28,938 nucleotides of DNA from a virus, in the IMG/VR virus record IMGVR_UViG_3300010373_000111, positions 1 through 28,938 of that record; one strand, given 5' to 3'. The notes beneath the pieces are model-generated. The model had not been told where the DNA came from. It saw only the letters and a program-made list of their open reading frames with translations, and searched no databases. Below, piece after piece: positions 1 to 28,938 of this stretch. Every line of letters begins with the position of its first letter. Within the stretch, counting starts at the first letter, position 1. The position numbers and the translations under genes were made by a program.

Positions 1-1
1 C

Positions 2-742
2 GAGGCCATGTCGGAGCGAGGACGCTTGCTCGCCTGCTATCTGATGACCGGTCCATATACGAATGGATTGGGGTGCTTTCGTTGCACCGACGGCAATCTC
101 ACCGACGACTTCGGATGGTCGTCTGAAACAGTATCTGAAACCCTATCCGAACTGTCTCGCATAGGGTTTGCATACCGTCTCGGAAAAGTGCTTTTTTTGC
201 CCAATTTCCTGCGCTGGAACCCAGTCGCCAATCCGAAGGTCGCTATCGCCCGAATCAAGGAGCTGGAGACCCTTCCGACACACCAAGCAAAAGCGCTCGC
301 AGCCCGCGCCCTTCTTGGATTTTGCGGGCATCTTACGGATTCGCAGAAAACGGTATTGCAAACCTTATCCGAAACGGTATCAGAAACGGTATTGCAAACC
401 TTATCGAAACAGAACCCTACCCTACCCAACCCTACCCAGAACCAAGATCAAGAGCTTCCGCCTACGGCGGGCAGTGAACTGCCCATCGACCCCGATCCGA
501 TATTCGGCACAGGGCTTGACCTTCTTCGCCGGAAGGGCGTCGCCGAAAAACCTGCCCGCAGTTTTCTCGGGATGTTGCGCAAGGAGGTCGGCGACATGGT
601 TTGCGTCGAGCTGCTGGCTAAGGCGGAATCGGACGACGTGATCGAACCGCTAGCGTGGTTGCGTGCAGCGGCAAAGGCTAGACCCAAGCCATCGTCTCGC
701 GCTCCCGAACAAATCCCTGATTACCTCGTGGGGGCGATCTGA
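2..742 (+). CDS. O-like phage replication initiation protein (5' end cut by window edge)
   Basis: The reading frame is open to the left edge (codons for Glu and Ala precede the first in-window Met at position 8), so the true start probably lies outside. The first ~80 visible residues look like a winged-helix DNA-binding domain of phage replication initiators (motifs LLACYLMTGPYTN and GCFRCTDGNLTDDFGW, then a helical stretch rich in Ser-Glu-Thr). The middle (about residues 115-155) is low complexity and is encoded by direct repeats that may be the origin. The C-terminal ~80 residues are helical. The stop overlaps the start of the primase-helicase (TGATG). A DNA-binding protein with internal repeats followed by a helicase gene matches the lambda O-P plan; the O-like role is inferred from layout and general fold, not from a confident family match. 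Confidence 0.7.
   Translation, partial: EAMSERGRLLACYLMTGPYTNGLGCFRCTDGNLTDDFGWSSETVSETLSELSRIGFAYRLGKVLFLPNFLRWNPVANPKVAIARIKELETLPTHQAKALAARALLGFCGHLTDSQKTVLQTLSETVSETVLQTLSKQNPTLPNPTQNQDQELPPTAGSELPIDPDPIFGTGLDLLRRKGVAEKPARSFLGMLRKEVGDMVCVELLAKAESDDVIEPLAWLRAAAKARPKPSSRAPEQIPDYLVGAI
346..410 (+). repeat. iteron-like direct repeats inside the replication gene (candidate origin)
   Basis: A 22-base direct repeat occurs perfectly at 348-369 and 384-405 (36-base period). Its leading element GAAACGGTAT is also present at 371-380, giving three copies of AAACGGTAT in 45 bases, and a one-mismatch copy (GAAACAGTAT) lies at 125-134. The line 361-420 has 25 G+C of 60, well below the neighbouring genes. 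A pyrimidine-rich CCCTACCC cluster follows at 414-437. Lambdoid phages keep their origin iterons inside the O gene, so this is a candidate origin; that role is inferred. Confidence 0.5.
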
Positions 743-2544
743 TGCGCGCCGTCGATATCGCGTCACGGCTGGCAACCAAGGTCGAAACCGTCGCCAGTCA
801 CCTGCTGCCGAACGGCAAGCGTATCGGACAGGAATGGCGTGTCGGCGGCATCGATGGTGAAGCCGGCAAGTCGATGGGCGTGCACCTGGTCGGCGACAAG
901 GCGGGCGTGTGGCTCGATGGCGAAACGGGGCAGGCGGGCGATTTGATCGGACTGTGGATGGCGGTGAAGCGCGTCGATTTGCGCACCGCATGCGGCGAAG
1001 CGATGGAGTTCCTGGGCATCCGCGAGGATCGTCCCGAACATCACCGCAAGACCTACCGCAAGCCCGACCGTGAGGGCGTGCACGCGCTGTCTGCCGAGCA
1101 TGCGGCATGGCTACGCGATATCCGCAAGTTGCCTGATGCCAGCGTAAAGGCATACCGGCTCGCCAGTCGCGGCGATCGCCTGATGTTTCCGTTCCTGCGC
1201 GGCGATGAGCTGGTCTTCGCGAAGTATCGCAAGCTCCCCAAGCAGTTCAGCGCCGAGGCCGAATGCGAGCCGATTTTGTTCGGCTGGCAGGCGATCCACC
1301 CGGAAGCCCGGGCTGTCGTGATTTGCGAAGGTGAGTGTGACGCCATCGCGTGGCACGCCTACGGTTTCCCGGCGCTCTCCGTCCCCACGGGATCCGGCGC
1401 CCATGGTTGGATCGAAACCGAATGGGACGCGCTGTCCGTGTTCGACACGATCTATCTGTCGATGGACATGGATGCTGCGGGGCAGAAGGCAATTCCCGAA
1501 TTGTGCGAGCGGCTTGGCCGTGATCGCGTGAAGGTCGTGGCGCTTCCGGAAAAGGACGCCAACGAATGCCTGGTCAAGGGAATCAGCGTCGAATCTGTTC
1601 TTGTCGCGATGCGCGATGCGCGCACCCAAGATCCAAATGAACTGCGCAATGCGTCGGAGTTCGCGGACGACATCTGGGCCGAGTACACGCGCATCGACGA
1701 AGGCATGCTGCTGCCGTGGAGCAAGACGCACGACGTCATCAAGCTGCGCCCCGGCGAGCTGTCGATCTGGGCTGGCGTCAATGGTCACGGCAAGTCGAGC
1801 GTAGTGGGCCAGGTCGTGGCCTATCAAGCCACCGGAGGCCATCGCTGCTGCGTCGCGTCGATGGAATGGCGCACAGCGCTATGGCTTGCCCGCATGGGGC
1901 GTCAAGTGGCTGCCTGTGCACGTCCCAGTCGCGCATTCAGCAATCACATCGCGGGCGGCTATCGCGACACACTCTGGACGTTCAATGTCGCCGGGTCAGC
2001 GAAAGCTTCACGCATCCTTGAGGTTTTCGCCTACGCCCGCAAGCGTTACCGCATCGAGCTGTTCGTCGTGGACAACCTGACTAAGTGCGGGTTCGCCGAT
2101 GACGATTATGCGGGGCAGAAAAAGTTCGTCGAAGCGCTGGCCGATTTCGCCCGTGACAACGACTGCCATGTCGCCCTGGTCGCGCATATGCGCAAGTCCG
2201 AAACCGAAGACAAGCCTAGCGGCAAGATGGGAGTCAAGGGATCAGGCGGCATCACCGATATGGCCGCTACGGTCATCGAGATATGGCGCAACAAAAACCG
2301 TGAACGGGCCCTGGCTCGTGCCGCAATGCCGGACACCGCGCCGCTTCCGGAGAAATACCAACCCGACGGCGAATCCGGCGCCGACACGATGCTGCTCGTG
2401 CTCAAGCAAAACGCCACGGGCGCCGAGCCGAGCGTGCGATTGTGGTTCCATAAGTCGAGCACCCAATTCCTTGCATCGCCGAATCATCATCCGCGTCCCA
2501 TGGTCGCATTTTCGGTTATCGACTCACAGCAGGCCAGCGCATGA
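742..2544 (+). CDS. bifunctional phage DNA primase-helicase (TOPRIM plus DnaB/T7 gp4-type helicase)
   Basis: 600 residues, predicted to make primers and unwind DNA at the phage fork. The N-terminus (about 25-95) resembles the zinc-binding primase region but lacks its cysteines (GVWLDGETGQAGDLIGL). A TOPRIM domain follows, with the acidic motif CEGECD (Glu196, Asp200) and MDMDAAGQ (Asp242, Asp244). The C-terminal RecA-like helicase has Walker A GVNGHGKSS (345-353), Walker B FVVDNL (Asp444) and the segment VALVAHMRKSE (from 478), followed by a Gly-Ser-rich loop. It starts in a TGATG overlap with the upstream initiator gene, so the two are probably translationally coupled. Family assignment is firm. 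Absence of the zinc cysteines suggests primer-site recognition unlike that of T7 gp4; that last point is inference. Confidence 0.93.
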   Translation: MRAVDIASRLATKVETVASHLLPNGKRIGQEWRVGGIDGEAGKSMGVHLVGDKAGVWLDGETGQAGDLIGLWMAVKRVDLRTACGEAMEFLGIREDRPEHHRKTYRKPDREGVHALSAEHAAWLRDIRKLPDASVKAYRLASRGDRLMFPFLRGDELVFAKYRKLPKQFSAEAECEPILFGWQAIHPEARAVVICEGECDAIAWHAYGFPALSVPTGSGAHGWIETEWDALSVFDTIYLSMDMDAAGQKAIPELCERLGRDRVKVVALPEKDANECLVKGISVESVLVAMRDARTQDPNELRNASEFADDIWAEYTRIDEGMLLPWSKTHDVIKLRPGELSIWAGVNGHGKSSVVGQVVAYQATGGHRCCVASMEWRTALWLARMGRQVAACARPSRAFSNHIAGGYRDTLWTFNVAGSAKASRILEVFAYARKRYRIELFVVDNLTKCGFADDDYAGQKKFVEALADFARDNDCHVALVAHMRKSETEDKPSGKMGVKGSGGITDMAATVIEIWRNKNRERALARAAMPDTAPLPEKYQPDGESGADTMLLVLKQNATGAEPSVRLWFHKSSTQFLASPNHHPRPMVAFSVIDSQQASA

Positions 2545-2588
2545 CCGCATTCCTACGCCCCCAAAAACCCCAAGAGACCAGCCGATGA
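2541..2588 (+). other. 15-codon mini-ORF bridging two early genes
   Basis: An ATG at 2541 overlaps the primase-helicase stop (ATGA). It opens a 15-residue reading frame whose stop (2586-2588) overlaps the ATG of the next gene at 2585. The peptide (MTAFLRPQKPQETSR) shows no domain. Its probable role, if any, is to carry terminating ribosomes 40 bases on to the weakly preceded start at 2585. This is inferred from the two overlaps only. Confidence 0.25.
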
Positions 2589-2896
2589 CCGGCCCGAAAA
2601 TCCACCCACGTCGCGACGAAAACGAGCCGATCGACCGCGTCTCGCCGACCGGCCACGGCAGCGCACGCGTCGGACGCACGATCATGGAATTGCTGCTTGA
2701 CGAATCGACGCTGATGATCGTCAGAGCGACGAATGGCGAAGTATTCGCGCTGGATCCGACCGGCTTGCGCGCTCAGTCCATCGCGAATCTGCACCCGGAC
2801 TGGATCACCGGTACCTACCGCCGCCGCTGCGGTGTCGGCGCGATTGCCGGCGATCTGGTGGTGCAGTGCCGGGAAGTGCGGAGGCTGGCGGCGTGA
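2585..2896 (+). CDS. hypothetical early phage protein, 103 aa
   Basis: I do not recognise the family. The ATG at 2585 is chosen because it lies just after the primase-helicase gene and overlaps the stop of a 15-codon mini-ORF. The frame stays open far upstream, but that part lies inside the helicase gene in another frame. The protein has a charged N-terminus, then a probable beta-rich core (IMELLLDESTLMIVRATNGEVFALD in two short strands), and a basic segment with GTYRRRCGVGAI. No membrane segment or signal peptide is seen. The stop overlaps the GTG start of the following gene (GTGA), so it belongs to the early operon. Confidence 0.6.
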   Translation: MTGPKIHPRRDENEPIDRVSPTGHGSARVGRTIMELLLDESTLMIVRATNGEVFALDPTGLRAQSIANLHPDWITGTYRRRCGVGAIAGDLVVQCREVRRLAA

Positions 2897-3315
2897 GCAT
2901 TCTTCCCGCATATCTGAGCCGGCAGGAGCGCCGCGCCGCGATCAAGGCACTGGAGCGGGACAATCTTTCCCTCTCGCCGAACATGCGAGAAGTTCCGCAG
3001 GATCAAATGCCAGCGGCGATGGTGGGTATTGTCAGCAAAGTTTGGCGCTCTCGTCGTTTTCTCGCGCAGCTGTATGTCGAATCAGCAGGAATACTTCGCC
3101 TCAGCGTCAACCGCACAAGCACACCGGACGGCAATCGCTGGGCGGACGGCATCACATGGGATGAGCTGCAGGCCGTCAAGGGACAATGCGGCTTTGCCGA
3201 TGCGTGGGCTGTGGAGATTTATCCGCCTGCTGATTGCGTCGTCAATGTTGCCAATGTGCGGCATTTGTGGCTGTTGCCTGAGCCACCGGCGTTCGCCTGG
3301 AGGCAGCCGCCATGA
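2893..3315 (+). CDS. conserved phage protein, resembles DUF7694
   Basis: 140 residues from a GTG that overlaps the previous stop. The N-terminus is basic and helical (LSRQERRAAIKALERDN). The C-terminal half carries the recognisable run DGITWDELQAVKGQCGF, then AVEIYPPADCVVNVANVRHLW, which matches my memory of the DUF7694 family found in many phages. Its biochemical role is not known. An upstream ATG in the same frame (2866) lies inside the previous gene and is less likely as start. The stop overlaps the next gene (ATGA at 3312), consistent with coupled early expression. Confidence 0.72.
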   Translation: MSILPAYLSRQERRAAIKALERDNLSLSPNMREVPQDQMPAAMVGIVSKVWRSRRFLAQLYVESAGILRLSVNRTSTPDGNRWADGITWDELQAVKGQCGFADAWAVEIYPPADCVVNVANVRHLWLLPEPPAFAWRQPP

Positions 3316-3542
3316 CAACTCGCCGCAAATCCGTCCAGCACCCCCGCATCGGATTGCACGTCGAGATAACCCGGCTGCTGCGGGATCGCGCGCTGACTGC
3401 GATTGACCTGGCCGCAATGCTCGGCAAGCAACAGGCTGGCATAGATAGCGCACTGCGTGGGATGGAGCGGCGCGGGGAGATTCGGCGGCTGCCGTACCAG
3501 CTGGGCGTATGGGCGAAATGGACGTTGCGGAGTGAGCCATGA
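3312..3542 (+). CDS. small winged-helix-like protein, 76 aa
   Basis: A small basic protein whose sequence reads like a winged-helix DNA-binding fold: helix EITRLLRDRAL, then TAIDLAAMLGKQQAGIDSALRGMERRGEIRRL, then a short beta wing (YQLGVWAKWTL). This pattern of a MarR/Lrp-like helix, recognition helix and hairpin is common in small phage regulators. No specific family is claimed. Start and stop overlap both neighbours (ATGA), placing it in the early operon just before the nuclease. A DNA-binding or accessory replication role is inference. Confidence 0.65.
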   Translation: MTTRRKSVQHPRIGLHVEITRLLRDRALTAIDLAAMLGKQQAGIDSALRGMERRGEIRRLPYQLGVWAKWTLRSEP

Positions 3543-3859
3543 CGCATCCCGCCAGCGTCGCGCGAGGCCGCAAAGATGCTAACCATAACGATGTCGTGAA
3601 ATGGCTGGAGGGGCTTGGTTGCAGCGTGATCGAGCTCCACAAGACAGGCATTCCTGGATTCCCGGACCTTGTCGTCGGCGCCGTCGGCAGGACGCATCTT
3701 GTCGAAATCAAGAATACCGGTACGACGTACGGCCGCGCCGGATTCAGCGAGACCCAGATGGCGTTCAACCGCGACTGGCGTGGCGCCAAAGTCTGGCTTG
3801 TGTCGGACTTGGACGGCGTGACGGAAATGGTCAACGCATGGCGGAAGGGGTGCGCATGA
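3539..3859 (+). CDS. VRR-NUC family PD-(D/E)xK nuclease
   Basis: 106 residues, close to the usual size of stand-alone VRR-NUC proteins. The catalytic core is visible: GIPGFPDLVVG supplies Pro42-Asp43, HLVEIKN supplies Glu56-Ile57-Lys58, and the SETQMAF segment (Gln73) follows as in this family. These proteins cut branched DNA and often replace a RuvC or Rus resolvase in phages, so the likely job is to clear junctions in replicating phage DNA before packaging. It is the last gene of the plus-strand early run; its stop abuts the stop of the reverse-strand helix-turn-helix gene with no gap, so the two units converge. Confidence 0.88.
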   Translation: MTHPASVARGRKDANHNDVVKWLEGLGCSVIELHKTGIPGFPDLVVGAVGRTHLVEIKNTGTTYGRAGFSETQMAFNRDWRGAKVWLVSDLDGVTEMVNAWRKGCA

Positions 3860-4069
3860 CTACCGTCGCGCAAGCTGTTCCAGCGCGTACTGCACCGCAT
3901 AGCTCGGCGTCCGGTACCCCGGTATCGACGGATCGCACAGATGCGCTCGCATCTGCCGATCAGAGATACCGATCAGCTTCGCGGCGGCGCGCTGCGTCAG
4001 TCCGGCTTGAGCGAGCAACGCCCGGAGGTATTCCGGGCGCGGATCGTGGCGGGAGGCGTCGGGCTTCAT
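3860..4069 (-). CDS. helix-turn-helix DNA-binding protein, 69 aa (Aca-like position)
   Basis: Read right to left from the ATG at 4069, which overlaps the stop of the upstream gene (ATGA), so the pair is translationally coupled. Residues ~12-45 form a classic helix-turn-helix (LRALLAQAGLTQRAAAKLIG, then ISDRQMRAHL); a short C-terminal helix (YAVQYALEQLARR) may mediate dimerisation. It is the second gene of a two-gene operon whose promoter contains a palindrome, so it probably represses that promoter. A small HTH protein distal to a small unrelated protein is the layout of anti-CRISPR-associated (aca) genes, but also of many small phage regulators. DNA-binding function is well supported; target and Aca identity are inference. 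Confidence 0.82.
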   Translation of the reverse strand: MKPDASRHDPRPEYLRALLAQAGLTQRAAAKLIGISDRQMRAHLCDPSIPGYRTPSYAVQYALEQLARR

Positions 4070-4272
4070 TCGCCGTATTCGGCGGCATCCTCCAGCGCCT
4101 TGCGCGCGCGTTCCGCGACATCGTCCGCGTCGCAACCCTCACACGACACGATGGCGATGCCACCATACACCTTGTGCTCATCACGGACGATGCGATTTAC
4201 CGCCGCCTCAATGCTGCGGTGGGTCTTGAGGTCGCCGCCTGCAATATTGGCCGTCTGGATGCTGATGCTCAT
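4066..4272 (-). CDS. small acidic protein of unknown function, first gene of reverse-strand operon
   Basis: 68 residues from the ATG at 4272, chosen because AGGAG lies 6 bases upstream on the minus strand; an in-frame ATG at 4311 sits at the predicted transcription start and would lack a leader. I do not recognise the family. It is acidic (13 Asp/Glu against 8 Lys/Arg), with an N-terminal strand-like segment (SISIQTANIAGG), a helix, the hydrophobic strand YGGIAIVSCEGC with two cysteines, and an acidic C-terminal helix (DVAERARKALEDAAEYGE). It is the first product of the operon and co-expressed with the HTH protein. It could be an anti-defence protein, a regulator partner, or an early host-takeover protein. 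Confidence 0.75.
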   Translation of the reverse strand: MSISIQTANIAGGDLKTHRSIEAAVNRIVRDEHKVYGGIAIVSCEGCDADDVAERARKALEDAAEYGE

Positions 4273-4317
4273 CTCGATCTCCTGTCTGCGCCTCGCCGAA
4301 GTGGCTGGCATGGATAT

Positions 4318-4346
4318 ATAGTAGGCTCATTGAGCGTATGCGTCAA
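4318..4346 (-). promoter_or_regulatory. sigma70-type promoter for the reverse-strand operon
   Basis: On the minus strand TTGACG (4346-4341) and TACTAT (4323-4318) are separated by exactly 17 bases, 5/6 and 4-5/6 matches to consensus. Transcription would begin near 4311, giving a leader of about 40 bases before the AGGAG and ATG at 4272. It is the best promoter I can see in the window. Confidence 0.75.
4325..4335. promoter_or_regulatory. palindrome in the promoter spacer (candidate operator)
   Basis: GCTCA-T-TGAGC is a perfect 11-base inverted repeat lying wholly between the -35 and -10 of the reverse-strand promoter, where a bound repressor would block RNA polymerase. The natural ligand would be the HTH protein of the same operon; this is inferred from position. 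Confidence 0.5.
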
Positions 4347-4354
4347 GCGCCCGA

Positions 4355-4380
4355 ACGAAAATAATCGAAACGATTTTCGT
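4355..4380. promoter_or_regulatory. second inverted repeat upstream of the promoter
   Basis: Perfect 8-base arms ACGAAAAT (4355-4362) and ATTTTCGT (4373-4380) flank a 10-base centre that holds TCGAAACGA. It sits 8 bases upstream of the reverse-strand -35 and just before the plus-strand genes at 4401, so a protein bound here could act on either direction. Function is inferred. Confidence 0.4.
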
Positions 4381-4427
4381 CTGCGCAGTACAGTAATTGC
4401 ATGGGTCTGTCTCGCGGACTGCGACGC

Positions 4428-4613
4428 ATGATCAAGCTCATCACCTGCTCGACCTGCCGGCATTTCGCGCCCTGGTCGTCAAATCCCACGCAGGCCGTCG
4501 GCCAGTGCGCACATCCGGAGCATCCGGGCGACGAATACTGGTTTGCCGGCGTCGTGCATCGGTGCGCGGACCACGAAACCAAGCCCGGGGACGCGCATGA
4601 TCCGGCCCCGTAA
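4428..4613 (+). CDS. small cysteine-rich (zinc-finger-like) protein
   Basis: 61 residues from the ATG at 4428; an in-frame ATG at 4401 would add nine residues, and neither has a convincing ribosome site, so the start is uncertain. The sequence has CSTCRHF, GQCAHPEH and HRCADHE: four cysteines with flanking histidines, the layout of a small zinc-binding domain. Small proteins of this type (CxxCxHF ... GxC) are frequent in phage middle regions, and none has a role that I can name. It overlaps the next gene by 17 bases. Protein-protein or nucleic-acid binding is the general expectation for such a fold. Confidence 0.6.
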   Translation: MIKLITCSTCRHFAPWSSNPTQAVGQCAHPEHPGDEYWFAGVVHRCADHETKPGDAHDPAP

Positions 4614-4803
4614 CGCTCCGCGCCCCGATAGCTGTTGCGGGTCCGCTGACGTCCTGACCGGCCCGGAGCGCGCGTGCCAGCTGCCGAAGTTGCCCGACGT
4701 CCCCAAGCACCGGCAGGGCATCGAATGGCACTGCGGGCTGCGCTGGGGTGACGTCGAATCCATCGCTTGCGTGTTGCGCGCACTCCGGAGTAGCCATGAC
4801 TGA
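4597..4803 (+). CDS. hypothetical small protein, 68 aa
   Basis: Starts inside the previous gene (ATG at 4597, with GGGG about 6 bases upstream) and overlaps the next gene by 8 bases. It contains four cysteines (CC near the N-terminus, ERACQLP and EWHCGLRWGD) and ends with a helix (VESIACVLRALRSSHD). I do not recognise it. The tight packing between two plausible genes and the lack of any other good frame over 4614-4795 are the main support. It may bind metal or be a partner of the preceding Cys-rich protein, but nothing proves that. Confidence 0.5.
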   Translation: MIRPRNAPRPDSCCGSADVLTGPERACQLPKLPDVPKHRQGIEWHCGLRWGDVESIACVLRALRSSHD

Positions 4804-5341
4804 CGAAATCTTCAATTACGCCGACCGCGCCGGATTCCTTGAGCGCCTAGGCCGCCTGGCTGGGCAGACCACCTTCCGCGAGCCAAGCGGCGGCGGATCG
4901 CCTTACAGCGCGCGCATGATGACTACCGAGAACGCCCTGGTGTTGGCGCTGGCCTTCGCTCGACGAGATGAACGGGACATTGGGCCGGAGATCGCCTACA
5001 GCATCGGCACCGGCATTCCGCATCAGCAAGATCGCGTGATGTTCTGGCTCGACATCAAGTTTCAGCGAGACGCGGGCTATGAAGGTCGCCGCTTGCAGCT
5101 GCGGGCCATCCTGTGTCGCCATTGCTATGAGATGGTGGCCATCGGCAAGCCGATCACGCGATTGCCGCGCGAGTCACGGCTCCCCAAAAGCTGGGAAGCT
5201 CTGCGCAATATCGGCATCGGTTGGCTGTGGATGCAGGCAGAGGCCACAATCGAGCGCGCCGAATATGCGCTACGAACAGGTGTCACCCACAAACCGCATC
5301 AGATGGGGATTGACAGCCGAAAACTAGGCGCTATCGTATAG
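4796..5341 (+). CDS. conserved phage protein in the late-antiterminator position, 181 aa
   Basis: Start chosen at 4796 because GGAG lies 5 bases upstream. The protein is largely helical, with a segment LQLRAILCRHCYEMVAIGKP that may contain a metal site and a C-terminal helix-rich stretch (PKSWEALRNIGIGWLWMQ, then ATIERAEYALR). I cannot assign a family with confidence. It is the last gene before the lysis cassette and is followed within 25 bases by a strong terminator; in lambdoid phages this is where the late antiterminator Q sits, upstream of a terminator it must overcome. A Q-like role is therefore a positional hypothesis only. A NinX-like or other middle protein is equally possible. Confidence 0.65.
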   Translation: MTDEIFNYADRAGFLERLGRLAGQTTFREPSGGGSPYSARMMTTENALVLALAFARRDERDIGPEIAYSIGTGIPHQQDRVMFWLDIKFQRDAGYEGRRLQLRAILCRHCYEMVAIGKPITRLPRESRLPKSWEALRNIGIGWLWMQAEATIERAEYALRTGVTHKPHQMGIDSRKLGAIV

Positions 5342-5364
5342 CTTGACAAAGTAGCCACCATTCC

Positions 5365-5394
5365 AAACCCCTGCCCGAAACGGCGGGGGTTTTT
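5365..5394 (+). terminator. strong intrinsic terminator before the lysis genes
   Basis: An 11-bp stem (AAACCCCTGCC, 5365-5375, with GGCGGGGGTTT, 5382-5392; one G-U pair) closes a 6-base loop and runs into TTTTT at 5390-5394. It would end early/middle transcription unless antiterminated. Confidence 0.85.
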
Positions 5395-5429
5395 GTTGTG
5401 CGGCAGGCGCGAGGAATCGTGCTTGAACA

Positions 5430-5445
5430 GGTCGGACGTCCGACC
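5430..5445. promoter_or_regulatory. perfect 16-bp palindrome in the pre-lysis leader
   Basis: GGTCGGACGTCCGACC is self-complementary over all 16 bases and lies in the 144-base non-coding stretch 5395-5538. A second hairpin (CGCGTG at 5503-5508 with CACGCG at 5521-5526) sits directly before the ribosome site of the next gene. No promoter could be recognised in this stretch. A protein-binding site or RNA structure in the late leader is possible. Confidence 0.4.
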
Positions 5446-5538
5446 GTCCCGCACGGCCGGCTCCGTTCTCCCCAGCGGACGCCGGCCACCTTTTCACCCC
5501 GCCGCGTGCGGGAAGCACCCCACGCGACGGAGAGACCG

Positions 5539-5850
5539 ATGGCACGAGACGAAGAGGGCGCAACGGTGCAGGGCCGGATAACCAGCGTGTTGTCAGTCCG
5601 CGTCATCGTCGAGAGCCTCGCTGTGGCTGCGATCCTCTGGCTTGCATCCACGGTGAACGAATCGAATCTGGCGATGGCGCGCATGCAGGTGCAGATCACG
5701 CAGATCCAGGGCACGCTGGCTGATGTGCCCGGCCTGACGCGCGAGATCATCCAGGTGCAGGCGTCGCAGAGTGAGCACGATAGGCGCATCAGCGTGCTTG
5801 AGGCCGACGTGGTAAGCCATGATCTGCGCGCGACCGGGGCGATGCACTGA
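5539..5850 (+). CDS. single-TM, coiled-coil membrane protein of the lysis cassette
   Basis: 103 residues from the ATG at 5539, which has GGAGAG about 6 bases upstream; the frame is open further left but without a good start. Residues ~20-38 form one transmembrane helix (VIVESLAVAAILWLAST), followed by a long amphipathic, Gln-rich helix (MARMQVQITQIQGTLADV and on to HDRRISVLEADV) that looks like a coiled coil. The gene overlaps the lysozyme start (TGATG). Position and topology suggest a holin-type or holin-regulating protein. It resembles a reversed XhlA arrangement, but the three-TM protein two genes downstream is the better holin candidate. Confidence 0.7.
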   Translation: MARDEEGATVQGRITSVLSVRVIVESLAVAAILWLASTVNESNLAMARMQVQITQIQGTLADVPGLTREIIQVQASQSEHDRRISVLEADVVSHDLRATGAMH

Positions 5851-6281
5851 TGCACCCCAGTCAGGCCTGCATTGATCTTGTGAAGGCCTCTGAAGGCTGC
5901 CGCCTGACCGCATACCGCGACAGCGTGGGCATCCTCACCATCGGCTATGGCTCAACCGGTGGCATCAAGCCGGGCCAGACGATCACTCAAACCGAGGCTG
6001 AGGCGATGCTGGTCGATGACCTCGACGCGGCCGCTGATGCTGTGGTCAAGATGGTCACGGTCTCGCTGACACAGGGACAATTCGACGCATTGGTGGACTT
6101 CGTGTTCAACCTTGGTGAAGGCCGACTGCGTGATTCGACACTGCTGCGCCTCCTGAATCAGGAGCGATACGACGAGGCGGCGGCACAGCTCAAGTTCTGG
6201 GTCATGGCTGGCGGCCAGCAGCTGCCCGGCCTGGTCACACGCCGCGCTGCTGAGCGCGCCATGTTCGAGGGCACGTCATGA
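5850..6281 (+). CDS. endolysin, GH24 phage lysozyme (muramidase)
   Basis: 143 residues, normal for this family. It cleaves the beta-1,4 bond between N-acetylmuramic acid and N-acetylglucosamine in peptidoglycan. The T4-lysozyme catalytic triad is in register: Glu15 (KASEG), Asp24 (AYRD) and Thr30 (GILTIGYG), with the same 9- and 15-residue spacing as Glu11, Asp20 and Thr26 of T4 lysozyme. The C-terminus has the usual FVFNLGEG and PGLVTRRAAERAMF motifs. No signal peptide or N-terminal SAR anchor is present, so it should need a holin to reach the cell wall. Start overlaps the upstream gene; stop overlaps the holin start. Confidence 0.95.
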   Translation: MHPSQACIDLVKASEGCRLTAYRDSVGILTIGYGSTGGIKPGQTITQTEAEAMLVDDLDAAADAVVKMVTVSLTQGQFDALVDFVFNLGEGRLRDSTLLRLLNQERYDEAAAQLKFWVMAGGQQLPGLVTRRAAERAMFEGTS

Positions 6282-6688
6282 GCATTACCGGTATCGGTGA
6301 GATTGCGCAGGCCGTCGGCGGCATCGTCAACAAGTTCCTGCCCGACAAATCACAGGAAGAGAAAGACGCGCTGACCCGCGAACTGGCACAGCTTCAGTTC
6401 GACCAGGCGGTGATCCAGTCGCAGACCGACACGAACAAGGCCGAGGCCAGCAATGCGAGTGTGTTCGTCGCTGGATGGCGCCCGTTCATCGGATGGGTAT
6501 GTGGCTGCGCCTTCGCGTGGGCGTTCGTGGTGGGTCCGCTGGTGAGCTATCTGGCGCGCCTGCTTGGCGCTACCGCTGAACTGCCCGTGCTTGATCTGTC
6601 GCAGCTGTCGCCGGTGCTGATGGGCATGCTTGGCCTTGGTGCCATGCGCACGGTCGAGAAGGTCAACGGCATTAAGGCCGGTCACTGA
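6278..6688 (+). CDS. holin, GTA-type 3-TM family
   Basis: 136 residues. The N-terminal ~55 residues are amphipathic and charged (KSQEEKDALTRELAQLQFDQ), followed by hydrophobic helices beginning with VFVAGWRPFIGWVCGCAFAW, then VVGPLVSYLARLL, and a last segment near LSPVLMGMLGLGAMRTVEK. The AGWRPFIGW motif and overall plan match the 3-TM holin superfamily first described in gene transfer agents. It should form the inner-membrane lesions that release the lysozyme encoded directly upstream, which it overlaps by ATGA. The terminal VEK/GIK residues are typical for the family. Confidence in membrane nature is high, in holin function good. Confidence 0.85.
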   Translation: MSITGIGEIAQAVGGIVNKFLPDKSQEEKDALTRELAQLQFDQAVIQSQTDTNKAEASNASVFVAGWRPFIGWVCGCAFAWAFVVGPLVSYLARLLGATAELPVLDLSQLSPVLMGMLGLGAMRTVEKVNGIKAGH

Positions 6689-6689
6689 C

Positions 6690-6848
6690 ATGGGCACTCT
6701 GATCATGTGGTATCTCGTCATCGTGTTCGTGATCGCCGTCCTGTTCATCGTGGTGTGGCTGATCTACGAGCTTCGCATGGACAAGATCGCCGAGCAGGAT
6801 CGGGACGACTGGCGAGAGCTGACGCGGTCTGCGAAGGATGGGGAGTGA
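6690..6848 (+). CDS. small single-TM membrane protein of the lysis region
   Basis: 52 residues: an N-terminal hydrophobic helix (LIMWYLVIVFVIAVLFIVVW) followed by a short charged cytoplasmic or periplasmic tail (ELRMDKIAEQDRDDWRELTR). The start is one base after the holin stop; the stop overlaps the GTG of the HNH gene. It could be a reduced inner-membrane spanin or an antiholin-like accessory; it lacks the long periplasmic coiled coil of normal Rz proteins, and no lipoprotein Rz1 partner is embedded in it, so a spanin role is not supported. I would call it a lysis-region membrane protein. Confidence 0.65.
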   Translation: MGTLIMWYLVIVFVIAVLFIVVWLIYELRMDKIAEQDRDDWRELTRSAKDGE

Positions 6849-7234
6849 GTAGCAGCACTGGATCGCGGCTGTCGTCACATGATCGCGGGTATGACTCTCG
6901 CTGGCGTAGAGCGCGTGATACCTGGCTGGCTCGTCATCCGCTGTGCGTCATGTGTGAGCAGACAGGCCGCACGACCCCAGCGACAGTGGTCGATCACATC
7001 GTGCCGCATCGGATCGCTGATGCATTGCGCAGCAAGGACGGCGCACAGATCAGCGCAGCGCGTGCGCGCTTCTGGGATGCGAGCAATTGGCAGTCGCTCT
7101 GCGCTACGTGCCACGACGGCGCCAAGGCTCAGCAGGAATCGTCTGGTGTGATGCGCGGTCACGATGCGGACGGCATGCCGCTCGATCTGGGCAGCCATTG
7201 GCGTGTCTCAGACGGTCGTGAGATTACAGGGTAG
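6845..7234 (+). CDS. HNH endonuclease, packaging-associated
   Basis: 129 residues from a GTG at 6845 preceded by GGATGGGGA. The zinc-binding pair CVMC (34, 37) and CATCH (86, 89), and the catalytic signature VVDHIVPHR (Asp50-His51) with Asn81 in ASNWQSLC, define an HNH nuclease. In HK97-like cos phages an HNH protein encoded immediately before the terminase genes works with terminase to cut concatemers at cos (known for HK97 gp74 and relatives). The position here is the same: a 95-base non-coding gap, then small and large terminase. Loss of any of the catalytic residues is not seen, so the protein is probably active. Confidence 0.93.
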   Translation: MSSSTGSRLSSHDRGYDSRWRRARDTWLARHPLCVMCEQTGRTTPATVVDHIVPHRIADALRSKDGAQISAARARFWDASNWQSLCATCHDGAKAQQESSGVMRGHDADGMPLDLGSHWRVSDGREITG

Positions 7235-7329
7235 GGGGTCGCAGATCTCTGGCGATCAGCACGCTAAGACCGGCTGTCCACCTTTTATTCCATAACGCGT
7301 AACAATTTCAGCAACGCAGAGTACAGAAA
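7231..7329. other. non-coding gap with candidate cos site
   Basis: The gap between the HNH gene and the small terminase contains a G-run followed by GTCGCAGATCTCTGG (about 7232-7253) right after the HNH stop. HNH-terminase phages often carry a G-run plus GTC...ATCTCT motif at their cohesive end site; I recall this from related phages and cannot verify it here. The rest of the gap is A+T-richer (7281-7329) and includes the leader of the terminase gene. The cut positions cannot be read from the sequence. Confidence 0.4.
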
Positions 7330-7740
7330 ATGGCCCGCAAATCGACCGCCAGCCTGAGCGTCGTGCAGGTTGGCGCGCGCGCGCGATTGCTGGCGCCTGA
7401 TGACCTCACTGCGGACCAAGCTGCTCTATGGCAATCCGTTGTCGAGTCCAAACCTGTCGAATGGTTCGGCGAAGACTCCGCCCCACTTCTCAAGGAATAC
7501 GTGCGCGCCGCCTGCATGGCCGATTGGCTGGAAGGAAAGGTGCGCGATTCCATGAAAGCCGCCGACGGGAACGTCCTGAAAGCGTTCATGCAGATGCGGG
7601 ACATGGAGTCCAAGCGTGTCGCATCAATGGCGACCAAGCTACGCCTGACGCAGCAAAGCCGGTATACGCCCAAAGCCGCCAACACAGCGGACAAGAAGGT
7701 TACTGATGGCGGGAAGCCATGGCAGTTCGGCGCAAAGTAA
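7330..7740 (+). CDS. terS: terminase small subunit (P27 family-like)
   Basis: 136 residues. Terminase small subunits bind the packaging start site and load the large subunit. The sequence has the P27-type arrangement: a basic N-terminus, PDDLTADQAALWQSVVESKP, a helix with LLKEYVRAACMADWLEGKV, then a polar C-terminal tail ending KPWQFGAK, which is typical for the large-subunit contact in this family. It lies after the HNH gene and candidate cos and overlaps the large subunit gene by 22 bases. Ribosome site upstream is weak (GCAGAG). Identity rests on sequence style and on the adjacent, unambiguous large subunit. Confidence 0.85.
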   Translation: MARKSTASLSVVQVGARARLLAPDDLTADQAALWQSVVESKPVEWFGEDSAPLLKEYVRAACMADWLEGKVRDSMKAADGNVLKAFMQMRDMESKRVASMATKLRLTQQSRYTPKAANTADKKVTDGGKPWQFGAK

Positions 7741-9263
7741 GTCGAGGGCAGTCACGAGCCGAGCGAAATATCGCCTGGATCGAAGCGGTCTGCATGATCC
7801 CGGAGGGAAAGTTCGTAGGACAGCCGGTCAAGCTGACGAAAGAGCAGCGCGAATGGATGGTCGATATCTACGACTCGGCGACGCGAATGTTCATCCTGAG
7901 CATGGCGCGCAAGAACGCGAAGACCACATTCAGCGCATTTCTGCTGCTGTTGCACCTGTGCGGGCCGGAAGCGCGGCCGAATAGTCAGCTATTCAGCGCC
8001 GCCCAGTCTCGGGAACAGGCCTCCATCCTGTTCGCGCTGGCGGCAAAGATGGTGCGGATGTCGCCGGATCTGTCGCAATATGTGGTGGTGCGCGACACCG
8101 CCAAACAGCTTGCCTGCGGCGAACTGGGCACGCTATATCGGGCGCTGAGCGCCGATGCATCTACGGCCTACGGTTTGTCGCCAGCTTTCGTGGTGCACGA
8201 CGAATTGGGCCAAGTCAAAGGTCCGCGATCGGAGTTGTATGAGGCGCTGGAAACGGCCGCCGGTGCGCAACAGGAGCCGCTGTCCATCGTCATTTCGACG
8301 CAGGCACCCACCGATGCGGACCTGTTGTCCGTGCTGATCGAGGACGCCAAGCGCCACGAAGACATACGCGTGAAGCTGCGGCTCTACACCGCCGACGAAA
8401 AGCTTGATCCATTCTCCGAGAAGGCGATCAAGCAGGCGAACCCGCACTACAACGTGTTCATGAACAAGGAAGAGGTGCGCCGGCAAGCCGAATCGGCCCG
8501 CCGAATGCCGAGCAGCGAGAACAGCTATCGCAATCTGATCCTGAATCAGCGCGTGAACATGTCCAACCCCTTCGTCTCGCGGGGTGTTTGGGATGGCTGC
8601 GCCGGCGAAGTGGATCATGACGCGCTGGCGTTCGGCGAGGTCTATATGGGCCTCGATCTGTCGTCACGAAACGACCTGACCGCCATCGTCGCGGTAGCGA
8701 AAGACGCCGACGGCGAATGGCAAACGGAACCCTATTTCTTCGCGCCCAGCATTGGTCTGTCGGAACGCTCGCATCGCGACCGCGTTCCCTATGACATCTG
8801 GGCGCGCGACGGCTATTTGATCCTCACGCCGGGCGCGTCGGTGGATTATGAAACCGTGGCGAAGTGGCTGGCTGAATACTGTGCCTCGCGCAATGTGCTG
8901 CGGATCAATTTCGACCGTTGGCGCATCGATGTGCTGAAAGCCGAGCTATCGCGTATCGACGCCGATCTACCATTAGAACCGTTCGGCCAGGGCTTTAAGG
9001 ACATGACGCCAGCACTGGATACGCTGGAATCGGAGCTAATCAACGGCAACCTGCGGCATGGCGCGCACCCGGTGTTGACTATGTGCGCTTCCAACGCGGT
9101 AGCGACGCGGGATCCGGCCGGCAATCGCAAGCTGGATAAATCGAAGGCCACCGGTCGAATCGACGGCATGGTCGCGCTGGCTATGGCCATGGGCGCGGGA
9201 AGCGGCACCGATGCTGAAAGGCCGGTGACCATCGGATCCGACTATCAAATGATGACCGTATGA
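7719..9263 (+). CDS. terL: terminase large subunit, HK97 type
   Basis: 514 residues; the ATP-driven packaging motor and headful/cos nuclease. The ATPase part has a variant Walker A (MARKNAKTT, 62-70), Walker B FVVHDE (Asp161-Glu162) and coupling motif VISTQ (191-195). The RNase H-like nuclease begins with GLDLSSRNDLTAI (Asp313) and ends with the GRIDGMVALAMAMG motif that carries the last acidic residue. The ARKN(G/A)K form of Walker A is usual for HK97-type terminases. The start lies inside the small subunit gene. The stop overlaps the next small gene (ATGA). Confidence 0.96.
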   Translation: MAVRRKVSRGQSRAERNIAWIEAVCMIPEGKFVGQPVKLTKEQREWMVDIYDSATRMFILSMARKNAKTTFSAFLLLLHLCGPEARPNSQLFSAAQSREQASILFALAAKMVRMSPDLSQYVVVRDTAKQLACGELGTLYRALSADASTAYGLSPAFVVHDELGQVKGPRSELYEALETAAGAQQEPLSIVISTQAPTDADLLSVLIEDAKRHEDIRVKLRLYTADEKLDPFSEKAIKQANPHYNVFMNKEEVRRQAESARRMPSSENSYRNLILNQRVNMSNPFVSRGVWDGCAGEVDHDALAFGEVYMGLDLSSRNDLTAIVAVAKDADGEWQTEPYFFAPSIGLSERSHRDRVPYDIWARDGYLILTPGASVDYETVAKWLAEYCASRNVLRINFDRWRIDVLKAELSRIDADLPLEPFGQGFKDMTPALDTLESELINGNLRHGAHPVLTMCASNAVATRDPAGNRKLDKSKATGRIDGMVALAMAMGAGSGTDAERPVTIGSDYQMMTV

Positions 9264-9436
9264 ACGCCTATCTCTTCAATGGCTGCATTGCGGTCGGCTG
9301 GCTGATGTTCCTCGCCGGCGCCTGCCTAATGAGTCTCGCATGGGGCGTACTGGCCAGCGGGCTGCTGCTGCTGGCGCTCACGTTGCGCATGGCGCACATC
9401 GGCGGTATCTACATGCCCAAGGGCGGTGCTGACTGA
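9260..9436 (+). CDS. small hydrophobic protein between terminase and portal, 58 aa
   Basis: The frame runs from an ATG overlapping the terminase stop to a stop overlapping the portal ATG (TGATG at 9434-9438), leaving no spacing at either end, which is the main support. The protein is almost entirely hydrophobic: a first segment GCIAVGWLMFLAGACLMSLA and a second WGVLASGLLLLALTLRM, so two transmembrane helices, then a short polar tail (GGIYMPKGGAD). Small membrane proteins are found at this place in other HK97-like phages without a known function. It may be a superinfection or assembly accessory, but there is no direct evidence. Confidence 0.7.
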   Translation: MNAYLFNGCIAVGWLMFLAGACLMSLAWGVLASGLLLLALTLRMAHIGGIYMPKGGAD

Positions 9437-10908
9437 TGTTCCTGTCCAAGATCAAGGCCAGCTCAGACGATCGGTCGGCCTGGGGTGATTTCTGGTTCAC
9501 GCCAGTCAACACCCGGACCGCATCCGGCGTGGCTGTGTCGACGGACAGAGCGCTGCAACTGCCGGTGGTGCTGGCCTGCGTGCGCGTGTTGGCGGAATCG
9601 TTCAGCGTACTTCCGCTCAAGCTGTACCGGAAGGGCAGCAACAGTCGCGCTCTGATCACCAAGCATTGGCTGTATGACCTGATCAGTCGTCGGCCCAACT
9701 CATACCAGACCCCGTTCGAGTGGCGGGAAATGATGCAGGGCCATCTTGCGCTCCGAGGCAACGCCTACAATGAGATCATTGCCGACCGGCGCGGAAATAT
9801 CACCGAACTGATGCCGCTGCACCCGGATCGCATCCGCATCGAATACTTGAGCGGCGCGGATGATTTCCAGTACCGCTACCGATATACCGACCGCATGGGC
9901 AATGTGCGCGTGCTGACGCGCGGCGAGGTCTGGCACATCCGTGGGCTGTCCAGTGACGGCATCCAGGGCATGAGCCCGATCGCGCTGATGCGCGAGTCGG
10001 TCGGCATGGGCCTGGCCGCGCAGGAATACGGCGCAAGGTTCTTCCAGAATGATGCCAAGCCCGGCGGCGGTTGGATCGAGTTTCCCGGAAACTTCAAGGA
10101 CAAGCCGGCGCGCGACACCTTCCGCGAATCGTTCCAGGATGCCCAGACCGGTCTCAACCGCGGCAAGGTCGCAGTGCTCGAATACGGTATGAAGTTCCAT
10201 GAGCTGGGCCTGACCAACAAGGACAGTCAGTTCCTTGAGGCCCGCCAGTTTCAGGTCGGCGACATCGCCCGCATGTTCCGCATTCCGCCCCATTTGGTTG
10301 GTGATCTGAGCAAGGCGACGTTCTCCAACATCGAGCAGCAGTCACTGGATTTCGTGATCCACACCATGACGCCATGGTCGGAGCGGTGGGAGTCGTCGAT
10401 CGAATCGAACCTGCTGTTGGAAAGCGATCAGGACATCGACGTCGAGTTCGATTTCACGGCGCTGCTTCGCGGCGATCAGGCGGCGCGGTCAATGTTCTAT
10501 CACAACGGCATCATGGACGGTTGGATGACGCGCAACGAAGCGCGCGGATCCGAAGGTCGCGAACCGCTGGATGGTCTGGATGAACCGCTGCGACCGCTGA
10601 ACATGGTTGAGGAATCGGATGCACCTGGTGAGCAAGATGAGTTGCCGAGCAATGCGCCGCCGAGCGATGCCACGCCGAAGCCGGAGAACGGCGACGCATC
10701 CAATGCCCGCATGACAACCCTGCTGCGCGGCAATGTCGCGCGCATGGCACGCAGGATCGCCGCTGGCAGCCGCCCCGATGCCAGTATGCTGGCCGAAGCG
10801 CTGGCTGTCAGCGCCGATCGTTCGGAAAGCTGGCTCGATATGTATTCACGGCATCCCGGCCTTGATGAGGCTGGAATCACCGCATCTCTGATGGAGCTGG
10901 CCCAATGA
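9436..10908 (+). CDS. portal protein, HK97 family
   Basis: 490 residues. It forms the dodecameric ring at one capsid vertex through which DNA enters and leaves. Family landmarks are clear: the N-terminal RALQLPVVLACVRVLAES, PNSYQTPFEWREMM, LRGNAYNEI, the wing region GEVWHIRGLSSDGIQGMSPI, the long helix with FSNIEQQSLDFVIHTMTPW, and EIEFD-like VEFDFTALLRGD. The last ~110 residues (from about 380) are an acidic, Pro/Asp-rich linker and helical tail longer than in the shortest members. Start overlaps the small membrane protein and stop overlaps the protease (ATGA), forming a tight head operon. Confidence 0.97.
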   Translation: MFLSKIKASSDDRSAWGDFWFTPVNTRTASGVAVSTDRALQLPVVLACVRVLAESFSVLPLKLYRKGSNSRALITKHWLYDLISRRPNSYQTPFEWREMMQGHLALRGNAYNEIIADRRGNITELMPLHPDRIRIEYLSGADDFQYRYRYTDRMGNVRVLTRGEVWHIRGLSSDGIQGMSPIALMRESVGMGLAAQEYGARFFQNDAKPGGGWIEFPGNFKDKPARDTFRESFQDAQTGLNRGKVAVLEYGMKFHELGLTNKDSQFLEARQFQVGDIARMFRIPPHLVGDLSKATFSNIEQQSLDFVIHTMTPWSERWESSIESNLLLESDQDIDVEFDFTALLRGDQAARSMFYHNGIMDGWMTRNEARGSEGREPLDGLDEPLRPLNMVEESDAPGEQDELPSNAPPSDATPKPENGDASNARMTTLLRGNVARMARRIAAGSRPDASMLAEALAVSADRSESWLDMYSRHPGLDEAGITASLMELAQ

Positions 10909-11807
10909 AGCACGAACGTTTCCTGTCCTGGTGCCTGTCCACCCCGTGGGCGCTGATGCCTGAGCGCATGGCGGCCTATTCGCTGGTGCTGGCCCGCAAA
11001 TCGGCCGGCGGCATGGACGAAGACGACCACGGCGCACCCCTGAAGCCGCAAGCGGCCACGCGCCGCGGCAGCACCGCCAGTCGTCCCGGTGCCATCGCCG
11101 TCATTCCGGTCTACGGCGCCATCGTGCAACGTGCCAGCCAGATCGACATGTGCGAAGGCGGCACCAGCACGCAATCCATCAGCAATGCGCTGGCCGATGC
11201 CATGGTCGATGACAGCGTGTCGCAGATCCTGCTCGACATCGACAGCCCGGGCGGCTCGGTCTATGGCGTTCAGGAGCTAGCGACGGAGATCGCACGGGCC
11301 AAGAAGCCGGTCATCGCCATTGCCAACAGCCTCGCCGCCAGCGCCGCGTACTGGATCGGTTCGGCGGCTAGCGAATTCTACGTCACCCCCGGCGGCGAAG
11401 TGGGCTCGATCGGTGTCTGGACGGCACACCAGGACGTGAGCAGGGCGCTGGCTGAGGCCGGCGTCAACATCACTCTGATCTCGGCCGGTGAATTCAAGGT
11501 CGAGGGCAACCCCTACGAGCCACTGGGCGCGGACGCGCAAAAGTTCATGCAGTCGCGCATCGACGACTACTACGCGGCTTTCACCCGTGGCGTCGCCAAG
11601 GGTCGCAAAGTCAGTGTTGACCAGGTGCGCAGCGACATGGGTAAGGGCCGTGTCTTCGGTGCCGATCAGGCGCAGTCGGCCAGCATGGTGGACGGTATTG
11701 CCACGTTTGACGAGGTGATCGCCCGCATGCACAGCAACATCAAAGCCTCCACGCCGCGCGCCAGCCGTCTGGCCGCCGCGCAGCGGGATATCGCCATCAT
11801 CGGCTGA
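10905..11807 (+). CDS. S49 (SppA-type) prohead protease
   Basis: 300 residues, encoded between portal and capsid, where the head maturation protease belongs. It is a serine protease of the S49 signal-peptide-peptidase family: the serine is in LAASAAYWIGS (Ser146) and the general-base lysine in AGEFKVEGNPYEPL (Lys198); the 52-residue spacing equals that of the Bacillus SppA Ser147/Lys199 pair. Supporting motifs are DIDSPGGSVYG and GGEVGSIGV. No signal peptide is present, as expected for a cytoplasmic prohead enzyme. It should remove the delta domain of the capsid protein encoded next. HK97 itself uses a different, herpes-type (U9/S14-like) protease, so this is a well-known alternative combination. 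Confidence 0.93.
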   Translation: MKHERFLSWCLSTPWALMPERMAAYSLVLARKSAGGMDEDDHGAPLKPQAATRRGSTASRPGAIAVIPVYGAIVQRASQIDMCEGGTSTQSISNALADAMVDDSVSQILLDIDSPGGSVYGVQELATEIARAKKPVIAIANSLAASAAYWIGSAASEFYVTPGGEVGSIGVWTAHQDVSRALAEAGVNITLISAGEFKVEGNPYEPLGADAQKFMQSRIDDYYAAFTRGVAKGRKVSVDQVRSDMGKGRVFGADQAQSASMVDGIATFDEVIARMHSNIKASTPRASRLAAAQRDIAIIG

Positions 11808-11877
11808 GTGCCAGCCAACCCGCCGCGTCCGATGACGCGATGGCAGCAGCCCGATGGCTGCACCAGCACACCCAACC

Positions 11878-11900
11878 AACCGTCCTTGAGGCGGTTTTTT
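11878..11900 (+). terminator. terminator-like hairpin before the capsid gene
   Basis: AACCG(T)CC pairs with GGCGGTT around a TTGA loop, followed by TTTT; one bulged base weakens it. It lies 27 bases before the capsid ATG, within a 119-base intergenic stretch. Partial termination or RNA processing between protease and capsid messages is possible. Confidence 0.6.
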
Positions 11901-11926
11901 CGTTTCTGACCTTTGGAGTCAACACC

Positions 11927-13219
11927 ATGAGCAAGAATCTCCGCGAGCTGCAGGCTCGCAAGGCAAAGCATGTCGCCGCCATGCGTGCGATTTCCGACAG
12001 GGCCGCCACCGAGTCGCGCGACCTGACCGACGACGAGGTCGCCAGTTTCGACGCCGAAAAGGCCTCGGCCGAGCGCGTCACCGCCGCCATCGGCCGCGAG
12101 CAGGATCTGATCGAGCACGAGCGCAGCGCCGGCGTGGTTCTTCCGGACGATGCGCAAGTCGGCAACCTCACCGATCGCGCTGCGGCCGACCCACGTCACG
12201 GCTTCGCCAACTTTGGCGAGTTCGCCGCTGCTGTGCGTACCGGCGGCCAGCGCAATGGCGCCATCGACCAGCGCCTGACCATCGGCGCTGCCGCGCCGGG
12301 CACCTATGCCAACGAGGCGTCAGGCGTGGATGGCGGCTATCTGATTCCGCCGGAGTTCTCCACCGAGATCTTCAATCTGTCGCTGACCGACGACGCGCTG
12401 CTTCCGATGACCGATAACGTCGATGTCAAAGGCAATGGCATGACGTTCCCGAAAGACGAGACCACCCCGTGGGGCACCGACGGCGTACGCGCCTTCTGGC
12501 AGGCCGAGGCCTCGGTGGCCAACGCCACCAAGCCGAAGTTCGGCGTGTCCTCGCTTCGGCTGCACAAGCTGATGGCGCTGGTGCCGGTTACCGACGAACT
12601 GATGGCCGATTCCAGCGCGCTGGATTCGTATCTGCCCAACCTGGTGGCGCGCTCGATCCGCTGGAAGACCAATGAGGCGATCCTGCTGGGCGACGGTGCC
12701 GGCAAGCCGCTGGGCGCATTCAATGGCTCTGCCGCCGTGGTGGTGGCCAAGGAATCCGGTCAGGCGACCCAGACCGTCGCGCTGGCGAACATCACCAAGA
12801 TGATCGCGCGGCTTCCCCCGGGCAGCTTCCCGAAGGCGAACTGGCTGATTACGCCGGACGCGTTGCCGGCGCTGTTCGGCCTGACCCTGGGCAACTACCC
12901 GATCTATCTGCCGATCTCGCAGGGCGCACAGGGCTCGCCCTACGGCACGCTGATGGGCCGCCCGATCATGGTCAGCCAGCACGCCTCCGCGTTCAGTGCG
13001 CAGGGCGATATTGAGCTGGTCGATATGAGCTATTATCGCACCATCACCAAGGCCGGCGGCATCAAGACGGACACGTCCATGCATCTGTATTTCGATGTCG
13101 ATGCGACCGCCTTTCGCGCGATCTTCCGCGTGGATGGTCAGCCCAAGATCGTCAACCCGATCGCGCAGGCCAAGGGCAGCAACACGCTCTCGCCATTCAT
13201 CCAGCTCGGCGCGCGTTAA
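11927..13219 (+). CDS. major capsid protein, HK97 fold
   Basis: 430 residues from the ATG at 11927, with GGAG 8 bases upstream; the frame extends further left but crosses the hairpin. Residues 1-70 are a charged coiled coil (NLRELQARKAKHVAAMRA ... REQDLIEHE), the delta or scaffold domain. A linker rich in Ala and Gly leads to the mature shell domain, which begins around GVDGGYLIPPEFSTEI (~133-148), with the E-loop region near KGNGMTFPKDETTP and conserved VPVTDELMADSSALDSYLP, LLGDGAGKPLG and GRPIMVSQ. These are standard HK97-fold landmarks. The protease encoded upstream probably cuts between the delta domain and the shell domain, in the range ~105-132; the site itself is not readable. Confidence 0.97.
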   Translation: MSKNLRELQARKAKHVAAMRAISDRAATESRDLTDDEVASFDAEKASAERVTAAIGREQDLIEHERSAGVVLPDDAQVGNLTDRAAADPRHGFANFGEFAAAVRTGGQRNGAIDQRLTIGAAAPGTYANEASGVDGGYLIPPEFSTEIFNLSLTDDALLPMTDNVDVKGNGMTFPKDETTPWGTDGVRAFWQAEASVANATKPKFGVSSLRLHKLMALVPVTDELMADSSALDSYLPNLVARSIRWKTNEAILLGDGAGKPLGAFNGSAAVVVAKESGQATQTVALANITKMIARLPPGSFPKANWLITPDALPALFGLTLGNYPIYLPISQGAQGSPYGTLMGRPIMVSQHASAFSAQGDIELVDMSYYRTITKAGGIKTDTSMHLYFDVDATAFRAIFRVDGQPKIVNPIAQAKGSNTLSPFIQLGAR

Positions 13220-13226
13220 GCCTCAC

Positions 13227-13252
13227 CGTCGGCGGCCTCATTGCCGCCGACG
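13227..13252 (+). other. perfect GC-rich hairpin after the capsid gene
   Basis: CGTCGGCGGC (13227-13236) and GCCGCCGACG (13243-13252) form a 10-bp perfect stem with a CTCATT loop, 7 bases after the capsid stop and without a T-run. It looks like a 3' RNA stabiliser of the highly expressed capsid message rather than a terminator. Confidence 0.6.
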
Positions 13253-13302
13253 ACTGACGCCAATGCGTTCAACCTTCGCTTCTCTTTTTCGAGGACATCA
13301 TC

Positions 13303-13752
13303 ATGAGCAACAACATCAAGGCGACCGAGCAGGCCGCCGTGCTTGGCGTCATCGCACCCTCCAGCCAGGCCGCTGGTGCACTGACCACCGCCTGGGTGAG
13401 TGCCGCGAACTTCCAGAAGTTCGTCGCGCTGATCCAGACCGGCGTGCTGGGTGCATCGGCCACGGTCGATGCCAAGTTCCAGCAGGCACTGGACAGCTCC
13501 GGTACCAGCGCCAAGAACATCACAGGCAAAGCTTTGACGCAGATCGTCAAGGCCACCGGTGACAATGTGGAGGCGGCCATCAATCTCGATGCACAGGATC
13601 TGGACGTCGAGGGCGGTTTCGGTTTCATCCAGCTGTCCGTGACGGTAGCTGTCGCCGCGAGTCAGACGGCGGCCACGCTGCTGGGCGTCAACCCGCGTTT
13701 CGGGCCGGCGTCGGACTTCAACGCCGCCTCCGTCGTGCAGGTGGTGGGCTGA
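13303..13752 (+). CDS. conserved capsid-region protein, probable head decoration protein
   Basis: 149 residues from the ATG at 13303 (GAGGA upstream). The sequence has the style of a protein found right after the capsid gene in many HK97-like phages: ATEQAAVLGVIAPSS, LGASATVDAKFQQALDSSGT, AKNITGKALTQIVKATGDN, and LDVEGGFGFIQLSVTVA followed by NPRFGPASDF. It is Ala/Val/Thr-rich and beta-predicted, without membrane segments. A capsid-decorating or stabilising role fits its position and abundance signals (flanked by its own hairpins) but is not proven. A strong terminator-like hairpin follows at once. Confidence 0.75.
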   Translation: MSNNIKATEQAAVLGVIAPSSQAAGALTTAWVSAANFQKFVALIQTGVLGASATVDAKFQQALDSSGTSAKNITGKALTQIVKATGDNVEAAINLDAQDLDVEGGFGFIQLSVTVAVAASQTAATLLGVNPRFGPASDFNAASVVQVVG

Positions 13753-13754
13753 TT

Positions 13755-13783
13755 GAAGGGGCCGGCTTCGGCCGGCCCTTTTC
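13755..13783 (+). terminator. UUCG-loop terminator after the decoration gene
   Basis: An 11-12 bp stem (GAAGGGGCCGGC with GCCGGCCCTTTT, including G-U pairs) closes a TTCG tetraloop and ends in TTTT. It begins 3 bases after the stop codon and lies 12 bases before the next start. Confidence 0.75.
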
Positions 13784-13794
13784 AGGCCTGATCT

Positions 13795-14643
13795 ATGGCA
13801 CTGCAACTCATCACGCCGCCGACGGCCGAGCCGATCGACCTCGCCGATGCCAAGCTGCATTCGCGCGTGGACATTCCGGATGATGACGCCCTGATGGGTG
13901 CCATGATCGCCGCCGCCCGCAACTTCGCCGAAAACCTGACAACCAAGCAATTGGTGGCGGCACGCTGGAAACAGGTCATGGACAGCTTCCCTGGAGCTCA
14001 TGCCGGTTTCGCGCCATACGGCCGCGCGTTTTCACTGCCAGGCAATGCGATTCTGCTGCGCACGCATCCAGTGATTCAGGTGGTGTCGATCCAATACCTG
14101 GACATGCAAGGCATTGTGCAGACGGTCGATCCCACAACCTATATCGTCGATTACTCCACTGAGCCGGTACGGATCACACCCGTTTTCGGTCAGATCTGGC
14201 CCATTCCTATGCCGCAGATCGGCTCGGTCTGGGTGACGTTCGATGCCGGTTATGCCGCACCGATCAACGCCACCGGCAACAACGTCGCGGTCAGCGGATG
14301 GAAACCACTGACGGTCGGCGACGCGGTCCGTCTGTCCAACAGCGGCGGCACACTCCCGGCGCCCTTGCAGCCGAATACCGATTATTTCGTGCAGTCAGTG
14401 GTATCGCCCGGCGTCTATACGCTGGCAGCCACCGCTGGCGGCGCGGTCATTTCACTGACCACCACTGGCACCGGCACCAGTTATCTCGGCGTGATTCCGG
14501 ACGGCATCAAGGCCTGGATGAAGATTCGGCTGTCCACCATCTACGAGAACCGCGAAGAAGTGGCCATCATGACCCGTGGCAAGATCGACGTACTGCCCTA
14601 CGTCGACCGTCTGCTGGACGGCTTCCGCGTGACGGAATTCTGA
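13795..14643 (+). CDS. head-tail connector (gp6-like) with an inserted beta domain
   Basis: 282 residues, longer than the ~190-210 usual for HK97 gp6-type connectors (TIGR02215-like). The helical N-terminus (IDLADAKLHSRVDIPDDDAL, AARNFAENLTTKQLV) and the beta segment with YLDMQGIVQTVDPTTYIVDY are typical, as is the C-terminal IPDGIKAWMKIRLSTIYENR. Between them, residues ~157-232 are an extra module (VGDAVRLSNSGGTLPAPLQP, NTDYFVQSVVSPGVYTLAAT, GGAVISLTTTGTGTSY) of a kind that recurs in phage virion proteins. The ring it forms joins the portal to the tail completion proteins. The start follows the terminator by 12 bases with little room for a ribosome site. Confidence 0.9.
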   Translation: MALQLITPPTAEPIDLADAKLHSRVDIPDDDALMGAMIAAARNFAENLTTKQLVAARWKQVMDSFPGAHAGFAPYGRAFSLPGNAILLRTHPVIQVVSIQYLDMQGIVQTVDPTTYIVDYSTEPVRITPVFGQIWPIPMPQIGSVWVTFDAGYAAPINATGNNVAVSGWKPLTVGDAVRLSNSGGTLPAPLQPNTDYFVQSVVSPGVYTLAATAGGAVISLTTTGTGTSYLGVIPDGIKAWMKIRLSTIYENREEVAIMTRGKIDVLPYVDRLLDGFRVTEF

Positions 14644-14644
14644 G

Positions 14645-15007
14645 ATGGGCGTCAACAGCTACGTCATCCGCAGCGGTGACCTGCGCCATCGCATCACGCT
14701 CCAGCAGCGAGACACTGGGCAGGATGCCGCGGGGCAACCAGTCAATATTTGGACGTCTCTGTTCGCCAGCTGGGCCGATGTATCGCCGCTGACCGGCCGC
14801 GCGCTGCTATCGGCGGAGGTCATGGCCTCGGCGGTCACGCACGAGATCACGCTGCGCTACCGGTCGGAACTGGCCGCACCGATCAACGTCGCCAACATGC
14901 GCGTCCTGTTCGGCACGCGGGTATTCAACATCCACGCCTGCCTGAACCAGGACGAGCGCAACCGCACAGTCATCCTGCAGGCAGAGGAAGGCCTCAATGA
15001 CGGCTGA
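14645..15007 (+). CDS. head closure / head-tail joining protein (PF05521 type)
   Basis: 120 residues. The signature of the phage head-tail joining family is present: SGDLRHRITLQQRDTGQDAA near the N-terminus, TSLFASWADVSPLTGRAL, THEITLRYRSELAAP, and MRVLFGTRVFNIHACLNQDE followed by ILQAEEG. These SPP1 gp16 / lambda FII-like proteins plug the portal after packaging and form the tail docking face. The start is one base after the connector stop, and the gene overlaps the next by 11 bases, as is usual for this completion cassette. Confidence 0.93.
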   Translation: MGVNSYVIRSGDLRHRITLQQRDTGQDAAGQPVNIWTSLFASWADVSPLTGRALLSAEVMASAVTHEITLRYRSELAAPINVANMRVLFGTRVFNIHACLNQDERNRTVILQAEEGLNDG

Positions 15008-15527
15008 TATCGCCGCGAAGTTCGATGACACCGCCGTGCAAGCGGCCTTGTCGCGTCTGGCTGGACCGGTCGCCATCAGCCTCGCACGTTCCATGGGCGT
15101 GGCCGGTGGCCAGGTGCTGCGCGACGAGGCGAAGTTGCTAGCGCCAGAATTCGACGGATCCACCGCGCTGCTGGGGGGTGCGAACGTCGAACGGCCACCG
15201 GTTCCAGGCAGCCTGCGCGATGCCATCTATTTGGCACACAGCGATACCCGTTCAAAAGGTGCCGAGCAGGTCTATTCCGTGACGTGGAACGCCCGCAAGG
15301 CGCCGCATGGGCATCTGCTCGAATTCGGCCACTGGCGCTACAACGTCATCGTCAGCGGTGTCCCAACAAAGACCAAGCTGGCACATCCGGTGTGGGTGGC
15401 CGCGCATCCATTCTTGCGTCCGGCGCTAGATATAGCCGGTGGTCGCGCGCTGTCGGCCATGCTCGATCGCGGCAAGCAGCGCCTGCCGCAATTGTTGGCC
15501 GGCGCGGGAACCAGTGATGAGCCTTGA
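14997..15527 (+). CDS. HK97 gp10-like tail completion protein
   Basis: 176 residues. Features of the HK97 gp10 family are the N-terminal helix with QAALSRLAGPVAISLARSMG, VLRDEAKLLAP, the beta part PGSLRDAIYLAHSD, and the conserved HGHLLEFGHW followed by AHPFLRPALD. These proteins sit at the head-tail interface (neck) and help in joining. It overlaps the preceding gene by 11 bases and the next by 11 bases. Nothing unusual is seen; the two-residue C-terminal acidic end encodes the overlap. Confidence 0.93.
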   Translation: MTADIAAKFDDTAVQAALSRLAGPVAISLARSMGVAGGQVLRDEAKLLAPEFDGSTALLGGANVERPPVPGSLRDAIYLAHSDTRSKGAEQVYSVTWNARKAPHGHLLEFGHWRYNVIVSGVPTKTKLAHPVWVAAHPFLRPALDIAGGRALSAMLDRGKQRLPQLLAGAGTSDEP

Positions 15528-15870
15528 AGCCACCATGAAAACGCTCCTTGGGCCATTGGTCAGTGGTCGTGTCTATCCCGACGTCACCCCTGACAGCCCT
15601 GTTTTCCCGCTGATCGTCTATCAGCAGGTCGGGGGCGCCGCGGTCGAATATCTGGACGAGACGCTGCCGGATAAGGATCACGCCCGTATGCAGGTGTTCA
15701 TATGGTCAAAAACGCGCCTCGAAGCCTCGCAGATCGCGCGCTCTGCACGCATCGCGATCCTCGGTGCCGGCCTGTCGGCGCAAACCTTCGCAGCACCGAC
15801 CTCGGTGCATGAGGCTGAGATGAAGTTGTACGGCAATCGCACCGATTACGGGCTCTGGTACACGCCCTGA
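15517..15870 (+). CDS. tail terminator protein (DUF3168 family)
   Basis: 117 residues if the ATG at 15517 is used; an in-frame ATG at 15535 would give 111. The family pattern is clear: LGPLVSGRVYPDVTPDSPVF, PLIVYQQVGG, and the later DHARMQVFIWSKTRLEASQI with GLSAQTFAAPTS. DUF3168 proteins are the lambda gpU-like ring that stops tail tube growth and docks the tail to the head. The gene closes the completion cassette and is followed 24 bases later by a terminator hairpin, then by the tail tube gene. Confidence 0.92.
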   Translation: MSLEATMKTLLGPLVSGRVYPDVTPDSPVFPLIVYQQVGGAAVEYLDETLPDKDHARMQVFIWSKTRLEASQIARSARIAILGAGLSAQTFAAPTSVHEAEMKLYGNRTDYGLWYTP

Positions 15871-15894
15871 TCAACCCGTTATCCACGTTTACCC

Positions 15895-15917
15895 AGCCGC
15901 CGCGAGGCGGTTTTTTT
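15895..15917 (+). terminator. intrinsic terminator before the tail tube gene
   Basis: AGCCGCC pairs with GGCGGTT around a GCGA tetraloop and runs into seven T residues (15911-15917). It lies 38 bases before the tail tube start. Confidence 0.82.
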
Positions 15918-15955
15918 ATGCCTGTTCGCCGGGCGCAACCCAAGAGGACATCACC

Positions 15956-16600
15956 ATGTCAGTTTCCGTTCCCAACGGCGCACTGGTCGCCATCGCTTCC
16001 GGTTACGGCACCGCCGTCTCCGTCACTGCCGTCAGCAATGCGGTCGGCGCCGTCGTCACGGCCGCCAATACCTTCGTGGCCGGCGATCTCGTCGAGGTCA
16101 CCAGCGGTTGGTCGCGCCTGACCAACAAAATCCTTCGCGTCGCATCACCCACTTCGACTGATTTCGTGCTGGAGGGTTACGACACCTCCAACACCGCGAT
16201 CTACCCGGCTGGCGGCGGCGTCGGCTCGGTGCGCAAGATCACCGGCGAGACCCAGCTCTCGCAGATCCTGACCTCGGCCACCGACGGTGGTGTGCAGCAG
16301 TTCGTGAACTATCAGTTCCTCGAATCGGAAATGGAAAGCCGCATCCCAACCATCAAGTCCGCGGCCGGCCTGACCTTCGAGGTGGCGGACGATGCCACGC
16401 AACCGGGTTACATCCTGGCCGGCGAAGCTAATGACGACCGCCTGCCGCGCGCCGTCGTGGTGACGCTGCCGAGCGGCTCCAAGATCCTCTACAACGCGTA
16501 CATCAGCCTCAACCGCACCCCGACGTTGACCATCAATGCCGTCATGGCGTCACAGGTCACGTTGTCGCTGCTGGCCGAGCCGATCCGCTACACCAGCTGA
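15956..16600 (+). CDS. major tail tube protein
   Basis: 214 residues from the ATG at 15956 (AGAGGA upstream). The position between tail terminator and tail chaperone genes and the beta-rich sequence are those of a siphophage tail tube subunit. Landmarks are the N-terminal VPNGALVAIASGYGTAVS, the loop GDLVEVTSGWSRLTNKILRV, RKITGETQLSQILTSATDGG, VNYQFLESEMESRIPT and SKILYNAYISLNRTP. The family is the lambda gpV-like group seen in proteobacterial phages, and no C-terminal Ig-like extension is present. It is flanked by terminator hairpins on both sides, suggesting its message is a separate, abundant unit. Confidence 0.9.
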   Translation: MSVSVPNGALVAIASGYGTAVSVTAVSNAVGAVVTAANTFVAGDLVEVTSGWSRLTNKILRVASPTSTDFVLEGYDTSNTAIYPAGGGVGSVRKITGETQLSQILTSATDGGVQQFVNYQFLESEMESRIPTIKSAAGLTFEVADDATQPGYILAGEANDDRLPRAVVVTLPSGSKILYNAYISLNRTPTLTINAVMASQVTLSLLAEPIRYTS

Positions 16601-16607
16601 TCATCGT

Positions 16608-16637
16608 AGCCCGCATGTGCGGGCTTTTCTTTTTTTT
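16608..16637 (+). terminator. intrinsic terminator after the tail tube gene
   Basis: AGCCCGCA and TGCGGGCT form a GC-rich stem (6-7 bp with a short loop) followed by TTTTCTTTTTTTT. It begins 8 bases after the tail tube stop and the T-run ends just before the ribosome site GGGAGAA of the next gene. Confidence 0.85.
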
Positions 16638-16651
16638 GGGAGAAGTGCCTC

Positions 16652-16960
16652 GTGTTCAAAATCAAAGCGGATCCGACGTTCGACGCCGCCCTTACCATCG
16701 TCGGTCAGGGCCGCGAGCAGCAGCTCAATGTCACGTTCAAGCACAAGCCCCGAGCAGATTATGCCGCCATGCTTCAGAAGATCGTTGACGGCAAGCTCGA
16801 AGCTGCCGATGCGCTGCTGCAGCTGGTCGCCAAGTGGGACGCCGATGCCGAGCTCAATAAAGCCAGCATCAAGGTGCTGCAGGACGAACAGCCGGGTTGC
16901 GACTGGGCCATCATCACCGCCTACAGCGAAGCGCTCACGGTGGCGCGCAAGGGAAACTGA
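16652..16960 (+). CDS. tail assembly chaperone, unshifted product (lambda gpG analogue)
   Basis: 102 residues from a GTG at 16652, with GGGAGAA 6-7 bases upstream. It is a small charged protein: FKIKADPTFDAALTIVGQ, then NVTFKHKPRADYAAML, a helix DGKLEAADALLQLVAKWDAD, and GCDWAIITAYSEALTVARKG at the C-terminus. This is the pattern of phage tail chaperones encoded between the tail tube and tape measure genes. The last codons AAG GGA AAC TGA hold the in-frame slippery heptamer GGGAAAC directly before the stop, so a fraction of ribosomes should continue in the -1 frame (next entries). It probably keeps the tape measure in extended form during tail assembly. Confidence 0.9.
   Translation: MFKIKADPTFDAALTIVGQGREQQLNVTFKHKPRADYAAMLQKIVDGKLEAADALLQLVAKWDADAELNKASIKVLQDEQPGCDWAIITAYSEALTVARKGN
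16951..16957 (+). promoter_or_regulatory. -1 programmed ribosomal frameshift site GGGAAAC
   Basis: The heptamer follows the X XXY YYZ rule in the reading frame of the upstream gene (AA G GGA AAC) and is followed immediately by its TGA stop. Lambda uses GGGAAAG at the same point of its G-T chaperone genes. Slipping by -1 leads into the 105-codon downstream frame. Confidence 0.9.
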
Positions 16961-17274
16961 TCGCGGGGGCGGAAGCTCTCTACTGGAAGCCACCGGATCC
17001 TGCGGAATACGTGCCGTTCGGTCTTTCCAAAGAGGACTTCCCGCCTCCGAGCATTGAGCTGTGGCCGGAAAACTGGCCCTCGATCCAGCTATTCACCCAC
17101 ATGTCCACGCAGTGGCGTGTCGGCGGCAGCGGCCCCGTCGGCTTGGACTACAACGTCATTTTTCACGAACTGGACCGCAAGGGTCTTGCCGTCGACGACT
17201 ACGACGACATGCTGGCCTGCATCCGCGTCATTGAAAGCACGGCCCTCGAAGCCATCCACAAGGCGAACCCATGA
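16957..17274 (+). CDS. T-like extension of the tail chaperone, reached by -1 frameshift
   Basis: In the -1 frame translation passes from GGGAAAC straight into LIAGAEALYWKPPDPAEYVP and continues to a stop at 17272-17274: 105 residues added to 102, giving a fusion of about 207 residues. The region shows proline-rich LSKEDFPPPS, WPENWPSIQLF and an acidic helix ELDRKGLAVDDYDDMLACIR. An ATG in this frame exists at 16897 but lies inside the upstream gene without a ribosome site, so independent translation is unlikely. In lambda the gpGT fusion binds tail tube subunits while both forms coat the tape measure. The stop overlaps the tape measure start (ATGA). Confidence 0.88.
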   Translation: MIAGAEALYWKPPDPAEYVPFGLSKEDFPPPSIELWPENWPSIQLFTHMSTQWRVGGSGPVGLDYNVIFHELDRKGLAVDDYDDMLACIRVIESTALEAIHKANP

Positions 17275-20200
17275 CCGGCGAATCCACCAGCGGCTCTCTG
17301 GGCACGGCACGCATTGATGTCACCGTCAATGCTGACACCATGGCGCCTGGCATTGCCAAGGCGCGCACGGCTGTTGCCGGCATGGGCACGGAAGCGGAGG
17401 CGCAATATAACAAGGCCAGCGCAGCGTCGAAAAAATACGCCGACAGCCTATTGCGTCAGGCCGATCTGATCGGAAAATCCCGCGCCGAGCAGATCGCCTA
17501 CAACGCGCAGACGCGTATCGGTGGGGAACTCGGCGCGCAGATTGCGGCCAAGGCACTCGCACAACAGACGGCATTGACGGGTGCTGCCGGCGCAGCAAAG
17601 ACGCTCGCGAACGAGCTAAACTCCTTCAGCGACGCCCAGCTATTCAAGATCAATAATTCGCTGGGCACGTTCAAGAAGCAGGCAGCAGAAGCAGCAGCTG
17701 CCGGCTTGGCTGCCGTCGGCGAAAGCGATGCGGAGCAGGCTGCCCGCCTATCGGCCATGGTCAAGGCCAGCGCCGCCGAGCAGATCGGCGCGAATACTGC
17801 TGTGGCAGAATCGAACGTCGAGGTAGCGGCCAGTGCAACCGCGCGCGCTGAAGCAGAAATAGCTGCCTCTGCAGAAAGCGCCCTTGTGCTCAATGCCGCC
17901 ACGCTGGCCAGGCGGGATGCTTATGCGCGCCTGCAGTTGGCTATGGCTGGCGACCTGAAATCAACCCAAGGCGTAATCGAGGCCGAGCTGGCGCTTGATG
18001 AGGCGATGGCCACCGGTGCCATTACCACGCGGGAACAGGCTGCCTATTTTCTGAAATTGGCCGAAGCCGAGGGTATAGCCACCGTCGCCACCGAAGCCAA
18101 TACCGCCGCGGTGATCGAAAATGCCGCCGCGTTCAAGCTTAGCTCCCGTGCCACGACCGAGCTTGGCGTGGTTTTCGGCGAGCTGGCATCCGGAAATACC
18201 GGACGCCTGAAATACAGCATGTCAGCGCTGGCCAATCAGACCGGATTGCTTGCCAAGCTGATGAGCCTTGTTGGGCTTGTGATCACCGGCATAATCGGCG
18301 CGCTTGGTCTTGGTGTTGTCGCATTCGCCAAAGGGGAGGCTGAAACTGCCGCATTCAACAAATCGCTAATCTTGACCGGCGATTATGCCGGCGTCGCCGC
18401 GGATCAGCTGGCCAGCATGGCGAAAGCCACGAATGGCACGATCGGCACCCAGCATGCTGCCGCAGCAGCTCTCGCCACGGTTGTATCGTCGGGCAAGTTC
18501 GCCGGCACGCAGCTGCAGGTAGTGACTGACGCTGCACTTGAAATGCAGAAATCGACCGGGCAGAGCATCGCCGAGACGGTCAAACAATTTGAGTCACTGG
18601 CCGGCGATCCGGTCAATGCCATCGTCAAGCTCAACGATACTCAGCATTTTCTCACGGATGCCGTCTACGAGCAGATCAAGGCGCTGCAGGATCAGGGTCA
18701 CGCTCAGGAAGCGGCTGACCTGGCCGAGAATACCTATGCCGCTTCGATCGCCAATCGCACGGCCAAGGTCAAAGAAAACCTTGGCACCCTAGAAAAGGCT
18801 TGGGGAAGCGTCAAGAACGCCGCGAGCGAGGCATGGAGCGCCATGCTCAACATCGGCCGCGCCGATGATGCAGACACGCGACTTCTCAAACTGCAGTCTG
18901 CGGCGAATGCGCTCGGCAAGCAGTTGCAGGCTCTCAAGGATGCCCCTGCACTCGGTGGCAGTGGCTACGGCAACCTCGGCAACACCGCCCGCGCGACGGA
19001 AATAGCGCAGCTGCAGGCCAAGTTCGATGCGGCCGTGAAGGCCTATCACACCGAAGAACACAAACAATCGGACGATGGTGCTGCTGCCGACAAGGCTGCC
19101 AGCTTTCAGCGTGCGAACGAATTGGCCATCACACTAAGCCAAGAGGCCGACAAATACGCCAGCGCCGAGAGCAAGCGCGCTAAGGAAATCGCCAAGGCGC
19201 ACGGGCAGGCCAACGAGGCCATCTCCAAGCTCAACGCGGTCAGCGACGCCAAGCTCATCGCGCAGATTCGCGCCAACGAGGCCAAGGTGGTCGCTGGCAT
19301 CGAGTCGCGCGACAAGAAGCCGAAAACGGCAGCCGTTGATCCGTTTTCCGGTCTGGACAAGCTGGTGCAGAATGCGCAGGTATTCGACAATGGCATCGGC
19401 CAGGACAAGGAGGAAAACAAGCAAGTCAAAGACATCCTCGCGATCGTCGATGCGGGCGCAAAGCTGATCGCCAGTGGTCATGATGTGGCTAAAGTTCAGG
19501 CTGAGGTCGCTCTAGGCGTCACCAAGCTAAATGAAGGGTTTGCCAAGCAGGCAGCCCTTCTCGAAACGCAAAACGCGGCGAAGCTCAAGGCTTACAAGGA
19601 TTCGATTACTCAGGAGATCGCGGCACGCCAGCAAGAGAACGACCTGCAAGTGCAAGCCATCGGCATGGGCGCGAAAGAAGCCCAGCAGCTGATGGAGACG
19701 GCGCGCATTCGCACTGAGGTGGCATCGAAGATCGAACAGCTCAACCGGCAGCGCGCGCAGAAGGGTGCGGATACCGAGTTCATTGACGCCGAGATCGCCG
19801 CGCAGAAAGACAGCATCCCGATCCTTGTCAAGCAGGAAGAGGACAAATGGAAGGCCATTGAAGCGGCGGATGCCATCGGCATGAACGGTGTCAAGTCTGC
19901 ACTGGCCAACTTCATGGACCAGCAAAAGAACATGGCCGGCCAGTTCGATCAGCTGACCACAATGTTTCTCGGCGGATTTAGCGATGCGTTCGCCAAATTT
20001 GTCTCGGGCACCGAAACGGCAAAGTCGGCGTTTGGCTCGCTGATCGATACCATGTATCAGCAGGCGCTTAAGTTCATCGCGAACAAGGCGATTCAGGGGC
20101 TGTTCGATTCGTTCTCACAGACGGGCGCCGGCTCTGCCAGCTCAACAGCGGGAAGCTCTGCCGGCGGATGGGGCAGCTTGCTGAGCAACATTGCCAACGC

Positions 20201-20546
20201 CTTCGGCTTCTCGACCGGTCCTGGCGTAATCGGCAGCGCCAATGGGAATGTCTTCAACTCGGCAGGTCTTTCCGCCTTCAGCGGCCAAATCGTCGACAAA
20301 CCGACCATGTTCGCTTTTGCGCGTGGCGCGGGACTGATGGGCGAGGCTGGTCCAGAGGCAATCATGCCGCTGCGCCGCACCGCTGCCGGCAAGCTCGGCG
20401 TCGAGGTATCCGGCGGATCTGCAGGCCGAGCCGTCTCCATCAATCAAACCATCGTGGTGCAGGGCACGATCAATCGCCGCACCGCATCGCAGATTGCCCA
20501 GCAAAGCGCGCGCGAGCAGCGCATCGCGCAGTCAAGGAACGGGTGA
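17271..20546 (+). CDS. tape measure protein, lambda gpH-like
   Basis: 1091 residues, the longest protein in the window; its length sets tail length. It is Ala-rich and helical with long coiled-coil stretches. A hydrophobic segment at about 325-352 (LMSLVGLVITGIIGALGLGV) could span the host membrane during DNA ejection. Next comes the prophage tail-length domain (PF06791-like): AFNKSLILTGDYAGVAADQL, ATVVSSGKFAGTQLQ, FESLAGDPVNAIVKLND, WGSVKNAASEAWSAMLN. The C-terminus matches the lambda tape-measure domain: GGFSDAFAKFVSGTETAKSA, then FAFARGAGLMGEAGPEAIMP from about residue 1015. The start overlaps the chaperone stop. Confidence 0.95.
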   Translation: MTGESTSGSLGTARIDVTVNADTMAPGIAKARTAVAGMGTEAEAQYNKASAASKKYADSLLRQADLIGKSRAEQIAYNAQTRIGGELGAQIAAKALAQQTALTGAAGAAKTLANELNSFSDAQLFKINNSLGTFKKQAAEAAAAGLAAVGESDAEQAARLSAMVKASAAEQIGANTAVAESNVEVAASATARAEAEIAASAESALVLNAATLARRDAYARLQLAMAGDLKSTQGVIEAELALDEAMATGAITTREQAAYFLKLAEAEGIATVATEANTAAVIENAAAFKLSSRATTELGVVFGELASGNTGRLKYSMSALANQTGLLAKLMSLVGLVITGIIGALGLGVVAFAKGEAETAAFNKSLILTGDYAGVAADQLASMAKATNGTIGTQHAAAAALATVVSSGKFAGTQLQVVTDAALEMQKSTGQSIAETVKQFESLAGDPVNAIVKLNDTQHFLTDAVYEQIKALQDQGHAQEAADLAENTYAASIANRTAKVKENLGTLEKAWGSVKNAASEAWSAMLNIGRADDADTRLLKLQSAANALGKQLQALKDAPALGGSGYGNLGNTARATEIAQLQAKFDAAVKAYHTEEHKQSDDGAAADKAASFQRANELAITLSQEADKYASAESKRAKEIAKAHGQANEAISKLNAVSDAKLIAQIRANEAKVVAGIESRDKKPKTAAVDPFSGLDKLVQNAQVFDNGIGQDKEENKQVKDILAIVDAGAKLIASGHDVAKVQAEVALGVTKLNEGFAKQAALLETQNAAKLKAYKDSITQEIAARQQENDLQVQAIGMGAKEAQQLMETARIRTEVASKIEQLNRQRAQKGADTEFIDAEIAAQKDSIPILVKQEEDKWKAIEAADAIGMNGVKSALANFMDQQKNMAGQFDQLTTMFLGGFSDAFAKFVSGTETAKSAFGSLIDTMYQQALKFIANKAIQGLFDSFSQTGAGSASSTAGSSAGGWGSLLSNIANAFGFSTGPGVIGSANGNVFNSAGLSAFSGQIVDKPTMFAFARGAGLMGEAGPEAIMPLRRTAAGKLGVEVSGGSAGRAVSINQTIVVQGTINRRTASQIAQQSAREQRIAQSRNG

Positions 20547-20558
20547 AGCCGCAGGAGG

Positions 20559-21269
20559 CTACCTTTCCGTGTGCACAGGCCGGCACTGGACGCCCTCGCA
20601 TGCAATGACTAGGCGGTGACTGCCGCAGTTCGCGACGAATTCACCACCGCCACGCGAAGAAACATCACCGCAGCCTTGTGAGGTTGATGCGCGTTGGGCG
20701 GAAAGCACAACCGCCGCCAAATCTGGCGCGATTGCATGACTTTCAGCCGGAGTGGCGGGCTGGATTTCAGCGGTGGCGCGAGCTTCGCCGCCGGACACTG
20801 AGGCTAGCTGCGGAAGCTTGTATTTACCTCTTATGGATTTCGATATGAAGTCCGCGTCGAGATCGCCGGGCTGCAGTTCATGGTGGAATCTGGCGGTTAC
20901 TTTCCCGGTAGGGAAGTTGAAGGTAAGGGGGATGGCTGGCACACCTGTCGTGTACATGCCATTACCCGTAAAGGTGGTGTGCGCATATCCAGCAACGTAC
21001 GCGGTCGAGCTGACATTGCTCGTAGTCATGCCGTCAATGTGGATGAAGCGGTAACCATTGGTAAGCGCTAGCTCAGCTGCGTGAAGAACGGCGTAGTCGG
21101 AGGCCCTTTCGTCACTGGTATACCCATTCCCCTTGAAGATGATTTGGGCAACGTCTGGCGCCAGCATGGTTTCACTGAAGCCTCCGCCTCGCCAAAATCC
21201 TTTGGGGCCATAGGATGTGGCACAACCAACCAACAGGCCAATGGCCGCGATGATCACCAGCTTCCACAT
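20559..21269 (-). CDS. outer-membrane-type lipoprotein, CC0125/CC1285-like (prophage cargo gene)
   Basis: 236 residues on the strand opposite to the tail genes. The start at 21269 is supported by AGGGGGA 7 bases upstream. The N-terminus is a lipoprotein signal with lipobox Leu13-Val14-Gly15-Cys16 and Ala after the cysteine, which favours outer-membrane sorting. Residues ~25-75 (GFSETMLAPDVAQIIFKGNG, YTSDERASDYAVLHAAELAL, GYRFIHIDG) resemble the CC0125/CC1285 lipoprotein family of Gram-negative bacteria. The C-terminal ~45 residues are Cys/Gly-rich. Lines 20941-21000 and 21121-21180 have 31 G+C of 60, below the head genes. It is probably a cargo gene expressed in the lysogen, changing the envelope; superinfection exclusion is one possibility. 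Family is fairly sure, function inferred. Confidence 0.82.
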   Translation of the reverse strand: MWKLVIIAAIGLLVGCATSYGPKGFWRGGGFSETMLAPDVAQIIFKGNGYTSDERASDYAVLHAAELALTNGYRFIHIDGMTTSNVSSTAYVAGYAHTTFTGNGMYTTGVPAIPLTFNFPTGKVTARFHHELQPGDLDADFISKSIRGKYKLPQLASVSGGEARATAEIQPATPAESHAIAPDLAAVVLSAQRASTSQGCGDVSSRGGGEFVANCGSHRLVIACEGVQCRPVHTER

Positions 21270-21297
21270 GTCAAGTCCCCCTTTGTGATGGTCTGAG

Positions 21298-21325
21298 AAT
21301 ATCGCGCTCCATCCGATATCGGCAA
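21298..21325 (-). promoter_or_regulatory. possible promoter of the lipoprotein gene
   Basis: On the minus strand TTGCCG (21325-21320) and GATATT (21303-21298) are 16 bases apart; each matches consensus at 4 of 6. Transcription would start near 21291, about 20 bases before the ATG and just ahead of the AGGGGGA ribosome site. Weak but well placed. Confidence 0.35.
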
Positions 21326-21338
21326 CAACTGATTCAAA

Positions 21339-21362
21339 GCCTCGCATCTGCGGGGCATTTTT
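21339..21362 (+). terminator. terminator-like hairpin before the tail-tip genes
   Basis: GCCTCGC pairs with GCGGGGC (one G-U pair) around an ATCT loop and is followed by ATTTTT. It is 15 bases before the next plus-strand start and lies upstream of the lipoprotein promoter. Confidence 0.65.
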
Positions 21363-21377
21363 ATGGGCGAATGAAAC

Positions 21378-21977
21378 ATGACCACGGGATTTATCGACCA
21401 GCGCATGTCGGTGGGCGTGGCGTCCGGCTTCATCGGCGGACCCGAATGGAGCACCAACGTCCAGACGCTCTCCAGCGGTCGCGAGTCGCGCAACAAGCTC
21501 TGGTCATATCCCAAGCACCATTACACGGCCAATGTAGGCGCTTTCACTGCGGCTGATATCCAGGAACTTCGCTCGATCTTCTATGTGTGCGCCGGCCAGT
21601 GGGGAGCATTCCGCTTTCAGGACCTGGTCGATTTCAACGCTGTCAATGAACCGTTCCCGGTAGTCGTTGGCACGACCACGCCAGCCCAACTGATCAAGAC
21701 CTATACGTTCGGGACGCAGCAGGCGGTCAGGCAGATTCAGGCGCCCGTGTCGGGCAGCGTAGTGGTGCTGGATTCTGACGGCATCACGCCGATCGCTGGC
21801 ACCTGCGATTTCACGACAGGCCTATTCACGCCGACCGCCAATTGGCCGCATGCGACGGCCTCATGGTCCGGCAAGTTCGATGTGTGGGTGCGTTTCATGT
21901 CCGACTACGGCTCATTCACCGCCATCCGGCCCGAGCTGCTTACCGCCGATATCGAATTGCTTGAGGTGAGCGTCTGA
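21378..21977 (+). CDS. tail tip protein, DUF2460 family
   Basis: 199 residues. DUF2460 proteins are distal-tail-like subunits first seen in the Rhodobacter gene transfer agent and are common in lambda-like tails with this tip type. Landmarks: N-terminal GFIDQRMSVGVASGFIGGPE, RFQDLVDFNAVNEPFPVV in the first domain (FRD.D type), then the second beta domain KTYTFGTQQAVRQIQAPVSG, DFTTGLFTPT and the closing KFDVWVRFMSDY with LELLEV-like ending IELLEVSV. It directly follows the tape measure gene apart from the inserted lipoprotein unit. Its stop overlaps the DUF2163 start by one base. Upstream ATG at 21363 is closed by a stop and cannot serve. Confidence 0.93.
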   Translation: MTTGFIDQRMSVGVASGFIGGPEWSTNVQTLSSGRESRNKLWSYPKHHYTANVGAFTAADIQELRSIFYVCAGQWGAFRFQDLVDFNAVNEPFPVVVGTTTPAQLIKTYTFGTQQAVRQIQAPVSGSVVVLDSDGITPIAGTCDFTTGLFTPTANWPHATASWSGKFDVWVRFMSDYGSFTAIRPELLTADIELLEVSV

Positions 21978-23137
21978 TGCCTCGCATCATATCGACGGCA
22001 CTAGCCGCTCACCTCAAGGGTTCATCGACCACCGTCTGTTATCTATTGAAGGTCATGCCAAAGCGTTCGGGCGTGGCCACCTTCGGCATATGCACGCTCG
22101 ATTCGGACGTGATCTATGACGATGGCACGGGCCCGCTGACCTATCGCGCGCCACGCGGTTACACGACGTTCGACCTGGACACGCGCGCTGATCTCAGCGT
22201 GGGTACCAGCGAAGCGGAAGGGCTGATCGCCGATTACCCGGCCGATGGTGTCACGGCGGTCGGCGTGGCGCGCGGCGACTACGATGGTGCGCGGTTTGTG
22301 CAATATCTGGTGAACTACGCCGACCTGACGATGGGTCACGGCATCCTGAATGCTGGCCAGATCGGCCAGGTCACGATGATCGACGAGATCACCTGCAAGA
22401 TGGAACTACGCTCGCTGACGCAGATCCTGAAACAGCTCTCGATCATCGAGGCGACCTCGATTACCTGTCGCGCCGCCTATGGCGATTCGCGTTGCAAGAT
22501 GCCGCTGCGCTGGTACAACGCGACGGTAGCAACGGTAGGGCTGGAATCGGATCGCACCTTTACGCTGGTCGATGCGCCCGGCATCGGTGCGCCACCCGGT
22601 AGCGCCACTGGCCCGGTGAGCGGCGTGCCGTTCTTCACAGGTAACGGCACTCAAGCCACCACGCAGCTGCTCGACACGGCAGGAGATGCAGTGCGTTCGG
22701 GCTTCACTGTCGCCACGGTCTATGCGGATGGCATCGCCACGACGCATTACGCAGTCGATTCGTCGGGCCTCGTCACATTCAACGACGGCTCAGGCGTCAC
22801 GACGGCGCCGGCATCGGGTGTTGTATATACGTGGGACGGCACGCTGACCCTGCAGCCGGATGGCTTCTTCGTTCCAGGCGTTGTCGAATGGCTGACCGGC
22901 GCCAACGCTGGCCGCGAGAATGAGGTCGAGAGCTATGTCGCGGCCACCGGCACTGTGATACTGGTCATCCCGACATATCAGACGATCGCGCCCGGCGATA
23001 CGCTCAAGATTCGCCGCGACTGCGACAAGTCCAAAGCGATGTGCCGCGACATCTATGGCAACCTGCTCAATATGCGTGCCGAGCCGGAGTTGCCTCGTGC
23101 CAACGGCACCGACCTGCAATCGCCGAGCGCCCACTGA
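21977..23137 (+). CDS. tail hub protein, DUF2163 family, with an inserted module
   Basis: 386 residues against a usual ~270-300. The N-terminal part (STALAAHLKGSSTTVCYLLK, AEGLIADYPADGVTAVGVAR, GDYDGARFVQYLVNYADL) and C-terminal part (RRDCDKSKAMCRDIYGNLLN) are standard for DUF2163/phage_BR0599 proteins of GTA-type tails. Four cysteines, Cys164, Cys173, Cys349 and Cys356, are spaced in pairs; equivalent residues in lambda gpL and the GTA hub coordinate an iron-sulfur cluster, so the same is expected here. Residues ~218-290 form an extra beta module that lies between the two cysteine pairs. The stop overlaps the NlpC/P60 gene (TGATG). Confidence 0.92.
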   Translation: MPRIISTALAAHLKGSSTTVCYLLKVMPKRSGVATFGICTLDSDVIYDDGTGPLTYRAPRGYTTFDLDTRADLSVGTSEAEGLIADYPADGVTAVGVARGDYDGARFVQYLVNYADLTMGHGILNAGQIGQVTMIDEITCKMELRSLTQILKQLSIIEATSITCRAAYGDSRCKMPLRWYNATVATVGLESDRTFTLVDAPGIGAPPGSATGPVSGVPFFTGNGTQATTQLLDTAGDAVRSGFTVATVYADGIATTHYAVDSSGLVTFNDGSGVTTAPASGVVYTWDGTLTLQPDGFFVPGVVEWLTGANAGRENEVESYVAATGTVILVIPTYQTIAPGDTLKIRRDCDKSKAMCRDIYGNLLNMRAEPELPRANGTDLQSPSAH

Positions 23138-23577
23138 TGCGTGCCATCGGGCCACTGCTGAGCGACGCGGAGCGCGAGGCGTTCATTGTCGAGGCGCGCA
23201 GCTATCTCGGCGTGCGCTTCCGGCACCAAGGGCGCTCCCGGCACGGGGTGGATTGCGCCGGGCTGCTGCTCGCGAGCATGGCTGCCATCGGCCGCCCCAT
23301 TGTCGATCTCGAAGCCTACGGGCGCGAGCCCTTGGGCGATGGATTGCGAGGGATGCTGGTAGCGAATCTTGGTGAGCCGATTGCCAAGGAGATGATGCAG
23401 CCTGGAGACGTGGCGCTCATGCGATTCCGCGGTGAGCCGTCGCATGTCGGACTGCTGACGGCATACCCCTATGGCGGCCTCGCGCTTCTGCATACCTTCG
23501 CCCAGGTGAAGAGGGTTGTCGAGCATCGGCTCGACGAAGAATGGGCCGGCTACGTGATTGAGGTATTTCGGCCATGA
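23137..23577 (+). CDS. tail-tip peptidase, NlpC/P60 family
   Basis: 146 residues from the ATG that overlaps the hub protein stop. The catalytic triad is visible: Cys40 in HGVDCAGLLLASM, His103 in EPSHVGLLT, and His119 in LALLHTFAQVKRV as third residue. The length fits a stand-alone domain as in lambda gpK and the GTA P60 protein. It probably trims peptides of the cell wall during DNA entry, or acts in tail assembly. It sits between the hub and a small basic gene. The frame is open upstream but inside the previous gene, so the overlap start is preferred. Confidence 0.93.
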   Translation: MRAIGPLLSDAEREAFIVEARSYLGVRFRHQGRSRHGVDCAGLLLASMAAIGRPIVDLEAYGREPLGDGLRGMLVANLGEPIAKEMMQPGDVALMRFRGEPSHVGLLTAYPYGGLALLHTFAQVKRVVEHRLDEEWAGYVIEVFRP

Positions 23578-23690
23578 CCTCTAAAACGCTGGAAAAAAAG
23601 GCGCGCGAGGCCGCCAACATGAGGGCGTGGAGAGCTGCCAATAAAGACCCGATTGAATTCATGCAGCAGAAGCGGGGGATGCTGCTTTGA
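23574..23690 (+). CDS. very small basic tail-region protein, 38 aa
   Basis: An ATG overlaps the peptidase stop (ATGA) and the stop overlaps the TTG start of the large hub protein, so the frame fills the gap exactly. The peptide is strongly basic and helical: MTSKTLEKKAREAANMRAWR, then ANKDPIEFMQQKRGMLL. I do not recognise a family. Coupling of translation to the next gene is a likely function, with a possible structural or assembly role. The coding claim rests on the two perfect overlaps and the absence of another frame here. Confidence 0.6.
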   Translation: MTSKTLEKKAREAANMRAWRAANKDPIEFMQQKRGMLL

Positions 23691-26194
23691 GCGGGAATCA
23701 AATCGGCACCGTCATCGGTGGCGCGATCGGCGCCTATTTCGGCGCGGGCAACCCGGCGGCTATCCAACTCGGCATGGCCATCGGCGGCATAATTGGTGGC
23801 GCGGTCGACCCGACGCACATCAACGGCCCGAAGATCGGCGACGGCCAGCAGCAGAGCGCGACGGACGGTAACTCGATCGCATGGATTCAAGGCACCGCGA
23901 TGGTGGCCGGCACCATTGTCCAGGTCAGCTCACGCCGGCAGATCCGTCACAAGGATGGCGGCAAGGGCGGTCCGGTGCAGGTTACTTATACTGCCGTGCA
24001 GGACTTCGCCATCCTCATCTGCGAATCGAGCGAGCTTCGCGACAGCACCATGAACTCGGTGCTCATGGTAATGCAGGACGGGAAAATCGTTTACGACGTG
24101 CGCCCGGGTTCGACGATGCTGGCCGATTCGTATAAATGGAAGGCCAACGTCGACTTCCTGTTCGGCGCGGAAGATCAGTTGCCGCATCCGACGCTCGAAG
24201 CGATTACCGGGATTGGTAATACCCCTGCATACCGCGGGAGCTGCATCGCGGTGTTCAAGAATTTTGATGTGAGTTCGGCAGGCGATCGCATTCCTTCGTT
24301 TCAGTTTGTCGTTTCATCGGCGGATACGGGCCTGACGATCGACGAGCCTGTCTATGGCTGGAAGTATTTGCGCTATCTCAAGACGGCGGACCCTGGTGAC
24401 TGTTCGGCGCCGAGTTTCGACGATTCTGCATGGCCCAGTGCGCCACTTCCGCTCGCCAATCCTACCGAGGCGGCAAATAGTGGCATCGTTCCATTCACAG
24501 GAACTTTGCTGCCTGATGATACTGGCGCGCAACACGGCATCTGGATTCGTCGCACGCTTGCCGCAACACCGGGAGTAGCCGCTACCGTATATTGGAGAAA
24601 AGACGACAACAATGCGCTCTATTGGAATGGCGTTTTGATTGCGTCGGATAGTTCTTATAGCCCCTTGCTCTCTCCGGTCGCTATCTCTGCATCAGATGTA
24701 AAGGCGGTAAACACCGTGGCGCTGCGAGTAGTAAATGTGTTCACGGTGAACACGATTGCTTCGCTGAAATTCGTGCAAGCGGGGAGTGGAGCCGCGGCCC
24801 CATCGCTTGAGCAGATATGCGAGCGCATTTGCGCGCGCGGCGGTCTCAGCGCGCTAGACTTCGACGCCACCGCTCTTTCGTCGACGACTGTTATTGGGTA
24901 CCCCATTGCGCGTCAGGCGAACGCAGCCGATTGCTTGTTGCCGGTGCTGCAGGCGTACTTCGCGTTTGGCTCTGAGTACGAGGCAAAATTGAACTTCGAG
25001 TTCTATGGCGCCGATGCGGCAGTGACGGTTGACCGAGCTGATTTGATCGAGGGCAATGACTCGAACAAGAGTTCCATCGTCAGCAACTTGCGCAATCAAG
25101 CCACCGAGTTTCCGCGCCGTGTCGTCGCAAGCTACATGGACCCCGCGCAAAACTATTCCGTAGTGGACGTGGCTGCCGAGCGCCGCGCCGTCGACGTGAT
25201 AGCGATTGGAGATCAATCCTTCCAAGTCCCAGTCGTGATGTCGGCCGATGACGCCGCCAAAGCCGCCGATCGGGCGCTTAAGGTTGCCTACGCCACGTTG
25301 GAGGGCACGCTGGAATACTCGACGCCATTTGCGGGCTCCGACGTCTATCTGAGGTTGGTTGCCGGCGAGCCTTTGCTATTCCAAGGCAAACGATACGTTG
25401 CGGACGAAATGGTCCTCGGTGTTGGTGGCGTGAAGTTCACGACGCGGTATGACCGTCAAAGTGCATATACGTCGAGTGTGCAGGCGATTACCGGCAACGC
25501 ACCGATTCCGCCGTCGTCACCGTACTCGGGACCGACGACGCTGATCCCAATGAATCTCCCTGCACAACGTCCGCAGGATAGCGTCGGCGTCTACATTGCG
25601 GCGGCCAGCGCTGACGGGCGGGATAGCTGGCAGGGTTGCACGGTACAGGCATCCTACGATGGCATGGCGAGCTGGCAGAATGCTCTGACGATCCGGATGG
25701 AATCGACCATCGGAAGCATCGCGATCGCGGCGACAACCAGCAGCGAGCCGATCACAGTCATCACGGTCAAATACGGCTTGGAGAGCGCTACCGCACCGCA
25801 GCTCGCTGCGGCGGCCAATGCTTTCGCCGTGGTCAGCGCCAGCACGCAGCTCGCCCAGCTCGCGCAGTTTGGCGCCGCAGCCGAAGTGACGGCCAATCAA
25901 TTTCAGCTGACCTCAATAACGCATTCGCTCGGTGGGACGATAGCGACGGCCATGGCGGTTGGCGACCAGTTTACATTGATGGATGCCGCTTACTTCCTTC
26001 CCATCGACCCGAGCTTGGCTGGACGCACGCTTTACTTTCGCGGCATCGGTTTCGGCGAAGCGGCGGAGGACGCGACGATTTATTCGTTGGTCTACGCCGC
26101 ATTGGCTCGCGCGGACAGCGCACCGTTCATCACCGAAGATGGCTTGTATCAATTCACCACTGAGAGCGGAACGCTCGCGCTTTCCACGGAGTAA
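23687..26194 (+). CDS. central tail-tip / host-specificity protein with a carbohydrate-binding-like insert
   Basis: 835 residues from a TTG at 23687, preceded by GGGGGAT; the next in-frame ATG (23774) would cut off part of the glycine-zipper N-terminus (GNQIGTVIGGAIGAYFGAGN), so TTG is preferred. The conserved body of phage-tail_3-like central fibre proteins is visible in ERICARGGLSALDFD, AYFAFGSEYEAKLNFEFYGA and ATEFPRRVVASYMDPAQNYS. Between them residues ~222-365 are a jelly-roll-like module (CSAPSFDDSAWPSAPLPLAN, IWIRRTLAA, WRKDDNNALYWNGV, NTVALRVVN) like those of galactose-binding domains. C-terminal beta domains follow. The protein probably forms the tail tip that contacts the host. Confidence 0.88.
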   Translation: MSGNQIGTVIGGAIGAYFGAGNPAAIQLGMAIGGIIGGAVDPTHINGPKIGDGQQQSATDGNSIAWIQGTAMVAGTIVQVSSRRQIRHKDGGKGGPVQVTYTAVQDFAILICESSELRDSTMNSVLMVMQDGKIVYDVRPGSTMLADSYKWKANVDFLFGAEDQLPHPTLEAITGIGNTPAYRGSCIAVFKNFDVSSAGDRIPSFQFVVSSADTGLTIDEPVYGWKYLRYLKTADPGDCSAPSFDDSAWPSAPLPLANPTEAANSGIVPFTGTLLPDDTGAQHGIWIRRTLAATPGVAATVYWRKDDNNALYWNGVLIASDSSYSPLLSPVAISASDVKAVNTVALRVVNVFTVNTIASLKFVQAGSGAAAPSLEQICERICARGGLSALDFDATALSSTTVIGYPIARQANAADCLLPVLQAYFAFGSEYEAKLNFEFYGADAAVTVDRADLIEGNDSNKSSIVSNLRNQATEFPRRVVASYMDPAQNYSVVDVAAERRAVDVIAIGDQSFQVPVVMSADDAAKAADRALKVAYATLEGTLEYSTPFAGSDVYLRLVAGEPLLFQGKRYVADEMVLGVGGVKFTTRYDRQSAYTSSVQAITGNAPIPPSSPYSGPTTLIPMNLPAQRPQDSVGVYIAAASADGRDSWQGCTVQASYDGMASWQNALTIRMESTIGSIAIAATTSSEPITVITVKYGLESATAPQLAAAANAFAVVSASTQLAQLAQFGAAAEVTANQFQLTSITHSLGGTIATAMAVGDQFTLMDAAYFLPIDPSLAGRTLYFRGIGFGEAAEDATIYSLVYAALARADSAPFITEDGLYQFTTESGTLALSTE

Positions 26195-26199
26195 CGATC

Positions 26200-26685
26200 A
26201 TGGCTCTTTCCCCCACCAAATACTCGGATAGGCCGGCAGCGGGCGCGCTCGACGGCACCGAGATTATTGTCGTCTCGCAAGTCGTCTCGACCGTGCTGAC
26301 GAGCGTCCGTACCACGCCCGCAGCGATCCAGACATTCTTCCGCACCACGCTGGGCGTGTGGTCGAAGAATCAGTCGGTCACGCCATTCGCGCTGACATCA
26401 GGTGCGACGGTCGCCATCGACGCCAGCAAGTCGAATAATTTCACCTTGACGATGGGCGCAGCCTGCAAGCTGTCAAATCCAACGAACCTCACCGCAGGGA
26501 TGGTGCTGAACTTCGCGGTTGACCAGGATGCTACTGGCGGTCGGGCGCTTACTTTCGATACGATGTTCAAGTTTCCCGGTGGCGTCGCGCCAACTTGGGT
26601 GACGACCGCTTCCGCCAAGAACTTCCTGAGCGCCTACTACGACGGCTCAGTCCTGCGCTGCAGCGGCGGCGCGGGGTACGCCTGA
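26200..26685 (+). CDS. distal tail protein, fibre-associated
   Basis: 161 residues from the ATG at 26200 (GGAG upstream). An N-terminal helical and beta part (KYSDRPAAGALDGTEIIVVS) looks like a tail-attachment region. The C-terminal part has the pattern of a short beta domain seen in many fibre and spike accessory proteins: IDASKSNNFTLTMGAACKLS, NPTNLTAGMVLNFAVDQDAT and FKFPGGVAPTWVT with a closing YYDGSVLRCSGG. It lies between the central tail-tip protein and the last adhesin-like protein and overlaps the latter's start (TGATG). Role in host recognition is likely but inferred from place and fold. Confidence 0.8.
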   Translation: MALSPTKYSDRPAAGALDGTEIIVVSQVVSTVLTSVRTTPAAIQTFFRTTLGVWSKNQSVTPFALTSGATVAIDASKSNNFTLTMGAACKLSNPTNLTAGMVLNFAVDQDATGGRALTFDTMFKFPGGVAPTWVTTASAKNFLSAYYDGSVLRCSGGAGYA

Positions 26686-27731
26686 TGTTCGCCATGGGGC
26701 CTGCATTTTTTAGCGCAGGGACCGGCACGCTTGCGCTTACGGGCACCTTCGCCTCGGCGTTCATCGGCACGCCCTACTCATCGAGCTTGGCCATTACGGG
26801 CGGTTCGGCGCCTTACTCGCTAACCGCCGGCACGGGCGTTTCATCAGGCTCTTTACCTGCGGGCCTCTCGCTCTCGATTTCGGGAAGCAATTTAGTGCTC
26901 AGCGGAACGCCGACGGGAACGGCAGGGACGTCAAGTTTCACGGCTTCAATTGGTTCCACCGACGGGCAGACCGCGACGAGTGCGCAGAGTATTGTCGTTT
27001 CTGCTGCGGGCAAATGGTACGACGCGCTATTCGCCAGCGGCGAGCACGGCATGGTGGTCGATTTCAACGACCTGTCGACGCTGTTTCAAGATACTGCGCA
27101 TACCGTCCCGGTCATTACTGTCGGCGATCCGATCAAATCGGCCAAGTGCAAGCGCACGGGCGCATACGGTGTGGTGAACTATGGCTCCGCGACGCTCGCC
27201 TACGATGCGACTTACAGCAAGTATTACGCGGCCGGCGACGCCGCTTTCAACCTCGCATTTGCGGGCGCCGTGCCGGCGAGCTTGGGCGGCAATGCGACAG
27301 TCTCCATGATCGCGGTGTGCAGCTATGCTTCCACATCTGCAACGATCGGGTCTTATATCGGCCCGGCGTATCCTACCAACCCGTCGAACGGCAACTGCAT
27401 CTGTTTAGCGCAAATATTAGATGGCAGCTGGTCACTTGAGTACTTTCAAGCCGGCTCCGGGCGCGGCAAGCAATCGACGGCACTGTCGGGCGTTAAGGTG
27501 GCAACGGGCGTCAAGGATTTTACGAGCGGCGCCTACCACATGACGGTATATGACGGCGTTGCTGCGCCGGCAGGCACGGGTGCCGTTGCGGGCGGAAACA
27601 TTACCGCGATGAATTTCGATATCGGCCGCGGTGGCGGTACCGCACAACGATATTACTGCCTCGTCGCCATTGATCGCACGCTCGCCTACACCGAGATCCA
27701 GGCATACAACGTCGCCGGGCAAGCCCTGTGA
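26685..27731 (+). CDS. tail adhesin with Ig-like (He_PIG) domain and lectin-like C-terminus
   Basis: 348 residues starting in a TGATG overlap with the previous gene. Residues ~20-105 are a putative Ig domain of the He_PIG type (YSSSLAITGGSAPYSLTAGT, SLPAGLSLSISGSNLVLSGT, PTGTAGTSSFTASI). After a short linker the remaining ~235 residues form a Ser/Gly/Tyr-rich beta domain (VVDFNDLSTLFQDTAHTVPV, then NFDIGRGGGTAQRYYCLVAI, DRTLAYTEIQAYN) that looks lectin-like. A domain of the WYDALFASGEHG type is often seen at the tips of phage fibres, so a receptor-binding role is likely. It is the last late gene; no clear terminator with a T-run follows. Confidence 0.82.
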   Translation: MFAMGPAFFSAGTGTLALTGTFASAFIGTPYSSSLAITGGSAPYSLTAGTGVSSGSLPAGLSLSISGSNLVLSGTPTGTAGTSSFTASIGSTDGQTATSAQSIVVSAAGKWYDALFASGEHGMVVDFNDLSTLFQDTAHTVPVITVGDPIKSAKCKRTGAYGVVNYGSATLAYDATYSKYYAAGDAAFNLAFAGAVPASLGGNATVSMIAVCSYASTSATIGSYIGPAYPTNPSNGNCICLAQILDGSWSLEYFQAGSGRGKQSTALSGVKVATGVKDFTSGAYHMTVYDGVAAPAGTGAVAGGNITAMNFDIGRGGGTAQRYYCLVAIDRTLAYTEIQAYNVAGQAL

Positions 27732-27812
27732 CTATTTCCGGTATCGCCGCCCCCGCCAGCCGCCCTTGGCTTTGATCGGCCAGCCGGTGGCCCAGGGCGG
27801 CATGACGTTCAT
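27732..27812 (-). CDS. possible 26-codon ORF, minus strand
   Basis: Encodes a Trp/Arg/Gly-rich basic peptide (MNVMPPWATGWPIKAKGG, then a WRGRRYRK end) starting at 27812, with GGGCGG upstream on the minus strand. The start codon lies in the loop of the 27793-27824 inverted repeat and the ribosome site lies in its stem, so translation could be structure-controlled. There is no independent support; it may be chance. Confidence 0.2.
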   Translation of the reverse strand: MNVMPPWATGWPIKAKGGWRGRRYRK

Positions 27813-27824
27813 TTAGCCGCCCTG
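27793..27824. repeat. 9-bp inverted repeat after the last late gene
   Basis: CAGGGCGGC (27793-27801) and GCCGCCCTG (27816-27824) are perfect complements around a 14-base A+T-richer loop. It may end or stabilise late transcripts, but there is no T-run. The following stretch 27825-27964 holds no gene or signal that I can support. Confidence 0.45.
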
Positions 27825-27964
27825 ATCTGACACCCCAATCAGCCTTCGCCGACAGCATCATTTCGTTGACGCCACCACAATGATCCCGCCCCGGCCGTCA
27901 GGCCTCATCCGGCGATAGTCAGCTTCGGCGACGTGCGTTCAGGCGCGGGCCGATGGCCGGGGCG

Positions 27965-28156
27965 CTACTTCTGCCTCAACCAACGCAAGCACCGCTCGAT
28001 CACGGCCTGCCGTTCCCGGCACCAGGCGCATTCGATCTTCGGTGCAAAGGGATGCCTCGGCTTCGACTCGCCCACATTGCCGCAGACGGGGCAGCGGGAC
28101 AGGGCGAGCATGGCGACTGCATCGACGGTGATCTGGCGGGGGTCGGATAGGGGCAT
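27965..28156 (-). CDS. small zinc-ribbon protein near the integrase
   Basis: 63 residues from the ATG at 28156; the frame is open to an ATG at 28225, and neither start has a clear ribosome site, so the start is uncertain. Two cysteine pairs, CPVCGN and ECAWCRE, are 22 residues apart and form a zinc-ribbon, followed by a basic C-terminal helix (AVIERCLRWLRQK). The N-terminus has PRQITVDAVAMLALSR. It lies on the same strand as the integrase but on the other side of the att core. Its location suggests a DNA-binding or excision-related role; this is speculative. I do not recognise a named family. Confidence 0.6.
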   Translation of the reverse strand: MPLSDPRQITVDAVAMLALSRCPVCGNVGESKPRHPFAPKIECAWCRERQAVIERCLRWLRQK

Positions 28157-28197
28157 CCCGGCAGGGTAGCGGCAGGCAGTCTCAGGGGGTGAAATCG

Positions 28198-28385
28198 CGT
28201 GTAAAACCCGTCCCGCAGCCCGCATTCCTGCGTCGAAATGAGCCCGTTTTCGTGTAAATCAATTCGCAGTAACCCCATGATTTCACAGTATCGTCTACCT
28301 TACTGTTAATCAGGGGGTCGCTGGTTCGAGTCCAGCTTCGGGCGCCACTTTAGACCGGTTACGTGTAAATCAACGTGTAAATCAA
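28198..28385. other. attP: phage attachment site attP with tRNA-Asn core and integrase arm-type repeats
   Basis: The core (about 28298-28347) is the 3' half of a tRNA gene: anticodon loop CTGTTAA (28303-28309, anticodon GUU, Asn), variable loop, T-arm GCTGG-TTCGAGT-CCAGC (28320-28336), acceptor strand TTCGGGC, discriminator G and encoded CCA ending at 28347. Left of 28298 the similarity stops, and no 5' half is present. Three perfect copies of CGTGTAAATCAA flank the core at 28251-28262, 28362-28373 and 28374-28385, with a truncated copy (CGTGTAAAA) at 28198. Their layout on both sides of the core is that of integrase arm sites. The third copy overlaps the integrase stop. Confidence 0.85.
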
Positions 28386-28938
28386 TCGCGCTTTCCGGCC
28401 GCATCGACCACCTGTAATGCGTGGTCATACAGCCCCAGCATCGCGTCCGTCTTGTGTCCGCTGGCAGCTTTCTTGTCCGCCTTCCGGCCGGGCGTGTCGG
28501 TGATGCCACGATGCTTCAAGCCGTGCAGCCCGAACCGTGAATCCTGGTCGATCAACTTGGCTTTGATCGCCTCCGCCATCGCCCGCCGCCATGCGCTGTT
28601 CAACGCCGACTTGCTCAAGGCGCACCCATCCTCCGACACCACTAGCGGACGGCTTGCCTGCGCCCGGAATGACGGCTTCTTGAGCCAGATACGGGCGCGG
28701 CGAGCTACGAGCCAACCCCATGCCTCGACAAGCTCCGGGCACCAGCGCGTTACATTGCCATCGCTGCCCTTGACTCGATCCACGGTGATCCCGGCATCTG
28801 TCTTGTCCGCATCGGTCAGGTTGCGCACCTCGACGCTACGCATGCGGCAACGGTAGGCTATCTCCGCCACAGCCCAGACGTAGGGCGCAATTGACCCCTT
28901 GCGCCGGCTTGGCAATGCGCCACGGACTCGCAGGAACG
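28382..28938 (-). CDS. int: tyrosine-family integrase, C-terminal part (start beyond window edge)
   Basis: At least 185 residues of the catalytic domain; the frame is open to the right edge, so the gene's start is outside. The first active-site Arg is in YRCRMRSVEVRNLT, the His-box is HGLKHRGITDT, the second His is in ASGHKTDAML, and the nucleophile Tyr in GLYDHALQV. The box-II residue that is usually Arg (HxxR) is Lys here (HGLK), as in a subgroup of phage integrases with HDLKxKG-type motifs. The 3' end is only ~35 bases from the tRNA-derived core, the arrangement of lambda int and attP. It catalyses integration into, and excision from, the host tRNA-Asn gene. Confidence 0.93.
   Translation of the reverse strand, partial: FLRVRGALPSRRKGSIAPYVWAVAEIAYRCRMRSVEVRNLTDADKTDAGITVDRVKGSDGNVTRWCPELVEAWGWLVARRARIWLKKPSFRAQASRPLVVSEDGCALSKSALNSAWRRAMAEAIKAKLIDQDSRFGLHGLKHRGITDTPGRKADKKAASGHKTDAMLGLYDHALQVVDAAGKRD

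Follow-up and report, generated by a model that had tools for sequence, protein, structure and literature searches.

Inverted repeats in the core promoter mediate the repression by which regulators of the Aca1 to Aca10 families control their own operons (PMC9410906). Known anti-CRISPR (acr) genes adjoin only 15% of Aca-like homologues when all families are pooled (PMC9410906). The best-matching annotated homologues of the regulator described here are those of Pseudomonas phages JBD30 and DMS3. In JBD30 the gene directly upstream is annotated as AcrF1, and in DMS3 it is a type I-E Acr.

The window is the whole stretch of DNA from an uncultured phage that was analyzed, 28,938 nt (IMG/VR record IMGVR_UViG_3300010373_000111, positions 1 to 28,938). 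An earlier note, made from the letters alone, had described a reverse-strand unit in it with the architecture of an anti-CRISPR/aca locus. The unit contains the following features.

4356 to 4379, reverse strand: upstream imperfect inverted repeat containing CGTTTCGA, from the sequence; its outer arms are not conserved in the related phage L002.
4341 to 4346 (read 4346-4341), reverse strand: -35 element TTGACG, from the sequence; conserved in L002.
4322 to 4338 (read 4338-4322), reverse strand: putative Aca1 operator, the 17-mer TACGCTCAATGAGCCTA, from the sequence, its consensus match and co-variation.
4318 to 4323 (read 4323-4318), reverse strand: -10 element TACTAT, from the sequence, with a 17-nt spacer to the -35 element.
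4290 to 4309, reverse strand: conserved acr-aca1 leader, GCCAGCC-ACTTC-GGCGAGGC, at the predicted mRNA 5' end; possible hairpin.
4279 to 4283, reverse strand: Shine-Dalgarno site AGGAG, from the sequence, 6 nt before the ATG of P1.
4066 to 4272, reverse strand: P1, a 68-aa acidic orphan in the acr position and a candidate anti-CRISPR or anti-defense protein.
3860 to 4069, reverse strand: aca1-family gene, by homology, for a 69-aa helix-turn-helix (HTH) putative autorepressor, with an ATGA overlap with P1.

The sequence check found on the reverse strand everything that had been noted there, namely the near-consensus promoter, the palindrome in its spacer, the AGGAG site, the 68-aa open reading frame (ORF) and the ATGA-coupled 69-aa ORF. 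The P1 ORF spans 4272-4069 with its stop at 4068-4066. The HTH ORF spans 4069-3863 with its stop at 3862-3860, and it starts inside the ATGA overlap. It lies directly downstream of the small cargo gene, and the two share a single promoter. The mRNA would start near 4311, which places the leader about two bases from the expected start. As the note had said, the unit runs against its neighbors. It lies between a small endonuclease-like gene (the upstream neighbor, 3539-3859; PHROG endonuclease) and the lysis region. Prophages in the order to which the betaproteobacterial MAG L034 belongs encode portals 60 to 63% identical to that of the window. This points to Betaproteobacteria as the host, without identifying it.

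The HTH protein is by sequence a clear relative of the anti-CRISPR regulator Aca1 and a member of its family. It is 56 to 58% identical over 66 to 67 aa to Aca1 of DMS3 and JBD30, with E values down to 3e-17 (tblastn against phages). That search matched 127 records, of which 126 were Pseudomonas phages, and the best were DMS3 and JBD30. The Aca1 chains 7VJN, 7C0G and 7FA3 in the PDB match at E values of 1e-19 to 3e-19; the next PDB candidate is Aca7 at 0.49. The note had seen no named homologue, and Aca1 is one. The protein gives weak generic HTH matches in Pfam and NCBIfam, and in PHROGs it falls in family 3865, of unknown function. The family alignment contains 19 invariant columns. Relatives were also retrieved from Xanthomonas plasmids and many uncultured viral contigs. 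Homologues in other loci follow members of the Pfam families AcrF1, AcrF2, AcrF3, AcrF31 and AcrIC5, so the possibility raised in the note that the regulator never occurs near anti-CRISPR genes did not hold.

Two groups of more distant relatives were observed. About 120 of 399 Pseudomonas genomes encode a distant homologue of the Aca1 profile (about 40 bits), many of them on large chromosomal contigs. These are possible solo Aca1-like regulators. In Moraxella (L024, L026, L031 and L032), Aca1-like HTH genes follow genes for small proteins whose hydrophobic end probably spans the membrane, and the leader is missing. The regulator is perhaps put to a different use there.

The putative operator is an imperfect 17-mer, TACGCTCAATGAGCCTA, with 7 of 8 symmetric pairs. 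It contains the 11-nt palindrome GCTCAATGAGC at 4335-4325 (reverse strand). The palindrome lies within the spacer between the -35 and -10 elements, and its 17-mer touches the -10 element. The L002 counterpart is a perfect palindrome, TAGGCTCAATGAGCCTA. We derived an operator consensus from 69 distinct promoters anchored on the leader. Most of them contain the 17-mer consensus TAGGMACANTGTKCCTA in the spacer. The window 17-mer has 3 mismatches to this Aca1-family consensus, and 3 or fewer were found in 1 of 1,380 shuffled promoters. It lies at -29 from the leader, the same distance as in JBD30 and DMS3. By position and consensus match, it is an inverted repeat of the Aca1 type in the core promoter.

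The recognition helix of the HTH protein varies together with the operator. The helix RQMRAHL is confined to the window, L002 and L003, which are the sole loci with CTCA/TGAG half-sites. RVMRYYL pairs with CACA/TGTG or AACA/TGTT sites, SWxGFRxYL with GGGTAACA..TGTTACCC-like sites, and AAGFQNYI with GACATACA..TGTATGTC sites. The mutual information between two helix positions and the inner triplet gave a P value of 0.0005, which is the floor of 2,000 permutations and is not corrected for ancestry. Part of this co-variation reflects shared ancestry, as the window, L002 and L003 form one clade, yet a separate operator goes with each of several helix classes. Co-variation across the family is the best available support, beside the operator match, for binding of 4322-4338 by the HTH protein, probably as a dimer.

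The note had also named a stretch farther upstream, 4355-4380, for a binding test. An imperfect inverted repeat does exist at about 4356-4379, but L002 does not preserve its outer arms and only its core, CGTTTCGA, recurs (in L002, L003, L034 and L149). In these loci and in the window, the core is preceded by A(A/T)TACTG(A/T)ACT. A different 11-mer, CCGACGAACGG, recurs just upstream of the -35 element in Pseudomonas and Xanthomonas loci (L017, L018, L030, L124, L195, L236 and others).

The cargo slot differs between loci. L002 encodes an HTH protein identical in amino acids, and very few base differences separate its promoter, leader and ribosome site from those of the window. From the ATG to the start of aca1, it contains unrelated sequence with an 82-aa protein in place of P1. 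Compared at the sequence level, this is a cargo swap, and the cargo is exchangeable. L003 contains two other small genes in the slot. Across the leader-bearing loci, the slot genes encode 98 proteins in 63 sequence clusters. Among these, Pfam recognizes AcrF1, AcrF2, AcrF3, AcrF31, AcrIC5, DUF932 and a Lar-like restriction-alleviation protein, and PHROGs further identifies type I-E and I-F anti-CRISPRs as well as a DNA methyltransferase. The note had advised looking for small genes beside homologues of the HTH gene, and those found include five named Acr families. The slot is therefore an anti-defense slot with anti-CRISPRs as its commonest named content.

Some cargo looks anti-restriction rather than anti-CRISPR. 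It includes the DNA methyltransferase-like genes of L250, L255 and L258, the one Lar-like gene, and the DUF932 gene of L265. This suggests that Aca1 operons are general anti-defense cassettes. A search for empty sites with the upstream endonuclease gave one distant match and nothing else.

P1 has a pI of 4.87. Its GC contents at codon positions 1, 2 and 3 are 0.66, 0.44 and 0.75; those of the portal gene are 0.62, 0.45 and 0.77, and those of the primase gene 0.65, 0.47 and 0.75. P1 looks coding because this pattern matches these undoubted genes of the window. We retrieved no homologue from Pfam, PHROGs, NCBIfam, PADLOC or the PDB. No relatives were found in phages, plasmids, viral contigs or genome contigs (species genomes), in 7 genomes or records with related loci, or in 369 genomes of the class, and P1 matched no other slot protein of the leader-bearing loci. 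A match to Pfam CGGC (E value, 0.08) was rejected as chance. AlphaFold run on the single sequence gave two helices with a pLDDT of 56, which is not a usable model. The note's description of a protein of no recognized family was thus borne out, and P1 also matches no family with another known role.

Acrs share no common sequence feature, and orphan status is usual among them. The missing match to a named Acr family in Pfam, NCBIfam, PHROGs and the PDB therefore bars filing P1 under such a family; it does not bar the functional claim. What points to that function is position, as P1 is a small protein whose gene occupies the cargo slot of a mobile-element aca operon. By this position, P1 is probably an anti-CRISPR protein. 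That it is either an anti-CRISPR or some other anti-defense protein, taken together, is highly likely. The note had proposed both. Genes for restriction alleviation and a methyltransferase occur in the same slot of other loci, and P1 is a candidate anti-CRISPR. As an orphan lacking a usable model, P1 contains nothing that ties it directly to CRISPR inhibition.

The leader is a near-invariant element of about 20 nt directly after the -10 element. Its general form is GCCAGCC-N(4-7)-GGCGAGGC. A search with the Aca1 protein alone gave 131 loci, of which 97 contain the leader; those lacking it are mostly truncated contigs, Moraxella loci or loci of conjugative elements. We also used it as bait, as the DNA pattern ATGCCAGCCAN{2,4}CGGCGNGGCG, in viral contigs. 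The pattern matched 71 places. In 57 of these an Aca1 gene lies within 2.5 kb, and in 3 a hybrid regulator is present. One or two of the other matches seem fortuitous; the remainder are truncated at the ends of contigs or stretches. As bait, the leader recovers acr-aca1 operons almost exclusively.

The leader plausibly forms an mRNA hairpin, a hypothesis that fits its invariant arms and variable loop. In 46 distinct 26-nt leaders, both arms are nearly invariant and the loop takes 29 sequences of four lengths. No compensatory changes were found in these arms, and the folding energy was no better than that of shuffles (z = -0.18), so the leader may instead act as DNA or serve as an anchor for recombination. 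A conserved leader peptide was rejected: the ATG is missing in L005, L007, L013 and L200, and the frame varies, ending in DMS3 and JBD30 either ahead of the acr start or at it. No Rfam family came near its gathering score. Identity over 14 nt with a Burkholderia sRNA probe in the literature was rejected as chance. We found no earlier description of the leader in the literature searched, which excluded several key Aca1 papers.

Aca2 reportedly binds RNA as well as DNA. Tentatively, and with less than even confidence, we read the leader as an undescribed 5'-terminal regulatory element. It would probably be an mRNA hairpin that stabilizes the transcript or is recognized by a protein in post-transcriptional control. 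It would be common to phages and plasmids across Proteobacteria whichever acr follows. The leader would also mark operons in which a hybrid of different fold has taken the place of the repressor. On this reading, P1 would found a new Acr family.

Such hybrid regulators were observed in L145, L149 and L167, which contain the same leader. The regulator starts like Aca1 (MKPDASxHDP) and continues as unrelated sequence (WSRANExKRxAAGGRRxPGG...), possibly ribbon-helix-helix-like. It has no Pfam match. The operator also differs (TAACGCGCGTTAG), and the L149-type regulator was present in two viral contigs. L174 contains two copies of the leader, at 12441 and 12735, 294 nt apart. Each is followed by a start codon, and the contig ends there. 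These are perhaps tandem acr cassettes.

Operon anatomy, Aca1 homology, the operator co-varying with the helix, cargo exchange and the known acrs in homologous slots were computed. We infer the early burst, the repression and the role of P1 as an anti-CRISPR or other anti-defense protein. The unit is very likely an acr-aca1 operon in which P1 disables a host defense and the Aca1-family protein shuts the operon off. When the phage DNA enters and no repressor is yet present, the near-consensus promoter would give a burst of mRNA and P1. P1 would disable the host defense, most likely type I CRISPR-Cas. The HTH protein would accumulate later as a dimer and bind 4322-4338, a site that lies between the promoter elements and overlaps them, and the operon would turn off. 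The anti-CRISPR/aca architecture proposed in the note is supported by the Aca1 homology, the operator match and the acrs in homologous slots.

It is rather unlikely that P1 counters a non-CRISPR defense (restriction modification or a newer system) from within the same Aca1-controlled operon. The Lar-like, methyltransferase and DUF932 cargo of homologous loci would agree with such a role, as does the co-location of acr genes with other anti-defense genes (PMC7648647), but Acrs are the majority of the slot families with an assigned function (AcrF1, F2, F3, F31, IC5 and a type I-E Acr), and P1 is single and very small, as Acrs are. A plain regulator pair, the main alternative in the note, or a toxin-antitoxin pair would have the HTH protein controlling a phage gene unrelated to host defense. 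A small gene with an HTH autorepressor is toxin-antitoxin anatomy too, and the Moraxella relatives follow small membrane proteins without the leader. The window, however, contains the full hallmarks of an Aca1 operon (leader, operator, ATGA overlap and cargo swap). P1 matches no toxin, antitoxin or regulator family, and the HTH protein is weakly generic HTH and strongly Aca1. This makes such a pair very unlikely. Least probable of all is that P1 is a decayed or spurious ORF in an operon that now keeps aca1 only. Its lack of homologues anywhere searched would suit that explanation, but orphans are usual among Acrs, and P1 has a good ribosome site, is coupled to aca1 by ATGA and resembles other window genes in its codon pattern.

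The acr-aca1 operon kind is already known. To a specialist, the novelty lies in the changed pairing of operator and repressor and in the leader that these operons share. An unannotated 68-aa ORF can now be tested as a candidate anti-CRISPR from beyond the well-mined Pseudomonas phages. The repressor-operator pairs are natural variants with altered specificity and could define an Aca1 recognition code. With the leader as a short nucleotide signature, acr-aca1 operons can be found, as can variants that have other regulators, with no need of protein homology.

The acrIF1-aca1 operon of JBD30 and the type I-E acr-aca1 operon of DMS3 (Casadabanvirus) share with the window the acr-aca order, overlapping genes and small cargo. 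They also share an Aca1-family repressor (about 58% identity) and a palindrome in the -35/-10 spacer at an equal distance from the same leader, GCCAGCCAC..CGGCGAGGCG. Their cargo genes are unrelated to P1. The half-sites are CTCA/TGAG in the window and CACA/TGTG in JBD30 and DMS3, with the matching helix change from RVMRYYL to RQMRAHL in the window. The window contains only one clear operator, unlike those phages. Its unit lies near lysis genes and against its neighbors, whereas theirs lies in the head genes. The window phage is not a close relative of Casadabanvirus and has no near DNA match in phages. In the Aca10 operon of Pseudomonas citronellolis, one half-site of the published operator, in IR2 (AATACGCTCATTGAGCGTATT), is identical to the half-site TACGCTCA of the window (PMC9410881). 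Aca10 belongs to another HTH family, and the window protein matches Aca1 by sequence and not Aca10. The Xanthomonas plasmids pXAC33 and pXVH45 encode an Aca1 relative with 60 to 61% identity and contain the leader, the operator and orphan small cargo. They differ in being plasmids and in their cargo, an unrelated 102-aa protein.
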